Assembly: GCF_013201825.1 (NCBI RefSeq)
Contig: NZ_CP053836.1
Location: 1,178,001-1,242,000, forward strand
From: Halarcobacter ebronensis
Lineage (GTDB): Bacteria; Campylobacterota; Campylobacteria; Campylobacterales; Arcobacteraceae
Length of the DNA stretch: 64,000 bases
Direction of reading: 5' to 3'
The notes under the pieces are model-generated. The model was not told the DNA's origin. It saw only the letters and a list, made by a program, of their open reading frames with translations, and did not search any database. Positions 1 to 64,000 of this stretch are shown piece by piece; positions within the stretch are counted from its first letter, which is position 1, and each line of letters begins with the position of its first letter. The position numbers were made by a program, and so were the translations under genes.

Positions 1-123
1 TAACCACTTAAAAGCCTTACTTTAAGTTTATTTTTATAATTTATCTATAATTTATACAACATTTATAAAAACTTTTTGAAACTTTATGCTAATATCTTTG
101 GATAAAATTTACAAGGAGTGCAT

Positions 124-1239
124 ATGAAAAAAATAATTAGTTTAGCTGTTGCTTCAACTTTAACTTGCGGTATCACATTTGCAAAAGAGATTAAAGTTGG
201 GGCAGTTATGCCAATGTCTGGACCTATAGCGCAATATGGTCAAGTATGTTATTTAGGTTTAGAGTTGGCAAATAAGCTTCAACCAACACTTAAAAATGGT
301 GATACAATTAAGATTGTATTAGCTGATAACAAAGGTGATAAAGTTGAAACTGCAACAGCTACAACTAGACTTATCTCTTCTGATAATGTTGTTGCTATTT
401 TAGGAGCACTAACTTCTACAAATACAGCTCAAACAATTGCTATTGCTGAAAAGAAAAAAGTCCCAGTTATTGCATCAGTTGCTACAAATGATAAATTAAC
501 TGCAAAAAGAGAGTATGCAAATAGAGTTTGTTTTACTGACTCATTCCAAGGTGAAGTTGTTGCAAACTATGCAATTTCTCAAGGTTATAAAACAGCAGTT
601 GTTGTAGTTGACCAAGCTCAAGTTTACTCACTTGGACTTGCAAAAGCTTTTGAACATGCATTTAAAGCTAAAGGTGGAAAAATCTTAGAAAAAATTAAAG
701 TAACATCAGGGGACAAAGATTTTAAAGCTGTTGTTTCTCAAATTAAACAACTAAATCCAGATTTTATGTTCTTACCTTTATATCACCCAGAAGCATCTAT
801 GATTGCTAGACAATCTAAACAACTTGGAGTAAACAAACCAATGTTTAGTGGAGATGGTGTTGCAAACCAAACATTTATTGATTTAGGTGGTGATGCAGTT
901 GAAGGTTATATGTTTACTGACTTCTTTGACTATACAAATCCTCCATCAAAAACTTCAGCTGATTTTGTTGCATTCCATGAAAAAGAAACAGGTAAAAAAG
1001 AGGTTAATTCTTTTACAGCTCTTGGAGCAGATACTTATAATATCTTAATTGATGCTATGAATAGATGTGAAGATCCAACTGATTCAGTTTGTATTAACCA
1101 AAAAATCAAAGAGACTAAAAACTTTGATGGTGTTTCAGGTATGATCTCAATTGATAAAGAGGGTAACTCTACAAGATCTGCCGTTATCAAAGAGGTTAAA
1201 GACGGAAAAATGGTTTATAAAGCAACTGTTAACCCGTAA
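124..1239 (+). CDS. livK: Branched-chain amino acid ABC transporter, periplasmic binding protein
   Basis: This is the periplasmic binding protein that delivers Leu/Ile/Val-type substrates to the LivHMGF transporter. An N-terminal signal peptide (MKKIISLAVASTL, then an Ala-Lys cleavage region) precedes a type I periplasmic-binding fold opening with KVGAVMPMSGPIAQYG, typical of the LivK family. An in-frame GTG lies six bases upstream, but AAGGAG at 113-118 is correctly spaced for the ATG at 124, so that start is chosen. Length (371 aa) is normal for the family. It is followed by a strong hairpin and then livHMGF, which suggests it is made in excess over the membrane subunits. Exact substrate preference cannot be read from the sequence. 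Confidence 0.93.
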   Translation: MKKIISLAVASTLTCGITFAKEIKVGAVMPMSGPIAQYGQVCYLGLELANKLQPTLKNGDTIKIVLADNKGDKVETATATTRLISSDNVVAILGALTSTNTAQTIAIAEKKKVPVIASVATNDKLTAKREYANRVCFTDSFQGEVVANYAISQGYKTAVVVVDQAQVYSLGLAKAFEHAFKAKGGKILEKIKVTSGDKDFKAVVSQIKQLNPDFMFLPLYHPEASMIARQSKQLGVNKPMFSGDGVANQTFIDLGGDAVEGYMFTDFFDYTNPPSKTSADFVAFHEKETGKKEVNSFTALGADTYNILIDAMNRCEDPTDSVCINQKIKETKNFDGVSGMISIDKEGNSTRSAVIKEVKDGKMVYKATVNP

Positions 1240-1257
1240 TTACAGTTTTTTGTGTTG

Positions 1258-1292
1258 AAGTCTAGCAATATTTATTGCTAGACTTTTTTTTT
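1258..1292 (+). terminator. Intrinsic terminator or attenuator between livK and livH
   Basis: An 11-bp perfect stem (1259-1269 with 1274-1284) has a 4-base loop and is followed by a run of about nine T. It lies between livK and livH. Partial termination here would give more binding protein than permease, a common arrangement in ABC operons. Confidence 0.85.
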
Positions 1293-1349
1293 GTCATAAA
1301 AAAGATAAAATGGTTTGTTTTTTTTATTATAAATATTTTTGGAGTATAG

Positions 1350-2246
1350 ATGGATGTATTAACGTTTTTTCAACAGATGGTTAATGGTTTCTCCCTAGGA
1401 TCAATGTATGCCTTAATAGCAATTGGATATACAATGGTTTATGGAGTTTTAAGGCTTATAAATTTTGCCCATGGGGATATTATGATGGTTGGAGCCTTTT
1501 TAGGTTACACTTTTATGGAGGTTTTTCAATTACCTTTTACCTTGAGTATATTATTAGCAGTTGTAGTTTCATCACTGCTTGGAATCTTTATGGATAAAAT
1601 TGCTTATAAACCATTAAGAGAAGCACCAAAAATTTCCCTTCTTATAACGGCAATTGGTATTTCATTCTTTCTAGAAAACGCTTTTACAGTATTTGCAGGT
1701 GGAGTTCCTAGAGCTTTTCCAGTTCCTTCATACATGGAAAATGTAATAAATGTTGCAAATATCACTTTTTCAGTATCATCAATAACTGTTCCTCTTGTTA
1801 CTTTAGTTTTACTTCTTGGTATTCTTTATGTTTTATATAAAACTAAATATGGTATGGCTATTAGAGCTTTGTCTTTTGATATTAAAACAGTAAATTTAAT
1901 GGGAATAGATGCAAACTTAATTATCTCAATTGTATTTGCATTGGGTTCAGCCTTAGCTGCTGTTGGTGGACTTTTTTGGGCAATAAATTATCCTTCTGTT
2001 GAACCTATGATGGGAGTTTTAGTTGGTCTTAAAGCTTTTGCTGCAGCTGTTGTTGGTGGAATTGGTTCAGTAACAGGAGCTGTTATTGGAGGATTTATTA
2101 TTGGATTTACAGAAGTAGTTGTAATTGCATTTTTCCCAGAACTTGGTGGATACAAAGATGCCTTTGCATTTGTATTTTTGATTTTAGTATTACTTTTTAA
2201 ACCAACAGGTATTATGGGTGAAGATTTAGAAAAGAGTAGGTTTTAA
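1350..2246 (+). CDS. livH: Branched-chain amino acid ABC transporter permease LivH
   Basis: First inner-membrane permease of the branched-chain amino acid importer. The 298-aa protein is almost entirely hydrophobic with about eight membrane segments. It carries the LivH-type N-terminus (GFSLGSMYALIAIGYTMVYG, RLINFAHGD) and the C-terminal GGIGSVTGAVIGG loop expected to contact the ATPases. It starts at ATG behind GGAG (1340-1343), follows the livK terminator, and lies two bases before livM. Confidence 0.94.
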   Translation: MDVLTFFQQMVNGFSLGSMYALIAIGYTMVYGVLRLINFAHGDIMMVGAFLGYTFMEVFQLPFTLSILLAVVVSSLLGIFMDKIAYKPLREAPKISLLITAIGISFFLENAFTVFAGGVPRAFPVPSYMENVINVANITFSVSSITVPLVTLVLLLGILYVLYKTKYGMAIRALSFDIKTVNLMGIDANLIISIVFALGSALAAVGGLFWAINYPSVEPMMGVLVGLKAFAAAVVGGIGSVTGAVIGGFIIGFTEVVVIAFFPELGGYKDAFAFVFLILVLLFKPTGIMGEDLEKSRF

Positions 2247-2248
2247 TC

Positions 2249-3289
2249 ATGGTAGAGAATCAAATATTTACAAAACATAGACTAATAAATTTATTTATTA
2301 TAGTTCTTGCAATTTGGTTTACATGGTTTGCCCAAAATTTCTTTGATGAGTATACAGTTAGAGTTATAAACAATGTTGCAATTTTTATTATCTTAGCAGT
2401 TTCATATAATTTGATTAATGGTGTAACTGGGCAGTTTTCACTAGAGCCAAATGGGTTTGTTGCAATTGGAGCTTATGTTACAGCTATTTTAACAGTTGAT
2501 GCGGAGGGTATGCTTTATCAATATGATATAGAAGAGCCTGCACAGTGGATACTTGCCCTTCAAACAGATTTCTTTTGGGCACTTCTTATTGCTGGAGCTT
2601 TTTCTGCTCTTTTAGCTCTATCTTTATCTTTTCCTGTATTTAGAGTAAGGGGAGATTATCTTGCAATTGTTACTCTTGGATTTGGATTTATTATTAGAAT
2701 TTTAGCTATTAACTCACCTTCTATTACAAATGGTTCTTTGGGAATTAATGATATTCCAGAGTATTCAAACCTGTATTGGACAGGTGGTTTTGCCATTTTT
2801 GCTGTATTAGCCATCTTAAATATTATCTACTCAAAATATGGAAGAGCCATGAAAGCAGTTAGAGATGATGAAGATGCTGCTATTGCAATGGGTGTAAATA
2901 CTTTTAAAATCAAAACTTTGGCTTTTACAACTTCAGCTTTTTTTGAAGGAATTGGTGGAGGATTATTAGCTGCACTTTTAACTTCTATTTCACCAGATCT
3001 ATTTACTTTCTTCTTAACTTTCCAACTTCTAATTATTATAGTTTTAGGTGGTCTAGGAAGTACAACAGGCGCAATTTTAGGAACTATCTTTGTTATGGCA
3101 GGTTTAGAGTGGATGAGATTCTTAGATGAACCAATGAATATTTTTGGTTTCCAAACAGAAGGAACTCCAGGAATGAGAATGGTTGTATTCTCTTTAATTC
3201 TAATTATTGTAATGCTTTTTGCAAGGGAAGGGTTAATGGGTAAAAAAGAGTTAAAAGACCTATTTAAAAAGAAAAAGGTGAATAAATGA
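2249..3289 (+). CDS. livM: Branched-chain amino acid ABC transporter permease LivM
   Basis: Second permease subunit, partner of LivH. The 346-aa polytopic protein carries LivM family motifs: a NGVTGQFSLEPNGFVAIGAY stretch, FRVRGDYLAIVTLGFG, and the coupling loop GGLGSTTGAILG. A lysine-rich cytoplasmic tail ends the protein. Its stop overlaps the livG start by four bases (ATGA-type coupling), indicating translational coupling with the ATPase genes. Confidence 0.94.
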   Translation: MVENQIFTKHRLINLFIIVLAIWFTWFAQNFFDEYTVRVINNVAIFIILAVSYNLINGVTGQFSLEPNGFVAIGAYVTAILTVDAEGMLYQYDIEEPAQWILALQTDFFWALLIAGAFSALLALSLSFPVFRVRGDYLAIVTLGFGFIIRILAINSPSITNGSLGINDIPEYSNLYWTGGFAIFAVLAILNIIYSKYGRAMKAVRDDEDAAIAMGVNTFKIKTLAFTTSAFFEGIGGGLLAALLTSISPDLFTFFLTFQLLIIIVLGGLGSTTGAILGTIFVMAGLEWMRFLDEPMNIFGFQTEGTPGMRMVVFSLILIIVMLFAREGLMGKKELKDLFKKKKVNK

Positions 3290-4053
3290 TTTTAGAGGTA
3301 TGTAATATAACAAAAAATTTTGGTGGAGTTACAGCAATAAAAGATACCTCTTTTCATGTCAATTCAAAAGAGATATATGGTTTAATTGGTCCTAATGGTG
3401 CTGGTAAAACAACCATGTTTAACATTATTACTGGTAATTATGAACCAACAGAAGGGATGATTAAATTTCATGGACAAAGAATTGATGGTATAAAACCATA
3501 TAAAATTGTTCATAGAGGAATTGCAAGAACTTTCCAAAATATTAGACTATTTAGTTCTATGAGTGTATTAGAGAATATTCTAATAGGGTTTGATTATCAA
3601 GCTGAGTATAGCTATTTTGAGACGATTTTTAGGCTTCCTAGATTTTTTAAAGAGGAGAGAAGAATTAAAAAAAGAGCCTATGAAATTATGGAAGTTTTGG
3701 GAATCTCTGAATATGCAGATGAAAAAGCAACTTCACTTTCATATGGGAGTCAGCGAAAAGTTGAAATAGCAAGAGCTCTTGCTGCTTCTCCTCAACTTCT
3801 GCTTTTAGATGAACCAGCTGCTGGTATGAATCCCCATGAAACAGATGAACTGGCAAATCTTTTTTTCAAAATAAGAGATGAATTTGATGTAACAATTTTA
3901 TTAATTGAACACGATATGAAGTTTGTAAATAAACTTTGTGATAGGGTAATGGTTTTAGATTATGGTAAAACTATATTTGAGGGTGATATTAAAGATGCAA
4001 TTAAAGATGAAGAGGTAATAAAAGCTTATTTAGGAGATTTCAAACATGCTTAA
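3286..4053 (+). CDS. livG: Branched-chain amino acid ABC transporter ATP-binding protein LivG
   Basis: Cytoplasmic ATPase subunit driving import through LivHM. At 255 aa it has the Walker A box GPNGAGKTT near residue 35, a signature-like LSYGSQRKVEIARALA, Walker B LLLLDEPAAGMNP, and the switch His in LLIEHDM. The signature reads SYGSQ rather than SGGQQ, which is usual for LivG. It overlaps livM upstream and livF downstream, so the genes form one translationally coupled operon. Confidence 0.94.
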   Translation: MILEVCNITKNFGGVTAIKDTSFHVNSKEIYGLIGPNGAGKTTMFNIITGNYEPTEGMIKFHGQRIDGIKPYKIVHRGIARTFQNIRLFSSMSVLENILIGFDYQAEYSYFETIFRLPRFFKEERRIKKRAYEIMEVLGISEYADEKATSLSYGSQRKVEIARALAASPQLLLLDEPAAGMNPHETDELANLFFKIRDEFDVTILLIEHDMKFVNKLCDRVMVLDYGKTIFEGDIKDAIKDEEVIKAYLGDFKHA

Positions 4054-4741
4054 GGTAAAAAATTTAGAAGTATTTTATGGAATTATCAAAGCTGTTCGAG
4101 GTGTAGATTTTAATGTAAAAGCAGGACAAATCGTATCTTTAATTGGTTCAAATGGAGCAGGGAAAACTTCAACACTACAATCAATTGTAAATGATGTAAA
4201 GAAAAAAGGTGAAATACTTTTTAATGATGTTGATATTTCAAACCATAAAACCCATAAAATTGTAAAAGAGGGGATCTCTTTAGTTCCTGAAGGAAGAAGA
4301 GTTTTTCAAAATTTGACAATTGAAGAGAATCTTAGAATGGGTGCTTTTAATAATGATGATATTTATGAAGAGTATCAAGAGAGAATGTTTAAACTTTTCC
4401 CTAGGCTAATTGATAAAAAAGGGCAACTTGGCGGAACAATGAGTGGAGGGGAACAACAGATGCTTGCAATAGCAAGAGCTTTAATGTGTAATCCAAAACT
4501 ATTAATGCTTGATGAACCTTCATTAGGGCTTGCTCCTAAAATAGTTGGAGAGCTTTTTGAGATTATTACAAGACTTAAAGAGAATGGTATTACTATTCTT
4601 TTAGTAGAGCAAAATGCCTTTGCTGCATTAGAGATCTCTGATTATGCTTATGTAATGGAAAATGGGAAAATAGCACTAGAAGATAAGGCTTCAAACTTAA
4701 TTAGTTCTGATGAAATCAGAAAAAAATATTTAGGTGGATAA
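4046..4741 (+). CDS. livF: Branched-chain amino acid ABC transporter ATP-binding protein LivF
   Basis: Second ATPase subunit of the importer. At 231 aa it contains Walker A GSNGAGKTS near residue 34, the LivF hallmark LVPEGRRVFQNLTIEENL, signature MSGGEQQMLAIARALM, and Walker B LLMLDEPSLGLAP. Its start overlaps the livG end by eight bases. It is the last gene of the operon; 86 bases without an obvious terminator follow before the next ORF. Confidence 0.95.
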   Translation: MLKVKNLEVFYGIIKAVRGVDFNVKAGQIVSLIGSNGAGKTSTLQSIVNDVKKKGEILFNDVDISNHKTHKIVKEGISLVPEGRRVFQNLTIEENLRMGAFNNDDIYEEYQERMFKLFPRLIDKKGQLGGTMSGGEQQMLAIARALMCNPKLLMLDEPSLGLAPKIVGELFEIITRLKENGITILLVEQNAFAALEISDYAYVMENGKIALEDKASNLISSDEIRKKYLGG

Positions 4742-4827
4742 CCACTTAAATATTGTATACTTACATTTATAAACGATTAACTTTTTTATATTAGAATAAT
4801 AAATCATAGAAAATTTATAGGAATGAA

Positions 4828-5232
4828 ATGCTTTTAATGAAACTTGAAGCGAAAGAGAAATTCTCTTTCTTGCAACTTGCACACTATTTGGCTCGAATAG
4901 ATAATGATTATGGTGAAAAAGAGCAAGAGATTATTTTGGAATATTGTGCAGAAATGGGTATAGACAACGATAATGATTTTGATATTAATGAGTTTTCTTT
5001 AGAAGATACATTAAAAGATTTTAAATCAATAAAAAGCAAAAAAATTGTAATTTTAGAACTTATGATACTAATTCATGCCGATGATAGATTTGATTTAAAA
5101 GAGAGAGCGTTAATCTCTAAAATAAATGATACTTTTAAGTTAGAACCAGATAGTTTGGAGTTTTGTTCACAATGGGGAAAAGGCGTTGCCGCACTCTATT
5201 CTCAAGGTAAACTTTTTATAAATCAAGTATAG
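4828..5232 (+). CDS. TerB-like small acidic cytoplasmic protein
   Basis: A 134-aa acidic, helical protein without signal peptide or membrane segments. It has two weakly repeated acidic helical units, one around DNDYGEKEQEIILEYCAEMG and one around HADDRFDLKERALISKIND. This pattern of a helix, an Asp-rich turn and a helix ending in ER/KE resembles TerB/DjlA-N (tellurite resistance B) domains. The assignment rests on pattern only and the role is unknown. The ATG follows AGGAAT (4818-4823). The next two small genes and a pseudopilin lead into priA on the same strand, so it may belong to that transcript. Confidence 0.55.
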   Translation: MLLMKLEAKEKFSFLQLAHYLARIDNDYGEKEQEIILEYCAEMGIDNDNDFDINEFSLEDTLKDFKSIKSKKIVILELMILIHADDRFDLKERALISKINDTFKLEPDSLEFCSQWGKGVAALYSQGKLFINQV

Positions 5233-5283
5233 TGTTTTTTGGTTAAACAATTTTTCTAGGTTTATTTAGATAAAATATTGTTC

Positions 5284-5487
5284 ATGGAAATCATTAATAA
5301 ATTAAATACAAAAATTGATAAGTTAATATATGAATATGAACTCTTGAAAAAAGAGAATGAAAACTTGCGTCAAGACTTAGATATTTTAAAAAATAAGAAT
5401 GATGAATTAGAGAGAAACAATCAAGATATGCTACTTAGAATTGATAGTACTTTAACTTTTGTTGAGGCTAAACATATTGGAAAATAA
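5284..5487 (+). CDS. Small coiled-coil protein
   Basis: A 67-aa, highly charged protein that is nearly one continuous coiled coil (LKKENENLRQDLDILKNKND with heptad leucines and asparagines), with no membrane segment. A TTG lies six bases upstream, but the ATG at 5284 is the simpler start. Its 3' end overlaps the next gene, a ZapA-like protein. Size, coiled coil and pairing recall ZapB-like partners of ZapA at the division ring; that role is inferred from context and architecture, not sequence identity. Confidence 0.6.
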   Translation: MEIINKLNTKIDKLIYEYELLKKENENLRQDLDILKNKNDELERNNQDMLLRIDSTLTFVEAKHIGK

Positions 5488-5686
5488 ACTAACTTTTCAT
5501 ATAAATAATATGGCATATACAATTGTTGTGGATGAAACTCTTTCTCACGAATTAACTAAATTTTTAGATGTAAATAAGAGTATGGATACCAGAGATTTAC
5601 TTGCTGCTTATATAAGAATAGCTCAGGAATTTGCGTCATTTAAAAATGAATTAGAAGAGATTTCTGAAAAAATCCCAAAACTATAA
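5477..5686 (+). CDS. ZapA-like small protein
   Basis: A 69-aa protein with a short beta-strand region (KLTFHINNMAYTIVVDET) then two helices (ELTKFLDV, DLLAAYIRIAQEFASFKNEL). That order matches the ZapA family, which bundles FtsZ filaments, but similarity is only at pattern level. The reading frame allows TTG starts at 5459, 5462 and 5477. The last is favoured because GAGG at 5464-5467 sits nine bases upstream and the protein then opens directly on the ZapA-type strand. It overlaps the coiled-coil gene by 11 bases. Confidence 0.5.
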   Translation: MENKLTFHINNMAYTIVVDETLSHELTKFLDVNKSMDTRDLLAAYIRIAQEFASFKNELEEISEKIPKL

Positions 5687-5689
5687 TCT

Positions 5690-6121
5690 ATGAAGAAAAC
5701 GTTTTCTCTTTTAGAAACTATTTTGGTCATAGTAATTATTTCAATTTTAATTGCCTATTTTATACCAAAGGCAAAAAAGTCTCTTAACTTTGCAAATAGT
5801 TCTCAAATAAAATCAGAACTTGCACTTATTAGAAATGGAATTTTAAAAAAAATAACTAAAAATAGACTTCTAGGAGAAGATATAACTTTTAACTTAGATG
5901 AAGAGAGTGTTCAAGCTCAAAACTCAAAACTTTTTTCTAATATTTTAGACTTTCCCCTTTTGTCTACAAACCTATCAAAAAAAGAGATAGGAAGATGGAT
6001 AAAGATATCTAAAAATAGATATAGAATCTATTTCTCACAAGAAGGTTTTTTGGATTATTCTTATAGAAATGGTGTTTTTAAATGTCTAAGTGATAAAGAG
6101 TTATGTGAGAAGTATGAATGA
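5690..6121 (+). CDS. Type II pseudopilin-like protein (prepilin N-terminal methylation motif)
   Basis: A 143-aa protein with a class III signal: a short basic leader, then FSLLETILVIVIISILIAYF, where the Glu follows the usual prepilin-peptidase position and leads into the hydrophobic pilin helix. The rest is a small globular domain with a C-terminal Cys pair (FKCLSDKELC) that could form a disulfide. Such proteins are minor pilins or pseudopilins of type II secretion or type IV pili. No other secretion genes are nearby. The stop overlaps the priA start by four bases. Confidence 0.75.
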   Translation: MKKTFSLLETILVIVIISILIAYFIPKAKKSLNFANSSQIKSELALIRNGILKKITKNRLLGEDITFNLDEESVQAQNSKLFSNILDFPLLSTNLSKKEIGRWIKISKNRYRIYFSQEGFLDYSYRNGVFKCLSDKELCEKYE

Positions 6122-7965
6122 ATTATTATGAAGTAGCAATTTTAAAATCTCCCCAAGAAAATTTAACTTATCAAAGTCTAGATGAAATTGAAAATGGGAC
6201 AAAAGTTTTAATCTCTTTACGAAATAGAAAAAATCTAATTGAAGCTGTTGTGGTAAAAAAAGTTGAAGAGCCAACTTTTAAGTGTAGTGATATTGGTGAA
6301 ATAACTTCTTTTTTTTATAGCACAGAGATGTTAGAAATAGCTACTTTTATCTCTCAATATTATGTTTGTTCTTTTGGTGAAGCAATCTCTTTATACACTC
6401 CTTTTAACAAAGAGATAAAGATAAATGAAGAACAACAACTCTTTGATTCAAAAATAGTTTTATCAAATGAACAAGAGAAAGCTTTTGAGTTCTATTTACA
6501 AAAAAAGCAGTTTTTACTTTTTGCAAATACTGGAAGTGGAAAAACAGAGATATATATAAAAGCTATTGAAAAAGTTTTAAATGAAAAAGCGAATGCAATT
6601 TTACTTATGCCAGAGATATCACTAACTCCCCAAATGGAAAATAGACTTGAAAAAGTTTTTGGAAACAGCGTTGCCATTTGGCATTCAAAAGTTAGTAAAA
6701 AGCGAAAAGAGCAGGTTTTAGAAGGTATTTACACTGGAAATATAAAAGTGGTTGCAGGAGCTAGATCAGCTCTATTTTTACCCTTTAAAAATCTTCAACT
6801 AATTGTTGTGGATGAAGAGCATGATGAATCATATAAAAGTGATAGTAAACCAAGATATAATGCAAAAGACTTATCTATTTATATTGCAAAAAAATATAAC
6901 TTAAATCTCATTCTAGGAAGTGCCACTGCTTCTATAGGCTCTTTTCATAAACTACCTTTTATTAGATTAAAAAAGACCTATTTTGATACAAGTAAAAGAG
7001 TATATTTTGATAACTCTTCACAGGAATTATCTGTAGCTATAATTGAAAAAATCTCTACAACATTAAGTAGAGGAAATCAAGTAATTGTTTTTTTACCTAC
7101 TAGGGCAAATTTTAAATATCAAATCTGTACAAGTTGTGGAAAATCTGTTGAGTGTCCTTATTGTTCTGTTTCTATGAGTTTGCATAAAAATGATTTGGCT
7201 TTGAAGTGTCACTATTGTGGATATACTCAAAAAATACCTGATTCTTGTCCATCTTGTGGGAATGGAATAATTCATAACTTAAGAGTTGGAACAGCAGAGG
7301 TTGAAGAGAGATTAAAAGAGCTTTTCCCTCAAAAAATTGTTAAAAGATTTGATAGGGATGAGATAAAAACAGATAATAAATTAAAAAGTGTTTTAAACGA
7401 GTTTAATAGCAATAAAATTGATATTTTAGTTGGAACTCAAATGCTCTCTAAAGGTCATGATTATCACAATGTAAAACTTGCAGTTGTTTTGGGAATCGAT
7501 TCAGTACTTAATATGAACTCTTACAAATCAAGAGAGAGAGCTTTGTCTTTACTAATTCAAATAGCAGGAAGAAGTGGAAGAAAAGGTGAAGGGGAAGTGA
7601 TAGTTCAGACTCAAAATGAAGAGTTCTTTGATTATTATATTAATAACAGTGATTATGAGGAGTTTTTAAAGAGCGAGTTGGAGTTTAGGGAAGGTTTATA
7701 TCCCCCTTATCTAAAAATGGCAAAGATTATTTTTGCCCATGCAAATGGCTTAAAAGTAAAAGATGAACTTGATAGATATGTAAAACTTCTAAAACAAAAT
7801 GGCAATATTGAGGTTGTTGGTTTTGGTCAAAGTCCTATTTTTAAACTTGCAAACAAATATAGATATGAGATAATTATTCGTTCTTCAAATATAAAAGAGC
7901 TTTTAAAAGTATTACACTCAATTAAGTCAACCATGGTAACAATTGATATGGATACAAACTTCTAG
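6118..7965 (+). CDS. priA: Primosomal replication protein N' (PriA helicase)
   Basis: Superfamily 2 helicase that reloads the replisome at stalled forks. At 615 aa it is shorter than E. coli PriA, in line with other Campylobacterota. It shows Walker A NTGSGKTE (near residues 137-144), DEEHDESYKSD as the DEAH box, and a zinc-binding segment with paired cysteines (CTSCGKSVECPYC, CHYCGYTQKIPDSCPSC) in the middle. Helicase motifs V and VI follow (VGTQMLSKGHDY, QIAGRSGRKGEGEV). It overlaps the pseudopilin gene by four bases. Confidence 0.95.
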   Translation: MNYYEVAILKSPQENLTYQSLDEIENGTKVLISLRNRKNLIEAVVVKKVEEPTFKCSDIGEITSFFYSTEMLEIATFISQYYVCSFGEAISLYTPFNKEIKINEEQQLFDSKIVLSNEQEKAFEFYLQKKQFLLFANTGSGKTEIYIKAIEKVLNEKANAILLMPEISLTPQMENRLEKVFGNSVAIWHSKVSKKRKEQVLEGIYTGNIKVVAGARSALFLPFKNLQLIVVDEEHDESYKSDSKPRYNAKDLSIYIAKKYNLNLILGSATASIGSFHKLPFIRLKKTYFDTSKRVYFDNSSQELSVAIIEKISTTLSRGNQVIVFLPTRANFKYQICTSCGKSVECPYCSVSMSLHKNDLALKCHYCGYTQKIPDSCPSCGNGIIHNLRVGTAEVEERLKELFPQKIVKRFDRDEIKTDNKLKSVLNEFNSNKIDILVGTQMLSKGHDYHNVKLAVVLGIDSVLNMNSYKSRERALSLLIQIAGRSGRKGEGEVIVQTQNEEFFDYYINNSDYEEFLKSELEFREGLYPPYLKMAKIIFAHANGLKVKDELDRYVKLLKQNGNIEVVGFGQSPIFKLANKYRYEIIIRSSNIKELLKVLHSIKSTMVTIDMDTNF

Positions 7966-8003
7966 TAAATATCTGCTTTATCATCTTTTATGACAAATTT
8001 ATG

Positions 8004-8009
8004 TATAAT
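8004..8009 (+). promoter_or_regulatory. Candidate -10 box of dapD
   Basis: A perfect TATAAT preceded by a T-rich stretch lies 26 bases before the dapD start codon. AAGGAAAAG provides the ribosome site at 8023-8031. A T-rich upstream segment with no clear -35 is typical of sigma-70 promoters in Campylobacterota. Confidence 0.6.
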
Positions 8010-8034
8010 CCACAAAATTTTATAAGGAAAAGTT

Positions 8035-9222
8035 ATGGCATTTACTAAAGACGATTTTAAAGCTAAAATTGAAAATATTCAATCGCAACCTTGGTACAAA
8101 GAGCCTTTAGGGTTTGGTATTGCAAGAGTTGACAGAGGACAATTAAACAAAGATAAAATCTTACAAGCTACATATCCTGTAGTAAACTGGAAAGAGAACT
8201 TTGGATCAGCTGCTGTATTTTTAAATGCATTAAAAGAGGCAGAAGTTGAAGTTGATACTTCAAAATCTGAGTTTGTATGTAGTATAAGTGATAAATTCTT
8301 AACTTCTTGTATTGAGACTTTTAGACCATATATTCCTGAAGCAAAAGGACAAGAACATAAAAATGTTCAGGTAGTTTCAAAACTAGCTTCACTTCCAATT
8401 GATTCTGGATTTACAGCAGATGATTATAAAATAGTGTTTATTTTTGAAGATGCTGCTGTTGAGTCAGTTGAGACAGCATATATGAAACTTTATGCACTAT
8501 CATCTGGAAAAGCTGCTCTTAGATCATTAAATCTAAATGGTATTTTTGGAACACTTCCAAACTGTGCTTGGGTTGGGAATCAACCTATTGAGCTTGAATG
8601 GTTAAGGGAAAATGAGATTACATTAAAACTAACTGGTAAATATCCAGAAATTACAATGGTAGATAAATTCCCAAGATTCTTATCTCATATAATTCCAGCT
8701 GATAACACAAGAATCTTAGAGACAAGTAAAGTTAGATTTGGTGCACAATTAGCTGCTGGTACAACTGTTATGCCTGGTGCTGCTTATGTTAACTTTAATG
8801 CAGGAACAGAGGGTGCAGTTATGGTTGAAGGAAGAATTTCATCTTCAGCTAAAGTTGGAGCAGGTTCAGATGTTGGAGGAGGAGCTTCAATTCTTGGAGT
8901 TCTATCTGGAACTGACGGTGTTCCTGTTACTATTGGTGAAAATACACTTCTTGGTGCAAACTCTTGTACAGGTACAACAATTGGAGATGGATGTATTTTA
9001 GATGCTGGTGTAACAATTTTACCTGGTACTAAAATCTCACTATCTGAAAAAGCAGTTGCAGCACTTAAAGAGATAAATCCTGGGAAAGAGATAACTACAG
9101 TTATGAAAGGTTCTGATTTCCAAGATATAAATGGAGTTCATTTTAGAGTTAACTCTACAAATGGTCAAACTATTGCTATGAGAAGTACTAGAGAAATCAA
9201 ATTAAACGCTGATTTACACTAA
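8035..9222 (+). CDS. dapD: 2,3,4,5-tetrahydropyridine-2,6-dicarboxylate N-succinyltransferase
   Basis: Succinyl-CoA-dependent step of lysine and meso-diaminopimelate synthesis. At 395 aa this is the long DapD form found in Campylobacterota rather than the ~275-aa enterobacterial form. The C-terminal half is a left-handed beta-helix of hexapeptide repeats (VMPGAAYVNFNAGTEGAVMV, then GAGSDVGGGASILGVLSG and IGENTLLGANSC). It is a single-gene unit with its own -10 box and a strong bidirectional terminator. Confidence 0.95.
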   Translation: MAFTKDDFKAKIENIQSQPWYKEPLGFGIARVDRGQLNKDKILQATYPVVNWKENFGSAAVFLNALKEAEVEVDTSKSEFVCSISDKFLTSCIETFRPYIPEAKGQEHKNVQVVSKLASLPIDSGFTADDYKIVFIFEDAAVESVETAYMKLYALSSGKAALRSLNLNGIFGTLPNCAWVGNQPIELEWLRENEITLKLTGKYPEITMVDKFPRFLSHIIPADNTRILETSKVRFGAQLAAGTTVMPGAAYVNFNAGTEGAVMVEGRISSSAKVGAGSDVGGGASILGVLSGTDGVPVTIGENTLLGANSCTGTTIGDGCILDAGVTILPGTKISLSEKAVAALKEINPGKEITTVMKGSDFQDINGVHFRVNSTNGQTIAMRSTREIKLNADLH

Positions 9223-9240
9223 AAACTTTTGATAATAAAT

Positions 9241-9277
9241 AAAAAAGGGGATAAGATTTAACTTATCCCCTTTTTTT
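9241..9277. terminator. Bidirectional intrinsic terminator between dapD and the diguanylate cyclase gene
   Basis: A perfect 9-bp GC-containing stem (9247-9255 with 9262-9270) is flanked by an A-run on the left and a T-run on the right. It therefore works as a rho-independent terminator in both directions for two convergent genes. Confidence 0.9.
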
Positions 9278-9290
9278 ATGCTCTTATTTT

Positions 9291-11129
9291 TTAGAAGAGT
9301 TCTACACTTGTTACATGCTCTTCTCTAAATCTCACTACCTTATCTCTTCCATTATTTTTAGCTTCATATAGAGCCATATCTGCATTTTTAATAATAGTAT
9401 CAAAACTACTTGAGTCTTTAGGAAACATAGATAATCCAATACTTATAGTCTTTTTAAGTTTATTACCTGCGTAAACACTAATCTCATTCTCTCTTACTCT
9501 TTGTGCTATTTTATTTGCAACACTTAGAGCATTCTCCTCAGATTTAATATTTACAAGTAAAACAATAAACTCTTCTCCACCATATCTAACTACAATATCT
9601 GATTCTCTTACTGTATCCTCTAAAATCACTGCTAACTCTTTTAAAACTTTGTCTCCAATATCATGTCCATACTCATCATTTACAGCTTTAAAATGGTCCA
9701 TATCTAACATTAAGACACCAATATCTAAATTCTCTCTTCTTATTTGAGGAATAAGTTTTTTAGAGTGTTCATCTAGGAATTTTCTATTATATAATCCTGT
9801 TAAACCATCTTTAAATGCTGATTCTTTAAGAGCATTCATTAGAAGTTTAACTTCCAAAACAGGAGCAGATTCACTTAAATAACTCTTTATAAAAGTAACT
9901 CTCTCTTTTAAATGGTTTAACTCTTCAATAGTATCGCAAGTGATATGGATAATCAAAGTTACATCTTTAGAGATATCAAGATTAATACAGTAGTAATATT
10001 TGTCACTATCATAATATTGACAGCTGTTATGGTATTTAATAGAAACTACATCATTTTTTATTCTTGCACATCTGCAAAATTCAGGAGTAGTTTTTATAAC
10101 TTTTTCACAATAAAGTGAGTTACCCTTTTCAACAACTTTTCTTGTCTTATTTTTCTTATTATCAATCTCTACAAAAGTAAAGTTTTTAAGATGAAATCTA
10201 TTTATTAGTATCTGTTTTAGTCTATTATAAATCTCATCAATTGTACTATCTAACTCTATTTGTTTTTTGAATTGATAAAGATTTGAAAGGTTATCAACAA
10301 TCTCTCTAGACTCTTTTAAAGGATTTCTTATCATTGTTGAAGTTTTATATCCTGTATAAACTTGAAGCTTTTTATCAATATCAGATGTTGTATCTTTAAA
10401 AATTTGAAGTAGATTATTGTACTCATCTGTTAGGCTAATTATATCTGTTGATAAACCTTTAGGAGCAGCAATTTTTTCAAAACTACCATTTGTTGCTTTT
10501 GAAATATTTATTTTAAAGATTTCATAAAGTCTAAAATATGGCATTATATATTTTTTGTTATAAAGTAAAAAGAAAATAATTGTTACCAAAAGAAAAAGTG
10601 ATACAACATAAATTGACTCAATTCCAATCTCTTTTAGAGTACTAATATCAAGAACTAATGATATAGTTCCCAATGTTGTTCCTTGAGCTACATTGTGACA
10701 TTTTAGACAATCTATACCTTTTTCTGCAACAGCATTATAAGGAATTGTAACCCTTACAATTGTTCTAGCCAATGACTCTTCAAGCTCATAATACATTTTC
10801 CCTGTTTCTAAAACATCTTCATCTATTTTATCTTTTGCTCTATCTCTTGTATGTCCAAACTGTTTATTTACTATATCACTTCTTGAAATCCATAGTTTAT
10901 CCACATTTTTCATATTTGAGATTGATTGTATAAAAGTATCTACTTGGTGCATATTATTATTTACCATATATGAAGTTAGACCACTTTTTACAGTCTCTGA
11001 GATTGTTATTGCATTATGAATTGCAGATTTAATTCCTGCATTTCTTAAATTATAAAGACTTAATGCCGTAATAGAGATTGCCAAGGCAATAACTATTAAA
11101 ACAGAATTGATAACTATATTACGACTCAT
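9291..11129 (-). CDS. Membrane-anchored diguanylate cyclase with periplasmic c-type haem motif
   Basis: Probably makes c-di-GMP in response to a periplasmic signal. Of 612 aa, residues 1-27 form a membrane anchor and about 28-170 a periplasmic domain with one CxxCH haem motif (CLKCH, 141-145), as in DUF3365/Tll0287-type haem sensors. A second membrane helix lies near 172-192. A cytoplasmic linker with several Cys (CRCARIKND, SCQYYDS) and a C-terminal GGDEF domain follow. The active site reads GGEEF, and RESD five residues upstream is a complete inhibitory I-site. Redox or ligand sensing is inferred from the haem motif. Confidence 0.88.
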   Translation of the reverse strand: MSRNIVINSVLIVIALAISITALSLYNLRNAGIKSAIHNAITISETVKSGLTSYMVNNNMHQVDTFIQSISNMKNVDKLWISRSDIVNKQFGHTRDRAKDKIDEDVLETGKMYYELEESLARTIVRVTIPYNAVAEKGIDCLKCHNVAQGTTLGTISLVLDISTLKEIGIESIYVVSLFLLVTIIFFLLYNKKYIMPYFRLYEIFKINISKATNGSFEKIAAPKGLSTDIISLTDEYNNLLQIFKDTTSDIDKKLQVYTGYKTSTMIRNPLKESREIVDNLSNLYQFKKQIELDSTIDEIYNRLKQILINRFHLKNFTFVEIDNKKNKTRKVVEKGNSLYCEKVIKTTPEFCRCARIKNDVVSIKYHNSCQYYDSDKYYYCINLDISKDVTLIIHITCDTIEELNHLKERVTFIKSYLSESAPVLEVKLLMNALKESAFKDGLTGLYNRKFLDEHSKKLIPQIRRENLDIGVLMLDMDHFKAVNDEYGHDIGDKVLKELAVILEDTVRESDIVVRYGGEEFIVLLVNIKSEENALSVANKIAQRVRENEISVYAGNKLKKTISIGLSMFPKDSSSFDTIIKNADMALYEAKNNGRDKVVRFREEHVTSVELF

Positions 11130-11191
11130 TAATAACCTTTTAAAAAAACAGATAATTCTATATAAAAAACTCTTAATTTATTAATTTTAAC

Positions 11192-12487
11192 TTATATTTT
11201 AAATAGATCCTGAGGATTTACATGTTTTTCATTTTTTGTTGCTTGAAAAGTTAGAGTATCATTTACTCTTCCAACCACATACCCTTTTTTTACCCATCTT
11301 CCAACTTTTAGTGATGGTGAAATCTGATCTAAATGTGAATAGATTGTATGAAGACCATCTTTGTGGGCAATAATAACAACATTTTCAAGCATTCCCGCAT
11401 CTTTTTTTGCATAAACTATTTTTCCATTAAAGATAGATTTTACTTTTGCTTCTGGTTTTTCTGTTTTTAAAACAATAGATTCATTAAAGAGTTCAATTTT
11501 ATAAACAGGATCAAAATATTTTCCAAACTTTTTAACAACTGTAAAAGAGTCTAAAGGTGCAATAGTTTTTCTACCACTATATTTTGTTATCTCAATTCCT
11601 GAAGTAGATGAACCAATCATTCTTACATCTACATCAATATCATTGGCATATCTCTCATTTCTTACATCATTTACACTATAATCTTTCTCTTTTTTATCTT
11701 TGACATTTCTTTTTTTAAGTTGTGCAAGACGTTGTGCTTTTTCTCTGCTTATTCTTTTCTCTTTTTCTAGTTCCTCTTTTTTAAGAATATTAAGTTTCCC
11801 TAAAAGATCTTTTAAAGACTCTTGTTTTTGAACACTCTTTTTAAGTTCTGCTTGGTAATCTTTGTGTCTTTTATCAAGAAGCACCAAAGATCTTGAATAC
11901 TTCTTTTTAAGCAAGCTTAGTTGATCTTTTCTCTCTTTTCTTTTTTCAATATATGCAGAGATTTCATTGATTTTTTTTTGATTCTCTTTTTTATTTTGGG
12001 TCAAAAGTTCATAATTGTTATTTAGTTTTAATATCTCATCTTTTGAGTTTTGAGATAATAAAGAGTAGATTTCTGAATCAATTAACTCTTGAAGAGTACT
12101 TTCTCCTGCTAGTTTTAAAGCAATTGAAGAGGAGAAATCATCAATAATTACTTTAATGATTTGTTGCTCATTCTCCTCTTTTTTCTGCATAATTGATTTT
12201 GAATCTTCTTGTAAAGCACTAAGACTCTTTTTTGCTTCATCTAGTTTAGATTCATGGTTTTTTATATCATCATTTACAACTGAGATATCTTTTTCAAGTT
12301 GGGTTAATTCTCCATTTTGTTTTGATATCTCAGAAGCAAGGATTTTTATCTGTAAATCTGCTTTATATTGATTATTTTGACTCTCTTTTAAAATCTCTTG
12401 ATTCTCTTCAATCTTTTTATCTATATTTTTAGAAGAGGCATCTAGGAAAGTGATAAGAATGATAAATATATAAAAAAATCTAGTCAT
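11192..12487 (-). CDS. EnvC-like murein hydrolase activator with degenerate LytM domain
   Basis: Periplasmic protein of 431 aa: signal peptide (FFYIFIILITFLDASS), two long coiled-coil stretches to about residue 270, then a C-terminal LytM/M23 fold ending in HTIYSHLDQISPSLKVGRWV. The first metal-binding H-x-G-x-D element is not visible, and the final HxH is replaced by LTFQAT, so it should be catalytically dead. That is as known for EnvC, which activates amidases rather than cutting murein. It overlaps ftsX by eight bases in an ftsE-ftsX-envC order, supporting an FtsEX-controlled role in septum splitting. Confidence 0.85.
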   Translation of the reverse strand: MTRFFYIFIILITFLDASSKNIDKKIEENQEILKESQNNQYKADLQIKILASEISKQNGELTQLEKDISVVNDDIKNHESKLDEAKKSLSALQEDSKSIMQKKEENEQQIIKVIIDDFSSSIALKLAGESTLQELIDSEIYSLLSQNSKDEILKLNNNYELLTQNKKENQKKINEISAYIEKRKERKDQLSLLKKKYSRSLVLLDKRHKDYQAELKKSVQKQESLKDLLGKLNILKKEELEKEKRISREKAQRLAQLKKRNVKDKKEKDYSVNDVRNERYANDIDVDVRMIGSSTSGIEITKYSGRKTIAPLDSFTVVKKFGKYFDPVYKIELFNESIVLKTEKPEAKVKSIFNGKIVYAKKDAGMLENVVIIAHKDGLHTIYSHLDQISPSLKVGRWVKKGYVVGRVNDTLTFQATKNEKHVNPQDLFKI

Positions 12488-13298
12488 ATTTTATTTTGTA
12501 CTTAAAAAGTACACCTATTATTGTTAATATAGAGATACCAAATGAGAGTATAAATATTTGAAGTAAGGATTCATTTAAATCCAAAGTTACAGTTACAATA
12601 TTAATTAAATCATTAGGTAAAATTGCGCCAATATCATTTACTAAATAAGTAAAAATTGAAGAAACAATAACAAAAGAGATAAGAGCACTAAAGATTGCAT
12701 ATCTTAGTATTGTAGAAGAACTATATAATATTGAAGCCCCATGAAGTTTTAATATTGTTATCTTTTCATGGTGTTCATAGAACCAAATTCTAATCTGTTT
12801 TGAAATCATAATAATTGCAAAAATAGTGATAATAGTAAAAAGTATCATACTTATTTGACTAAGTAAGAGCAAAAGAAGATAGATACTATTGTGGTTTTTT
12901 GAAAAAATCTCAACTTTTCTTATATTTTTATTCTCATAAAGTTGATTTTTTATCACTTCAAGTTCACTTGTTGTTGGGAAAACTTCAAGTTTGATTTTAT
13001 AAAAATTTGGAAGTTTCTCTCTTAAAAGTTGAAGTGAAGTATCTGAAAGACTTGAACTTAGGTTACTAATAATATTCTCGTTTTTCAAAGTAATAATCTT
13101 ATCAACTTTTATATTTGCCAGTTTTGTTATCTTCTCTTTTATTAGTGGAGTATTTGTTATTATTACAATAGAGTAATCATTTGCAATAGTTTTTTTATAG
13201 TTTTCTAATATATTTGCAGAAAAAATATATATGATAAAAGAGATTAACATTGCAGTTAATGGAACAATAAAGGCGAAACTATTTTTAAGAAACTTCAT
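12480..13298 (-). CDS. ftsX: Cell division protein FtsX
   Basis: Inner-membrane partner of FtsE that transmits ATP-driven movement to periplasmic EnvC-type activators. The 272-aa protein has the FtsX topology: one N-terminal membrane helix (AFIVPLTAMLISFIIYIF), a periplasmic loop of about 110 residues, then three C-terminal helices including the LLLLLLSQISMILFTIITIF segment. Low sequence conservation is normal for the family. Overlaps of 14 bases with ftsE and 8 with the envC-like gene show tight coupling. Confidence 0.85.
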   Translation of the reverse strand: MKFLKNSFAFIVPLTAMLISFIIYIFSANILENYKKTIANDYSIVIITNTPLIKEKITKLANIKVDKIITLKNENIISNLSSSLSDTSLQLLREKLPNFYKIKLEVFPTTSELEVIKNQLYENKNIRKVEIFSKNHNSIYLLLLLLSQISMILFTIITIFAIIMISKQIRIWFYEHHEKITILKLHGASILYSSSTILRYAIFSALISFVIVSSIFTYLVNDIGAILPNDLINIVTVTLDLNESLLQIFILSFGISILTIIGVLFKYKIKYD

Positions 13299-13947
13299 AT
13301 ATTATTCCATCTTCTATTGATAGTTGTCTAAATCTAATACCAAAGTTTTTTGGAACCCTATGGGTTACAACTACAACAGTAATACCTAGTTGTTCATTTG
13401 CCCCTTTTAATAAGTTCCATACAACTTCAGCTGAATAATCATCAAGATTTCCTGTTGGTTCATCTGCAATGATTATTTTGGGATTGTGTGCTAATGCACG
13501 TGCTACTGCAACCCTTTGTTGTTCTCCTCCACTTAACTCATTTGGATAATACCCTTGTCTATGGCTAAGTTTTACGTGAGTTAATAGTTTTATCGCTTGC
13601 TCTTTTGAAACATCATTTGAGTAGCCGTTTATTTTAAGAGGAATCATAATATTCTCTTCAATTGTCCACTCGTTTATTAGTTTATAATCTTGGAAAATAA
13701 TACCAATATCTTTTCTTACTCTTCTTAGAGGTTTACTTTTAATTCCAAATAGCTCTTGCCCTGCAATATTTAAACTTCCATGTTTTAAGGTAATATCTCC
13801 ATAAAATGACTTTAGTAGGGTAGATTTACCGCTACCGCTTGTTCCACCAATAAATATAAACTCTCTCTCTTTTATAAAAAAATTTCCTTTTTTTATAATG
13901 TATTTATTTTCATCATAAGAGAGATAGATATTTTTAGCTTCTATCAT
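13285..13947 (-). CDS. ftsE: Cell division ATP-binding protein FtsE
   Basis: ABC ATPase that works with FtsX at the division ring. The 220-aa protein has Walker [13 protein letters not shown] near residue 34, a Q-loop at [12 protein letters not shown], signature [19 protein letters not shown] and Walker [13 protein letters not shown], the last matching the FtsE/LolD subgroup. Its start overlaps the trmB stop by four bases, and its 3' end overlaps ftsX, so trmB, ftsE, ftsX and the envC-like gene are probably one transcript. Confidence 0.92.
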
Positions 13948-15140
13948 TTTGTTAGCATCTCTTTTAGTTTATTATGAGCTTTTATATTTGCACTTGTTGG
14001 AAGAGGTGAGTCTTGGAAATATTTAGCATCTCTACTTTCAACTAAAATATATTTGTTAACTGGTCTATCAAAACTTCCAAAAGTTACTTGAATAAGACCA
14101 GAATTTGGCATCTCTTCTATTGTAAAAATATCTTCAATATGAATAAAAAAGTCTTCATCAACTACAGCTTTTGTTGAGATGGTTTTTATTATCTCATCAA
14201 ACTCTATTTTTTCATTAAAGGTAAAATCATAGTTTAAATCAATATCTTTATCTTCTTGTTCTGCATAAAGAAGAACATCATAAATAGCTTTTCCTTGTTT
14301 CTTCCATCTATCTTCATATTTACTTGAGATTGCCAAGTCTCTATTTATATCAATTGATATTTTTCCCTTTGGAAGATTTGTAAGAAGATTAGTACAAAAA
14401 TCAAAATATTTTCTACTATCAGTTCTAAGTTCTAAAGTCCCACCAATTTTTAATACTCTTAAAGCCTCATTTACAAAAGCATTAGAGTAGATTCTTCTAT
14501 GGGGTTTTTTATCCCAAGGTACAGGAAAATGAACAAAAATCTTTCCAACTTTATTTGATTGGATAAACTCCATAAAGAGTCTTGCATCATAGTTTACTAC
14601 TAAAATATTCTCAATATTTTGGATATTGACTTGTTTTAATAGTTGTTCAATAGAGGGAGTATGTATTTCAAGTCCTATAAACTGAACATTTGGATTGTTT
14701 TTTGCTTGATGAAGAAGATGTCTTCCACTTCCAAATCCAATCTCAATTTGAATCTCTTTGTCTGTTTTAAAATCATTTACAAAAAAATCTATATTTTTAA
14801 GATACTTTTGATCAGGTTTTATTTTTTGATTAAAACTTTGTGTATTTGTAAAAACAATATTAGCTTCAACGTGCTTGGCATAACTGTTAATTGCATCTTT
14901 TACAATATCTACAGGAGTAACTCTAGTTATTTTATCTGCTTTTAAAAGATACTTTTCATCTTTTGGTTTAAGAGTTAAAAAGAACTCTTTTTCATCTTTT
15001 TTTACTGCAATTTTATATTCACTTTTTCTTTTTTTTTGAGTGAAGTTATATGATTTTGCAATAAAATTAAAATCTACACCATCACAACTTGATGGTGTAG
15101 TTAAATCTCTATTAGACTTGTCAAAAACTACATGTGGCAT
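13944..15140 (-). CDS. trmB: tRNA (guanine-N7-)-methyltransferase
   Basis: Forms m7G46 in tRNA using SAM. The core shows IQIEIGFGSGRHLLHQA as the SAM-binding glycine loop, FIGLEIHTPSIEQLL, and the family motif VHFPVPWDKKPHRRI with HRRI. At 398 aa it is longer than the ~240-aa E. coli enzyme, having an extra N-terminal domain of about 120 residues and a C-terminal extension, as is usual for Campylobacterota TrmB. It lies between the FN3 lipoprotein gene and ftsE, overlapping the latter. Confidence 0.9.
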   Translation of the reverse strand: MPHVVFDKSNRDLTTPSSCDGVDFNFIAKSYNFTQKKRKSEYKIAVKKDEKEFFLTLKPKDEKYLLKADKITRVTPVDIVKDAINSYAKHVEANIVFTNTQSFNQKIKPDQKYLKNIDFFVNDFKTDKEIQIEIGFGSGRHLLHQAKNNPNVQFIGLEIHTPSIEQLLKQVNIQNIENILVVNYDARLFMEFIQSNKVGKIFVHFPVPWDKKPHRRIYSNAFVNEALRVLKIGGTLELRTDSRKYFDFCTNLLTNLPKGKISIDINRDLAISSKYEDRWKKQGKAIYDVLLYAEQEDKDIDLNYDFTFNEKIEFDEIIKTISTKAVVDEDFFIHIEDIFTIEEMPNSGLIQVTFGSFDRPVNKYILVESRDAKYFQDSPLPTSANIKAHNKLKEMLTK

Positions 15141-15144
15141 ATAT

Positions 15145-16422
15145 TTAGTTCATCTCTTTTAATTTAGGTAGTACAAGTTCTGTTTTGCTTGTAATTTCTG
15201 AAACAATTCCATATTGGTCAACAGCTTGAACAGCATAGCTATACTCAACACCTCTTACAATATCTTTGTCTTCAAATCTTAGGGCTTGAATATTTTGGAA
15301 TTTAACAGTTTTAGTTTTGAAAAATCCCTCTTTTATTGTTTTGTAAATAGTATATGAAACAGCTCTATTATCACCAGCTTGCCAGTTTAAGATTGCTTTT
15401 TGACCTTGAATTTGAGCTAAAGTAAGAATAGGTTTATTTAATTTATTTAAAGTACTTCCCATTACAGAATTAACATGTTCACTACTTTCTAAACCATCTT
15501 TATCAACAGCTCTTATTTTATAAAAATATACTTTTCCATCTTCATTTATAAAATCTTCGTACTCTAAAGTGCTTACGTTTACTGAATGAAGTAGATCAAA
15601 ACCACTTGTTGCATTGCTACTTCTGTAGATATTATATTTTATAACATCACTTGCATTTGAAGCTTGCCAATTAATAGCAATTTTTCTTGGTAAATCATTT
15701 GTTGCATTTACAGCACTTACACCTTCAGGAAGTGGTTTTGTTTGCGCTTGAACAATCTCACTTGGCATTGATTCTAAACCATCATAAGTTATAGCTGTAA
15801 CTCTATATTGGTAGATAACATTATCATCTAAATCCATATCAATAAACTCAGCTTGAAGTCTACCATTAACAGTTTTTAAATTTTCCCATTCACTTGTTCT
15901 AGGAGAGGTTCTTTCAATTCTATAAGACTCAACTCTTTCATTTGGATGTGGTCTCCAAATAATTTTTATCTGTCTTGGAAGATTAGAAATTGCTTGGATA
16001 AAAGTAACTCCTTCCATAAGTGGAAGTGTTGAAACCACATAATCATCTGTTGTTTTTGATTCAACATCTGTTTTTGTTGCTGCTGAAATTTTATAAACAT
16101 ATTTTGTATTTGGTTCTAGATTTTCATCAACATAGTGTGTTGTATATCTATTCTCTATTGTATCAATCTGTCTTAATTTTGCGCCATCTTTTTGTAGATT
16201 TGCTCTATAAAAGTGATATCCTACAACTCTTGGATCATCAACTTTTCTCCACTCAAAAGCTATTGCATTTACATCAGGAATGGATCTAATTGATGACGAA
16301 TCAACCACTTCTAAGGTTTCATCTATTTTTGGTTTTTGGGGTTCATTAACGTTTTTTAGGCTACATCCACTAATTAGTAAAACTGAAGTTGTTAGTAATG
16401 TTATTTTCATCAATTTTGTCAT
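15145..16422 (-). CDS. Lipoprotein with repeated fibronectin type III domains
   Basis: A 425-aa exported lipoprotein: signal peptide with lipobox LLISGC (Cys at residue 20), then four FN3-like repeats. Each has the W-x(6-10)-Y core (FEWRKVDDPRVVGYHFYRA; IIWRPHPNERVESYRIERT; INWQASNASDVIKYNIYRS; LNWQAGDNRAVSYTIYKT) followed by a Y-x-Y strand such as YVYKISA. Such proteins usually mediate envelope protein contacts; the partner is unknown. The ATG at 16422 has GGAGAG just upstream. The first 53 bases overlap the 3' end of the upstream pseudouridine synthase gene. Confidence 0.85.
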   Translation of the reverse strand: MTKLMKITLLTTSVLLISGCSLKNVNEPQKPKIDETLEVVDSSSIRSIPDVNAIAFEWRKVDDPRVVGYHFYRANLQKDGAKLRQIDTIENRYTTHYVDENLEPNTKYVYKISAATKTDVESKTTDDYVVSTLPLMEGVTFIQAISNLPRQIKIIWRPHPNERVESYRIERTSPRTSEWENLKTVNGRLQAEFIDMDLDDNVIYQYRVTAITYDGLESMPSEIVQAQTKPLPEGVSAVNATNDLPRKIAINWQASNASDVIKYNIYRSSNATSGFDLLHSVNVSTLEYEDFINEDGKVYFYKIRAVDKDGLESSEHVNSVMGSTLNKLNKPILTLAQIQGQKAILNWQAGDNRAVSYTIYKTIKEGFFKTKTVKFQNIQALRFEDKDIVRGVEYSYAVQAVDQYGIVSEITSKTELVLPKLKEMN

Positions 16423-17374
16423 CTATACTCTCCATATAAAAATTTTCTGTAAGGTATTGATGCATATCTTCACTAAGCTTTGCTCTAAAACTCATTTTTT
16501 TATTCGTAATTGGATGAATTAAATATAGAATATATGCATGCAAAAAAAATCTATTTATTTTATTTAATTCGCCCTTAAATCCATATAAATTATCCCCTAA
16601 TATATGCCTATTTATCGAACTTAGGTGTACTCTGATTTGATGGGTTCTTCCTGTGAAAAGTTTACAAGCAATTAACTCATTTTTTTCATTTTTAGATAAA
16701 GCTATTTTACTAAATGCTGATTTTGCTGCTCTGGCATTTTCTATAATAGCCATTTTAAGTCTATTATTTGGATTTCTTCCTATTGGTTTTTCAATAATTG
16801 TATCCTCTTTTAGAGGTAAATCAATTATTGCAAGATAATATCTTCCCATACTTTTATCTTCTAGTTGTTTTGATAGATTTATATGGGCTTCATTGGTTTT
16901 AGCTACAACCATCACTCCACTTGTGCCTTTGTCAAGTCTGTGAACAATGCCATGTCTCTCTTCTCCACTAATTGTAGATAAAGAGATATTTTTTAGTTTT
17001 AACCAATCAACTAAGGTGGCATCTTTTACACTTGGAGCATCGTGTACTGTTAGGTTATAAGGTTTATTTATTACTAAAATATGTTCATCTTCATAAATGG
17101 ATTCAACCTCTTTATCTTTGAGAGACTCTTTTAAAAACTTTTCATCTTTAACATTATCAAAAGTTGCTTCTGGAAGTTCAACTTCAATGTTTTGATTAAC
17201 TTTTAATTTTGTACCACCTTTGGTGATAATTTTGCCATCAACTTTTACAAACTCTTTTTTGATTAACTGTTCAATTTGGTTTCTAGAAGCTTCAATATTT
17301 ATAGTCAAAAATTTATCTAGTCGATTCTCTTCTAAAACAATAAAATTTTTATACATATTTGGATACTCTTTCAT
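16370..17374 (-). CDS. RluA/RluD-family pseudouridine synthase
   Basis: Isomerises uridine in rRNA. It has an N-terminal S4 RNA-binding domain (NRLDKFL, then QIEQLIKKEFVKVDGKI), then the RluA catalytic core with IVHRLDKGTSGVMVVAKT, where the Asp is the catalytic residue, and KLFTGRTHQIRVH. At 334 aa it is the RluD size. The start may instead be the ATG at 17356 (MYKNFIVLEE), which has AAAGAG nine bases before it and matches the usual family N-terminus. Its start codon nearly touches that of divergent rodA. Target uridines cannot be told from sequence. Confidence 0.88.
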   Translation of the reverse strand: MKEYPNMYKNFIVLEENRLDKFLTINIEASRNQIEQLIKKEFVKVDGKIITKGGTKLKVNQNIEVELPEATFDNVKDEKFLKESLKDKEVESIYEDEHILVINKPYNLTVHDAPSVKDATLVDWLKLKNISLSTISGEERHGIVHRLDKGTSGVMVVAKTNEAHINLSKQLEDKSMGRYYLAIIDLPLKEDTIIEKPIGRNPNNRLKMAIIENARAAKSAFSKIALSKNEKNELIACKLFTGRTHQIRVHLSSINRHILGDNLYGFKGELNKINRFFLHAYILYLIHPITNKKMSFRAKLSEDMHQYLTENFYMESIDDKIDENNITNNFSFTN

Positions 17375-17375
17375 T

Positions 17376-18482
17376 ATGCATTTAATAGATAAACGAATTA
17401 TATCTCATTTTGATTATTTAATGATTATATTCATACTACCTCTGGTATTACTTTCATATAATCTAATTAGTGAAACCAATACAACATTGGCCAATAAACA
17501 ATTGATATATTATTCTCTCTCAATTGCTGTTTTTCTTTTTGTTTTTATTTTGCCAATAAGAAGAAATATTAGGCTAATCCCTTTTTTATATTGGATTGGA
17601 ATATTTTTACTTCTTGCAGTTGAGTTTTGGGGTGTTACCAAACTTGGAGCAAAAAGATGGCTTAGTCTCCCTTTTATGAGCATGACAATTCAGCCAAGTG
17701 AATTATTTAAACCTATTTTTATTATTATGATTGGATATTTAATCCAAAATAGACAGCCAGATGATGGCGGTTATAAACTAAAAGATTTTATCTATTTCTC
17801 TTTTTATATTTTACTTCCTTTCCTTTTAATAGCTAAAGAGCCAGATTTAGGAACAGCGTTGGTTCTACTTTTAGTTGGATATGGAATTTTATTTATTATT
17901 GGAGTTAACTGGAAAATTTGGGCAACAATTATTCTTATAATTGGTCTTGCTTCTCCTTTTATTTACACCTACTTAATTAAAGATTATCAGAAAAAAAGAA
18001 TTAAAGATTTCCTTTCAGAAAAGCCTAGTTATCAAGTGCAGCAATCAATTATTGCAATTGGTAATGGAGGTTTAGTTGGAAAAGAGGCAGAAGATGCAAC
18101 ACAAACCCAGTTGAAATTTTTGCCAATTGCTACAAGTGATTTTATTTTTGCTTTTTTTGTTGAAAGATATGGGTTTTTAGGTGCTTTTGGATTGATAATT
18201 GTATATGCCCTTTTGATTTTGCATCTACTCTCCTTGAACTACTATTTTTATGATGATTATGTAATCCGTAGTTTTGCCTCCGGTTTAGGACTATTGATCT
18301 TCTTTAATATGAGCGTAAATATTTTAATGGTTATAGGCTACGCCCCCGTTGTAGGTCTGCCTCTGCCACTATTTTCCTATGGAGGAAGTTCTTTTATTAA
18401 TTTTATTGTATTATTCGCAATTTTAGAAAATCTGTTAGCCTTTAGGTTTATGGATATGTATAATTTTGAAAGGAGACTATAG
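17376..18482 (+). CDS. rodA: Rod-shape peptidoglycan glycosyltransferase RodA (FtsW/RodA/SpoVE family)
   Basis: SEDS-family glycan polymerase for cylindrical wall growth, working with PBP2. The 368-aa protein has about ten membrane helices, the conserved KLGAKRWLSLPFMSMTIQPSE segment, KEPDLGTALVLL, and the C-terminal GLPLPLFSYGGSSFI motif. The reading frame stays open another 156 bases upstream, antisense to the pseudouridine synthase gene. The ATG at 17376 is chosen because it gives normal RodA length and N-terminus, although no good ribosome site precedes it. The stop overlaps the speB start. Confidence 0.9.
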   Translation: MHLIDKRIISHFDYLMIIFILPLVLLSYNLISETNTTLANKQLIYYSLSIAVFLFVFILPIRRNIRLIPFLYWIGIFLLLAVEFWGVTKLGAKRWLSLPFMSMTIQPSELFKPIFIIMIGYLIQNRQPDDGGYKLKDFIYFSFYILLPFLLIAKEPDLGTALVLLLVGYGILFIIGVNWKIWATIILIIGLASPFIYTYLIKDYQKKRIKDFLSEKPSYQVQQSIIAIGNGGLVGKEAEDATQTQLKFLPIATSDFIFAFFVERYGFLGAFGLIIVYALLILHLLSLNYYFYDDYVIRSFASGLGLLIFFNMSVNILMVIGYAPVVGLPLPLFSYGGSSFINFIVLFAILENLLAFRFMDMYNFERRL

Positions 18483-19333
18483 TGGAAGCGCAATTAACCT
18501 GTTTTATTGGTTTTGAAAATGAATTTGAGGAGTCAAAGGCAGTTTTATTTGGTGCCCCTTTTGATGGGACAACATCATTTAAACCAGGCGCACGATTTGC
18601 TCCAAATGCAATGAGAGAAGACTCTTGGGCAATAGAGAGTTATAGTCCCTATTTAGATAAAGATTTAAACGATTTAAAACTTTTTGATTATGGGAATTTA
18701 GAACTTCCTTTTGGGGATAAAAAAAATGCTCTTAGAATGATACAAGAGATGACTCAAAGTATTATTGATGCAGGAAAAATACCAATTATGATTGGTGGAG
18801 AACATTTAGTTTCACTAGCTCCTGTAAAAGCATTAAGTAAAAAATATGAAGATTTAAATGTTATTCATTTTGATGCCCACACAGATTTAAGGGAAGATTA
18901 TTTAGGTGAAGCTTTAAGTCACGCAACAGTAATTAGAAGAATATATGACCAATTAGGCGATGGTAAAGTAAATCAATTTTGTATTAGAAGTGGACTGAAA
19001 GAGGAGTTTGAATGGGCAAAAAAACATACTCATTTAGAAAAATTTACTTATAATACTTTAGAGTCATGTGTAAGAAGATTAAAAGATAAACCTGTTTATA
19101 TAACAATAGATTTGGATGTATTTGATCCTTCAGTTTTCCCTGGAACTGGAACACCTGAACCAGGAGGAATAAATTTTCATCATATGTTAGAGATTATTAG
19201 CTTTTTGGGAAGACTTGAAAATGTAGTAGGGTTGGATATTGTGGAGCTTAGTCCTAAATATGATGCTAGTGGGGTTTCAACTGCTGTTGCTTGTAAAACT
19301 TTGAGAGAGTTGGTTTTAGCTACTATTAAGTAG
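18482..19333 (+). CDS. speB: Agmatinase (ureohydrolase family)
   Basis: Hydrolyses agmatine to putrescine and urea. The 283-aa protein has the binuclear manganese ligands of the arginase/agmatinase fold: GGEHL, HFDAHTDLR and ITIDLDVFDPS. The GTG start at 18482 has AAGGAG just upstream and shares a base with the rodA stop, so the two are coupled. The gene ends at TAG 19331-19333; the integron-type cassette array begins within 30 bases, making the speB 3' edge the insertion boundary. Confidence 0.88.
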   Translation: MEAQLTCFIGFENEFEESKAVLFGAPFDGTTSFKPGARFAPNAMREDSWAIESYSPYLDKDLNDLKLFDYGNLELPFGDKKNALRMIQEMTQSIIDAGKIPIMIGGEHLVSLAPVKALSKKYEDLNVIHFDAHTDLREDYLGEALSHATVIRRIYDQLGDGKVNQFCIRSGLKEEFEWAKKHTHLEKFTYNTLESCVRRLKDKPVYITIDLDVFDPSVFPGTGTPEPGGINFHHMLEIISFLGRLENVVGLDIVELSPKYDASGVSTAVACKTLRELVLATIK

Positions 19334-19362
19334 GGGATGACAAGAACTCGCTCAGTACTGCC

Positions 19363-19393
19363 GTTATCGGGTCGCCGTAGGCGAGCCGATAAC
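19363..19393. repeat. 31-bp imperfect palindrome: vestigial cassette at the speB edge
   Basis: GTTATCGG and CCGATAAC arms flank an inner TCGCC/GGCGA stem. On the minus strand the outer arms are the R' box of the last attC (GTTATCG) and a further R''-like box (CGATAAC, 19369-19363), only 24 bases apart. This fits a nearly empty or truncated fourth cassette whose attC is cut off about 30 bases before the speB stop. It would also fold as a strong hairpin and could terminate speB transcription. Confidence 0.55.
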
Positions 19394-19458
19394 GTTTAAA
19401 ATGAGCAATCAAAAAGCCGCTCGCGGGTTTTTGATTGGTCTCCTTTGGTTTGTTATAT
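19387..19458 (-). other. attC site of cassette 3
   Basis: On the minus strand the R'' box ATATAAC (19458-19452) leads to CAAACCAAAGGAG, a 9-bp perfect arm of AATCAAAAA with inner CCGC/GCGG stem, then the R' box GTTATCG (19393-19387). The layout matches the next attC at 20274-20342 in spacing and flanks: AGGAG before the palindrome and TCATTT-AAAC after it. R'' pairs exactly with the TTATAT that opens its own cassette at 20279. Confidence 0.85.
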
Positions 19459-19461
19459 TTG

Positions 19462-20258
19462 TCATATACTGACATCGCTAATACTGTCTAATTTATATCG
19501 CTTAAGTTTTCCATCTCGGGAAAATATTTGTTTTACGACAGCTTTTAATGGTTTGAAATTTCCTCTTGTGACTTCTGCTAAATTATCAGCCATTAGCATC
19601 TTCTCACGATCCGTTAACTCGCGTTCCAACTCAAAACTGTACGATGTCGAATCAATAGATGTAATAAAGCGACCAGAGCCTGTTCGAGCATTAAAACGAC
19701 TTACTGCAACATCAACAACTTCATAATTTTCTGCTTCTTCTTCTGTTTCTAAATATTTTAATGTCTCATCATTGAATTCAATTAACAATTTATTTCCCAT
19801 TGACATTGCAATGGAATAACCCTGTTTTTTAACGGGCATATGAGCTGCCATTAAAGCATTTTCAAGCCTATGATGCAAATCTTCATTCCCTTTTTCAAGT
19901 TCTCGAATTCTCTTTTTTGCTTTTCTGTTGTTTATAATAAAAGGAATCCCAAGCAAACTACTAAACATATATTTTAATAAATCATACAGACCATTAGTAC
20001 CAAGGTTTTTTACAAGTTCCAATATGTCAGGATCGGCAATGATTAATTGTATAACCTGTTCAAGAGAACCCTCTTTAATACTAGACGAAATCCTTTTGAA
20101 GCTGGAGCTTTAACAATGATTTCATTGTGAATAAATGCATGAGTTGAAATCATCAGAAATTCAGACAACGCACTTAATGAATGTGTTCCATAGTACATAT
20201 CTAAGCCATCAAATTCAACCAATCCAGAGTCATATTTAATTTTAAATGTCATTTCCAT
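19462..20258 (-). pseudogene. Frameshifted gene of unknown function (cassette 3 cargo)
   Basis: Two overlapping frames encode one apparent ~264-aa protein. The first, from ATG 20258 with AAAGGA before it, gives MEMTFKIKYDSGLVEFDGLD and continues for 71 codons. The second carries the remaining residues and stays open upstream into the first, reading SSIKEGSLEQVIQLIIADPD across the first frame's stop. A single missing base near 20080-20090 accounts for the break. The predicted whole is a beta-rich N-terminal region, a hydrophobic segment (YMFSSLLGIPFIINN), a basic coiled coil and a C-terminal domain. No function is recognised. A sequencing error is possible; no slippery heptamer is present at the joint. 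Confidence 0.65.
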
Positions 20259-20273
20259 ATGTTGATTCCTTTA

Positions 20274-20342
20274 ATATAATGTTTGAAATGAGCCAATAAA
20301 TTTCCCGCAGGGTAATTTATTGGCTCCTCTGATTTGTTATGT
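20274..20342 (-). other. attC site of cassette 2
   Basis: On the minus strand R'' ACATAAC (20342-20336) is followed by AAATCAGAGG, then a perfect 12-bp palindrome arm (AGCCAATAAATT) around CCC/GGG, then TCATTTCAAAC and the R' box ATTATAT (20280-20274). The first R' base is A instead of the canonical G, a mild departure. R'' overlaps the stop codon of the upstream CDS and is the exact complement of GTTATGT at that cassette's 5' edge. Confidence 0.87.
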
Positions 20343-21692
20343 ATTTATTAACTCTTTTCTTTTATCAAGATAATCTTCAAAAGATAAATCTGAATAATGA
20401 ATCATATGGTCTATTATGCATCTAACATATCCATTTAATTCTTCGAACAGCTGTTTTCTCACATTTGTAGTAGGTAATAAGTTTTCTAAACGATCGCCAA
20501 TATGAACTATTCTTGTTCTTAATCCTACTTGTTCGCCAGTTAGAGAATCTATTTTACCAGTTAGTTCTTCGAATCTTTTTAGTAAGTCTTGGTATTCAGA
20601 AGAATTTGTATCTTGTATTATGTATCTTGAAATAACTTTTTTAACATCTTGAAATTTTTTATACTCTGTAGGATAGGCTAGAAATTCTAACAAGCTTAAA
20701 ATTTGAACAAATTTAGAAGTTGAAGATTCTGTTTTAATGATTTGTGAATATAAAATCATAGCATGATTAACTAACTTTCCAACTTCTCCATTTTTTGGGA
20801 ATATATCCCATTCTGGTTGCGATAAAGCAAGTCCTAATCCTTTTGTTGCTTGAGCGTTAAAAACAGCACCAGAAATTAATTTTGATTCATTGCTATTAAG
20901 ATTAACAAAAAGTACAGCCGACATATTGTTAACAAGAGTTTGACTAGGAGAAGAAGGAAGTTTATCATTAGAAATATGTGAAATTTTACAGTATTTATAT
21001 ATAAAAAAATTTAGATATTTTTGAGTTATTGTTTCGGATAAGTTAGATATTAGCTCTAAATGTTTTTCATGGCTGTAATTAAAAATAGTATCCAATGATA
21101 ATTTTATTGGTATGACAATAAGTGCATATTGATTTAAAGTTTCTATTGATATACCAGTAAGCTGAGATTGTAAAGATGATAATTCTGAAATTGAAAGTTC
21201 TGATGGATGTTTTTCTCTTAATTTAGAGATCTCTGTATTTATGAGTTTATACTTTGACAAATCCAATCTACCTTCAGGATAAATCATTATTCCTTCAGGA
21301 AGAAAAATACTTCTATTTGTTGCCAATCTCGAGATTGGTAGTATAGCAATTTGAAAACCATCTTCTATATATTTTTTATATGCAGTTTGTAAGTCTCCTA
21401 AGTCTATCTTTTCATAATCATTAGTGTCGTACCAATATTGATGATTTTCTGGAAATATTAATTCAATATCCTGCTCGTTTTCTACGGCTATCTTAGATGG
21501 CTCATCATCTGGAAGCAACCAACAATGTAAGCAGTATTCGCTACACCCTTTGATGTAGTCATAGGGAGGATAAAAATGACTGCTATTAATATCTGTATCA
21601 ATGATTTTATATGGATTATTACAAGAACTACAAAATCTAGTTATGTATAAATCATAATCATTAACATTAATTCCGTCTTTATTGATTTTCAA
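20337..21692 (-). CDS. Cys-motif protein with C-terminal HEPN-like domain (cassette 2 cargo)
   Basis: A 451-aa soluble protein of no recognised named family. The N-terminus holds two cysteine clusters (CSSC at 21-24 and CSEYCLHC at 50-57), spaced like a zinc ribbon. The C-terminal ~140 residues are helical and include LRTRIVHIGDRL, an R-x4-H motif (R392, H397) in the setting typical of ApeA-like HEPN domains, many of which are RNases in anti-phage or toxin systems. The TTG start at 21692 is supported by AAGGAG six bases upstream. It fills an integron cassette alone. Nuclease activity is an inference from the motif. Confidence 0.65.
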   Translation of the reverse strand: MKINKDGINVNDYDLYITRFCSSCNNPYKIIDTDINSSHFYPPYDYIKGCSEYCLHCWLLPDDEPSKIAVENEQDIELIFPENHQYWYDTNDYEKIDLGDLQTAYKKYIEDGFQIAILPISRLATNRSIFLPEGIMIYPEGRLDLSKYKLINTEISKLREKHPSELSISELSSLQSQLTGISIETLNQYALIVIPIKLSLDTIFNYSHEKHLELISNLSETITQKYLNFFIYKYCKISHISNDKLPSSPSQTLVNNMSAVLFVNLNSNESKLISGAVFNAQATKGLGLALSQPEWDIFPKNGEVGKLVNHAMILYSQIIKTESSTSKFVQILSLLEFLAYPTEYKKFQDVKKVISRYIIQDTNSSEYQDLLKRFEELTGKIDSLTGEQVGLRTRIVHIGDRLENLLPTTNVRKQLFEELNGYVRCIIDHMIHYSDLSFEDYLDKRKELINT

Positions 21693-21744
21693 ACTTAACT
21701 CCTTGAATATTCATATACATAAATTACTAAAGTATCAATTTTAT

Positions 21745-21801
21745 ACATAACGGTTTACTTCACCGACAGGTTTAGCTGTTCGGTGCAAGGCTTTGTTAGT
21801 C
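21745..21801 (-). other. attC site of cassette 1
   Basis: On the minus strand R'' GACTAAC (21801-21795) leads to AAAGCCTTG, arms CACCGA and TCGGTG around a short loop, then AAGTAAACC and the R' box GTTATGT (21751-21745). At 57 bp it is the shortest and most classical attC of the array. R'' is the exact complement of GTTAGTC at 24493-24487, the other end of the same 2.7-kb cassette. Confidence 0.9.
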
Positions 21802-21807
21802 TATTTA

Positions 21808-23547
21808 TTAAGAATATGACAAGCCTAAATTCAAGCCAGCAAGTTGAATAGTTTCGTCATTATCATATCTAGTCGTTAGCAAGTCATATTTAGTATTTAA
21901 GTCTCGACCTTGCAATAATCCTTGTAATTCTACTAAAAAGTCATATTGTCTATTTTTGACTACATAGTCATCACACAGCACTACTTGTATATACTCTTCA
22001 TTGTAGTCATTAAGTAAGGTTAGCAATTCTGTAACATTGAAAGTTACAACTTTATACAAAAACAAAACTATTAGCGAATCAATGACATCATCAATATTTT
22101 TGATATTGGTGAAATCATTATCTTTAAATTCAATGGTTTCATAATCATTTTCTATCCATAGTTCACATATGGTTTGAATAACCTTACCACCATATTGAAT
22201 TGAGTTTGTTAGGTTTTTTAAAACCAATGCATTTATTACTTCTTTAGTATCTTCGAATTTCTCTGTTTCTGGAAGAGCTTTCCCTATTCTTTCCAAGTCT
22301 TCCAATGTAGAAAGATACAACAGCCTATTTGTAACAAATTTTAATTTTTGTGTATTTGCTCTATTCTCAGCGCTACTTGAATTGTCATAATCTAGCTTTA
22401 AAAGCTTATTGAATTCAATCAAATAAAATTTTTGTAGGTTGATGAGTTGTTTTACAATGTATTCATTTTTCGTAAAGTAAATTTCAAAAGTGCTATATCT
22501 TTTTTCATTCTTGATTAAACTCTTTATATAGGACATAAACCCTTTGCTTTTGGCTTGATTCTTGATTCTACTCAATGGAATATTGTAACCCAACGATTTA
22601 ATGTCTTGTTCCAAACTATCAATTTTTGAAGGATGCATCGATACATATGCAGTAATAAAATTCAGAACTTCAAATAAATTACCTTCTTCAAGATCATTGT
22701 TTGAATGCAGCAATTTCCATTCATCCAAAGTCAATTGATCAGTTTTTTCGGTATTGATATTTAGCTCATTTGGTAATGAAGCTTTTACATATTCAATGAC
22801 ATCATCTTTTTCTATTGCCTTGCATATTATAATAATGTCATCAACATATCTAAAATATTTTTCTGGAAATTGTTCAGATAGTTTAGTATCAAAGTCTTCT
22901 AAATAAATCTGAGCCATTAGATGACTTAATTCGGTACCTATAGGTACACCTTTTGAAGATTGTTCAAGAATTGAGTTTGTTATATTGCTTGCTAACTTAA
23001 AAATTTGAGGTTCAGTGTTCTCTTCAAGCTTTGCAATAAATTGATTTTTGACAGCTTCAATATTAATTGATGGATAAAATTTTGATAAATCCAATACAAG
23101 TGCTATTGAATTTTGATTTTCTAGTAAAGCCTTGTATACATCTTCATTTCTTCGTTTATAACCATTAAAATAATATTGAAAATTTCTAGTAGATTTTGTG
23201 TTTTCAGGAAGTAAGTAACTGTAAATAAATTTTTTGTTTTCTATAAAATTTTCTTGAGACATCAATCTCATCAAATATGATTCTGAGATTATTCCAAAAG
23301 GAGATAGAGATAATATGTCTCTGTAAATGAAATCATTTTCACTTTTTTCTTTATATAATTTATTTCTTTTTGTTGCCCAATGCTTTCTAACTTGAAGCTT
23401 TCTTTTTATTAACTCATCAAACAACTTGTTTCTCACTGATGATTCTGAAAAATCTTCGTAGAAGCAACGTATACTTAAATACAAAATTGGATTTAAAGTT
23501 TTTACTTGATTGAGTGACCTCATAGCAATATTATGGTAATTATTCAT
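21808..23547 (-). CDS. Reverse transcriptase of unassigned (UG/Abi-like) type, putative defence RT
   Basis: A 579-aa protein with a complete RT palm: ALVLDLSKFYPSI (motif A Asp, 153), SKGVPIGTELSHLMAQIYL (198-216) and the catalytic YFRYVDDIIII (YVDD, 234-237). About 330 helical residues with no recognised catalytic motif follow, as in Abi-like and other unknown-group RTs. The ATG at 23547 has AAGGGA upstream and is one base from the partner's stop; an upstream in-frame start would only add residues inside that gene. It lacks the retron VTG motif and space for an upstream msr-msd RNA. No maturase domain, intron RNA or DGR template repeat was seen. A role in phage defence is inferred from RT class and cassette context. 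Confidence 0.82.
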   Translation of the reverse strand: MNNYHNIAMRSLNQVKTLNPILYLSIRCFYEDFSESSVRNKLFDELIKRKLQVRKHWATKRNKLYKEKSENDFIYRDILSLSPFGIISESYLMRLMSQENFIENKKFIYSYLLPENTKSTRNFQYYFNGYKRRNEDVYKALLENQNSIALVLDLSKFYPSINIEAVKNQFIAKLEENTEPQIFKLASNITNSILEQSSKGVPIGTELSHLMAQIYLEDFDTKLSEQFPEKYFRYVDDIIIICKAIEKDDVIEYVKASLPNELNINTEKTDQLTLDEWKLLHSNNDLEEGNLFEVLNFITAYVSMHPSKIDSLEQDIKSLGYNIPLSRIKNQAKSKGFMSYIKSLIKNEKRYSTFEIYFTKNEYIVKQLINLQKFYLIEFNKLLKLDYDNSSSAENRANTQKLKFVTNRLLYLSTLEDLERIGKALPETEKFEDTKEVINALVLKNLTNSIQYGGKVIQTICELWIENDYETIEFKDNDFTNIKNIDDVIDSLIVLFLYKVVTFNVTELLTLLNDYNEEYIQVVLCDDYVVKNRQYDFLVELQGLLQGRDLNTKYDLLTTRYDNDETIQLAGLNLGLSYS

Positions 23548-23548
23548 G

Positions 23549-24445
23549 TTATTCCCTTGAATATTGCTTGAGGATAATCGCACTTTTTGGCGTATTCCCT
23601 GTAATTGGATCATGCCACTGAAATCTAGCATCAGGATTAATTGAAAGATTAATTACTTTGGATAACCATGTTGTCAATTTATTATGGAGTTTGTCTATAA
23701 ACCCTAAAAAGGTACTTGCTTCATTCGTGTTGGGTTCAATATACAATATAGTTGTATGCAAATGTGACAAGGCAGTTTGTATATAGTCAAAGGATTTATC
23801 AAATTTTTTATAATTACTGCTACCTACACCGCTAAAAGCCGACATGAGGACATAATGCTCTTCATATTTGTCTTCTTCTTTTAAGAACTGCCTTATTAAT
23901 AAATTCGTTGATTGTGGGTTTGTCGCGTCCCATTCGCAAGTTTCGTATTCAATAAAAATCAAATGTTGTTTAAGAACATTTTCTATCTCTTGCAACAACT
24001 GGCTATAAATCATTAATGCCGATGTTGAAAAGTCAGCTCCTACTATATTTACATGCAATGGCAACTTTGGCAGTTTCGAATGGAACCGTAATTCTGCGAG
24101 ACTTGTAAGCAGTGACAGTATCCCCGCACCCGTACCCGCAGGGATATCTAATATAGATATTTCCCCACTACTAAATGTGGATTTTAAATTATTAGAAACT
24201 GTTTTGAAGTCTTCTCTTGGATCAATTACAACAAATTGTGTTCGAGCTGATGAAGTTAAAAATCTTTCTGCAAAATGTTTTTTTGTTTCATCATCATTTC
24301 TACCACCAGTGGCTCCTACAGAATTGTTTGTATGATTCTTTGCATGCTCATACATAGATAATGCAATTAATTTGTTTTTATAAACCTCTATGAGGCTTTC
24401 TGGTTGGTAAAGAATGTTATCTTTCCATAAACTATCTGGAGTCAT
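23549..24445 (-). CDS. SAM-dependent methyltransferase-like protein paired with the RT
   Basis: A 298-aa cytoplasmic protein with a Rossmann-type SAM-binding motif ISILDIPAGTGAGILSLL (about 97-113), followed by VNIVGADFSTSALMIYSQLL, the acidic end of the second strand. Strand-like CEWDATNP and HYVLMSAFSGVGSSNYKKFD follow. A target motif such as NPPY is not visible, so the substrate is unknown and the fold may be used for something other than methylation. ATG 24445 (AGGA upstream) is preferred to GTG 24460. It is the first gene of cassette 1 and one base before the RT, so the pair travels and is translated as a unit. Confidence 0.65.
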   Translation of the reverse strand: MTPDSLWKDNILYQPESLIEVYKNKLIALSMYEHAKNHTNNSVGATGGRNDDETKKHFAERFLTSSARTQFVVIDPREDFKTVSNNLKSTFSSGEISILDIPAGTGAGILSLLTSLAELRFHSKLPKLPLHVNIVGADFSTSALMIYSQLLQEIENVLKQHLIFIEYETCEWDATNPQSTNLLIRQFLKEEDKYEEHYVLMSAFSGVGSSNYKKFDKSFDYIQTALSHLHTTILYIEPNTNEASTFLGFIDKLHNKLTTWLSKVINLSINPDARFQWHDPITGNTPKSAIILKQYSRE

Positions 24446-24486
24446 AGATTTCCTATTCACTGTGTTTTAATATGGGGCACATTTCA

Positions 24487-24493
24487 GACTAAC
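24487..24493 (-). other. 5' boundary of cassette 1 (R' box GTTAGTC)
   Basis: On the minus strand GTTAGTC marks the recombination edge; the cassette begins at TTAGTC (24492). It is the exact reverse complement of the R'' box at 21801-21795. No complete attC stem is visible on the far side, so whatever preceded it in the array is lost or strongly decayed. A TATAAT-like box on the minus strand at 24515-24510 could be a promoter that reads into the array. Confidence 0.7.
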
Positions 24494-24783
24494 TAATTAT
24501 TAGTAATACATTATATATAAATAATATATAAAAATATCTAATATCTTAACATTAAAAATGTAAAGATATTAACTCAATTAGATGATAAATGGTCTAAATT
24601 CAATGAAATATAAAATGACATCAAGAAATATGTAATTATTTATGTTAGATTATCAAGGTATATCATTAATATTTTATCATTTTGTATGACTATTAGATGA
24701 AAAACTTGATAGTTTAACAAAATGATAAATATATTATTGTAAAAATAATTTTCAAAATAATTGAGTTTACTTAAACTTTAAAC
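24494..24783. other. AT-rich non-coding stretch with one imperfect hairpin
   Basis: There is no credible gene here. The only structure noted is 24540-24570, an 8+5-bp stem (AATATCTT, one mismatch, ACATT) with a three-base loop and no T-run. It lies upstream of the cassette genes on their strand and could end an upstream transcript, but lacks R''/R' boxes and so is not an attC. Confidence 0.5.
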
Positions 24784-25047
24784 AACTTTCTTTTGTGAAA
24801 AAGAAAGTAACAAAAAAATCACCCTACAAGGTTTTGAAGGCGTAGCTTCCCTCTTTTATTATTTATCTCTTTTGAGTGAGTAAAAACTTGCTAAAGAGTG
24901 CATTAAAGCACTCTTTTTAACGCTTCAAACAGTTTACTCACTTGTTTTCAAAAGAGATAAATAAACACTCGGCTTCAAAAATGTAGGGAATGGGATAAGG
25001 ACATTTGATTTTTTAATACCATTTTATTTAGATTTGTGTCTCAGTAA
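24784..25047 (-). repeat. Composite structured intergenic repeat, copy 1
   Basis: Read on the minus strand it runs: AAAATGGTATTAAAAAA, about 35 spacer bases, GAAGCCGAGTGTTTATTTAT, a long hairpin (arms TCTCTTTTG with AGTGAGTAAA, apical AAAGAGTGC/GCACTCTTT), ATAATAAAAGAGGGAAGCT, CGCCTTCAAAACC, then TTACTTTCTTTTTC and its inverted copy. The same ordered blocks recur at 58122-58357 with a different hairpin sequence. Both copies border accessory regions. Function is unknown. Confidence 0.7.
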
Positions 25048-25056
25048 ATTTACTGA
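25041..25056. repeat. 16-bp perfect palindrome
   Basis: TCAGTAAATTTACTGA is a perfect palindrome at the edge of the structured repeat, 160 bases beyond the end of the IS110 transposase gene. It could be a protein-binding site or part of the repeat. The rest of 25057-25219 is non-coding and holds a further 9-bp hairpin (25150-25158 with 25164-25172). Confidence 0.5.
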
Positions 25057-25219
25057 CTAAAATTTTGCGGCTAGGATAGTCCAGACTTTGGTAAAGCCGA
25101 TATTTTTATGATTTAAAGCGAAAAAAGTCGAAACTGTTTGAGCGTTAAGAAATGTGATTTAATATCACATTTTAGCGAGTTGCCACCTTAAAAAAACATA
25201 AATATAATCATTAAAAGAA

Positions 25220-26191
25220 TTAAATCCTATTTGGCTCATAGACTTCATTATTTTTATAAATTGAATGAGCAATAATTAATAATTTTCGCATAATTGCAAC
25301 TTGTATAACTGTTGTGTGTTTCCCATTCTCTTTTAACCTATCATAAAAACTTTTTAATCTTTCATTATGTCGTACAGATGTCATTGCTGGCATAAACAAA
25401 GTACCTCTACATATTTTTGAACCTGCTTTTGATATTTTAGTCTTACCTTTAACTGAACTTCCTGAACTCTTTTCTATTGGATCTAATCCTGCTAGGGATA
25501 CTATTTGTTTTTGATTGGCATTTGGATATTGTGTGAAATGTGATAATAATACTATTGCAGATATTTCTCCTATACCATCAATTGTTTGAATATTTTTAAA
25601 TGCTTCTTGGAGTTTCTCATCTTTTTTTATCATAGATTTAATTTGTTTAATAAGTTTTAATTCTTGCTTTTTTAAAAATTGATACTGTGATTCTAACTCT
25701 TTAATTGAATAGCTCTTTTCTCTTTTTGCTTTTAAAGCTGCAATATGATTTTTGGCTATTACTTGTTGTTTAATAATAAGTTTATAACAGGCTATTAATT
25801 CTTTTAACTCTTCTTCAACCGAATTAATTATAGGTACTTTAATATCTTCATTTTTAGCTGTTACAATCATCTTAGAAAGTAATCTAGCATCTTTTATATC
25901 TGTTTTATTTCTATGTCCGATTACTTTCGCAAAGCTTGCACTTTTTTTAGGATTGACAATAAAACTTTTTATATTTTGATTTGCACAAAAAGATTTTAAT
26001 AAAAAAGAGTAATTAGAAGTTGGTTCATAAACAAACACTAATTTATCCAGTTCTTTTTTATAATATTTTTTTAATTTAGAATATAAACTTTTTATTGATT
26101 TTAGATTATTCTCAATAATCAAATCTAAATCATTATATGGAACATACACATTGATTGTTGACTTACTAATATCTAATCCGATAGAATACAT
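25220..26191 (-). CDS. IS110-family transposase (DEDD recombinase)
   Basis: A 323-aa recombinase of the IS110 family. The N-terminal RuvC-like domain starts IGLDISKSTINVYV and has VYEPTSNY and HRNKTDIKDARLLSKM, supplying the acidic DEDD residues. After a coiled-coil linker the C-terminal Transposase_20 domain reads IQTIDGIGEISAIVLLSHF and LAGLDPIEKSSGSSVKG, with the Ser-rich segment holding the conserved serine. Length is full, so the element may be active. It sits just upstream of the cassette array in transcription order and may have truncated it. IS110 elements lack clear terminal inverted repeats, so the ends are not defined. Confidence 0.92.
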   Translation of the reverse strand: MYSIGLDISKSTINVYVPYNDLDLIIENNLKSIKSLYSKLKKYYKKELDKLVFVYEPTSNYSFLLKSFCANQNIKSFIVNPKKSASFAKVIGHRNKTDIKDARLLSKMIVTAKNEDIKVPIINSVEEELKELIACYKLIIKQQVIAKNHIAALKAKREKSYSIKELESQYQFLKKQELKLIKQIKSMIKKDEKLQEAFKNIQTIDGIGEISAIVLLSHFTQYPNANQKQIVSLAGLDPIEKSSGSSVKGKTKISKAGSKICRGTLFMPAMTSVRHNERLKSFYDRLKENGKHTTVIQVAIMRKLLIIAHSIYKNNEVYEPNRI

Positions 26192-26420
26192 TTCTAGAAC
26201 CTTTATTTTAGGATAAAGAGTTCGTTAGGGTAGGATTTCTCCTACCTGATAATTGTTACACCAAATTTAGACTTATAAAATACGAACTAGCAATGCTGTT
26301 CTTGTTGCCACTCAAATTTAAAGTATAACTATCAAACTCGCCATCAAGCTAATTATTTTTTATAATTGCTTTAGTTCCGCACCGATATATTATCTTTCAA
26401 ACTCTAAGGAAATATATTAT
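26192..26420 (-). ncRNA. Candidate IS110 bridge RNA region (left-end non-coding segment)
   Basis: About 230 non-coding bases lie immediately upstream of the transposase on its own strand, where IS110-group elements encode their bridge (seek) RNA. The clearest structure is a 7-bp stem GGTAGGA/TCCTACC closed by a GAAA tetraloop (26246-26229 on the minus strand), a typical RNA GNRA hairpin. Target- and donor-binding loops were not resolved by eye, so the limits are approximate. Confidence 0.4.
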
Positions 26421-26511
26421 CATATTCCCTTAAATGTATTATATAAGTTTTGCAGACTAGCTTTAAAAAATAAAAATTGAAGGGACTCTGTAAGAGCTTT
26501 AACAACTGTTT

Positions 26512-26650
26512 GGTTGCTTTTGGCGCAACCTTTTTCAATAAAAAGGTTGTAAGCGTGACATACGCACGTGTGCACAAGAGAGATTATAAAACCGTAGGTT
26601 TTATGTTTGCAACTCTTTGTAAAGAGTGCAAGTGAAGTTTTATTTACAAT
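26512..26650. repeat. Cluster of short hairpins between IS110 element and the radical SAM gene
   Basis: Non-coding segment with several stems in a row: GGTTGC/GCAACC, CAACCTTTTT/AAAAAGGTTG (26527-26536 with 26541-26550), AAAACC/GGTTTT and ACTCTTT/AAAGAGT. The second stem, with its CAATA-containing loop, resembles the 3' block of the structured repeat at 58325-58357. It probably contains the terminator of the convergent-side transcripts. Confidence 0.5.
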
Positions 26651-26665
26651 AATTTTTCCAAAAAA

Positions 26666-27931
26666 TTATAAAACCCTTTTTTGCCTAAACATCGCTCTTA
26701 CTCTATCCATTTGAGAATAAAAACTAGACATCATAATTATAAATACATAAGAGCCTTTTTTTGTAAGAAAAATTGTCTCATCTTCCATATGGATTAAATT
26801 AAAATATTTCATTAAGGCAAGCTCTTTATTTAGTTGTACTTCCAACTCTTTTCCAAACATTTTTTTATAATTTTCAAGGCTTAGACTTCCTGAAAACAGA
26901 GTTGATAAAAGATAGTACAATGCTTGTTCTTTTTGGCTAAAAGTGGATTTTGCAATTATTGTATCTTTTTTAGATTTTAGTAGTTCTTCATACTCTTTTA
27001 GATTAAATGCATTTACAAAAAGATTCCCTTGTAAATATGAAAAAGCACCACTTCCCAAACCAATATATTCATTATGTTTTGAGATATATTCATCATCCAA
27101 ATTATACTCATCTTTTGAAAATGACCACATATTATTTTGATTATAATCTTTTAACATTTCACAGATTATATTGTAAAAATTTTCTCTATTTGTATTTGGT
27201 ATAAACTGTTCCAAAAATTTGCTGTTTAGTTTGCTATTCATCAAAGGATAGGTTACTATTTGATCAACTCCCAAAGATTTTGATATATTAATATCGTTTC
27301 TTAAACTCTCTTCACTTTGATTTGGCAGATTAAAGATTAAATCAATACTTGTTTGAGGAACTACTCCAACTATTTTTTTTATTCTATTTATTATATTCTC
27401 TGAGTTTCCAAATTTATCATATCTTCCCATACTTTTTAAAAGTGTATCATCAAAACTTTGTATTCCAATAGATAATCTTTTTACCAGACCTTTTAGTTTT
27501 TCTATTGTATTTAACTCTATATGATTTGGGTCAGTTTCACAAGATATATCTTCAACACAAAAGAGTTCTTTTACTAATTTAATTGTTTTTATTAATTCAT
27601 CTGCATTTATAAGAGGACTTCCTCCTCCTATATATACTGAGTTGATTTTTACATTATGAGATTTAAGTATTTTTATCTCTTCTCGTAAATTTTTAAAATA
27701 GTTATTTGACTCTTTTATATTGTGTTGATACTTATGAAAGGTACAAAATGGGCAAAGATTATCGCAAAATGGAACATGTATATATAAAAGATAAGATAGT
27801 TTGCTATTTATATGATTAAATTTTGAATCATCTTTAGATGTTCTTATAATATTTACTGATGATTCAAATGTTTTAGTTACCAAACTATCTGCTATATTGT
27901 ATAAAAAGGTGTTTTTTATGCTATTTTTCAT
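26666..27931 (-). CDS. HemN/HemW-like radical SAM protein
   Basis: A 421-aa radical SAM protein with the C-x3-C-x2-C cluster motif (CDNLCPFC, near residue 55) preceded by LLYIHVPFC, as in the oxygen-independent coproporphyrinogen III oxidase/HemW family. VYIGGGSPLINADELI, ISCETDPNHIEL, RLSIGIQSFDDTLLKSMGR and TSIDLIFNLPNQ follow the HemN barrel order. True HemN makes protoporphyrinogen; many homologues instead insert haem (HemW) or have other roles, and the residues separating these are not clear here. It is divergent from the psr operon with 153 bases between, hinting at co-regulation under anaerobic respiration. Confidence 0.75.
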   Translation of the reverse strand: MKNSIKNTFLYNIADSLVTKTFESSVNIIRTSKDDSKFNHINSKLSYLLYIHVPFCDNLCPFCTFHKYQHNIKESNNYFKNLREEIKILKSHNVKINSVYIGGGSPLINADELIKTIKLVKELFCVEDISCETDPNHIELNTIEKLKGLVKRLSIGIQSFDDTLLKSMGRYDKFGNSENIINRIKKIVGVVPQTSIDLIFNLPNQSEESLRNDINISKSLGVDQIVTYPLMNSKLNSKFLEQFIPNTNRENFYNIICEMLKDYNQNNMWSFSKDEYNLDDEYISKHNEYIGLGSGAFSYLQGNLFVNAFNLKEYEELLKSKKDTIIAKSTFSQKEQALYYLLSTLFSGSLSLENYKKMFGKELEVQLNKELALMKYFNLIHMEDETIFLTKKGSYVFIIMMSSFYSQMDRVRAMFRQKRVL

Positions 27932-28020
27932 CTTATATCCTTTTTAAATCTTATTTGTAATTATATTCAATCACCGTAAATTTTGAGTAAACAATTATTT
28001 TATGAATGAATAGTTGTTCA

Positions 28021-28041
28021 AATTTACATTGAATTTACATT
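28021..28041 (+). promoter_or_regulatory. Direct-repeat operator candidate upstream of psrA
   Basis: AATTTACATT occurs twice with an 11-base period (28021-28030 and 28032-28041). Tandem 10-base repeats at one helical turn are the usual binding sites of OmpR/PhoB-type response regulators, and such a regulator is encoded at the end of this operon. The site lies 44-64 bases before the psrA start, within the divergent promoter region. Confidence 0.45.
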
Positions 28042-28084
28042 TAAATATTAAGATTCCTTTAATATTTTAAAAGAAGGATCAAAA

Positions 28085-30379
28085 ATGAGTAGTACTTATA
28101 GTAGGAGAGATTTTCTAAAAACTACTTCTTGCACTGCTATAATCGCAGGTTCATCATGTATGGCAGCCAAACTAGGTTCACTTGATAATAATATTATAAA
28201 TGGTGGAGTTACAAAGAGTGTTAATACATATTGTGAAATGTGCAGTAGTAGATGTCAAATTGAATGTAAAGTCGTTGATGGCAAAGTTTCATTTATAGAA
28301 GGAAACAAACATTCTAAAGGAATGAGCACTTCTGTTTGTGCAAGGGGTGCATCTGGTCATTCACAACTTTATGATAATCAAAGATTGGTTAAACCAATGA
28401 TTAGAGTAGGAAAGAGAGGAGAAGATAAATGGATGGTTGTTTCTTACGAAAAAGCTTATGATTTTATTGCTGAAAAGCTTAAAAAAATCACTGATGAGTA
28501 TGGAGCAAAAGCAACTCTGTTCTCTTCAAAAACTGGAGAAAACTTTAATCATATAGCTACATTTGCAAATATTTTTGGTAGTCCAAATATATTTTCCCAT
28601 GTTAGTACTTGTCCAATAACTTATGATATAGCTTTTGAACATACATATGGAGGAAAATTAAAAAGAGATTTCTCTAATGCAAAATATATTTTAAACTTTG
28701 GACACAATCTTTTTGAAGGGATTGCTGTTAGCAAAACAAAAAAACTTGCTCATGCTGCAAATAGTGAAAAAACAAAACTTGTTGTGCTTGATCCAAGATT
28801 TTCAGTTGTTGCTTCAAAAGCTGATGAGTGGTATCCAGTTAAACCAGGAACTGACTTGGCTTTTGTTTTATCATTAATTCATGTTTGGTTAAGAGATGGA
28901 AAATATGATAAAGAGTTTGTTGAAAAATATACTATTGGAATTGAAAAACTAATAGAGAGTACAAAAGATACAACTCCAAAATGGCAAGAGCAAATCACAG
29001 GTATTAAAGCCGAAGTTGCTGAAAGAGTAGCAAATGAGATATATAAAGCTGCACCAAATTGTATTATAGATTGGGGACATAAAACAACAACAGGAGCAAG
29101 TGAGTATCAAAAAACAAGAGCAATTTTAGTTGCAAATGTTCTAATGGGTAATCTTGAAAAAGCTGGAGGACTCTTTTTTGGTAAAAAAGCAAAATCGGTA
29201 AATAAAATTGCAAATATGGATATTGCTCCTGTTATTACAAATCCTGACGGGCATATAAAATATATTCAAGAGGAGAGAATTGACCATGCAACGCAAAAAG
29301 GTGCGAATGTTTTTGTTTCTAGAAAAATGGGCGTTTTAATGGATATTCCAGATGCAATTTTATCTCAAAAACCATATCCCGTAAAAGCTTGGATAATGAC
29401 AAGAACAAACCCTTTAATTACAGTTGCCAACTCTCAAAAAATGAAAAAAGCAATGGAAAAACTAGATTTGATTGTTGTAAATGATGTTTATATGTCAGAA
29501 ACAGCGATGATGGCAGATGTTGTACTTCCAGAAGCAACTTATTTAGAGAGAGATGAAGGTATTGCAGATGTTTCATCTATGGCACCAGCTTATATGATGA
29601 GAAATAAAGTTGTTGACCCAATTAATAAAACACAAACAATCTCTGAAATATTAAGAGCTCTTGCAAAAAGATTGGATTTGGATTCTAACTATAAATGGCA
29701 AACAGTTACAAATTTTAGAGTACAACAAGCAAAAGGGAATAGTGAACTTTTAGAAAAACTAGCAAAAGATGGTTATGTTAGTTTTGGAGTACCTTCATTA
29801 TTATATAGAGAAAAATCATATGTGGATAATTTTGTAAAAAAATATCCAAGTGCTGCATCAAATCTTGATAGTGATGGACTATTTGCAAATATGCTTAAAT
29901 TTAAAACACCAAGTGGAAAAATTGAAATCTTCTCAGAAGAGGTTGAAGAAAATTTCCCAGGTTATGGCGTTCCAGCAAAACATGATACAGATGTGGCAAA
30001 AGGTTATCCATATATTATAACATCAGGTAAAACTGCTCTTCATACAAATGGGCATACTCAAAATATACCATTTTTAAATATGTTAATGAGTGATAATCCT
30101 GTATGGGTAAATCCACTTACAGCAAAAAAAGAGAATATAAAAAATGGTGATTTAATCTATTTGGAAAATAATATTGGTAAAGAGAAAGCTACAGTGTTTG
30201 TAACAGAGGCTATTAGACCTGATACTCTATTTGTTTATATGGGATTTGGTAGAGAGTCTGAGGAATTAAAAAGAGCCAATGGTAAAGGAACAAGTCAATC
30301 TAAGCTACTCTCTTTAGATAAAGGACCAGTATGTTCTACAATGATTACAAATATTGGTGTAAAAATCACAAAAGCATAG
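28085..30379 (+). CDS. psrA: Molybdopterin oxidoreductase catalytic subunit, polysulfide/thiosulfate reductase type
   Basis: Periplasmic catalytic subunit of a Psr/Phs-type respiratory reductase. The 764-aa protein has a Tat signal (SRRDFLKTT), a [4Fe-4S] motif at C50-x2-C53-x3-C57-x27-C85, and VSTCPITYD with Cys176 as the likely molybdenum ligand, as in the DMSO-reductase branch using Cys. Family motifs WYPVKPGTDLAF, WIMTRTNPLI and VVLPEATYLERDEG follow. psrB and psrC complete the complex. Polysulfide, thiosulfate and tetrathionate enzymes cannot be separated safely here; size and a four-gene context fit PsrA/PhsA best. Confidence 0.87.
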   Translation: MSSTYSRRDFLKTTSCTAIIAGSSCMAAKLGSLDNNIINGGVTKSVNTYCEMCSSRCQIECKVVDGKVSFIEGNKHSKGMSTSVCARGASGHSQLYDNQRLVKPMIRVGKRGEDKWMVVSYEKAYDFIAEKLKKITDEYGAKATLFSSKTGENFNHIATFANIFGSPNIFSHVSTCPITYDIAFEHTYGGKLKRDFSNAKYILNFGHNLFEGIAVSKTKKLAHAANSEKTKLVVLDPRFSVVASKADEWYPVKPGTDLAFVLSLIHVWLRDGKYDKEFVEKYTIGIEKLIESTKDTTPKWQEQITGIKAEVAERVANEIYKAAPNCIIDWGHKTTTGASEYQKTRAILVANVLMGNLEKAGGLFFGKKAKSVNKIANMDIAPVITNPDGHIKYIQEERIDHATQKGANVFVSRKMGVLMDIPDAILSQKPYPVKAWIMTRTNPLITVANSQKMKKAMEKLDLIVVNDVYMSETAMMADVVLPEATYLERDEGIADVSSMAPAYMMRNKVVDPINKTQTISEILRALAKRLDLDSNYKWQTVTNFRVQQAKGNSELLEKLAKDGYVSFGVPSLLYREKSYVDNFVKKYPSAASNLDSDGLFANMLKFKTPSGKIEIFSEEVEENFPGYGVPAKHDTDVAKGYPYIITSGKTALHTNGHTQNIPFLNMLMSDNPVWVNPLTAKKENIKNGDLIYLENNIGKEKATVFVTEAIRPDTLFVYMGFGRESEELKRANGKGTSQSKLLSLDKGPVCSTMITNIGVKITKA

Positions 30380-30388
30380 GGAGCTGTT

Positions 30389-30958
30389 ATGAAAAAGAAA
30401 TATAGAATGATACATGACGAAAATCTTTGTATAGGTTGTCAAGCGTGTAGTGTTGCTTGTAGAAGTGAAAACAAAGTTCCTGATGATCTATTTAGATTAC
30501 AAGTTAGAGTAAAAACAGAAGGTGTTTTTCCAGATTTGAGAATGGATATGAAAAGACACTCTTGTGTAATGTGTGAAGATACACCTTGCGTAACTGTATG
30601 TCCAACAGGAGCATCATTTAAAACAGAAGATGGGCTTGTTCAAGTTGATCCAAAACTTTGCGTTTCATGTAAATATTGTATTGTTGCTTGTCCTTATGAA
30701 GCAAGATTTATAAATCCAGTAACAAAAAATGCAGATAAATGTACTTTTTGTTATTCAAATAGGGTTTCAAAAGGTCAAGATCCAGCATGTGTTACAGTAT
30801 GTCCTACTGATGCTTTGGTTTTTGGGGATATTAATGATACTACATCAGAAGTTTATAAAAAAGCAAAAGAGTCAACTCTTGTATATCCTAAAGCACATTT
30901 AGGTACTAAGCCAAAATTAGCCTTTGTTCCTAACAAAAAAGGAGTAAGTTATGAATAA
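30389..30958 (+). CDS. psrB: Four-cluster ferredoxin-like electron transfer subunit
   Basis: Electron-transfer subunit linking the membrane anchor to the molybdenum subunit. The 189-aa protein contains four cysteine groups for four [4Fe-4S] clusters: CIGCQACSVAC, CVMCEDTPCVTVCP, CVSCKYCIVACP and CTFCYSN...CVTVCP, the standard order of PsrB/PhsB/DmsB. There is no signal peptide; it would be exported with the Tat-borne catalytic subunit. It lies nine bases after psrA behind GGGAGC and overlaps psrC by eight bases. Confidence 0.92.
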   Translation: MKKKYRMIHDENLCIGCQACSVACRSENKVPDDLFRLQVRVKTEGVFPDLRMDMKRHSCVMCEDTPCVTVCPTGASFKTEDGLVQVDPKLCVSCKYCIVACPYEARFINPVTKNADKCTFCYSNRVSKGQDPACVTVCPTDALVFGDINDTTSEVYKKAKESTLVYPKAHLGTKPKLAFVPNKKGVSYE

Positions 30959-31919
30959 TATATGGGGAAGTATGTCTCAATATGAGATTATAAATTGGCC
31001 ATGGCCAATTGCAGTATATCTGTTTTTAGCGGGAATTAGTGCAGGAGCAATCATAATTGCACTACTTGTTAAATGGAATAAACATGATAATGAAGTTCCA
31101 ACAATTTGGGATGCTATGGTTAAAGCAGGTGCAATTATATCTCCATTAACTATTGTTGTAGGATTATTACTTCTTATTGGTGATTTAGGGAAACCTCTAT
31201 CTTTTTATTTGTTGCTTATAAACTATAACTTTAGTTCAGTAATGACCTTAGGGGTTTTAGCACTATTTGTTTACACACCTTTTGCATTTATCTTTGCAGG
31301 TTTGATTTTTGAAGATAAAATTAAAAATAGTTTTTTATCGTTTTTATATCCAATTATAGGTTATATAAAAAGTTACTCAAGATACTCAAAAAATATTGAG
31401 TATATTCTGTTTTTCTTAGCAATTGTTGTGGGAGCTTATACAGGTTTCTTATTATCTGCAAATATGAGTATTCCAATGTGGAATTCACCTGTTTTACCAA
31501 TTTTATTTTTGGCTTCAGGTATCTCTGCTGGAATTGCAGGAAATATTTTAGTTGGACTTTTGTTCTTTAAAAGTAGTATCAACAAAGAGAGTATCAAATA
31601 TCTTTTAATGTTGGATTTAAGAGTTATTTTAGTTGAGATTCCTTTATTGCTTATCCTTTTTGTTGGAATGATCTACACAGGCGGAGCTTCAAAAATCTCT
31701 GCTATGCAAGCCTTGACAATAGGAAACTGGGCAATGATTTTTTGGGTTGGTGTTATTGCTTTTGGGCTTTTAACTCCACTTTTAATAGCATTTACTGCTT
31801 TGAAAAATCATGCATATAAAGTTAGATTTATAATAATAAATTCACTTGTTGTAATAGTGGGTGTAATCCTATTAAGATTCTATGTTGTTTATGCAGGGCA
31901 ACTATTTACAGGAGTTTAA
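30951..31919 (+). CDS. psrC: NrfD/PsrC-type integral membrane quinol-interacting subunit
   Basis: Membrane anchor that passes electrons between the quinone pool and PsrB. The 322-aa protein has about eight membrane helices, beginning with WPWPIAVYLFLAGISAGAII, the NrfD family opening, and containing LLLIGDLGKPLSFYLLLINY. No haem-binding histidine pattern is obvious, as expected for NrfD-type anchors. It is the last structural gene; a short hairpin follows before the regulatory genes. Confidence 0.9.
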   Translation: MNNIWGSMSQYEIINWPWPIAVYLFLAGISAGAIIIALLVKWNKHDNEVPTIWDAMVKAGAIISPLTIVVGLLLLIGDLGKPLSFYLLLINYNFSSVMTLGVLALFVYTPFAFIFAGLIFEDKIKNSFLSFLYPIIGYIKSYSRYSKNIEYILFFLAIVVGAYTGFLLSANMSIPMWNSPVLPILFLASGISAGIAGNILVGLLFFKSSINKESIKYLLMLDLRVILVEIPLLLILFVGMIYTGGASKISAMQALTIGNWAMIFWVGVIAFGLLTPLLIAFTALKNHAYKVRFIIINSLVVIVGVILLRFYVVYAGQLFTGV

Positions 31920-31923
31920 AATA

Positions 31924-31950
31924 TAACTAGAGAGATTAACCTTTCTAGTT
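31924..31950 (+). terminator. Weak hairpin after psrC
   Basis: AACTAGAGAG and CTTTCTAGTT form a 7-bp perfect outer stem with a partly paired interior. The run after it is not a clean T-tract, so it may act as a processing or partial termination site separating psrABC from the regulatory trio. Confidence 0.35.
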
Positions 31951-31963
31951 GTATACTATTATT

Positions 31964-32629
31964 ATGAAGATATTATTATTAGAAGATGATTATGTTTATA
32001 ATGAGAGCATAAAAGAGTATTTAGAGGATTTAGGTTTTCAAGTAGATAGCTTTTATGATGGAGAATCAGCTCTTGATTCAATCATAGATAATAATTACTA
32101 TTTGGCAATTTTAGATATAAAAGTGCCAAAATTAAATGGGCATGAAGTAATCAAATATTTAAAAGATATAGGCGATAAAACGCCTATTATAATAACAACA
32201 TCACTAACTGATATTGATAATATTACTATTGGATATCAGTTAGGATGTAAAGACTATCTAAAAAAACCTTTTGAGTTAAAAGAGTTAGAATTAAGAATAA
32301 ACTCTTTACTTGATTCACACTATGAAATTGACAAAGAGAATATTTGTAATCTAAAAAATGATTACACTTTTAATATTATTTCAGGATTATTAAAATACAA
32401 AGATGAAGTTATTGATTTAACTTCAAAAGAGAAAGATCTGATTTTATTTCTTATAAAAAATGCAAACTGTTTTTGTGAGATAGAGAATATTAGAGAAAAT
32501 GTGTGGGAAGGTAAAGAGATACATCATGCAGATATAAGAATGTATATTAGGAAAATTCGTCTGAAAACTCATAAGGATTTTATAATCTCATTAAGGGGAG
32601 TAGGGTACAAAATTGAAGTTACAAAGTAG
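31964..32629 (+). CDS. OmpR/PhoB-family response regulator
   Basis: A 221-aa transcription regulator. The receiver domain has the acidic pair LLLEDD, the phosphorylation site LAILDIKVP (Asp51) and the KKPF lysine. The C-terminal winged helix includes LTSKEKDLILFLIKNA and RMYIRKIRLKT. The ATG at 31964 is preferred over an in-frame TTG at 31949, which falls inside the post-psrC hairpin. It overlaps the kinase gene and directly follows psrABC, so it probably controls that operon, possibly through the direct repeats at 28021-28041. Confidence 0.88.
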   Translation: MKILLLEDDYVYNESIKEYLEDLGFQVDSFYDGESALDSIIDNNYYLAILDIKVPKLNGHEVIKYLKDIGDKTPIIITTSLTDIDNITIGYQLGCKDYLKKPFELKELELRINSLLDSHYEIDKENICNLKNDYTFNIISGLLKYKDEVIDLTSKEKDLILFLIKNANCFCEIENIRENVWEGKEIHHADIRMYIRKIRLKTHKDFIISLRGVGYKIEVTK

Positions 32630-33785
32630 TGAAAAAAAACTTGCATATTTTTATACTCTGCTTCTTATGATACTTTTTAGTATTCCTGTATATTTTGCAC
32701 TTAATCTTGCTGTAAATAATGAACTAATAATAAAAGAGATGGCTTTAAAAAACTTCTCAAATGAAGTTGAAAAGAGTTTATATTCAGGTCAGTTAGGACT
32801 TGTAAGAAGTGTAAAAGTGAATTTTGCATTTGTTAATAAAGATGGAGAGATTCAACTTAATAATCTATCTAAAGATTTAGATAATTTTAACTTTAGAGTC
32901 TATGAAGAGTATCCATATTTGTACTATAGAAAAGATGTTAATAAAAATATCTATGATGTTTCATTTATTGTAAGTGAAGTTGAACTTAACTATTCAAAAG
33001 CGATACTTCTTGCGATACTTCTATTTATAGTTGTTCTTATGAATATTTATATTTTAAACAAGAGTATTATAAGAAGTGCAACAAGACCTTATGAGATACT
33101 TCAAAAATATACAAATGTACTCTTTAATGACACTATGCATGAACTGAAAACACCACTTGGAATTTTAAATATAAATTTGGATTTACTCTCAAGAAATAGT
33201 GAACCAAATAAATATGTAAAGAGAATGAAAACTGCAATAAAACAGATACAAGTAAATTATGAATCAATTGAATATTATATAAAAAATAGAAAAATAAAAT
33301 ACTCTAAAGAGAAAATCAATCTATCAACATATTTGGAGTCAAGAATAGAGTATTTTGAAGATATAGCAAACTCTAAATTTATAAAAATCAGATCAGAAAT
33401 AGAGAATAAAATCTATGTTTATATGAATAGTTTGGAACTTCAAAGAGTTATAGATAATACATTAATGAATGCAATAAAATACTCAAGACCCGAAAGTAAT
33501 GTTGAGATTAATTTAGCTTTGGATGAGAATAAAAATTATGCACTTTTGTCAATAAAAGATTATGGTTATGGAATAAAAGATACAGATGCCATTTTCGATA
33601 GATTTTCAAGGGAAGATACAATTCAAGGTGGCTTTGGTTTAGGGCTTAATATTGTAAAAACAATATGTAATAAAGATGGCATAAAAATAAGTGTGGAATC
33701 AAAAGAGAATTTTGGTTCAACTTTCTCTTATAGATTTGAGATTTACAAAATAAAATTTTTGGATAGAATTGAAGATGCAAAATAG
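32613..33785 (+). CDS. Sensor histidine kinase
   Basis: Membrane kinase partner of the response regulator. Of 390 aa, there is a helix at about 12-32, a short periplasmic region of about 95 residues without a recognised sensor fold, and a second helix at about 130-148. The phospho-acceptor box is MHELKTPLG (His176), and the ATPase domain shows N-box NTLMNAIKYS, G1 DYGYGI and G2 GGFGLGLNI. Translation appears to start at TTG 32613, with AGGG at 32602-32605 upstream, overlapping the regulator by 17 bases. It overlaps the next gene, a dCache-like protein that may supply its sensing domain. Confidence 0.88.
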   Translation: MKLQSSEKKLAYFYTLLLMILFSIPVYFALNLAVNNELIIKEMALKNFSNEVEKSLYSGQLGLVRSVKVNFAFVNKDGEIQLNNLSKDLDNFNFRVYEEYPYLYYRKDVNKNIYDVSFIVSEVELNYSKAILLAILLFIVVLMNIYILNKSIIRSATRPYEILQKYTNVLFNDTMHELKTPLGILNINLDLLSRNSEPNKYVKRMKTAIKQIQVNYESIEYYIKNRKIKYSKEKINLSTYLESRIEYFEDIANSKFIKIRSEIENKIYVYMNSLELQRVIDNTLMNAIKYSRPESNVEINLALDENKNYALLSIKDYGYGIKDTDAIFDRFSREDTIQGGFGLGLNIVKTICNKDGIKISVESKENFGSTFSYRFEIYKIKFLDRIEDAK

Positions 33786-34593
33786 ACAATTTATATTATT
33801 AACTTTTATTGTATTAATAAGTTGCGGGGGTTTAGTTTGGGTATTTAACAACTACTTGGAGTATGAAAATCAAGAGAAAAATGAGAAAATCATTGATCTT
33901 TATTTAGATGAGTTAACAGGATTAGTTAATAAAAATAGAAATCTAGTTTTAACAGCATCTGTCCTTTTAGCAAAAGATGAAGCAATAAAAAGGTGTTTAA
34001 AAACAAACAAAAGATGTAACTGTTTTAAATATTTGACAAAATCAAAACAAGGGCTTCTTGATACTCTTGTATTTGATGACTTGAAAATACATATCCATGA
34101 TAGAAATCTAAAAAGTTTTTATAGGCTTTGGAGTAATAACCAAGATAATGATTCCCTTTCCTCTTTTAGGTATTCATTAAATCAAGTTAAAAATACTCAA
34201 AAATCACTCTCTTGTATTGAAATAGGAAGATACTCTATGTTAATAAGAGGGATAACTCCTGTTATTGAAGAGGGAGAGTATTTGGGTTCAATAGAGGCTA
34301 TTACAAATTTTGATTCTGTAATAAAACATTTTAATAAAAAGGGAGTAAAACTTTTTATTTTGATGAATAAAGAGTATGAATATATTGTCTCAAAAATTAA
34401 GTTTAAAGAGGAACAAAAACTTAAGAATTATACTCTTTTAAATGAGACAAATGAGGATATTTCATTTTTAAAAGATATGGAGTTTAAAAAAACTTCTTAT
34501 CAAAAAGTGGGGTATTTTTATTTGATAAATACTCCAATTTATGATTTAAACCATACAATTATAGGTTATTATGTACTAAAAGTAGTTTTATAA
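33775..34593 (+). CDS. Free-standing membrane-anchored dCache-like sensor protein
   Basis: A 272-aa protein with one N-terminal membrane helix (FILLTFIVLISCGGLVWVF) and an extracytoplasmic domain carrying the dCache_3 pattern: KIHIHDRNLKSFYRLWSN, LSSFRYSLNQV, CIEIGRYSMLIRGITPVIEE and LGSIEAI. It has no cytoplasmic output domain, which is unusual because dCache_3 normally sits in kinases, cyclases or chemoreceptors. Three Cys lie close together (CLKTNKRCNC). It overlaps the kinase gene end by 11 bases, so it is probably a ligand-sensing accessory of that kinase. ATG 33775 is chosen over an in-frame TTG six bases upstream. Confidence 0.65.
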   Translation: MQNRQFILLTFIVLISCGGLVWVFNNYLEYENQEKNEKIIDLYLDELTGLVNKNRNLVLTASVLLAKDEAIKRCLKTNKRCNCFKYLTKSKQGLLDTLVFDDLKIHIHDRNLKSFYRLWSNNQDNDSLSSFRYSLNQVKNTQKSLSCIEIGRYSMLIRGITPVIEEGEYLGSIEAITNFDSVIKHFNKKGVKLFILMNKEYEYIVSKIKFKEEQKLKNYTLLNETNEDISFLKDMEFKKTSYQKVGYFYLINTPIYDLNHTIIGYYVLKVVL

Positions 34594-34607
34594 AAGAGTA
34601 GAAGAGA

Positions 34608-35528
34608 TTAGTTCTCTTTCATAATCTCTTTTATCTCATTTAGAAGTTCAACTGAGGCTTCAATTTCGGCTTTTCTAATTGCAACACTCTCTATATTACA
34701 ACCAATTGGTATACCTTTTTTTGTCCCGAATTGATATAACTCTTTAAAAATATCTTTTGACAGTTTAACTGAGTCTTGAAGAATATTTCCTGACTCTTTT
34801 AACTCCTCTTCTAGATAGTTTGGAATATTTATTCCAAGCCATTTCATAAACTCCAAAGTTTTTGTACTTCCACAAGGAGTCAGAGTTAAAATTATTGGTA
34901 CCATCTCATAATTGTTCTCTTTTGCATATTTTGCATAATCAGTTAAAAATATTTTTGCTGCTTCTAAATCATAGATACATTGGGTAATAAAATATTCGCA
35001 AGATTCATCTATTTTAGAGAAAATTCGTAAGTGCTCATCACCTTTTTTTGTATGTCGCTCTGGGATTGTAATTCCGCCAAGACAGAGGTTGTCATTTACC
35101 TCTCTTTTAAGTTGATATGCCTCTTTTAAACTTAAAGGATTTTTTTGTTCATGGGATGCCGCACCTACAAATACTGAGTGTACTTGGTTTTGTTTTGTAA
35201 ACTCTAACCACTTTGTAAAAGTTTGGCTAGTGTAATTCCCAACAGCTCTATAAACAATTCTTGGAATTTTTAACTCTTGTAAATAGTCATGTGAATATCT
35301 GCATGGGTCTAAAGTTTTTATAAAAGGAAAAGGTCTCTTTTCATCTGTTCTATCTGATTCATCTTGGATATCATATAAAACTAAACCATCCACATCAAGG
35401 TTGGAAATTCTTTCAATATGTTTTTTGGCAATCTCTTTTATCTCTTCATCACTATGATTTATTTTTGGCGGAGTAATACCATAAAGAAGAATCCCTTTTT
35501 GCTTCTCTCTGATTTTGTCTGTTAACAT
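34608..35528 (-). CDS. Methylenetetrahydrofolate reductase-like flavoprotein
   Basis: A 306-aa protein of the MTHFR/FAD-linked reductase superfamily: opening YGITPPKINHSDEEI, LVLYDIQDESDR, a barrel strand VFVGAASHE and CLGGITIPERHTKKGDE, then EYFITQCIYDLEAA, which parallels MetF FFITQ. It differs from standard MetF in that the usual N-terminal FEFFPPK is YGITPPK, so the folate-dependent reaction is not certain. It stands alone, convergent with the sensor gene and separated from the tonB-like gene by 71 bases. Confidence 0.65.
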   Translation of the reverse strand: MLTDKIREKQKGILLYGITPPKINHSDEEIKEIAKKHIERISNLDVDGLVLYDIQDESDRTDEKRPFPFIKTLDPCRYSHDYLQELKIPRIVYRAVGNYTSQTFTKWLEFTKQNQVHSVFVGAASHEQKNPLSLKEAYQLKREVNDNLCLGGITIPERHTKKGDEHLRIFSKIDESCEYFITQCIYDLEAAKIFLTDYAKYAKENNYEMVPIILTLTPCGSTKTLEFMKWLGINIPNYLEEELKESGNILQDSVKLSKDIFKELYQFGTKKGIPIGCNIESVAIRKAEIEASVELLNEIKEIMKEN

Positions 35529-35599
35529 TAAATATCCTAATAAAATTTATAAAGTCTTATTATTTTACTTTTTTTATAGTTAAAAAAGTGTAAAAATAT

Positions 35600-36397
35600 C
35601 TAGTGATGGGTAATGTAGTTAATAAACATTCTTATTTGTGTTGGCTCTTTTGGTCTAGGATAATCTTTATAGGCATATTGAACTGTTTCTATTATTGCTT
35701 TATCATAAACACTGTATTCACCATTTTTGATTATTTTAAGTCCGCTAATATCACCATTTGGATATAAGACAAACTCTATTTCATTATAATCATTTAGATT
35801 CATTTTTATAGCTAAATCTGGGAAACTAAAGTAACTTCTTGTAATCTCTACAATAGTTCTAATATGGTTTTGAATAAATACTTTTTGTACATTAGTAAAG
35901 TTTTCATACTCTTTTCCATAAAGGTCAATATAGCTTTGTGTTATCTTGTCAAGCATCTTTTTATTTACAGGAACAGGCTCACTTAATAAAAAGTTTTCCA
36001 AACTTCTATTCTCTATAGTTTTTCTTTTCTCTTGAGGTTTTATAACAACCTCTTTGTTTGGAATAGCTTTTATTATAGGTTTACTTATTGGCTCTTTAGG
36101 AATAGTTTTTGAAGGTTCACTTTTTGTTGTTTTCTTTTGGGGTACAATTTTTTTAGGCTCAACTTTTTTAAACTGTTGTGGTCTTTGTATCTCCTCTTGT
36201 TTTACAACTTTTTCCTCTTTTTTAGGCTGTGGCACAATCTTTGGTTGCAACTTTACATACTTAACTGTTGATTGTTTCTCCACCTTTTTAGGAGGCTCTA
36301 TCTTCTTTTCATCTTTTTTGAAAAAATCCAATGGAAGAAAAATTAAGAGAATATGAATAATAATTGATAAAATGAATGCAAGTATAATCGATTTCAT
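35600..36397 (-). CDS. TonB-family energy-transducing protein
   Basis: Spans inner membrane and periplasm to energise outer-membrane receptors. The 265-aa protein has an N-terminal membrane helix (IILAFILSIIIHILLIFLPL, with the TonB-type His in IIIHIL), a long Pro/Lys/Glu-rich linker (residues 28-130), and a TonB C-terminal domain (IEFVLYPNGDISGLKIIKNG, then YDKAIIETVQYAYKDYPRP). No exbB/exbD lie nearby. It is divergent from hemL with 77 bases between them. Confidence 0.85.
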   Translation of the reverse strand: MKSIILAFILSIIIHILLIFLPLDFFKKDEKKIEPPKKVEKQSTVKYVKLQPKIVPQPKKEEKVVKQEEIQRPQQFKKVEPKKIVPQKKTTKSEPSKTIPKEPISKPIIKAIPNKEVVIKPQEKRKTIENRSLENFLLSEPVPVNKKMLDKITQSYIDLYGKEYENFTNVQKVFIQNHIRTIVEITRSYFSFPDLAIKMNLNDYNEIEFVLYPNGDISGLKIIKNGEYSVYDKAIIETVQYAYKDYPRPKEPTQIRMFINYITHH

Positions 36398-36474
36398 AAC
36401 GGAATTATAGTAGAATATTGCTTTTAAAAAATAGATATACTATTTTTATTGTAATAAATTTTATAGGATAGTTA

Positions 36475-37758
36475 ATGTTTGATAAATCAATTAAAGCTTA
36501 CGAAGAAGCAAAAGCAGTGATTCCAGGGGGAGTTGATTCTCCTGTTAGAGCTTTCAAATCAGTTGGTGGAACACCCCCTTTTATTGATAAAGGTGAGGGG
36601 GCATATCTTTTTGATATAGATGGAAATAGATACTTAGATTTTGTACAAAGCTGGGGACCACTTATTTTTGGTCACTGTGATAGTGATATTGAAGATGCTG
36701 TTATGCAAACTGTTAAAAAAGGTCTCTCTTTTGGTGCGCCAAGTGTTTTGGAAACCCAGTTAGCTAGTGAAATTGTTGAAATGTATGACCATATAGATAA
36801 AGTAAGATTTGTAAGTAGTGGGACTGAAGCTACTATGTCAGCTATTAGACTTGCACGTGGTGTTACAGGAAAAACTGATATTATAAAATTTGAAGGGTGT
36901 TATCATGGACACTCAGATTCTCTTCTTGTTCAAGCTGGTTCTGGATTGGCTACTTTTGGAACTCCAAGTTCTCCTGGTGTTCCTGCTGATTTAACAAAAC
37001 ATACTATTGTTTGTGAATATAACAATATAGAAAATCTAAGAAAATGTTTTGAAGATTCAAATGATATTGCTTGTATTATTATTGAACCAATTGCAGGGAA
37101 TATGGGATTTTTACCAGCTACAGCAGAGTTTTTAAAAGAGTGTAGAGAGTTATGTGATAAAAATAATGCTTTATTAATTTTAGATGAAGTTATGACAGGA
37201 TTTAGAGTCTCTTTAACAGGTGCTCATGGGGTTATTGACATAAAAGGTGATATTATCACATTTGGTAAAGTAATTGGGGCAGGTATGCCTGTTGGTGCAT
37301 TTGCTTCATCAAAAGAGATTATGTCTCATCTTTCACCAGAAGGTGCCGTTTATCAAGCTGGAACATTAAGTGGAAATCCAGTTGCTATGGCTGCAGGTTT
37401 GGTTAGTTTAAAAAAATTAAAAGCAAATCCAGCTGTTTATAGTGAATTAAATAGAAAAGCTAAAAAATTAGTTGAAGGTTTAAAAGAGATTGCAAATAGG
37501 AACTCTATAGGTTTTCAAGCTACTACAATAGGTTCAATGTTTGGTTTCTTTTTTGCAGACAAACAACCTACAAACTTTAAAGAGGTATCTGCTTTTTGTG
37601 ATTTTGATAGATTTGCAAAATTTCACCATGAGATGATAAAAAAAGGTTTCTATTTCGCTTGTAGTCAATATGAAGCAGGATTTATCTCTACTGTTATGAC
37701 TGATGAGATGATTGATGAGTGTTTAACTGCTGCTGATGAAATTATGAAAAATTTATAA
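36475..37758 (+). CDS. hemL: Glutamate-1-semialdehyde 2,1-aminomutase
   Basis: PLP enzyme making 5-aminolevulinate for haem synthesis. The 427-aa protein has family motifs [60 protein letters not shown] and the PLP lysine in [15 protein letters not shown]. Normal length. It is the first gene of an apparent operon with ppnP, atpZ and a membrane protein, all closely spaced or overlapping. Confidence 0.96.
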
Positions 37759-37770
37759 GGAAAAGAGTTA

Positions 37771-38097
37771 ATGAGTAATATTATTGAAAAAAATGTTGAT
37801 TTGCTAAAAAAAGCAAATGTTTACTTTGATGGAAGAGTTACAAGTAGAAACTATACAGATAAAGATGGTGTAGTAAAATCTTTAGGTGTTATGTTACCAG
37901 GTGAGTATACTTTTAATACAAAAGCTCCAGAATCAATGGAGATTCTTGGTGGAAAAGTTGAAGTTTTAATTCTTTCAGGTCTTGATAATAACTGGGAGAC
38001 TTATGGTGCAGGTGAAACTTTTGAAGTTCCAGGAAACTCTAGTTTTGAGATAAAAGTTTTAGAACTAGCTGATTATTGTTGTACATATTTATCATAG
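37771..38097 (+). CDS. ppnP: Pyrimidine/purine nucleoside phosphorylase (PpnP, DUF1255 cupin)
   Basis: Small cupin-type phosphorylase that splits nucleosides with phosphate. The 108-aa protein matches the PpnP pattern: YFDGRVTSRNYTD, LGVMLPGEYTFNTKAPESME, then NWETYGAGETFEVPGNSSF and a C-terminal DYCCTYL. It has about 14 more N-terminal residues than the E. coli protein. It lies 12 bases after hemL and seven bases before atpZ. Confidence 0.88.
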   Translation: MSNIIEKNVDLLKKANVYFDGRVTSRNYTDKDGVVKSLGVMLPGEYTFNTKAPESMEILGGKVEVLILSGLDNNWETYGAGETFEVPGNSSFEIKVLELADYCCTYLS

Positions 38098-38104
38098 GCA
38101 AATT

Positions 38105-38416
38105 ATGGAAAACAAAAATCAAGAAAAAGAGATTCCAAAGCACAGAGGGAAACTTCAAGCTTTAGATAATTTATCTTTAGGTATCTCTATTGTTGCAGCT
38201 GTTTTGATTGGTTTTTTTATAGGTTATGCCCTTAAAAGCTTAACAGGATATACTTGGACTTTATGGCTTGGAGTTTTTTGGGGAATTGCAGCCGCAGGTT
38301 TAAATATCTACAAAGCTTATAAGAGAGCTCAAAAAGAGTTTGAAGGTTTAGAAAATGACCCAAGATACTCTTATAGAGCAAAATATGGTGATAAGTCTTA
38401 CGACGAAGATGAATAA
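38105..38416 (+). CDS. atpZ: AtpZ/AtpI-family small membrane protein
   Basis: A 103-aa protein with two membrane helices (LGISIVAAVLIGFFIGYAL and TLWLGVFWGIAAAGLNIY) and charged tails, the layout of AtpZ/AtpI proteins that assist F-type ATP synthase assembly or ion supply. The ATP synthase genes themselves are not in the window. It sits in the hemL operon and overlaps the next gene by eight bases. Confidence 0.75.
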   Translation: MENKNQEKEIPKHRGKLQALDNLSLGISIVAAVLIGFFIGYALKSLTGYTWTLWLGVFWGIAAAGLNIYKAYKRAQKEFEGLENDPRYSYRAKYGDKSYDEDE

Positions 38417-38963
38417 GATTTTAAAATTTGCAAAGGTTTTTATTTTAGTAGACCTTTGCCTTATTATATTTGGTATGATATTTTATACTCCAACTTGGGT
38501 TTTAAATACCCAAGTTGCTTTTATTGGTTCTTTATTTGTTACTTTAGCCTCTTTCTTATCATATAAAAAGAATGTACAAAATAGACTCTCTAACTTTGAA
38601 ACATCAACAGCAAATCTAAAAGTTGAAGATAGGGACAAAATTGATGAAATTGATGACCCTTTTGATTTATATAGTGAAGATGAAGAGATTAAAGAGGAAG
38701 AATTAACTCCTTCAAAAATCAAAGAGATTATAAAAGAGGAGAAGTCAAAGATAAAGAGAAACTCTTTTAAAAATACACTTTTTTCAGCAACTGGATTTAT
38801 ATCTATTTATAGGGTTGTGGGATATTTGGCACTAATAATTGGTTTTTTTGCTTTAAATAATAGCAAAACACTATTGCCAATCCCATTTTTAATAGGATTA
38901 GCAATAGTTCCAATTTCTGTATTGATTTCTAAATTTACTTTAAAATTAGAGGAAGATCGATAA
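38409..38963 (+). CDS. Predicted four-helix membrane protein, unknown function
   Basis: A 184-aa protein with two N-terminal helices (VFILVDLCLIIFGMIFY, AFIGSLFVTLASFLSY), an acidic cytoplasmic-type middle (DEIDDPFDLYSEDEEIKEEE) and two C-terminal helices (VVGYLALIIGFFAL, PFLIGLAIVPISVLI). I do not recognise the family. ATG 38409 is chosen because it lies within the atpZ end in an ATGA-like overlap; the frame is open 54 bases further upstream. The 3' end overlaps the convergent PAS-like gene by 29 bases. Confidence 0.7.
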   Translation: MNKILKFAKVFILVDLCLIIFGMIFYTPTWVLNTQVAFIGSLFVTLASFLSYKKNVQNRLSNFETSTANLKVEDRDKIDEIDDPFDLYSEDEEIKEEELTPSKIKEIIKEEKSKIKRNSFKNTLFSATGFISIYRVVGYLALIIGFFALNNSKTLLPIPFLIGLAIVPISVLISKFTLKLEEDR

Positions 38964-39621
38964 TAATTTTATTTTCGTCTTTTGTTACTATAAATGAAGC
39001 ATTTTCATCTTTGTATTCAAAGCCTTCTATGCAACATTTTGTGCTTGAGAGTACTTCAACACTAATAATAGAGTGTTTTTTCCCATTTATTCTTATATAC
39101 TCTCCAATTTTCAAAATAACAGAGGTAGTTAACATATCTGATTCATGAAATGCATCATATATAAGGTTTAGTGCTTTAATAAATTCACTTGCATTTATTT
39201 TAAACTCTGGAATTGATGGATCATAGTTTTTAATAAATCTAGCTTCTGATTTTATTTTTTTAGTTGAAATAGCTAAATCAACTAGAGTGAAGATATTTGT
39301 AATATTTGTATTTTTTGTACTAAGTTGAGAATCTTTTTTTACCATAGCACTTTTATAAAGTTTCATATGGATCTCATCTTCATCATGATACTTTACAGTT
39401 ACTGCATAAAAAGTGTAGTTTTTTACTGATAAGTCAATATATGTTGTTTCAACTCCGTAAGTTTTTGGAGCATACTTTAAAGCTAAATCAAAAAGCTCTT
39501 TTTGCTTAATTCTACTAAGCAAAAATTGAGCTTCTTGATTTGAATAAACTAATTTTCCCGTTGAAGAGAAAGATATTATTGGGTTTAAATCTAATTCAAC
39601 CCATTCTTCGTAAAAGTTCAT
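38935..39621 (-). CDS. PAS-like domain protein downstream of rpoD
   Basis: A 228-aa soluble protein. Residues 10-80 (LNPIISFSSTGKLVYSNQEAQFLL, then VKNYTFYAVTVKY) have the strand pattern of a PAS fold. The middle has IKSEARFIKNYDPSIPEF with helices typical of a dimerisation segment, and the C-terminal part is a beta-rich domain. No kinase or output motif is seen. It follows rpoD by five bases on the same strand, so both are probably co-transcribed; its role is unknown. Confidence 0.6.
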   Translation of the reverse strand: MNFYEEWVELDLNPIISFSSTGKLVYSNQEAQFLLSRIKQKELFDLALKYAPKTYGVETTYIDLSVKNYTFYAVTVKYHDEDEIHMKLYKSAMVKKDSQLSTKNTNITNIFTLVDLAISTKKIKSEARFIKNYDPSIPEFKINASEFIKALNLIYDAFHESDMLTTSVILKIGEYIRINGKKHSIISVEVLSSTKCCIEGFEYKDENASFIVTKDENKIIIDLPLILK

Positions 39622-39626
39622 TAGAT

Positions 39627-41525
39627 TTAACTCTCAACGTAATTTTTAAGGTTTTTACCAACTTTTGGATGCTTTAACTTTTTAATAGCACTTGATTCAA
39701 TTTGTCTTACTCTTTCTCTTGTTACAGAAAGCTCTTTACCAATCTCTTCAAGTGTTCTATCACTTGCATCATCCATAAGTCCAAATCTCATTCTAACAAC
39801 TGCTTGTTCTCTCTCATTTAATTGAGCTAAGATTTGATCAATTTGTCCTTGTAAATCCTCTTTCATAATATGGTCAACTGGTGTTGGTGCTTTTTCATCT
39901 GGAACAAAGTCTCCAAATTTACCATCATCATCTGAACCAATAGGTGCTTCAAGAGATACAGGCTCTTTAGTGATTTTAATTACTTGTTTAACTTTATCAA
40001 CAGGTAATCCAACCTCTTTTGCGATTTCCTCTACATCTGGCTCTTTACCATTTTCTTGAATACCTTTTCTAATGATTTTATTGATTCTATTAATAGTCTC
40101 AATCATGTGAATTGGAATTCTAATAGTTCTTGCTTGATCAGCAATTGCTCTTGAAATAGCTTGTCTAATCCACCAAGTAGCATAAGTAGAGAATTTATAC
40201 CCTTTTTTATACTCAAACTTGTCAACAGCTTTCATAAGACCTATATTACCCTCTTGGATAAGGTCAAGGAAAGGTAAACCTCTGTTTGTATATCTTTTTG
40301 CAATAGATACAACAAGTCTAAGGTTAGATTTTGCCATTCTAGTTTTTGCTTCATCGGTAATCTTTTTACCTCTTTTAATCTGCTCTAGAACATCCAATAA
40401 CTCTTCTGGCTCTAAATCAAATCCACCTTTAGATGCTTCTGCTGTTTGGAAAAGTTTTTTAATCTCCATATATGTAGAAACCATAGTAGCTTCAGGAACC
40501 ATAGAGGTAATTTGTACCTTAGATAAGTTTACAATATTATCTAAAATCTTTTGGTGATTTTTTAATAATGTATCATTAAATAGTGGTAGTTTATACTCTA
40601 ATTTTTTTAATTCTGTTTCAAATCCTGATTCTGATTTAAGCGCAGTTTCCATTGCTTTTACAATCTCAGTAATCAATTTTGAAGTTGGACCTAAATCCAA
40701 AAGAGCCTCTTTTAAAATTCTCTTTTTAAAAGCAACAGCCAAATTAAATTGCATTTGGTCATACTCTTCATCAGATTTTGCAGTCTCTTTTGATTGAAAT
40801 TTAAGCCACTCTTTTTTTGCTTTTTCCAAAGATTTGAAAGCAACAATAATTGTTTCAGCTCTTTTATCAAGCTTTCTATTACTTTTTTTAGGAGTGTCAT
40901 CATCCACGTCAATGTCATTGTCATTGTCGTTATCATCGTCATCATCAATATCGTTGTCATTGTCATCGTCATCATCTAAATTATCATCGTCATCAGAGTC
41001 TTCATCATCAAAGTTTCTGAAAAGTTCTTTAACTTTTCTTTCTCTATTTACTAAAGGTTCTCTATACTCTAAAATAAAATCAATTAGATATGGAACATAA
41101 CAGATAGCATCAAGGATTACATCCTCTCCCATCTCAATTTTTTTAGAGATCTCTATCTCTTCCTCTTTTGTTAAAAGTGGAATTTGTCCCATCTCTCTTA
41201 GATACATTCTAACAGGTGAATCTGATCTTGACCATTCTAGTAACTCTTTATTTTTCAATAAATCGAAAACATCATCATCACTCTCTTTTAATTTATTTCT
41301 TAAGTCCTCTTTTTTCTTAGCCTCTTCTGCATTCATTCTTTTAGCTTGTTCTTGTGAACTAATAAGTGTTACATTATATAGTTGGATAAGAGCTATAAGC
41401 TTTTTGATGTTTGCTGTTGAGGGAGCCTTCGGAAAGATTTTGATTAGCTTTTCGTAGGTTAAAATTGAATCTTTGTACTCTTTTACAATGCCTTCAATAT
41501 CTTTATTTAAATCTTTTGTGCTCAT
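39627..41525 (-). CDS. rpoD: RNA polymerase housekeeping sigma factor (sigma-70)
   Basis: Primary sigma factor, 632 aa. Region 1.2 ([21 protein letters not shown]), region 2 ([38 protein letters not shown]), region 3 ([16 protein letters not shown]) and region 4 ([20 protein letters not shown]) are all present. An Asp/Asn-rich tract of about 38 residues (173-210) sits in the non-conserved region between 1.2 and 2.1. The start at 41525 gives a complete region 1.1-like N-terminus. It reads away from leuD. Confidence 0.96.
40896..41009 (-). repeat. Asp/Asn-coding low-complexity tract inside rpoD
   Basis: About 114 bases made almost wholly of GAT, GAC, AAT and ATT codons encode a D/N-rich run (for example [19 protein letters not shown]). 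The tandem trinucleotide/hexanucleotide make-up means it could change length in frame by slippage. It falls in the sigma non-conserved region, where insertions are tolerated. Confidence 0.85.
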
Positions 41526-41692
41526 TAACAGGTATTCCTCATGTCTTTAAAGATAAGTCAGATATTATATCCAAATTAGTTAAAAATCAGTTTAAGTGAC
41601 TCTCTTTAATCTATAATTTTTCAAATTTTAGATAAAATGCAAAACTTTAGAAAAAAGAAATTTAAATAGTATTTAATTTAAGGACAAATAAT

Positions 41693-42193
41693 ATGAGTAA
41701 GATTACTGGAAAAGTTTGGAATTTTGGAGCAAATATTGATACTGATATTATCATTGCTGCAAGATATTTGAACAGTTCAGATCCTGAACATTTAGCAAAA
41801 TATGTAATGGAAGATGCAGACCCTGAATTTCCTAAAAAACTTCAAAAGGGCGATATCATTGTTGCGGGTGAAAATTTTGGTTGTGGTTCAAGTAGAGAAC
41901 ATGCTCCAATCGCACTAAAAGCAGCAGGTGTTGCAGCCGTTGTAGCTCCTTCTTTTGCAAGAATTTTTTATAGAAACGCTTTTAATATGGGACTTCCAAT
42001 CTTCGAACTTCCAGAGTCTTTGGAGATAAAAGAGGGTGAAGAGATCTCTATTGATTTAGATAGTGGAATCATCACCAATAATACTACAAAAAAAACATAT
42101 AAATTTATTCCAATTCCTCCTTTTATGCAAGAGTTAATTGCAACTGGTGGATTGATAAATTATGCAAAAGCAGAAATGAAAAAGGATAACTAA
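41693..42193 (+). CDS. leuD: 3-isopropylmalate dehydratase small subunit
   Basis: Swivel-domain subunit of isopropylmalate isomerase in leucine synthesis. The 166-aa protein has [20 protein letters not shown] and [19 protein letters not shown], both hallmarks of LeuD, in the short archaeal/Campylobacterota-type form. The large subunit (leuC) and leuA are not in the window. It lies two bases before leuB; AAGGACAA (41682-41689) is the ribosome site. Confidence 0.94.
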
Positions 42194-42195
42194 GA

Positions 42196-43263
42196 ATGAA
42201 GAAATATAATATCTCTATTATCAAAGGTGATGGAATTGGTCCTGAAATTGTAGATGAAGCTATTAAAGTTTTAGATGCAGTTTCTTACTCTTGTGGTTTC
42301 GCTTTAGAGTATAAAGAGTACCTAATGGGAGGGATCGCTATTGATGTTACAGGAACTCCTCTTCCAGATGAAACTGTTGAAGGTGTTTTAAACTCTGATG
42401 CTTGTCTTTTTGGAGCAATTGGTGGTGAGAAATGGGATACACTTCCAAGAGAGTTAAGACCTGAAACTGGACTTTTGAATTTTAGAGAAAAAATGGGTGT
42501 TTTTGCAAATCTTAGACCTGCAATTATTTATGATGAACTTGTAAATGCTTCAACTTTAAAGCCTGAAGTAATTGAGGGTGTTGATATTATGGTTGTAAGA
42601 GAGCTTATTGGTGGTATCTACTTTGGAAAACCAAGAGCTAATGATGGTTTTAAAGCATACAATACAATGGTTTATACAAAACCAGAAATACAAAGAATTG
42701 GAAAAACAGCCTTTGAATTAGCTATGAAAAGAGATAAAAGAGTATGTTCTGTAGATAAAGCAAATGTTCTTGAAGTCTCTCAACTTTGGAGAGATACAAT
42801 GGAAGAGATTGCAAAGGATTATCCAGAAGTAAAACTTTCTCATATGTATGTTGATAATGCAGCTATGCAACTTGTTAGAAATCCAAAACAGTTTGATGTT
42901 ATTGTAACAGGGAATATTTTTGGTGATATTCTTTCTGATACAGCTTCAATGGTGGTTGGTTCAATTGGACTTTTACCATCAGCTTCAACAGGAGAAAAAA
43001 CTGCTATTTATGAACCAATTCATGGTTCAGCTCCTGATATTGCTGGACAAGGGATTGCAAACCCAATAGCAACAATTGTTAGTGCAGCAATGATGCTTAG
43101 ATACTCTTTAGGTGAAGATGAAGCAGCAGATAAAATTGATGCAGCAATTAAAAAAGCACTTAAAGATGGATATAGAACAAAAGATTTAGCAGCTTATGAT
43201 GCTAAAGAGATTGTATCTACATCTGAAATGGGTGATATAATAGCAAACTACATAAATAAATAA
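42196..43263 (+). CDS. leuB: 3-isopropylmalate dehydrogenase
   Basis: NAD-dependent oxidative decarboxylation step of leucine synthesis. The 355-aa protein contains [15 protein letters not shown], the LeuB-type [45 protein letters not shown] and [14 protein letters not shown]. Full length. Its stop codon overlaps the left arm of the terminator hairpin. Confidence 0.96.
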
Positions 43264-43282
43264 GAGGTTCCCTCTTATTTAT
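43258..43282 (+). terminator. Hairpin at the leuB stop codon
   Basis: A 9-bp perfect stem (43258-43266 with 43272-43280), loop GTTCC, overlaps the leuB stop. The downstream arm is T-rich but no long T-run follows, so termination efficiency is uncertain. Confidence 0.6.
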
Positions 43283-43599
43283 AAAAATTATCTCTTTTGT
43301 TTCACTTAATAAATTTATTATTTTTTTATGTTAGAATTTTAGCATTACTTTTAAAATCAAAGGCAAATTTTTTTTGATAATAATCAAAAGTAATAATAAG
43401 TTGATTTGTACGTGCTACAACTTGAGTATTTAGAGATTTTAATAAAACTACTTTTTATCAAGACCAATTAAACATGAAGTATATCTTCTACTTCTAAAAT
43501 ATAATTTCTTTTTATTATTTTTTTTATTTAAAAATAGTGCATATATTGTTCTAATTCCTAAAATAAAAAGAGATATAAATATAACTTTATGGGGCAAAA
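43283..43599 (+). other. Non-coding leader before the amino acid ABC transporter
   Basis: About 315 AT-rich bases with no credible gene. Short inverted repeats are visible (TTTTGAT-AATA-ATCAAAA at 43371-43388, and GAAGTA/TACTTC around 43475-43494). It probably holds the promoter and 5' leader of the transporter operon. No known riboswitch was recognised. Confidence 0.4.
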
Positions 43600-44352
43600 A
43601 TGATTAAAATTGAGCATTTAAATATGCATTTTGGAGATAAAGAGGTTTTAAAAGATATAAACCTTACAGTAAAAAAAGGTGAAGTGGTTGCGTTAATTGG
43701 ACCATCAGGTTCTGGAAAATCAACCCTTCTTCGATGTTTAAATTTTTTAGTGAAACCAACAAGTGGACGTTTAAATATTGATGGGATTAACTTAGATGTA
43801 ACAGATGTTTCAAAAAAAGATATCTTTTCATTAAGACAAAAGACTGCAATGGTTTTTCAAAATTATAATCTTCTTAAAAATATGACAGCTTTAGGTAATA
43901 TTATGGAGCCTATGGTTACTGTTCAAAAAATGAATAAAAAAGAGGCTGAAACTATAGCTTTGGAGCTTTTAGAAAGGGTTGGTCTTAAAAATCATAAAAA
44001 CTCATATCCTAGTCAATTATCAGGGGGACAACAACAAAGAGTGGGTATTGCAAGAGCTATGGCAGTAAATAGTAATATTATTCTGTTTGATGAACCAACA
44101 TCCTCTTTAGACCCAGAGTTAGTAGGTGATGTTTTAGAGGTGATAAAAAAACTAGCAATTGAAACACAAAAAACCATGTTAATTGTTACCCATGAAATGA
44201 AGTTTGCAAAAGAGGTATCTGACAAGATTGTTTTTTTGGAAAATGGTTCAATTGTTGTTGATGGTACTCCAAACGAGATATTTGTTGAATCAAAAAACAC
44301 AAGAGTGTCAAATTTTGTAAATAAAATGACTGAAAATAATTTAAAGGCTTAA
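43600..44352 (+). CDS. Polar amino acid ABC transporter ATP-binding protein (GlnQ/HisP type)
   Basis: ATPase of a polar amino acid importer, 250 aa. Walker [19 protein letters not shown]-loop MVFQNYNLLKNMTALGN, signature LSGGQQQRVGIARAM, Walker B ILFDEPTSSLDPELVGDV and switch VTHEMKFAKEVSDKI are those of the GlnQ group. GGGGC precedes the start. It is followed after one base by the permease, and later by the binding protein. Confidence 0.92.
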   Translation: MIKIEHLNMHFGDKEVLKDINLTVKKGEVVALIGPSGSGKSTLLRCLNFLVKPTSGRLNIDGINLDVTDVSKKDIFSLRQKTAMVFQNYNLLKNMTALGNIMEPMVTVQKMNKKEAETIALELLERVGLKNHKNSYPSQLSGGQQQRVGIARAMAVNSNIILFDEPTSSLDPELVGDVLEVIKKLAIETQKTMLIVTHEMKFAKEVSDKIVFLENGSIVVDGTPNEIFVESKNTRVSNFVNKMTENNLKA

Positions 44353-44353
44353 A

Positions 44354-45019
44354 ATGAATTTTGATTTTGTATGGTTTATGAACCTTTTTCCTATAGTTCT
44401 TCCTGCACTTGGTTTAACAATCTCTGTTGCATTAATATCTCTTTTTTTAACCTTATTCCTTTCTGTGATTATTGCAGTAATTAGGTATTATAAAATAAAA
44501 GGACTTTATCTTTTTTTCGGGCTTTTTATTAGTTTTTTTAGAGCAACTCCTTTAGTAGCACAACTCTTTATACTCTATTTTGGACTTCCAAGTATTTTCC
44601 CTATTTTAGAATCAATGACAGCATATCAAGCAACTATTATAGCCCTTACTCTAAATACTTCAGCTTTTTTAGCTGAAGATTTTAGGGGTGCACTTGATTC
44701 AATTGACAAGGGGCAAAAAGAAGCTTGTTTCTCTATGGGGATGACTAAGTTTCAAGCTATGAAAAGGGTTATCTTGCCTCAAGCTTTTATAATTGCTCTT
44801 CCTTCAATAGGGAATAGATTTATAGGTATTATAAAAGGAACTGCTTTAGGATTTACTGTTGGTTTAGCTGATATTATGGCTAAATCAAAAATTGAAGCAG
44901 CCCTTAGCCTTAGATTTTTTGAAGCTTATTTATGTGTTACTTTAATCTATTTGGTTTTAGTTTTAATTGTTGAACAGATTTTAAAATATTTGGAAAAAAA
45001 GACCCAAAAAGCTTATTAA
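44354..45019 (+). CDS. Polar amino acid ABC transporter permease (GlnP/HisM type)
   Basis: Single permease of the importer, 221 aa, about five membrane helices. It has FFRATPLVAQLFILYFGLP and the coupling motif QKEACFSMGMTKFQAMKRVI (EAA-loop), then VILPQAFIIALPSIGN, typical of the His/Glu/Gln/Arg permease family. With only one permease gene, the transporter probably uses a homodimer. Confidence 0.92.
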   Translation: MNFDFVWFMNLFPIVLPALGLTISVALISLFLTLFLSVIIAVIRYYKIKGLYLFFGLFISFFRATPLVAQLFILYFGLPSIFPILESMTAYQATIIALTLNTSAFLAEDFRGALDSIDKGQKEACFSMGMTKFQAMKRVILPQAFIIALPSIGNRFIGIIKGTALGFTVGLADIMAKSKIEAALSLRFFEAYLCVTLIYLVLVLIVEQILKYLEKKTQKAY

Positions 45020-45307
45020 AATAATATTTATACATACTTAAATAGCCTTAATATAAAAGTTAATTTAAAATTAATAATTTTTATAGGCTTTTAAGTAAAA
45101 TATAATTAAACTACGCGACATTAACTATAATTTAGCTGGCAACTTTTTTATAGTAATAATCTTTTTAATATATTGAAAAAGAGTTGTAAGACTCGGTTAG
45201 TAGATTTGATATGTTCAGGTGAACACTTCTAGTTAGCATAAGAGTAATTCTCTTATTCTCTAATTTTAAATAGATAAAATTAACTACACGTTTTCAAAGG
45301 AAACAAT
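45020..45307 (+). ncRNA. Candidate structured leader upstream of the binding-protein gene
   Basis: This 288-base gap separates the binding protein from its ATPase/permease genes. It contains several local hairpins in order: GAGT/ACTC (45181-45194), TGTTCA-GG-TGAACA (45212-45225), and ATAAGAG-TAATT-CTCTTAT (45238-45256), the last followed by a pyrimidine-rich TTCTCTAATTTT. The series suggests a processed or attenuating RNA leader. It matches no riboswitch class known to me. Confidence 0.35.
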
Positions 45308-46108
45308 ATGCAAAAATTATTCAAACTAGTGGTGGCTGGAATCTTTGCTTTATCTATATGTGTACATGCAGATGATTCTACGTTAAAAGAGATTGTGGTG
45401 GCTTCAGGTTCTACTTCTGTACCTAATTCATACATTGTAAGTGGTAAACATACAGGACACGAGGTTGATATTTGGAATGAAATTTCAAAAAAAACAGGTT
45501 TAAAAGTTAAATTTATCACAGGTGAATTTAACACTTTATTTGGTTACTTAGATTCAGGGAAAGCTGATACTGTTGGTAATACAATAACAATAAATCAAAA
45601 GAGATTAGATAAATATGATTTTTCTGAACCTTATGCTTATATTCCAGAAAAATTAGTTGTTCAACCCGAAAGAGAAGATATTAAAAAACTTAAAGATATC
45701 GAAGGTCTAACTTGTGGATATTCAGCAGGATCTAATGGGGGAAATCTTTTTGAACAAATTGCTAAAAAACAGAATATCAAAATAAATCTTGTATCTTATG
45801 ATAGTTCAGAACTTTTAGCAGAAGCATTTAGAAGACATAAAGTTGATGTTATGATTTTTTCTGCTGGTGAGACTGCATTTAAAATTAAAAATGGATACTT
45901 AAAAGCTAGAATGGCTGAAGAAAATGTAACTCTTGGATTAAAAGCTTATCCTTTTGTAAAAAGCAATGAAAGATCAAAAAAATTAAGAGAGATTGTTACA
46001 AAAGCAATTCAAGAGATGAAAGCAGATGGTACATTAACAAAAATCTATGAAAAATGGTATGGAATGGATTTTAGTAATGAACCAAAAGATGCAAAATTAA
46101 TAAAATAA
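45308..46108 (+). CDS. Polar amino acid ABC transporter substrate-binding protein
   Basis: Periplasmic receptor of the preceding transporter, 266 aa. It has a signal peptide (LFKLVVAGIFALSICVHA), then a type II binding fold (EIVVASGSTSVPNSYI, GHEVDIWNEISKKTGLKVKF, DYSEPYAY-like DFSEPYAYIPEKLVV). The C-terminal WYGMDFS ends the lobe as usual for the SBP_bac_3 family. AAAGGAAAC precedes the ATG. The following M20 dipeptidase suggests use for small peptides or cystine-like substrates, but specificity cannot be read. Confidence 0.88.
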   Translation: MQKLFKLVVAGIFALSICVHADDSTLKEIVVASGSTSVPNSYIVSGKHTGHEVDIWNEISKKTGLKVKFITGEFNTLFGYLDSGKADTVGNTITINQKRLDKYDFSEPYAYIPEKLVVQPEREDIKKLKDIEGLTCGYSAGSNGGNLFEQIAKKQNIKINLVSYDSSELLAEAFRRHKVDVMIFSAGETAFKIKNGYLKARMAEENVTLGLKAYPFVKSNERSKKLREIVTKAIQEMKADGTLTKIYEKWYGMDFSNEPKDAKLIK

Positions 46109-46121
46109 TTTAAATCAAATA

Positions 46122-46146
46122 TACATACCCTTTTTTAGGGTATGTA
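46122..46146. repeat. Hairpin between the binding protein and dipeptidase genes
   Basis: A perfect 9-bp stem (TACATACCC/GGGTATGTA) with a T-rich 7-base loop. There is no T-run after the stem, so it may stabilise the upstream mRNA or give weak termination. Confidence 0.5.
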
Positions 46147-46188
46147 AAATACAATCACTTCAACTTTGAAACACACTAGGAATTCAAA

Positions 46189-47589
46189 ATGCCTTTTAAC
46201 AAACTATTAAAATCATATAAAGACGAGATTATTCAAAAAACACAAGAACTTATACAAATAAAAAGTGTAGAGAGTAGTGCAAAACCTAATATGCCTTTTG
46301 GAGAAGGTGTAGATAAGGCTTTGCAGTACACTTTAAATCTTTGTGAAGAGTTGGGATTTGAAACGCAAAATTTTGATGGTTATGCAGGACACGCTGATTT
46401 AGGTAATAGTGATGATATAGTTGGAGTTTTAGTTCATCTTGATGTGGTTCCTGAAGGTGATGAAAAAATGTGGAAATATCCCCCTTATAGTGCAACTATT
46501 GAGAATAACCGTATTTATGGTAGGGGAGCAATTGATGACAAGGGACCAACAATTGCTGCAATATATGCAATGAAAGCTCTAAAAGAGAGTGAAGTAAAAC
46601 TAAATAAAAAAATTAGAATAATTTTTGGAACCGATGAGGAGAGTGGTTGGGAGTGTATGAATTATTATTTAAAAGAAGTAAAACCTCCACAAGTAGCCTT
46701 TACACCTGACGCAAATTATCCTGTTATTTATGGCGAAAAAGGGATTTTAACCCTTGATTTAGAGAAAAAATTTGTTCAAATGGAAAAATCACATATATGT
46801 ATAGAGTATATTAAGGGTGGTGAGTTGTCTAATATGGTTCCAAATTATTGCGAAGCTTTACTTGTATTAAATGAAGATATAGAGAAGCTATATGGGAATT
46901 TTCAAACTCTAATAAAAAAACTGGGCTACAATATAAAATTAGAATTAAATAACAATAAACTTTTAATTAAATCTTTTGGAATTTTTGCCCATGCTTTAGA
47001 ACCACAAAAAGGTATAAATGCAATCTCCCAATTAATGATCCTTTTATCAAATTTTACCTTTTCAGAAACAATTAATGATTTTTTTTCTTTTTATACTAAT
47101 AAAATAGGTATGCAAGTGGATGGGGAGAATCTTGGTTGTAAAATGGAAGATAAAGAGTCGGGAAAACTGACTTTAAATGTTGGGGTTATAAATTTGATTA
47201 GAGATAAGGTGACTTTAACTTTTAATATAAGATATCCCATTACTAAAACCGACAAAGAGGTGGTAAAAAAAATAAATGAAACAATCAAAAATGAAGATAT
47301 AACTTTAGAGGTAAAAAAAATATATTACCCTTTATATATTCCAAAAGATAGTAAACTTGTTAAAACATTAAGCTCTGTATATAAAAATTTGACAAATGAT
47401 AATACAGAACCTTTAACTTTTGCTGGAGGTACATATGCTAGAGCTTTAAGTAATGCTGTAGCTTTTGGTGCAGTTTTCCCCAATGAAGAGATAATGGCAC
47501 ATCAAGTAAATGAATATATAAATATCGATTCACTTTTAAAAAATGCACAAATTATCGCTACAGCGATGTATGAGCTAAGTAATAATTAA
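46189..47589 (+). CDS. M20 family (PepV-like) dipeptidase
   Basis: Zinc-dependent cytoplasmic peptidase, 466 aa. Metal-site motifs of the M20 PepV group are VGVLVHLDVVPEGDEKMWKY, YGRGAIDDKGPTIAAIYAMK, FGTDEESGWECMNYYL and the C-terminal HQVNEYINIDSL. The lid domain lies around residues 170-380 as in PepV. It lies 80 bases after the amino acid binding protein, so imported or recycled peptides may be split here. The stop overlaps the convergent HIT gene by four bases. Confidence 0.88.
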   Translation: MPFNKLLKSYKDEIIQKTQELIQIKSVESSAKPNMPFGEGVDKALQYTLNLCEELGFETQNFDGYAGHADLGNSDDIVGVLVHLDVVPEGDEKMWKYPPYSATIENNRIYGRGAIDDKGPTIAAIYAMKALKESEVKLNKKIRIIFGTDEESGWECMNYYLKEVKPPQVAFTPDANYPVIYGEKGILTLDLEKKFVQMEKSHICIEYIKGGELSNMVPNYCEALLVLNEDIEKLYGNFQTLIKKLGYNIKLELNNNKLLIKSFGIFAHALEPQKGINAISQLMILLSNFTFSETINDFFSFYTNKIGMQVDGENLGCKMEDKESGKLTLNVGVINLIRDKVTLTFNIRYPITKTDKEVVKKINETIKNEDITLEVKKIYYPLYIPKDSKLVKTLSSVYKNLTNDNTEPLTFAGGTYARALSNAVAFGAVFPNEEIMAHQVNEYINIDSLLKNAQIIATAMYELSNN

Positions 47590-47954
47590 AGTTTTTGAAG
47601 AATTTTAGAGATTTTTTTATAAAACTCATCAAAAGAGGGAAGATTTAACTCTGCTTCCCTTTGTTTTATTCCCCACATTGATTCAGGGAAATATGAATCC
47701 TCTTTAAATCTTGCCATAATATGAAAATGTACATGGGCAACATAGTTACCAAAAGATGCAATATTTATTTTTTCAGGATTAAAGTATTCAAGCATCTCTT
47801 TTTCAATAACATCTAAAGCTCTTAATATTTGCTCTTTTACATCACTTGGACACTGACTAAACTCTTTATACTCTCTATTAGTAAATATTTTTAACCAAGG
47901 GATTTCGCTTTTTTCTATTTGGATATTTATTAAATCATTTTTATATATTGTCAT
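47586..47954 (-). CDS. HIT-family hydrolase
   Basis: A 122-aa histidine-triad protein: HVHFHIMARF gives the H-x-H-x-H catalytic motif (His near 83-87) used for nucleotide phosphoramidate or dinucleotide hydrolysis. The upstream NIASFGNYVAHVH strand fits the fold. The C-terminal extension after the triad (about 35 residues) is larger than in minimal HIT proteins. It is transcribed against the dipeptidase gene. Confidence 0.88.
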   Translation of the reverse strand: MTIYKNDLINIQIEKSEIPWLKIFTNREYKEFSQCPSDVKEQILRALDVIEKEMLEYFNPEKINIASFGNYVAHVHFHIMARFKEDSYFPESMWGIKQREAELNLPSFDEFYKKISKILQKL

Positions 47955-48075
47955 TTTACTACTCTTCTTATATCAAGTTTTGATTTGAAAATAATATAAT
48001 AAAGTTACTTAATAGAATTTCATCTTTATTCCTATAAGCATAGACTAGTTAAACAACATTTAAGCTAAAATTAAT

Positions 48076-48081
48076 TATAAT
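48076..48081 (+). promoter_or_regulatory. Candidate -10 box of the alpha ribosomal operon
   Basis: A perfect TATAAT in a T/A-rich setting lies 267 bases before rpmJ. It would produce a long untranslated leader of about 250 bases containing several hairpins (48110-48342). Confidence 0.55.
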
Positions 48082-48109
48082 CCGTTTCCATTTTTCCAAC
48101 CATCAAGGA

Positions 48110-48342
48110 AGTTTTTATAAAATTTTTGTGTTTTATAAAAAGTTGGTAAGAGGGGAGAGAACGAGCAAAAACAACTGCTTGTGCCTTGAACTTACCTAGG
48201 AAATAGGCTTTTGAATTTATTCAAAGAGGATTCAAACAGCTCTTATTTAGAGCTGTTTAGGCAGAAAAAACGTAAAGCAGTTTATGTTTTCTTAACGCCT
48301 CTTGCCTGTTGGATTGTGGGAATAACACAAAAAGGACAACTG
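48110..48342 (+). ncRNA. Structured 5' leader of the alpha ribosomal operon (candidate autoregulatory RNA)
   Basis: Between the -10 box and rpmJ there are several stems: CCTA-GGAAA-TAGG, TTTGAA/TTCAAA, and a perfect 10-bp stem AAACAGCTCT/AGAGCTGTTT (48234-48243 with 48249-48258, loop TATTT). In addition AAGAGG at 48149-48154 could pair with CCTCTT at 48298-48303 across the region. Ribosomal operons are commonly autoregulated by a ribosomal protein (S4 in the E. coli alpha operon) through such a leader. Whether this one works that way is inference. Confidence 0.4.
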
Positions 48343-48456
48343 ATGAAAGTTAGAGCTTCAGTAAAGAAAATGTGTGATAAATGTAAAGTTATCAAAAGAA
48401 GAGGTATCGTAAGAGTAATCTGCGAAAACAAAAAACATAAACAGAGACAAGGATAA
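48343..48456 (+). CDS. rpmJ: 50S ribosomal protein L36
   Basis: A 37-aa ribosomal protein, [20 protein letters not shown] followed by a C/H pair ([13 protein letters not shown]). It is the zinc-binding form, with C-x2-C, Cys and His ligands. The frame is open 132 bases upstream, but the real start is ATG 48343, which gives the universal L36 N-terminus and has AAGGA seven bases before it. First gene of the operon rpmJ-rpsM-rpsK-rpsD-rpoA-rplQ. Confidence 0.97.
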
Positions 48457-48458
48457 TC

Positions 48459-48827
48459 ATGGCTAGGATTGCAGGTGTTGATTTACCAAATAAAAAAAGA
48501 ATGGAGTATGCATTAACATACATCTATGGTATTGGTTTACATAATTCTAGACTTATCTTAGATGCTGTTGGAATTGATTACAACAAAAGAGCACATGAGT
48601 TAACAGAAGATGAAGCAGCAGCTATTAGAAAAGAGATTCAAGAACACTATATGGTGGAAGGGGATCTTAGAAAAAAAGTTGCTATGGATATTAAATCACT
48701 TATGGATTTAGGTTCATACAGAGGTTTAAGACACAGAAAAAGTTTACCTTGTAGAGGGCAAAAAACTAAAACAAATGCACGTACTAGAAAAGGTAAAAAG
48801 AAAACTGTTGGTGCAGCAACTAAATAA
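48459..48827 (+). CDS. rpsM: 30S ribosomal protein S13
   Basis: The 122-aa S13 protein sits at the head of the 30S subunit. It opens [20 protein letters not shown] and ends with the basic [17 protein letters not shown] tail. [20 protein letters not shown] is the family signature. It lies two bases after rpmJ and nine bases before rpsK. Confidence 0.98.
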
Positions 48828-48836
48828 GGATAACGT

Positions 48837-49229
48837 ATGGCAAAAAGAAAAGTAACTAGAAAAAAAGTAGTAAAAAAGAATATTGCTGACGGTATCGTAC
48901 ATATAGCAGCATCATTCAATAACACAATGGTAACTGTTACTGACAATGCAGGTAATGCAATCGCATGGTCAAGTGCAGGAAACTTAGGGTTTAAAGGTTC
49001 TAAAAAATCTACTCCATTTGCAGCTCAACAAGCAGTTGAAGATGCAATGAACAAAGCAAAAGAGCACGGTATTAAAAACGTTGGGATTAAAATCCAAGGA
49101 CCAGGTTCAGGTAGAGACACAGCAGTAAAATCTGTTGGATCAATTGAAGGTATTACAGTAAAATGGTTTAAAGATGTTACACCATTACCGCACAACGGAT
49201 GTAGACCTCCTAAAAGAAGAAGAGTGTAA
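48837..49229 (+). CDS. rpsK: 30S ribosomal protein S11
   Basis: The 130-aa S11 protein of the 30S platform. It carries [31 protein letters not shown] and the C-terminal [13 protein letters not shown] signature. It has a lysine-rich N-terminal extension. AGGATAAC precedes the start and rpsD follows after ten bases. Confidence 0.98.
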
Positions 49230-49239
49230 GGAGTAGTTA

Positions 49240-49866
49240 ATGGCTAGATATAGAGGACCAAGAGAAAAGATTGAAAGAAGATTGGATGCAGACCTTGGAT
49301 TAAAAGGTGAAAGAAGACTTAACGGAAAATCTGCATTAGAAAAAAGACCATTTGCTCCAGGACAACACGGACAAAGAAGAGCAAAAATCTCTGAGTATGG
49401 TTTACAACTAAGAGAAAAACAAAAAGCTAAATTTATGTATGGTGTTTCTGAAAAACAATTTAGAAAATACTTTAAAGAAGCTGCAAGAAGAGAAGGTAAC
49501 ACAGGGGCAAACCTTATTACTTTTATCGAGCAAAGATTAGACAACGTTGTATTTAGAATGGGATTTGCTACAACTAGAGCATTTGCTAGACAAATTACAA
49601 CTCACGGTCACATTTTAGTAGATGGTAAAAAAGTTGATATTCCATCATACGTGGTAAAACCAGGTCAAAAAGTTGAAATTAAAGAAAAATCTAAAACTAA
49701 CCCACAAATCGTAAGAGCTTTAGAGCTTACAAACCAAACTGGTATGGTTGACTGGGTTGATGTAGATAAAGATAAAGTATTTGGAATTTTTACAAGAATC
49801 CCAACAAGAGAAGAAGTTGTTATTCCAGTGGAAGAAAGATTAATTGTAGAGTTATATTCTAAATAA
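49240..49866 (+). CDS. rpsD: 30S ribosomal protein S4
   Basis: The 208-aa S4 protein initiates 30S assembly and in some bacteria represses this operon. It opens [20 protein letters not shown], contains [13 protein letters not shown], and has an S4 RNA-binding domain ([20 protein letters not shown], then [15 protein letters not shown]). There is no N-terminal zinc cysteine set, so it is the Cys-free form. AGGAG precedes the ATG. Confidence 0.98.
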
Positions 49867-49884
49867 TAAATAATAAGGTAAGCT

Positions 49885-50883
49885 ATGAAAAAATTTGCAG
49901 ATACACCATTTTTACCAACAGAGGTTGAGATAGAAGCTATCAGTGACAATGAAGCTAAAATATCAGCATATCCATTTGAGAGTGGTTACGCTATCACATT
50001 AGCGCACCCATTAAGAAGACTTTTATTAAGTTCTTCAGTTGGGTATGCTCCTATTGCAGTAAAAATTGAAGGTGCTTCTCACGAGTTTGACTCGTTAAGA
50101 GGAATGCTTGAAGATATAGCTATTTTTATAATTAATCTTAAAAACATTAAGTTTAAAATTAATGGTGATGAAGAACAAGTTATTGTTGAATACTCTTTTG
50201 ATGGTCCAAAAGAGATTAAAGGTGAAGATTTGGTAAACTCTGATGTAGAAGTTGTAAGTCCAGATGTTCACTTAGCAACAATTAACTCTGACTGTAACTT
50301 AACATTCTCTGTTATTATCCAAAGAGGTATTGGTTATATGCCATCTGAAGATATTAGAGATATGGTAAGTACAGACTATATTCCACTTGACGCTTTCTTT
50401 ACTCCTGTAAAAAAAGTTGTTTATAATATAGAAAAAATGTTAGTTGAAGATAATCCTAACTTTGAAAAAGCTGTATTTACAGTACAAACAAATGGACAAA
50501 TTACTCCAGTTGCTGCATTTAAAGAAGCAGTATCAATTATGTACTCACAAATGTCAGTATTTAACAAAGTATTTGATTTATCTGAAGTTACAGTTAATGA
50601 TTCTGGTGAAGAGCCAGTTGAATTAAAAGATTTAATTGTAAAAATTGACGATTTAAACCTAAGTGCTAGAAGTTTCAATTCTTTAGATAGAGCTGGACTA
50701 AAATTCCTTGGTGAATTAGTACTTATGAGTGAAGTAGAAGTTAAGAATATTAAAAATTTAGGAAAAAAATCTTTTGATGAGATCGCAGAGAAATTAGACT
50801 CTTTAGGTTTCCCAATTGAGAATACACTTCCTGAAAATGTTGCTTCAGCTTTAAGAAGAAAGCTAGAGCAATTAAAAGCATAA
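49885..50883 (+). CDS. rpoA: DNA-directed RNA polymerase alpha subunit
   Basis: The 332-aa alpha subunit. The N-terminal assembly domain has FESGYAITLAHPLRRLLLSS and the C-terminal domain has LNLSARSFNSLDRAGLKFLG and NLGKKSFDEIAEKLDSLG, the DNA- and activator-contact region. Complete length. Its position between rpsD and rplQ is the conserved alpha-operon order. Confidence 0.98.
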   Translation: MKKFADTPFLPTEVEIEAISDNEAKISAYPFESGYAITLAHPLRRLLLSSSVGYAPIAVKIEGASHEFDSLRGMLEDIAIFIINLKNIKFKINGDEEQVIVEYSFDGPKEIKGEDLVNSDVEVVSPDVHLATINSDCNLTFSVIIQRGIGYMPSEDIRDMVSTDYIPLDAFFTPVKKVVYNIEKMLVEDNPNFEKAVFTVQTNGQITPVAAFKEAVSIMYSQMSVFNKVFDLSEVTVNDSGEEPVELKDLIVKIDDLNLSARSFNSLDRAGLKFLGELVLMSEVEVKNIKNLGKKSFDEIAEKLDSLGFPIENTLPENVASALRRKLEQLKA

Positions 50884-50896
50884 TTAAGGGTTTGAT

Positions 50897-51247
50897 ATGA
50901 GACATAAGCACGGATATAGAAAATTAAACAGAACTTCTTCTCATAGAAAAGCGTTACTAAAGAATTTAGCTATCGCTTTAATTGAAAGAGAGAAGATAGA
51001 AACAACTGTTCCAAAAGCAAAAGAGTTAAAAAGATATATTGAGAGATTAGTTACAACTGCAAGAAATGCAGATCTTAACACTCACAGAGCTGTATTTGCT
51101 TTATTACAAGATAAAGAATCTACAAAAAAACTTATTAACGAAGTTGCTCCAAAATATTTGGAGAGAAATGGTGGTTACACTTCTATTGTTAAAACAAGAA
51201 TTAGAAGAGGTGACGCAACACCTATGGCATTTATCTCTTTTGTATAG
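50897..51247 (+). CDS. rplQ: 50S ribosomal protein L17
   Basis: The 116-aa L17 protein near the peptide exit tunnel: [20 protein letters not shown] at the N-terminus and [20 protein letters not shown] near the C-terminus are diagnostic. Last gene of the operon, followed by a strong terminator. Confidence 0.98.
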
Positions 51248-51264
51248 TAGATAGTTGCAAAACT

Positions 51265-51297
51265 AAAAGGGAGGTGAGTTTCTTGCCTCCCTTTTTT
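51265..51297 (+). terminator. Intrinsic terminator of the alpha ribosomal operon
   Basis: GGGAGG/CCTCCC stem (51269-51274 with 51286-51291), extended by A/T pairs and followed by TTTTTT. A classical rho-independent terminator 18 bases after rplQ. Confidence 0.92.
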
Positions 51298-51355
51298 ATT
51301 TCCCCAAATATTCCCCTAACTAAATTACTTTACCCCTTTTTAATCAACATTTTTG

Positions 51356-51361
51356 TATAAT
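51356..51361 (+). promoter_or_regulatory. Candidate -10 box of gatA-guaB
   Basis: A perfect TATAAT preceded by a T-rich run lies 39 bases before the gatA TTG start. It lies after the rplQ terminator and so starts a new transcript. Confidence 0.6.
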
Positions 51362-51400
51362 TTCGCGCAATATACTATTTGTAAATCCTAGGAGATAGAT

Positions 51401-54228
<2,828 letters not shown>

Positions 54229-54229
54229 A

Positions 54230-54269
54230 AAGTGAAAAGGTGATGTTTTAAACATCATCTTTTCGCTTT
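54230..54269 (+). terminator. Strong hairpin terminator after guaB
   Basis: A long stem with one mismatch (AAGTGAAAAG and TGATGTTT against AAACATCA and CTTTTCGCTT) starts two bases after the guaB stop. The T content is in the 3' arm rather than a separate tail, but stem stability makes termination likely. Confidence 0.7.
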
Positions 54270-54284
54270 ACTCTGCGTTGAACT

Positions 54285-54334
54285 GAAAATTTTAATGCTC
54301 ACGTACTTGCGTGTACGCTTCTCTTAAAATTTTC
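54285..54334. repeat. Imperfect inverted repeat with ACGTAC core
   Basis: Arms GAAAATTTTAA (54285-54295) and TTAAAATTTTC (54324-54334) flank an inner CGTAC/GTACG stem. It marks the start of the accessory region between guaB and the next gene. The rest of 54335-54453 is AT-rich without a gene. Confidence 0.6.
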
Positions 54335-54453
54335 ACTTCGCCTTGATTAAAACTAAAATCTAATATTTATAACATCACTTTTTTAACATCTTTTGTATTT
54401 AGATTTTATTATTTTTATAATTATTTTGATAGAATATTATTATAAGGATAGTA

Positions 54454-54981
54454 ATGGATAGAAATAAATTAAAAATTATTTATGATGAATATGGAAAAAT
54501 TATCAGTGTTTTTATTTCAATAGTAGCATTATATGTAAGTATATTATCTTTTAATGAAAATAAAAAAGCTAATTTAATTAATGAAGAAGTAATAAGACCT
54601 ATATTAACAATCGAAAATTTTGATGCTCAATATAGCAAAAATAAAATAAAATTTAAATTTAGTTTAAAAAATATTGGAAAATCAACAGCAGTAATAGATA
54701 ATTTCCAAATTGCAACTTTAAAATTGGGTAGTGATTTTGTAAAAAAGTATGATACTTTGAAGAATAGAATTGTTCAACCTAATGGGATAACACAAGAAGA
54801 ATTAGTTATTGATAGATTTATATCAAGTAATAATTCAAATGTTGAAATTGATCAAACTAAAATAAATCCAAAATTAATTTCTTTTATTTTTAAATATAAA
54901 GTAAGAAATAAAAGCTTTTTATATTATGAAGAAAATACAACTGGAATGAGTTTTAACTGGAATGAAGTAGATAAAATATAA
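54454..54981 (+). CDS. Hypothetical membrane-anchored protein
   Basis: A 175-aa protein with one N-terminal membrane helix (IISVFISIVALYVSILSF, about 15-32), followed by a beta-rich domain (RPILTIENFDAQ, KFKFSLKNIGKSTAVIDNFQ). The domain pattern of short strands with an NIGKS turn recalls small beta-sandwich proteins next to a helix. No family is recognised. AAGGATAG precedes the start. The 345 bases after it hold degraded repeat sequence. Confidence 0.6.
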   Translation: MDRNKLKIIYDEYGKIISVFISIVALYVSILSFNENKKANLINEEVIRPILTIENFDAQYSKNKIKFKFSLKNIGKSTAVIDNFQIATLKLGSDFVKKYDTLKNRIVQPNGITQEELVIDRFISSNNSNVEIDQTKINPKLISFIFKYKVRNKSFLYYEENTTGMSFNWNEVDKI

Positions 54982-55053
54982 GCATTACATGTTTAATAAA
55001 AGATTACTTTTAATAGAAGAAGTAAATGAAAATATTGAAAGCAAATAAAAATA

Positions 55054-55130
55054 GCACCCCAGAGAATGAATCTCCACTTTTATAATAATTATTGAGTATC
55101 ACACCAACTAAAACAAAATGGTACTAAAAA
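55054..55130 (+). repeat. Partial repeat copy (transposase-tail-like block)
   Basis: Nearly identical to 58064-58140. The better copy at 58 kb reads as the end of a protein, TPEDESPLLKQLLSITPTKT then KWY and stop. Here the same frame carries two stops (after ESPLL). It looks like the 3' remnant of a mobile-element gene followed by AAAATGGTACTAAAAAA, the same block that opens the structured repeats. Confidence 0.55.
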
Positions 55131-55131
55131 A

Positions 55132-55181
55132 AAATAAAGGGGACAGAAATAAAGGAAAATAAAGGGGACAGGCACCTTTTT
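55132..55181. repeat. REP-like GGGGACAGGCACC repeats
   Basis: AAATAAAGGGGACA occurs at 55132-55145 and AAATAAAGGGGACAGGCACC at 55157-55176; the latter recurs at 57761-57780. This short motif is frequent in intergenic DNA and in many genomes goes with REP-associated (Y1) transposases, but no such gene lies in the window. Confidence 0.55.
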
Positions 55182-55287
55182 AATTAAGAATTACATATCA
55201 GTGAAAGAATCTCTATTTTCCCCTTATTCTTCAATGTTATATTGAAAATATATACTTAATAAAGAGCAAGAATTAAACTCAAATAGA

Positions 55288-55293
55288 TATAAT
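55288..55293 (+). promoter_or_regulatory. Candidate -10 box of the rhodanese gene
   Basis: A perfect TATAAT lies 33 bases before the start codon, in an AT-rich segment free of repeats. Confidence 0.5.
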
Positions 55294-55326
55294 CTACTTT
55301 CCAAAAAGTTTACTTAGGAAAAATTT

Positions 55327-55674
55327 ATGAACGAAACTATAATTTATCCAATTCTTGTAATAATAGCTTTTATAGCTTACAAAAAATATAGTTATTACAA
55401 AGTATTAACACTTGTGCCATCTCTTTTAATGCAGGGTGGACAAATCATTGATGTTAGAACAAAAGATGAGTTTACTTTAGCTCACAAAGAAGGTAGTGTC
55501 AATATTCCACTAGATATACTTGAAAATAGGGTGAATGAGCTAAATAATAGTAAACCTATAATTGTTTGTTGTGCTAGTGGAAGTAGAAGTGCTTTAGCAA
55601 GAAGACTTTTAATTACAAAAGGTTTTGAAAACGTACATAATGCAGGTAATTGGAAGTCTCTTATAAAGTTTTAG
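55327..55674 (+). CDS. Membrane-anchored rhodanese-domain protein
   Basis: A 115-aa sulfurtransferase-type protein: an N-terminal hydrophobic segment (YPILVIIAFIAYKKYSYY), then a rhodanese domain with QIIDVRTKDEFTLAHKEGSV and the active-site loop IVCCASGSRSALARR, with Cys at the catalytic position and the C-x4-R pattern. Complete single domain. It may handle sulfane sulfur; a link to the psr system is possible but they are far apart. Confidence 0.85.
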   Translation: MNETIIYPILVIIAFIAYKKYSYYKVLTLVPSLLMQGGQIIDVRTKDEFTLAHKEGSVNIPLDILENRVNELNNSKPIIVCCASGSRSALARRLLITKGFENVHNAGNWKSLIKF

Positions 55675-55682
55675 AATCTCTC

Positions 55683-57599
55683 CTATTCATTATCAACTAT
55701 ATTTGTAGGTTCTTCCTTCGTTTTTTCAATAGGTTTTTCTACTTCTTCTTGCTTTAACTTTTTTGCTTTAACTTCATCTTTTCCTATAAACTCCTTTTTA
55801 TCTGCATTTGACACTATTAATTTGGCTATTTCATCTGTTTGTAGTGCTATGTCATGTGTTTGTGATGCTATCATTGCATTTTGTTGGGTTTGTTCATCTA
55901 AAGAAGTTATTGCATCATTTATTTGTAGTATTCCACTTTGTTGTTCTTTACTTGCCATCTCTATATCTTTAATAAGTTGTATTGTATTAGAGATATTGTG
56001 ATTTAATTCATTATATCCTTTAATCATATTATCAGCTATATTTTTACCATTATTAGCTTTCAGTGTTGCATTTTCAACTAATTTTTTTATTTCACTAGCT
56101 GCTTCAGCACTTCTAGCTGCAAGGTTTCTAACTTCTCCTGCAACAACTGCAAAACCCTTTCCTGCTTCACCGGCAGTTGCAGCTTCTACTGCTGCATTTA
56201 GGGATAAAATATTTGTTTGAAATGCTATTTGATCAATCACTGTAATGGCTTCATTGATTGCAGTAACTTGAGCATTAATTTCATCCATAGAAACCGTTGT
56301 TTCATTTGCAAGTCTTTCTCCATCATTTGCTGAGTTTGTTACTTTATTAGCATAATTAGACATCTTAATTACATTTTCTGTATTATTTGCAATATTGCTT
56401 GTAATCTGTTCTAAAGCTGCTGCTGTTTCTTCTAAAGCTGCTGCTGCTTCATATGAGTTTTTATTTAAAGTATTAACATTTTTTAATAAAATATTTGAAC
56501 TTTGATTTAAAGTAAGTCCATTCTCTTTATTTTCTACTAACATTTGTGTAATTGAACTTTGTAGGGTATTTATACCTTCTATTAGTTTTTCTAAAACACC
56601 ATTTTTTTCGTCGGTCTCTTTCATTACTAATTTTTTAGAATAGTTAAGGTTTGTGTATTGGATTAAAACTTCATCTACCTCTTCAAATCTTTTTTTAGTA
56701 GATTCAATCATACTATTTACTCCTTGTTTAAAATCTTCTAAAGATTTGTTTGATGTTTTTTTCTCAATTAGTTGACCATACCAACCATTTCTTACCCTTT
56801 TCATTACAACTTTTGCATCTGCAATAACTTCATTATCTTCATCTAATATTCTTTTGGTTCGTTCAATATTAGCATTTATTATTTTTGCCATGAGACCAAA
56901 TTCATCTTTTGTAGAATCATCTAATCTCATTACACTAGAACTCTCTTTATTTAAATAACTAAAAAAACCATCTAAGCCGTCTTGGAATTTTTTAAGTGAT
57001 GAAGTAATTATATTTGATACCACTAAAGAAATTATCATAAATAGCGTGGCTGCAAGGATAGTAACTATTGCTAATGCTATATTCATATTATTTTCAATTT
57101 TATGAACTAATTTAGTTCCTCTATCATTTAGAGTATGCAGACCATTCAGTAAATTTTCTGATATTTCAATCATTTTTTTTGAAAGTTTAGGACTTGCTTT
57201 ATTAATTCCACTTACATATTCTTCTATTTTTATTACTTTTAATTCAGAGTAATATGATAAATACTCATTTATATAATTTATAATATTGTCTGCTAACTTC
57301 TCCCCAGGTATATCTTCGAGTTTAGATTTAAAAATAGATATTTTATTTGATAAATTTTTAAATGCCTTTTCCACATCATCAGCATTTTTTTCTGTTGAAA
57401 TTTTTGCAAATTTGAAAACAAGAGCTCTTGCTTTCTCAAAATCTGTTATAAAAGATTGTATTTCTTGGGAGTTTTTAGTTATTTTTTCACTTTTTGAATT
57501 AAAGTGCACATACACACTTCCTGCAATTGCAACTATTATTATAAAAAGAAAGGGTAACACCATTAATTTTGTGCGAGTTGAAGTATTCCGTAGTGTCAT
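55683..57599 (-). CDS. Methyl-accepting chemotaxis protein
   Basis: Chemoreceptor of 638 aa. A membrane helix near the N-terminus ([20 protein letters not shown]) is followed by a helical periplasmic domain of about 150 residues and a second helix ([20 protein letters not shown]). A HAMP-like linker leads to a long signalling coiled coil with the conserved tip [20 protein letters not shown]. The frame extends 57 bases upstream, but ATG 57599 has GGAGA upstream and gives the normal basic N-terminus. The C-terminus lacks a clear CheR-binding pentapeptide. Ligand unknown. Confidence 0.9.
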
Positions 57600-58063
57600 T
57601 ATTTTATATCTCCATATTAAATCATTATAAATAATTGTAATTTGTAAAAATAACACACTTATAATATGAAAATTAAATAAAACTTAATATTATAAATTAT
57701 TAGAAGAAATAGGATTTCTAAAAATAAATAATTATTTTAAAATTATTTATTCACTTATTAAAATAAAGGGGACAGGCACCTTTTTTCAAGTACCTTTTTA
57801 GCTTTTAAATATTCTTCGTTAAAATCATTTTTAGAGACAGCCACTTAGCTCTTGTAAGCTCTTGCCTCTAAAAACTTGCCTGCCTTGACTCTTTAAATTC
57901 TAAAGCTTTCTAATACTAATTAAGCATATTAATATATTTAATAACTTTTTAATAATCAAAAAAACAAGGTATTTTTTTATAAATATTCTTATAATAATCT
58001 TTTTATTATAATATAAGAAATAAGAAATAAGGGTCAGGTGATAACGATAACTTTTATAAATAA
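57600..58063. other. Non-coding repeat-bearing stretch
   Basis: No intact gene. It contains the third AAATAAAGGGGACAGGCACC copy (57761-57780) and a related GGGTCAGGTG at 58031-58040. On the minus strand between 57850 and 57770 a short open stretch reads VSKNDFNEEYLKAKKVLEK, possibly the tail of a lost gene. The remainder is AT-rich. Confidence 0.45.
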
Positions 58064-58357
58064 CACCCCAGAGGATGAATCTCCACTTCTAAAACAATTG
58101 TTGAGTATCACACCAACTAAAACAAAATGGTACTAAAAAATGCAAAGGTCGTTTTCCCTCCTTCCCGCATTTGAGAAGCCGAGTGTTTATTTATTGTTTA
58201 TAAAGAGTTTTGTAACTGTCTGAGCATAAAAAATATGCTGGGAGCATATTTTTATGTGAGTTTTACAAAACAGAAACAATAAATAATAAGAGAGGGGAGC
58301 TTCTGCCTTCAAAACCCGCGGGTTGCTTTTTATTTTACTTTTTTCAATAAAAAAGTG
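58064..58357 (+). repeat. Composite structured intergenic repeat, copy 2
   Basis: Ordered blocks: a peptide-like tail (TPEDESPLLKQLLSITPTKT), AAAATGGTACTAAAAAA, spacer with CCTTCCCGCATTT, GAAGCCGAGTGTTTATTTAT (58175-58194), and a hairpin with arms AGCATAAAAAATATGCT and AGCATATTTTTATG. Then come AATAAATAATAAGAGAGGGG, GCCTTCAAAACCC, and TTTACTTTTTTC with its inverted copy. It aligns block by block with the minus-strand copy at 24784-25047, except that the hairpin stem sequence is different. Confidence 0.7.
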
Positions 58358-58658
58358 AATATTTAGAATTTATCTCTCATAATATCTAGTAATTTTTTGC
58401 CCATTTTTTACTCCTAAATAATATAAGTGTTGTTTAAAGTTGATTTTTTACTTTTTACATACATTATGTATATTAAAGTTCTAAGTATCGATATAAAATA
58501 AACAAAAAAATTATAACTTATAATAAAAATATAGATAAAAATTATTGCATATTGTAATATAATTTTTACAAACATACATAAAATAGGATCTTTTAAGAAT
58601 ATATAATAAATAAGTAGATTTAAGTACTTTATTTATATAATATGCATTCAATAAATTA
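58358..58658. other. AT-rich non-coding stretch before the solo cassette
   Basis: About 300 bases with very low GC and no credible gene in either direction. No full attC is seen at its right edge, so the cassette at 58659 does not have a recognisable upstream neighbour. It may carry a promoter for the cassette gene but no box stands out. Confidence 0.4.
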
Positions 58659-59063
58659 TTAGATAAGTATAAAAGGATTCAAATGATTAGAATAGCAAAA
58701 AATACAATTGATGATGTATTAAGTTGGAATAAACTGCTTGTTGGAATTAATTCATCAGCAATTGGTGCATTGTTCTTCAAGCTGACAAGTTTAGAAAATA
58801 ATATAATTCACTTGTCAGTTAATATCGCAACTAACTCATTTTTGTTATCACTATTTTCTTTATTAATATTTCATACAGTATTAATTAATCATAGAAATAA
58901 TAATAACAATGATGTCTTACCATTGATATATAGCTTTGTCTTTATAATCGGTTGGGTATCTTTGATTATCGGTTTTTGTTCATTAGTATGGCCATTCACT
59001 ATCTAACAAATCATTGGAGAGAAATATTTGACCCTGCGGCTAAAATATTTCTCAACTCAACCG
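58659..59063 (+). mobile_element. Solo integron-type gene cassette
   Basis: The cassette begins TTAGAT (58659, preceded by A) and ends with an attC whose R'' box is ATCTAAC, the exact complement of GTTAGAT. It holds one small membrane-protein gene, 18 bases after the AT-rich cassette edge. Orientation is opposite to the 19-24 kb array. No integrase lies nearby. Confidence 0.8.
58683..59006 (+). CDS. Small polytopic membrane protein (cassette cargo)
   Basis: A 107-aa protein with about three membrane helices (LLVGINSSAIGALFFKL, ATNSFLLSLFSLLIFHTVLI, LIYSFVFIIGWVSLIIGFCS) and an Asn-rich loop (RNNNNND). No family is recognised. AAAAGGATTC precedes the ATG, and the stop codon falls inside the R'' box of the attC, a compact layout typical of integron cassettes. 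Small membrane proteins are frequent in cassettes; some are toxins or abortive-infection effectors, but nothing here proves that. Confidence 0.7.
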   Translation: MIRIAKNTIDDVLSWNKLLVGINSSAIGALFFKLTSLENNIIHLSVNIATNSFLLSLFSLLIFHTVLINHRNNNNNDVLPLIYSFVFIIGWVSLIIGFCSLVWPFTI

Positions 59064-59069
59064 TTAGCT
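59001..59069 (+). other. attC site of the solo cassette
   Basis: R'' ATCTAAC (59001-59007) is followed by AAATCATTGG, palindrome arms AGAGAAATATTT and AAATATTTCT around a GACCCTGCGGC-like centre, then CAACTCAACC and the R' box GTTAGCT (59063-59069). It matches the attC sites at 19-22 kb in length and layout (AAATCA after R'', an AAC-containing spacer before R'). Confidence 0.88.
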
Positions 59070-59088
59070 GATAAAAAAGGAACTGTAT

Positions 59089-59246
59089 ATGAGTGCAAAA
59101 AGAGATAAAAAGAAAAAAGCTGAAAAAAGATTCAAAATAATTTAAAAAACAGTCAAACCAAAGAACTTACTCAAATTGAAATATAAAATGGTCTTAAAAA
59201 ACTTTTTGATCCCTTCCACAATGTAATAACAATTCATATTCTCTAA
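59089..59246 (+). pseudogene. Decayed small gene of a truncated second cassette
   Basis: It follows the R' box GTTAGCT by 20 bases and has AAGGA seven bases before ATG. The frame starts MSAKRDKKKKAEKRF and hits a stop after 18 codons. A shift of one base continues it as NNLKNSQTKELTQIEI, a TAA, then NGLKKLFDPFHNVITIHIL and stop. The reading continues naturally across both lesions, so one indel and one stop have broken a gene of about 50 codons. No matching attC (R'' would be AGCTAAC) is seen downstream, so the cassette lost its end. Confidence 0.6.
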
Positions 59247-59334
59247 AATTCAAATTATTTACAAATTTTCCTTCTCTATAATTTTAAAATCTTTTATAGC
59301 AAAGCTGTAAAAAGAAAATTTTAAAGGAGAAAAG

Positions 59335-59706
59335 ATGGCAATAATAAGATATAAAAATAATATCTTTACCCATGATGGGCAATCGGATGTAGATGGATTT
59401 ATCGAAGAGATTAGAGGGGTGATTAGTATCATTAGGCAAATTGAGGATTTTACTGTTTATGCAGGTGTACATGGAAAGACTAATGGAGCATTTGATCATA
59501 ACTTCAGTGAAGAGGAGTGGGCAGCTACAAATGAAATGGCAAATAGTTTAAGGAATGTAACACTTATTGAACTTACAGATAATGTACTATCTGAAGAAGA
59601 TATGAGACGTGCCTGCGAAAATGGTTCTGTATTTTTTACATGGTGTGATAGTGATAAAACACTTGAAAACTACTCAATTACTCTAGAAGACAGAGAAGAA
59701 CTCTAA
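59335..59706 (+). CDS. Hypothetical small acidic protein
   Basis: A 123-aa soluble acidic protein, opening MAIIRYKNNIFTHDGQSDVD, with a strand-helix pattern (FIEEIRGVISIIRQIEDFTV, then WAATNEMANSLRNVTLIELT). One region, GSVFFTWCDSD, contains the only Cys. No family is recognised. A strong AAAGGAG ribosome site at 59321-59327 supports translation. It stands alone between the cassette remnants and the GH17-like gene; the 173 bases after it hold no gene. Confidence 0.65.
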   Translation: MAIIRYKNNIFTHDGQSDVDGFIEEIRGVISIIRQIEDFTVYAGVHGKTNGAFDHNFSEEEWAATNEMANSLRNVTLIELTDNVLSEEDMRRACENGSVFFTWCDSDKTLENYSITLEDREEL

Positions 59707-59879
59707 AATAAACTTGGGGGAATCTCTCCCTTGAGCTTATCTTTTAGATAAAGGGGACTTTCATTATAAAAGCAAATAACAAAGGAGATACTCAAACAAA
59801 GTACAGATAAAGAATTCTATGATAAAATCTCTAAATTATAAAATTTACAGTTCATGTCAAGTTAGAATTTAGGAAAAAA

Positions 59880-61763
59880 ATGAAAAAAATATTTTTTACA
59901 CTTTGTAGTATGATTGTTGCTATATTTTTTTGGTACTACTTGGGTGCGAAAGTTATATTAAAAGATGATTCAAACTCTTTTTCAAAACTTCAGTGTGTCT
60001 CTTATGCTCCTTTTGCAAAAGATGAATCACCTTTTTTATTTGATAAAGGTTTGGTGATTTCAGAGAACCAAGTAAGAAATGATTTAAAACTTCTTTCTAA
60101 ATATACATCTTGTATTAGAACCTATTCAACAGTTGGTTTAGAGCTTATTCCAAAAATTGCAAAAGAGTTAAAGCTTCAAATGCTAATGGGTGCTTGGGTT
60201 AGTTCAGATGAAAAACAGACAAAAAATGAAATAACTACTTTGATTAAATTGGCAAAGCAATACCATGAAATCATAAGAGCTGTGATTGTTGGAAATGAAG
60301 TTTTATTAAGAGGAGATATATCTAGTAAAAAACTTTATGATTATATAAAAGAGGTAAAAACTGCCCTACCAAATCTAAAAGTAACATATGCTGATGTTTG
60401 GGAATTTTGGTTAAAAAATCCAAGCATAAAAGAGGTGACAGATTTTGTAACTATCCATATTTTACCTTATTGGGAAGATGAACCTGCAAATATAAATGAA
60501 TCAATTAAACATTTAGCAAATGTTAGGCAGGAAGTTGAACAGATTTTAGGAACTTCAAATATCTTAATAGGTGAGACAGGTTGGCCAAGTGAAGGAAGGA
60601 TGAGAGAAGATGCACTTCCTAGCAAAATAAACCAAGCAAAATTTATAAGAGATTTTGTCTCTTTAGCCAAAGAGAAAAACTGGAATTATAATATCATTGA
60701 AGCCTTTGACCAACCTTGGAAGAGAGTTAGTGAAGGTGCTGTTGGTGGTTATTGGGGATTGTTTGATAAAAATAGAGAAGATAAAAGTGTATTTAGTGGG
60801 GATGTTTCCAATTTCCCAAATTATAAATATTTAGCATTTGGTTCATTTGTTTTAGTTCTTTTGTTTTCTTTATTACTTAGAAAAAAAGATATCTCAACTA
60901 AAAAAATCTTCTTATTTAGTTTTATAAATACCTCTTTTGCAATACTTTATATGCTACAAGTTGAACAGTATAATATTATTTCAAGAAACCATTTAGAGTT
61001 TATTTGGGCAACTGTTGTGTTATTAATACAACTTTTTGTCTATTATTTTATGCTGTTATCTATAGTAAAAGAAAAAAGAACAAATATTATTCCAAGTGTG
61101 CTGTTTTATTTAGCTTCATTTATTGCTTTTATTTTAACTATGAATCTGGTTTTTAATGGAAGATATGAAAATTTTGAAGTCTATGGATTTACTATTTTAG
61201 CTCTCTCTTCCCTTTGGCTTTATAAAAATCAATATTCAAAACTAAATTTTGGTAAATTTGAAAAAGTAGTAGCCATAGTTTTATTTATTGGTTCAATTCT
61301 TACAATATACAATGAAACATTTTTAAATATTTTTTCTAATATTTGGGTAATAATTGCTTTAGTTTTCGTCTATATTTTAAATAAGGGTGTAAATAAAAAT
61401 ATCTCCTTTTGGGATTTAAAAGAGTTAGGGGTTTATATATTACTGTTTGCAGCAATATTCCTTGCCTTTAAATATGGATTTGTATCAAATAATACTTTAG
61501 CCTTAAAGTGTAATCTAAATCCAACAACTTTGCCTTGTGAATTAAAAAAATCTATTGGTTTAGCTGTCTATTTTGGATATATAGGCTTTGTTACAGTTTT
61601 AATTGCTGTAATTGCATATATTATAAATAAAAAACCATACTCGTTAATTGCTCTATTTTTTAGTATTGGTTCGTTGATTCTTACAAATACTTTTTTAGGT
61701 TCAATTTCATTTTTACTAGCTGTTTATCTTCTTACAAAAGATGAAATGAAAGGTTTAAATTAA
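59880..61763 (+). CDS. GH17-like glucanase/transglycosidase fused to a polytopic membrane domain
   Basis: A 627-aa protein: a membrane anchor (FFTLCSMIVAIFFWYYLG), a periplasmic GH17-type barrel (about 40-290), then about eight membrane helices. Catalytic signatures are VGNEVLLRGD (acid/base Glu) and GETGWPSEG (nucleophile Glu). CVSYAPFAKDESPF and IRTYSTVGLELIP match the barrel start. Related bacterial proteins build or trim beta-1,3-glucans. Whether this one hydrolyses or transfers is not known. AGGAAAA precedes the ATG. Confidence 0.8.
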   Translation: MKKIFFTLCSMIVAIFFWYYLGAKVILKDDSNSFSKLQCVSYAPFAKDESPFLFDKGLVISENQVRNDLKLLSKYTSCIRTYSTVGLELIPKIAKELKLQMLMGAWVSSDEKQTKNEITTLIKLAKQYHEIIRAVIVGNEVLLRGDISSKKLYDYIKEVKTALPNLKVTYADVWEFWLKNPSIKEVTDFVTIHILPYWEDEPANINESIKHLANVRQEVEQILGTSNILIGETGWPSEGRMREDALPSKINQAKFIRDFVSLAKEKNWNYNIIEAFDQPWKRVSEGAVGGYWGLFDKNREDKSVFSGDVSNFPNYKYLAFGSFVLVLLFSLLLRKKDISTKKIFLFSFINTSFAILYMLQVEQYNIISRNHLEFIWATVVLLIQLFVYYFMLLSIVKEKRTNIIPSVLFYLASFIAFILTMNLVFNGRYENFEVYGFTILALSSLWLYKNQYSKLNFGKFEKVVAIVLFIGSILTIYNETFLNIFSNIWVIIALVFVYILNKGVNKNISFWDLKELGVYILLFAAIFLAFKYGFVSNNTLALKCNLNPTTLPCELKKSIGLAVYFGYIGFVTVLIAVIAYIINKKPYSLIALFFSIGSLILTNTFLGSISFLLAVYLLTKDEMKGLN

Positions 61764-61998
61764 AAAATTGAAATAGGAAAGTAGGGCAGATAATAAGAAA
61801 AGAAAATCATCCTCTTCTACTTATCCTTGTAATTTATTCCAAACTTCCTATCCACTTTTCCACAAATCTTATCTTTCTTTCTTTAAAATCCTACAAATTC
61901 AACCAAAAAGTTCTAAAAATACATAAGTGTTAAATATCTTTATTCCTTGTTCAATTCTTGATTGCTAAACTCATTCTTCAAATTATCAAGGAGAGAAT

Positions 61999-62688
61999 AT
62001 GAAAAAAATAGTTTTGTCGGCATTAATTGCAACAAGTTGTGTTTTTGCACATCAAATTACAGCAAAATTGGATTCAAACAACCATTATAGTGCACAGTTT
62101 TGGGCACATGGAAAATATGACACTTTTAATATAACTCAATTAAAAGGTGCAACAGCTTATGATGAAAATAATAAAGAGATAGCAACGGGAATAGATTATT
62201 CAAAGGGTTCTACACTTTTTATAGCAAAAACTCCATCAATGATTGCTTTATCTTTTGATGCTGGATATTGGACCCAAACTCAAAAGGGTTATGAAAATAT
62301 AGATCCAAAAAAATATAAAGGGATAGTTTTTAATACATTAAAAAGTATTAAATATGGGAAAAGATACTTTAAATGGAGTGATAATTTTACTAATCCTATT
62401 GGTTTGAGTTTGGAAGTTATCCCTTTGATAAATCCTTTTTCAATTAAAAAAGGTGAAAAACTTCCAGTTTTGGTTATAAAAGATGGAAAAGCATTGGCAA
62501 ATGCAAGTTTTGAAACATCTGATTATGAAGATTTGGATGTAAAAACAAATAGTTATGGAATTGCAAATATTCCTGTAAAATCATCAGGACTTCAAATTAT
62601 TGCTGCAAAATATTATACAAATGAGATTAATGATTCAAATGTAAATAATGTAACTATTCAAAGTAGCATATCTTTTGAGGTGAAATAG
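61999..62688 (+). CDS. DUF4198-like periplasmic protein
   Basis: A 229-aa exported protein: signal peptide (MKKIVLSALIATSCVFA, cleavage before HQITAKLDS), then a beta-rich domain with SAQFWAHGKYDTFNITQLKG and KGEKLPVLVIKDGKALANAS, the pattern of the DUF4198 family that often accompanies nickel or cobalt uptake systems. The family call is by pattern. The second gene overlaps its stop codon by one base. AAGGAGAG precedes the start. The 235 bases upstream hold no gene. Confidence 0.65.
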   Translation: MKKIVLSALIATSCVFAHQITAKLDSNNHYSAQFWAHGKYDTFNITQLKGATAYDENNKEIATGIDYSKGSTLFIAKTPSMIALSFDAGYWTQTQKGYENIDPKKYKGIVFNTLKSIKYGKRYFKWSDNFTNPIGLSLEVIPLINPFSIKKGEKLPVLVIKDGKALANASFETSDYEDLDVKTNSYGIANIPVKSSGLQIIAAKYYTNEINDSNVNNVTIQSSISFEVK

Positions 62689-63137
62689 TGCATTTAAGAT
62701 TTTTATTAATACTTTTTTTATCAAATATTTCTCTATTTGCCCATGGTATTTTTTATGATGTTACAGAAGGAGCAGTAAATATTCGTATCTCTACAGCTAA
62801 TAATCTTAGTATTAGTAATGCAAATGTTGAAGTTTTTGCGCCAGGTGGAAATCTAGCTTATGCAAGAGGTTTTACAGATGTAAATGGGAACTTTGCATTT
62901 ATGCCTGATAGCGGTGGCAAATGGCATGTTAAAGTTATAGTTCCAAGTGATCACGGAAACCATGACAAAGAGTTTAATGTTGAACTAAGTGATGATTATA
63001 AAGTAAAAGATTTTGATAGAGTTCCTGTGGAAAGATATCTTGGTTTTTTTAGTGTATTAGGAATAATGCTTGGAGTTTTTGGAATATTTAGTTTTTATAG
63101 AGAGTATAAACGAAGAAAATTGGAAAAAAAATTATAA
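62688..63137 (+). CDS. Membrane-anchored beta-sandwich protein (partner of the DUF4198-like protein)
   Basis: A 149-aa protein with a signal peptide (LLILFLSNISLFAHG), a carboxypeptidase-regulatory-like beta-sandwich (VNIRISTANNLSISNANVEV, RGFTDVNGNFAFMPDSGGKW), a His-rich turn (DHGNHDKEF) and one C-terminal helix (LGFFSVLGIMLGVFGIFSFY). The GTG start at 62688 shares a base with the upstream stop and has GAGGTG in front. The arrangement resembles NikL-type accessory proteins of metal importers, and the mature N-terminus begins with His (HGIFYD). Metal binding is an inference. Confidence 0.6.
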   Translation: MHLRFLLILFLSNISLFAHGIFYDVTEGAVNIRISTANNLSISNANVEVFAPGGNLAYARGFTDVNGNFAFMPDSGGKWHVKVIVPSDHGNHDKEFNVELSDDYKVKDFDRVPVERYLGFFSVLGIMLGVFGIFSFYREYKRRKLEKKL

Positions 63138-63163
63138 ATTTTTTCAGAGTTTAACTTTTGATT

Positions 63164-63190
63164 TTTTAAAAGGGGATCTTCCCCTTTTAT
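63164..63190 (+). terminator. Intrinsic terminator after the DUF4198-like pair
   Basis: A 9-bp stem AAAAGGGGA/TCCCCTTTT (63168-63176 with 63180-63188), three-base loop, in an A/T-rich setting. The T-rich 3' arm gives a rho-independent terminator. Confidence 0.8.
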
Positions 63191-63268
63191 TGTATTTAGC
63201 ATTTTTTTAAAAGTTTTTATTGCTATAATTAGAACCTAACTAACTCAATACTTCTAGGATTTTATCAA

Positions 63269-63886
63269 ATGAAAAAATTTATTTGTCTAATCTTTGTATT
63301 TTTAAATATCAATATTTATGCTTATAGTGAATTATATGAATCTGACTTGTACTATTTAGATAATAATGAAGTGTTATTATATAAAATTTTAAATTGGTGG
63401 AGTAATAAATCCCATGAAAATAGTACTGAATTCTGTTTTAATAATATAAAAGTTAGAAGTAATAAACCTCTTATTTTAGAGTATGATAAAAAATTTAAAA
63501 AATTAAAAGTATATTTAAAAGAGGATTTTGCTGATTTAATATCTATTTTTGAGAATAAAAGTGTTTATCTAAAAAATGAATATATAAATAAAAATTATTT
63601 TAAAAGTTTAAAAGCAGAGGCTATTCAAAAAGTAAATAGTATAATTTTTAAAAATATTAGTTTAAGTGAATATGAAAAGATAAATAAAAGTCAAAAAATT
63701 CTTGCCTTTGAACTTGAAGGTAAAGTGGCAGGTTTACTAGCTCACAGTGGTAAACTTTCCTTTCACACAAGTGGAGAATTTTTATGTCCATGTCCACTAA
63801 AGCCAGATGAAAGATTTGATATTGTTTTTAAGCTTTTAAATATAAAAACAAAAGAGGTTTTAGTCAAATATCTTTTAAAAGATTAA
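63269..63886 (+). CDS. Hypothetical secreted protein
   Basis: A 205-aa protein with a signal peptide (MKKFICLIFVFLNINIYA). The mature part is lysine-rich, with a Cys-containing turn late in the sequence (FLCPCPLKPDERFDI) that could bind a metal or form a disulfide. No family is recognised. It has no obvious close partner; the gene before it ends with a terminator. Confidence 0.6.
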   Translation: MKKFICLIFVFLNINIYAYSELYESDLYYLDNNEVLLYKILNWWSNKSHENSTEFCFNNIKVRSNKPLILEYDKKFKKLKVYLKEDFADLISIFENKSVYLKNEYINKNYFKSLKAEAIQKVNSIIFKNISLSEYEKINKSQKILAFELEGKVAGLLAHSGKLSFHTSGEFLCPCPLKPDERFDIVFKLLNIKTKEVLVKYLLKD

Positions 63887-63911
63887 TTGTTTAATTTATA
63901 GTTTATAGCTT

Positions 63912-64000
63912 TTATAAATTTTTTTGTCTAAACTCTTGAACTCTTTTTTGCATTTTTTGTGCAATTAAATGTAGACCTTGGTTTTCATATGAAATCAATA
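63912..64000 (-). CDS. 3' end of a minus-strand gene running out of the window
   Basis: The last 89 bases hold the C-terminal 29 codons of a minus-strand frame, ending at TAA (63912-63914). The peptide ISYENQGLHLIAQKMQKRVQ continues to a basic, helical tail (EFRQKNL). The family is not recognisable from this fragment. Confidence 0.5.
   Translation of the reverse strand, partial: LISYENQGLHLIAQKMQKRVQEFRQKNL

Follow-up and report, generated by a model that had tools for sequence, protein, structure and literature searches.

A candidate two-protein UG/DRT defense system, a UG36 reverse transcriptase with a methyltransferase-like partner, carried as an integron cassette in Halarcobacter ebronensis

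Two adjacent genes in the window, the 64,000-nucleotide stretch of Halarcobacter ebronensis DNA analyzed here, probably encode a two-protein defense system of the UG/DRT kind. As judged from sequence comparisons, a UG36 reverse transcriptase (RT) is coupled to an obligate methyltransferase-like partner, and the pair would be mobile as one unit, an integron cassette in this genome and a bare two-gene insertion elsewhere. In the ORF listing of the window the partner came first and the two ORFs were separated by one base (TAA C ATG). The sequence-only reading of this DNA had described a 298-aa protein with a glycine loop one base from a 579-aa RT with a YVDD motif, and the ORFs were indeed placed in this way. 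The glycine loop (DIPAGTGAG) was located at about residues 100-108 of the partner, and the RT carries YVDD at residues 234-237 and the catalytic residue D153. The partner ORF was taken to begin at the ATG at 24445; an alternative GTG at 24460 would add five residues, and the partner of a relative (L045) begins at the equivalent ATG. The limits that the same reading had given, 21751-24492, proved in the attC and box analysis to be the exact limits of an integron cassette, and its statement that both genes share one cassette was literally correct. The features are:

21751-24492, minus strand: cassette 1, with both ORFs; R' box GTTAGTC at 24493-24487
23549-24445, minus strand: methyltransferase-like gene, 298 aa; predicted class I SAM-methyltransferase fold; partner of the RT
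21808-23547, minus strand: UG36 reverse transcriptase gene, 579 aa from ATG
21745-21801, minus strand: attC of cassette 1, R'' GACTAAC ... R' GTTATGT; short type; 20.7 bits, E 0.1
20337-21692, minus strand: cassette 2 gene, 451 aa, TTG start; CxxC-like pairs near the N-terminus
20275-20342, minus strand: attC of cassette 2, R'' ACATAAC; R' with G mutated to A; 80.5 bits, E 1.9e-15
19462-20258, minus strand: cassette 3 gene, DUF7946/DUF7947-type; PHROG 13337
19387-19458, minus strand: attC of cassette 3, R'' ATATAAC; 60.3 bits, E 8e-11

The RT was searched against the UG/DRT models of PADLOC and matched RT_UG36 with an E-value of 2.5e-161 (residues 4-579 on model positions 2-556 of 557), the second-best PADLOC model reaching E 8.6e-23. 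By this measure it is a full-length UG36 RT of the UG/Abi type, in agreement with the UG/DRT-type identity that had been suggested earlier. UG36 is already included in PADLOC as a candidate DRT (RT_UG36, PDLC03775); the UG classes themselves were reportedly defined by Mestre et al. 2022. The motif A aspartate and YVDD were invariant in all seven UG36 members compared. Ratios of dN/dS across five pairs were 0.08-0.26 for both genes, indicating purifying selection, and these values together with the RT_UG36 match argue that the ORF pair is not a chance occurrence. A retron identity was rejected, as the sequence-only reading had proposed, on the basis of a retron_St85_RT score of 46 bits against a cut-off of 235, the absence of VTG, and the lack of room for an msr-msd RNA. 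Its exclusion of a group II intron RT was likewise borne out by a score of 50 bits for the RT-maturase profile (cut-off 300). Neither an established function nor a study of UG36 was found in the literature searched, and the class thus brought no different established function into conflict with the proposed defense role.

Structure predictions for the two proteins were of moderate quality (mean pLDDT 69-70, with 69 for the RT; pTM 0.72 and 0.64), and RT residues 526-579 were mostly unreliable. The C-terminal half of the RT model is helical. When this whole, moderate model was submitted to Foldseek, DRT6, AbiK, UG15/DRT4 and AbiA ranked best, with TM-scores of about 0.3. With a second aligner, group II intron RTs gave the top match through their RT domain, and AbiA was aligned over residues 1 to 579.

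The RT family and the partner profile, searched independently of each other, both led to the same four of 397 Campylobacterota genomes. Family-level searches added G411, G418 and G471; the pairs beyond the first four are those at L045, L011 and L049. Seven loci were compared (the window, L045, L047, L049, L006, L011 and L012), and all contained both genes in the same order, with a gap of 1 or 4 bp or an overlap of 4-8 bp. Identity to the window copy was as low as 27% for the RT and 33-35% for the partner. No solo partner gene was found in 399 order-level genomes except for two partial hits of 19 bits, which are probably other methylases. By sequence, the UG36 RT and its partner strictly co-occur in the Campylobacterota loci found; homologues with the two genes usually apart, against which the sequence-only reading had set its claim of a unit, did not occur. 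Contig scans for UG36 relatives outside Campylobacterota gave two Arcobacteraceae loci and none with the RT by itself. Viral scans gave only distant RTs lacking the partner, scans of phages gave none, and a plasmid scan gave one UG36 relative.

A second PADLOC model bears on this pairing. Positions 22-181 of the UG35 model (PDLC03774) matched the partner (E 2.7e-12) and positions 423-783 matched the RT (E 4.9e-15). Because its N-terminal part matches the partner and its middle the RT, the model appears to describe both in one chain, and UG35 would be an apparent fused form of the pair. A profile search of the 397 Campylobacterota genomes gave no UG35, so the evidence for the fused form is the PADLOC model itself. 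Strict pairing, tight spacing and the finding of no partner gene without an RT would also suit a toxin-antitoxin-like arrangement, in which the RT or its DNA would hold the methyltransferase-like protein inactive and inhibition of the RT by a phage would free a toxic methyltransferase. Retrons and DRT1 use DNA as a safety device (PMC13275509), but the sequence fits either order of control, and we regard this arrangement as possible yet doubtful.

The limits of the transferred unit were determined by comparison of close relatives. Between L006 and L011, 96% identity starts 1 bp upstream of the partner ATG and continues until about 6 bp past the RT stop, and outside this stretch the two are unrelated; for L047 and L049 the shared stretch starts 69 bp upstream of the partner and ends at the RT stop. 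At L047 and L045 the pair lies alone between housekeeping genes, and at L011 the neighboring genes are 0 bp away on the upstream side and 17 bp away on the downstream side. Since the DNA common to close relatives is exactly the two ORFs, the transferred unit would have no space for a non-coding RNA encoded in cis like that of DRT2, DRT9 or DRT10, which argues against such an RNA. No conserved non-coding RNA gene was found beside the RT in the close-relative comparison, homology stopping at the ORFs, and a search of the region for Rfam families gave no hit. Signs of an RNA hidden within the ORFs were also sought, and no segment with reduced synonymous change was shared by two clades; a template could nonetheless lie within the ORFs or act in trans. 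These results weigh against a class 2-like DRT, in which the RT would copy an RNA template located in coding DNA or elsewhere and the methyltransferase-like protein would modify or protect RNA. In its favor, the RT gives cross-hits to Drt3a and UG17, both assigned to class 2 (PMC12632851, PMC13174585), and the best fold matches of the partner, described below, are METTL17, which takes part in rRNA assembly, and other methylases of RNA or protein. The RT domain scores about equally against class 2 models and others in PADLOC, so that its placement in class 1, 2 or 3, and with it template-free synthesis, is provisional. Given that L006 and L011 share no conserved DNA outside the ORFs, we consider a class 2-like system unlikely.

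The pair is cassette 1 of a three-cassette array that has no integrase gene. This assignment is based on its own 5' box, which complements the R'' box of its own attC, as in the neighboring cassettes and in a true integron. The 5' box and R'' pairs are GTTAGTC/GACTAAC, GTTATGT/ACATAAC and (G>A)TTATAT/ATATAAC for cassettes 1 to 3. The complement rule therefore held for three of three window cassettes, with one G>A change at the start of cassette 3, and all four cassettes obeyed it in L066, the integron array that adjoins an intact intI in G390, a member of the same genus. The covariance model used to score attC sites was built from sites of other species only, with no window sites. It placed the attC sites of cassettes 2 and 3 at 20275-20341 and 19388-19457. 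The attC of cassette 1 is weak against this model, yet its R'' box and the cassette 5' end are exactly complementary. Scores for intI exceeded the cut-off in 4 of 16 genus members, H. ebronensis not among them; no complete intI was found in its genome, where the best partial hit was 77.8 bits (cut-off 265), and a relic of 12 intI codons was located near 58363-58400. An attI site just upstream of cassette 1 was considered and rejected because the alignment was no better than shuffles.

Several other features of the array and its surroundings were observed. The 451-aa protein of cassette 2 had no family match in four profile libraries, and the cassette 3 gene (19462-20258) seems to be frameshifted, with two ORFs of 71 and 186 aa. 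The region 58363-59068 of the window is a relic integron platform: the first 12 intI codons and the sequence upstream match G390 (score 344; shuffles at most 55), the rest of intI is gone, and the relic is followed by one cassette whose attC, at 59002-59068, was found by the same covariance model (E 6.4e-14). Across the whole genome, which lacks a full intI, the model gave ten matches (both strands counted) in about four clusters. A non-coding stretch upstream of cassette 1 (24516-25039) is repeated beside the intI relic (58101-58344) and recurs in sister species (L051 and L052) near the hot spot described below. An IS110-family transposase gene (25220-26191) lies upstream of the array on the same strand. 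The A. faecis copy of the pair is followed by a 272-aa gene (L006 10061-10940) whose end is an attC belonging to the same family (E 9.7e-13), and the 31 bp that precede this gene are similar to the G390 attI region (score 41, against 38 for the best shuffle).

The array occupies a variable region that extends from speB (ending at 19333) to 34614, with both flanks conserved in five sister species. Defense genes were present at the equivalent chromosomal site in three of these five, namely an SpbK-type TIR gene in G395, AbiLi/AbiLii (AbiL) in G424 and a 1424-aa STAND ATPase in G434; no clear defense gene was seen at the site in G390 or G433. Sites of the attC type adjoin speB in G395, G292 and G427, while G424 has a short-type attC site and G434 a partial one. 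The AbiLi/AbiLii (RloA/RloB-like) pair of G424 (L053 5261-7314) stands beside its short attC-like site and is perhaps a second two-ORF defense cassette. Elsewhere, the UG36 copy at L011 adjoins CBASS, and those at L006, L011 and L012 adjoin type I restriction genes. Integron cassettes of Vibrio are known reservoirs of defense genes (PMC12409362), and defense cassettes borne by Vibrio and mobile integrons have been described (Darracq 2025 and Kieffer 2025, as cited in PMC12409362). The RT class is uncharacterized in the literature searched, which would leave room for a selfish or housekeeping retroelement with no defense role. Such an element is very unlikely in our view, given the sporadic distribution of the pair (4 of 397 genomes), the defense-rich sites that it occupies, and the fact that no RNA template, repeats or target-site features were seen.

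The partner had no family match in Pfam, NCBIfam or PHROG, and its relatives reached Methyltransf_31 with a weak E-value of 0.004. Its predicted fold is that of a class I SAM-methyltransferase with an additional N-terminal helical part. The closest structures were human METTL17, which is chain 7 in the mitochondrial small-subunit assembly intermediates (Z 11.9, 225 residues), and SCL3, a GRAS protein of plants (Z 10.4, 200 residues); many methylases came next, at about Z 9. No sequence-level link to either protein was seen by sequence comparison, and a relationship of the partner to GRAS or METTL17 by sequence was rejected. The GxG loop (motif I) and the motif II aspartate D138 were invariant in seven of seven members, and the clade formed by L006, L011 and L012 has tyrosine in place of the motif I aspartate. 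At the motif IV position all members have S-A/N-F-S-G, and the motif of DNA base methyltransferases (D/N/S-PP-Y/F/W or PC) is absent from all. As the SAM-binding loop is kept and both DPPY and PC are missing, ordinary restriction-type DNA methylation by the partner is unlikely. Catalysis by the partner is putative, and the closest folds, METTL17 and plant GRAS proteins, include binder proteins.

For the UG36 system as a two-protein defense unit, the following mechanism is proposed. Tight spacing and the apparent fusion in UG35 suggest that the RT and its partner would form a complex. The RT would make non-genomic DNA without a cis non-coding RNA, most likely by protein-primed, template-free synthesis as in class 1 and class 3 DRTs. 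The tyrosines Y23, Y111 and Y561 of the RT are invariant and are candidates for the priming residue. This DNA, or its absence during infection, could switch the state of the partner, which as the effector would methylate or sequester an essential host or phage molecule. Phage growth would then stop, and the outcome may be abortive. The scheme is modeled on DRT1 of class 3, in which protein-primed, template-free DNA activates and restrains a fused nitrilase (PMC13275509), with the SAM-fold partner in place of the nitrilase. More tentatively, the pair could represent a new DRT type, spread by integrons, whose RT would control its effector through DNA made without a template; the effector would be a SAM-dependent methyltransferase acting on a small molecule, RNA or protein, and not on DNA. 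If true, this would be the first DRT with a methyltransferase as its effector.

Most UG RT classes are untested, and UG36 now gains a minimal unit of two ORFs with no flanking RNA. The fold of its obligate partner is unusual for defense, and with UG35 as an apparent natural fused form, tests of the components would be straightforward. The results also point to Campylobacterota integron cassettes as carriers of multi-gene defense systems. According to the sequence-only reading, no described defense RT with this type of partner was known, and this holds in part: the separate partner is new to the literature searched, yet the RT falls within the known class UG36, and a related methyltransferase-like domain is apparently fused in UG35. 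None of four features read here from sequence (a partner on its own chain, its strict pairing with the RT, a unit without RNA, and the integron cassette form) was found in the literature searched, which did not include Mestre et al. 2022; the UG35 model hints at the partnership.

The comparison with known systems may be summarized as follows. The RT is a full-length match to the UG36 RTs (PDLC03775), and its partner gene matched no separate partner model in PADLOC. The single fused UG35 model of 938 positions matches both proteins in the same order, but the RT described here is far closer to UG36. In the Foldseek comparison the whole RT model was closest to AbiK, AbiA, DRT4 (UG15) and DRT6 (UG12), at about 15% identity, and the matches took in portions of its helical C-terminal half; to our knowledge no such partner accompanies any of them. 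Defense cassettes of Vibrio and mobile integrons are likewise attC cassettes, whereas the present one holds a two-ORF RT system and lies in a member of the Campylobacterota with no full intI. Finally, the class 3 systems DRT1 and DRT5 similarly couple an RT to an enzyme domain unusual in defense (a nitrilase or a phosphohydrolase) and have helical repeats, but the enzyme fold differs and the partner here is a separate polypeptide.

What the first reader, a model, noticed from the sequence alone, without database searches (positions are those of the whole stretch)
26192..26420. Possible bridge RNA of an IS110 element
IS110-group recombinases use a structured RNA encoded in the non-coding end upstream of the transposase to pair with donor and target DNA. 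Here about 230 bases precede the gene, with a GGTAGGA-GAAA-TCCTACC tetraloop hairpin on the coding strand. The transposase looks complete, so this could be an active programmable element.
Basis: partly seen in the sequence, partly recalled or inferred. Interest (0 to 1): 0.55.

Follow-up and report, generated by a model that had tools for sequence, protein, structure and literature searches.

The report
Bridge RNA with built-in translation switch
A jumping gene carries a guide RNA that picks where it lands, and the same RNA also seems able to hide or expose the start signal of the jumping enzyme, so making the guide and making the enzyme may be linked.

Summary
The segment before the IS110 transposase (25220-26191, minus strand) encodes a bridge RNA. 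The element is 1270 bp (25178-26447), in three identical copies in the genome. A paralogous empty site fixes its ends, with a CT core as in IS621. All four guides (left/right target, left/right donor) are readable in two internal loops. Across relatives, guides match their own targets far better than permuted ones (0 of 20,000 for LT and RT, 2 of 20,000 for RD).

A helix encloses both loops. A 3' hairpin follows. Then one strand (CGAACUCU) has two mutually exclusive, conserved partners: a strand at the RNA's 5' side (P1), or the transposase ribosome-binding site (SD hairpin). The two states are nearly equal in predicted energy (median difference 0.7 kcal/mol, 41 leaders). I read this as a switch tying recombinase translation to an RNA that carries its own bridge RNA. 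Bridge RNA: shown by sequence. Switch: helices supported; function inferred, no experiment. RBS hiding has a precedent in ISPpu9.

The parts
25178..26447 (-). whole IS110-group element including both CT cores (1270 bp); identical in two other places of the genome
   Evidence: empty site
25220..26191 (-). IS110 DEDD recombinase, 323 aa; D7, E56, D98, D101 and S243 correspond to IS621 D11, E60, D102, D105, S241
   Evidence: IS621 residue numbers from PMC11208158 passages; D7 by inspection
26446..26447 (-). left core CT
   Evidence: core placed by analogy with IS621 within the shared AACT
25178..25179 (-). right core CT
26448..26457 (-). left target flank (LT), GTCTGCAAAA
25170..25177 (-). right target flank (RT) after the core, CGCTAAAA
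26438..26443 (-). TATAAT -10 box just inside the left end; would be the junction promoter in the circular form
   Evidence: sequence, present in most relatives; activity not tested
26405..26432 (-). 5' stem-loop of the bridge RNA
26398..26405 (-). P1a, 5' strand of the outer closing helix (AGAGUUUG)
26389..26394 (-). P0a, 5' strand of the helix enclosing both loops (GAUAAU)
26373..26382 (-). left target guide (LTG), GUGCGGAACU
26346..26371 (-). stem-loop inside the target-binding loop
26337..26342 (-). right target guide (RTG), GGCGAG
26323..26329 (-). donor-loop basal stem, 5' strand
   Evidence: 5 of 7 pairs with changes on both sides
26304..26311 (-). left donor guide (LDG), GUGGCAAC
   Evidence: nearly invariant in relatives, so no covariation test
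26284..26301 (-). stem-loop inside the donor-binding loop
   Evidence: 6 of 7 pairs with changes on both sides
26272..26278 (-). right donor guide (RDG), UUAUAAG
26255..26261 (-). donor-loop basal stem, 3' strand
26248..26253 (-). P0b, 3' strand of the helix enclosing both loops (AUUAUC)
   Evidence: 7 of 7 pairs with changes on both sides
26217..26224 (-). P1b (CGAACUCU): pairs either with P1a or with the ribosome-binding site region
26197..26223 (-). SD hairpin GAAC-U-CUUUAU..AUAAAG-GUUC that buries the ribosome-binding site AAAGG (26200-26204)
25178..25219 (-). short right end with left donor GGTGGCAA

Best explanation
This is an IS110-group insertion sequence whose left end encodes a bridge RNA. 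Shown by sequence: element ends, CT core, a target-binding loop whose two guides match the flanks, and a donor-binding loop whose two guides match the element's own ends. Inferred from IS621: after excision the ends abut, the TATAAT box near the junction drives the RNA from about 26431, the recombinase binds it, and target and donor are held together for strand exchange at CT. The target is a repeated intergenic sequence (..TGCRRAA-CT-C..). Particular to this family: helix P0 closes both loops, a 3' hairpin follows, and strand P1b then chooses between P1a (bridge RNA closed, ribosome-binding site free) and the ribosome-binding site (recombinase translation blocked). My proposed function (inferred) is that translation of the recombinase needs the 5' part of the same RNA, so enzyme is made from transcripts that also carry a bridge RNA, and in limited amount. 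The confidence given is for the bridge RNA; the switch is rated in the section on the most novel reading.
For: Ends: three copies identical over 1270 bp with different flanks, plus an empty repeat copy at G000:C1:1866987 carrying the joined flanks. Guides: RT vs RTG own score 3.96 of 5, permuted 1.45 +- 0.24, 0 of 20,000 (24 distinct pairs); LT vs LTG 4.70, permuted 2.64 +- 0.21, 0 of 20,000 (41 distinct pairs); RD vs RDG 3.5 of 4, permuted 2.73 +- 0.15, 2 of 20,000 (12 distinct pairs). Structure: 33 pairs, 97.6% of cells paired, 21 pairs with changes on both sides; slid controls 36-42% and 3-6 pairs. P1: 42 leaders, median 8 bp, score 18.2 vs letter-shuffled 10.2, 35 of 42 at p<=0.05, swapped partners 16.3 +- 0.3, 0 of 20,000; no other part of the leader pairs as well with P1b. 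SD hairpin arm classes GAAC/GGUUC, AAAC/GGUUU, AAGC/GGCUU, GAGC/GGCUC and a different arm in L106 need 7 changes on the recombinase tree. Energies of the two states: median difference 0.7 kcal/mol, range -4.5 to 6.2, 41 leaders.
Against: No RNA, protein or transposition was measured. In the window's own element the fold program favours the SD-closed state by 2.2 kcal/mol (P1 probability 0.03), and P1 is only 5 bp in L038, L060, L042 and L136. P1b is nearly invariant, so P1 covariation rests on few variants (L106, the L046 group, L103/L102), and permutation values are not corrected for relatedness. Two relatives (L036, L054) have deletions through the 3' hairpin and P1b, and two more (L140, L141) show no recognisable P1b. 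Two of 24 RT/RTG pairs (L100, L042) do not match at all, and LT matches are poor in several elements. LDG is nearly invariant and was not testable by covariation.
Confidence: 0.93

Rival explanations
1. Bridge RNA yes, switch no: P1 is simply the closing helix of the mature bridge RNA, and the SD hairpin is a constitutive brake on the mRNA; the shared strand is a by-product of short spacing and the two never compete in the cell because the mature RNA is cut away from the mRNA.
For: Both helices are supported on their own. Short and longer potential precursor forms of such RNAs are reported for other IS1111/IS110 elements (PMC11187229 passages).
Against: The shared strand stays complementary to both partners where it changes (L106, L046 group), and the two states stay near equal energy over 41 leaders. 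That is what a switch predicts, but it is not proof.
Confidence: 0.4
2. The leader is only a translational control region (like the ISPpu9 5'-UTR), not a guide RNA.
For: RBS hiding in the ISPpu9 5'-UTR is in print (PMC8450116 abstract and passages); the SD hairpin here is strongly conserved.
Against: Four guide segments match the element's own target and ends, and three of them change with their targets across relatives.
Confidence: 0.04
3. IS1111-type element with the guide RNA downstream of the gene.
For: IS1111 and IS110 recombinases share the DEDD type (PMC11208160 passages).
Against: The downstream end is 42 bases, too short for such an RNA; the guides lie upstream.
Confidence: 0.01

Closest known systems
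IS621 and its bridge RNA (PMC11208160, PMC11208158)
   Same: RNA in the left end, junction promoter, 5' stem-loop, target loop then donor loop, four guides, CT core, short RTG, targets in repeated intergenic sequence; recombinase detectably related (phmmer E 5.8e-29 to 8wt6)
   Different: IS621's 177-nt RNA has separate target and donor modules (nt 34-98, 110-177) and ends at the base before the start codon, so its RBS lies in the donor-loop stem. Here a helix encloses both loops, a 3' hairpin is added, and a separate strand pairs with P1a or with the RBS region.
ISPpu9 leader of Pseudomonas putida (PMC8450116)
   Same: IS in repeated extragenic palindromes whose 244-nt transposase leader is reported to hide the RBS and lower translation
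   Different: There an antisense RNA (Asr9) is proposed to open it; here a strand of the same leader could do so. No antisense RNA was sought here.
ISEc21 and seekRNA (PMC11187229)
   Same: IS110-type element with an upstream non-coding region giving a guide RNA
   Different: Recombinases of 345-385 aa in that cluster (passages) against 323 aa here; RNA architecture not compared base by base

Membership tests
IS110 group (bridge RNA in the left end) | DEDD recombinase with PF01548 and PF02371 and conserved serine | tested here: met
IS110 group (bridge RNA in the left end) | left non-coding end much longer than right | tested here: met
   256 against 42 bases
IS110 group (bridge RNA in the left end) | target-loop guides match target flanks and change with them | tested here: met
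IS110 group (bridge RNA in the left end) | donor-loop guides match the element's ends | tested here: met
   RDG by covariation; LDG by direct match only
IS110 group (bridge RNA in the left end) | scarless insertion at a short core | tested here: met
   empty site; AACT shared by both ends leaves the exact dinucleotide to analogy
IS110 group (bridge RNA in the left end) | RNA is expressed and bound by the recombinase; circular intermediate | not testable with these tools
   needs small-RNA sequencing and a binding assay
IS1111 group | longer non-coding end downstream with the RNA there | tested here: not met
IS621 bridge RNA architecture | target and donor modules as separate stems, RNA ends at the donor stem next to the start codon | tested here: not met
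   enclosing helix P0, 3' hairpin and P1b follow the donor stem
RNA translational switch | two mutually exclusive conserved helices, one burying the RBS | tested here: met
   (sequence and energy level only)
RNA translational switch | change of state alters translation | not testable with these tools
   needs reporter fusions and structure probing

The most novel reading that the evidence does not exclude
In this Campylobacterota IS110 family the bridge RNA is part of a two-state mRNA leader: forming its closing helix P1 frees the recombinase ribosome-binding site, and losing it closes the site. Recombinase is therefore translated in cis only from RNAs that carry the 5' part of a bridge RNA, coupling guide and enzyme and limiting activity.
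Probability: 0.5. Interest if true: 0.72.

Novelty: new variant of a known kind. Interest (0 to 1): 0.58.

Why it matters
Bridge RNAs are being developed as programmable genome editors, but how natural IS110 elements balance guide and recombinase is little described in the papers I saw. This family gives a compact (about 215 nt) bridge RNA from Campylobacterota with many natural target variants, and a leader in which guide folding and enzyme translation can be tested against each other with simple reporter mutants. P0 and the 3' hairpin also show a bridge RNA fold that differs from the IS621 model.

Tried and rejected
Rfam scan of the window: no hit. Core as AA: my first reading from the copies alone; dropped for CT because AACT is shared by both ends and the guides and relatives fit CT. 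The intergenic repeats as integron attC sites: thought of, not pursued, no evidence. 3' hairpin as intrinsic terminator: rejected because no run of T follows it. A pairing between the donor-loop GTTCGT and ACGAAC downstream: looked possible in the window's element, but P1b stays constant where the donor hairpin changes (L040, L060), and the sliding test shows only P1a as a strong partner. The first RDG extraction by regular expression misplaced the guide, and I left 16 elements out of it; it was redone by alignment column and only that result is used. Pattern CTGCNNAACTCGY found nothing because the empty sites differ after the core. Comparison leaders outside the phylum: five folded and read (IS621 and four others), none shows the GAAC..GGUUC module; a sixth (L155) was fetched but not used because no start was annotated. 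The plasmid tblastn with the window's recombinase found only relatives below 60% identity.

Rows dropped: of 50 distinct rows in A2, eight left the P1 test (L024, L054, L039, L138, L036, L041, L140, L141); L036 and L054 are deletions of the module, L024 has an unrelated 5' part, L140 and L141 have no recognisable P1b, the rest are cut by contig ends. Of 53 elements, those without an identified right or left end were not in the guide tests; three right-target guides were set by hand from the sequence (L106, L039, L041) and two blanked (L140, L141). Seven rows were left out of the P0 test. In one search, L024, L029, L039, L041 and rows without P1b were left out. One search used 28 recombinase proteins of at least 180 aa.

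Full report
What is there. The window lies in a 3.17 Mb single-contig genome. Close relatives of its recombinase include a record named Arcobacteraceae (L019; the identical leader L035 comes from a genome of the same family as the window's), so the host is probably a member of that family; the genome itself is unnamed. On the minus strand, 25220-26191 encodes a 323-aa IS110 recombinase with both IS110 Pfam domains and NCBIfam 'IS110 family RNA-guided transposase' above its cut-off. The IS621 catalytic residues given in PMC11208158 (passages) correspond to E56, D98, D101 and S243 in the alignment and to D7 by inspection, since the alignment starts at residue 28.

Ends. The genome holds three copies. 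They are identical over 1270 bp and differ outside. The flanks belong to an intergenic repeat family, and one uninterrupted repeat copy (G000:C1:1866987) reads through a sequence like the joined flanks of the window's copy. The sequence AACT is present once in the empty site and at both ends of the element, so the core lies in it; I place it at CT, as in IS621 (PMC11208160 passages). The element is 25178-26447. The upstream end is 256 bases to the start codon, the downstream end 42. The pattern TGCRRAACTC occurs 23 times in the genome against 2 for the backward control; 5 of the 23 sit in recognisably related intergenic repeats (L074, L078, L082, L084, L090, by eye), the others look unrelated.

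Guides. With the ends fixed, the four guides can be read: LTG GUGCGGAACU against LT CTGCRRAA+CT, RTG GGCGAG against CT+CGC, LDG GUGGCAAC against GGTGGCAA+C, RDG UUAUAAG against CT+TATA. In the window's copy two LTG positions are rG opposite dT. Related elements were found by protein (13 loci; 23 of 200 genomes; 22 of 398) and by covariance model R1 (33 of 398 genomes). From 50 distinct leaders plus three extra copies, 24 distinct RT/RTG pairs score 3.96 of 5 against 1.45 +- 0.24 when permuted, and 41 distinct LT/LTG pairs 4.70 against 2.64 +- 0.21; none of 20,000 permutations reached either. Twelve distinct RD/RDG pairs score 3.5 of 4 against 2.73 +- 0.15, 2 of 20,000 (ten elements had no identifiable RD). 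L100 and L042 have no RT/RTG match at all. LDG hardly varies. Relatedness is not corrected for.

Structure. 97.6% of cells pair; slid versions give 36-42%; 21 of 33 pairs have changes on both sides against 12.1 +- 1.7 in shuffles and 3-6 in slid versions. One of five measures, further pair types, is no higher than in shuffles (44 against 43.2).

Two more helices. P0 (GAUAAU/AUUAUC in the window) encloses both loops: 43 leaders, own score 10.8, swapped 8.2 +- 0.3, 0 of 20,000; a control pairing of the same strand with the donor hairpin gives nothing (7.7 against 8.35); only 14 of 43 are individually significant. P1 pairs a strand just after the 5' stem-loop with CGAACUCU after the 3' hairpin: 42 leaders, median 8 bp, 18.2 against 10.2 for letter shuffles, 35 of 42 at p <= 0.05, swap test 16.3 +- 0.3, 0 of 20,000. 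Sliding the partner along the whole leader leaves P1a as the only peak (18 against about 9-12 elsewhere). L106 has changed both P1 strands (GAGAATTC/GAATTCTC where others have GAGTTC/GAACTC), and the L103, L102 and L046 groups keep 9-13 bp with altered sequence.

The overlap. The same strand P1b is the 5' arm of the SD hairpin. The arm and the RBS side vary together: GAAC/GGUUC, AAAC/GGUUU, AAGC/GGCUU, GAGC/GGCUC, and in L106 UUCUCCU/AGGAGGA, with seven changes of arm class on the recombinase tree of 28 proteins. At least three of four RBS bases are paired in that hairpin in 39 of 41 leaders. P1 and the SD hairpin exclude each other because they share bases. Constrained folds put them within a few kcal/mol (median 0.7 in favour of the SD hairpin, -4.5 to +6.2, 41 leaders). 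For the window's own leader the SD-closed form is favoured by 2.2 kcal/mol.

Interpretation. The bridge RNA claim is as firm as sequence can make it. The switch is a reading of two supported, competing helices. I propose that P1 can form first during transcription and leaves the RBS free, with later passage to the closed form, so that recombinase is made in a limited amount and only from RNA that carries the bridge RNA's 5' part. Co-transcriptional order, any effect of recombinase binding, and whether the mature bridge RNA ends before or after P1b are not shown.

Comparison. In IS621 the RNA is 177 nt with separate target and donor modules (PMC11208158 passages). I fetched a named IS621 copy (L154): counting 177 nt from AGTGCAGAG ends at the base before ATG, so the IS621 RBS lies inside the donor stem (the start base is my placement, supported by the published module limits fitting). 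Overlap of bridge RNA and RBS may thus be general, while the form here is different. That an IS leader of this kind can hide the RBS is in print for ISPpu9 (PMC8450116: abstract and passages). My searches of the held library for bridge RNA with translation, ribosome binding site, start codon or Shine-Dalgarno listed no paper whose title or abstract start describes such a switch, and IS110 with Arcobacter gave none. Many subscription papers and all bioRxiv preprints are not held, so this is weak evidence of novelty. R1 hits in a phylum-wide draw were all in the window's order (19 of 397 genomes); how many of the 397 lie outside the order is not shown to me.

Noticed in passing
window 21808-24460 (-): A reverse transcriptase of the UG36 group (PADLOC RT_UG36, E 3e-161) with an upstream overlapping ORF that matches the N-terminal part of the RT_UG35 profile (E 2.8e-12): a candidate phage-defence locus next to the insertion sequence.
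   Followed up: partly
L014 (G000:C1:720400-721700), bases about 650-760: A palindrome of about 62 bp made of the element's left end joined to its own inverse at the 5' stem-loop, flanked by target sequences in opposite orientation and without a transposase: looks like the fused left ends of two opposite copies.
   Followed up: no
L154, upstream of base 599: In IS621 the 177-nt bridge RNA appears to end at the base before the start codon, so its ribosome-binding site lies in the donor-loop stem; guide folding and translation may compete there too.
   Followed up: partly
G010:C1:2237803-2238034, G067:C13:114840-114913, G037:C17:37708-37813: Bridge RNA model matches at places where the protein searches listed no recombinase match; could be decayed copies or contig ends.
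   Followed up: no
L074, L078, L082, L084, L090: Related intergenic repeats spread over the chromosome carry the uninterrupted target and probably serve as landing places for the element.
   Followed up: partly
L029, around 998-1272: One relative carries extra GC-rich segments both in the donor-loop region and before the start codon, which break the RNA there.
   Followed up: no
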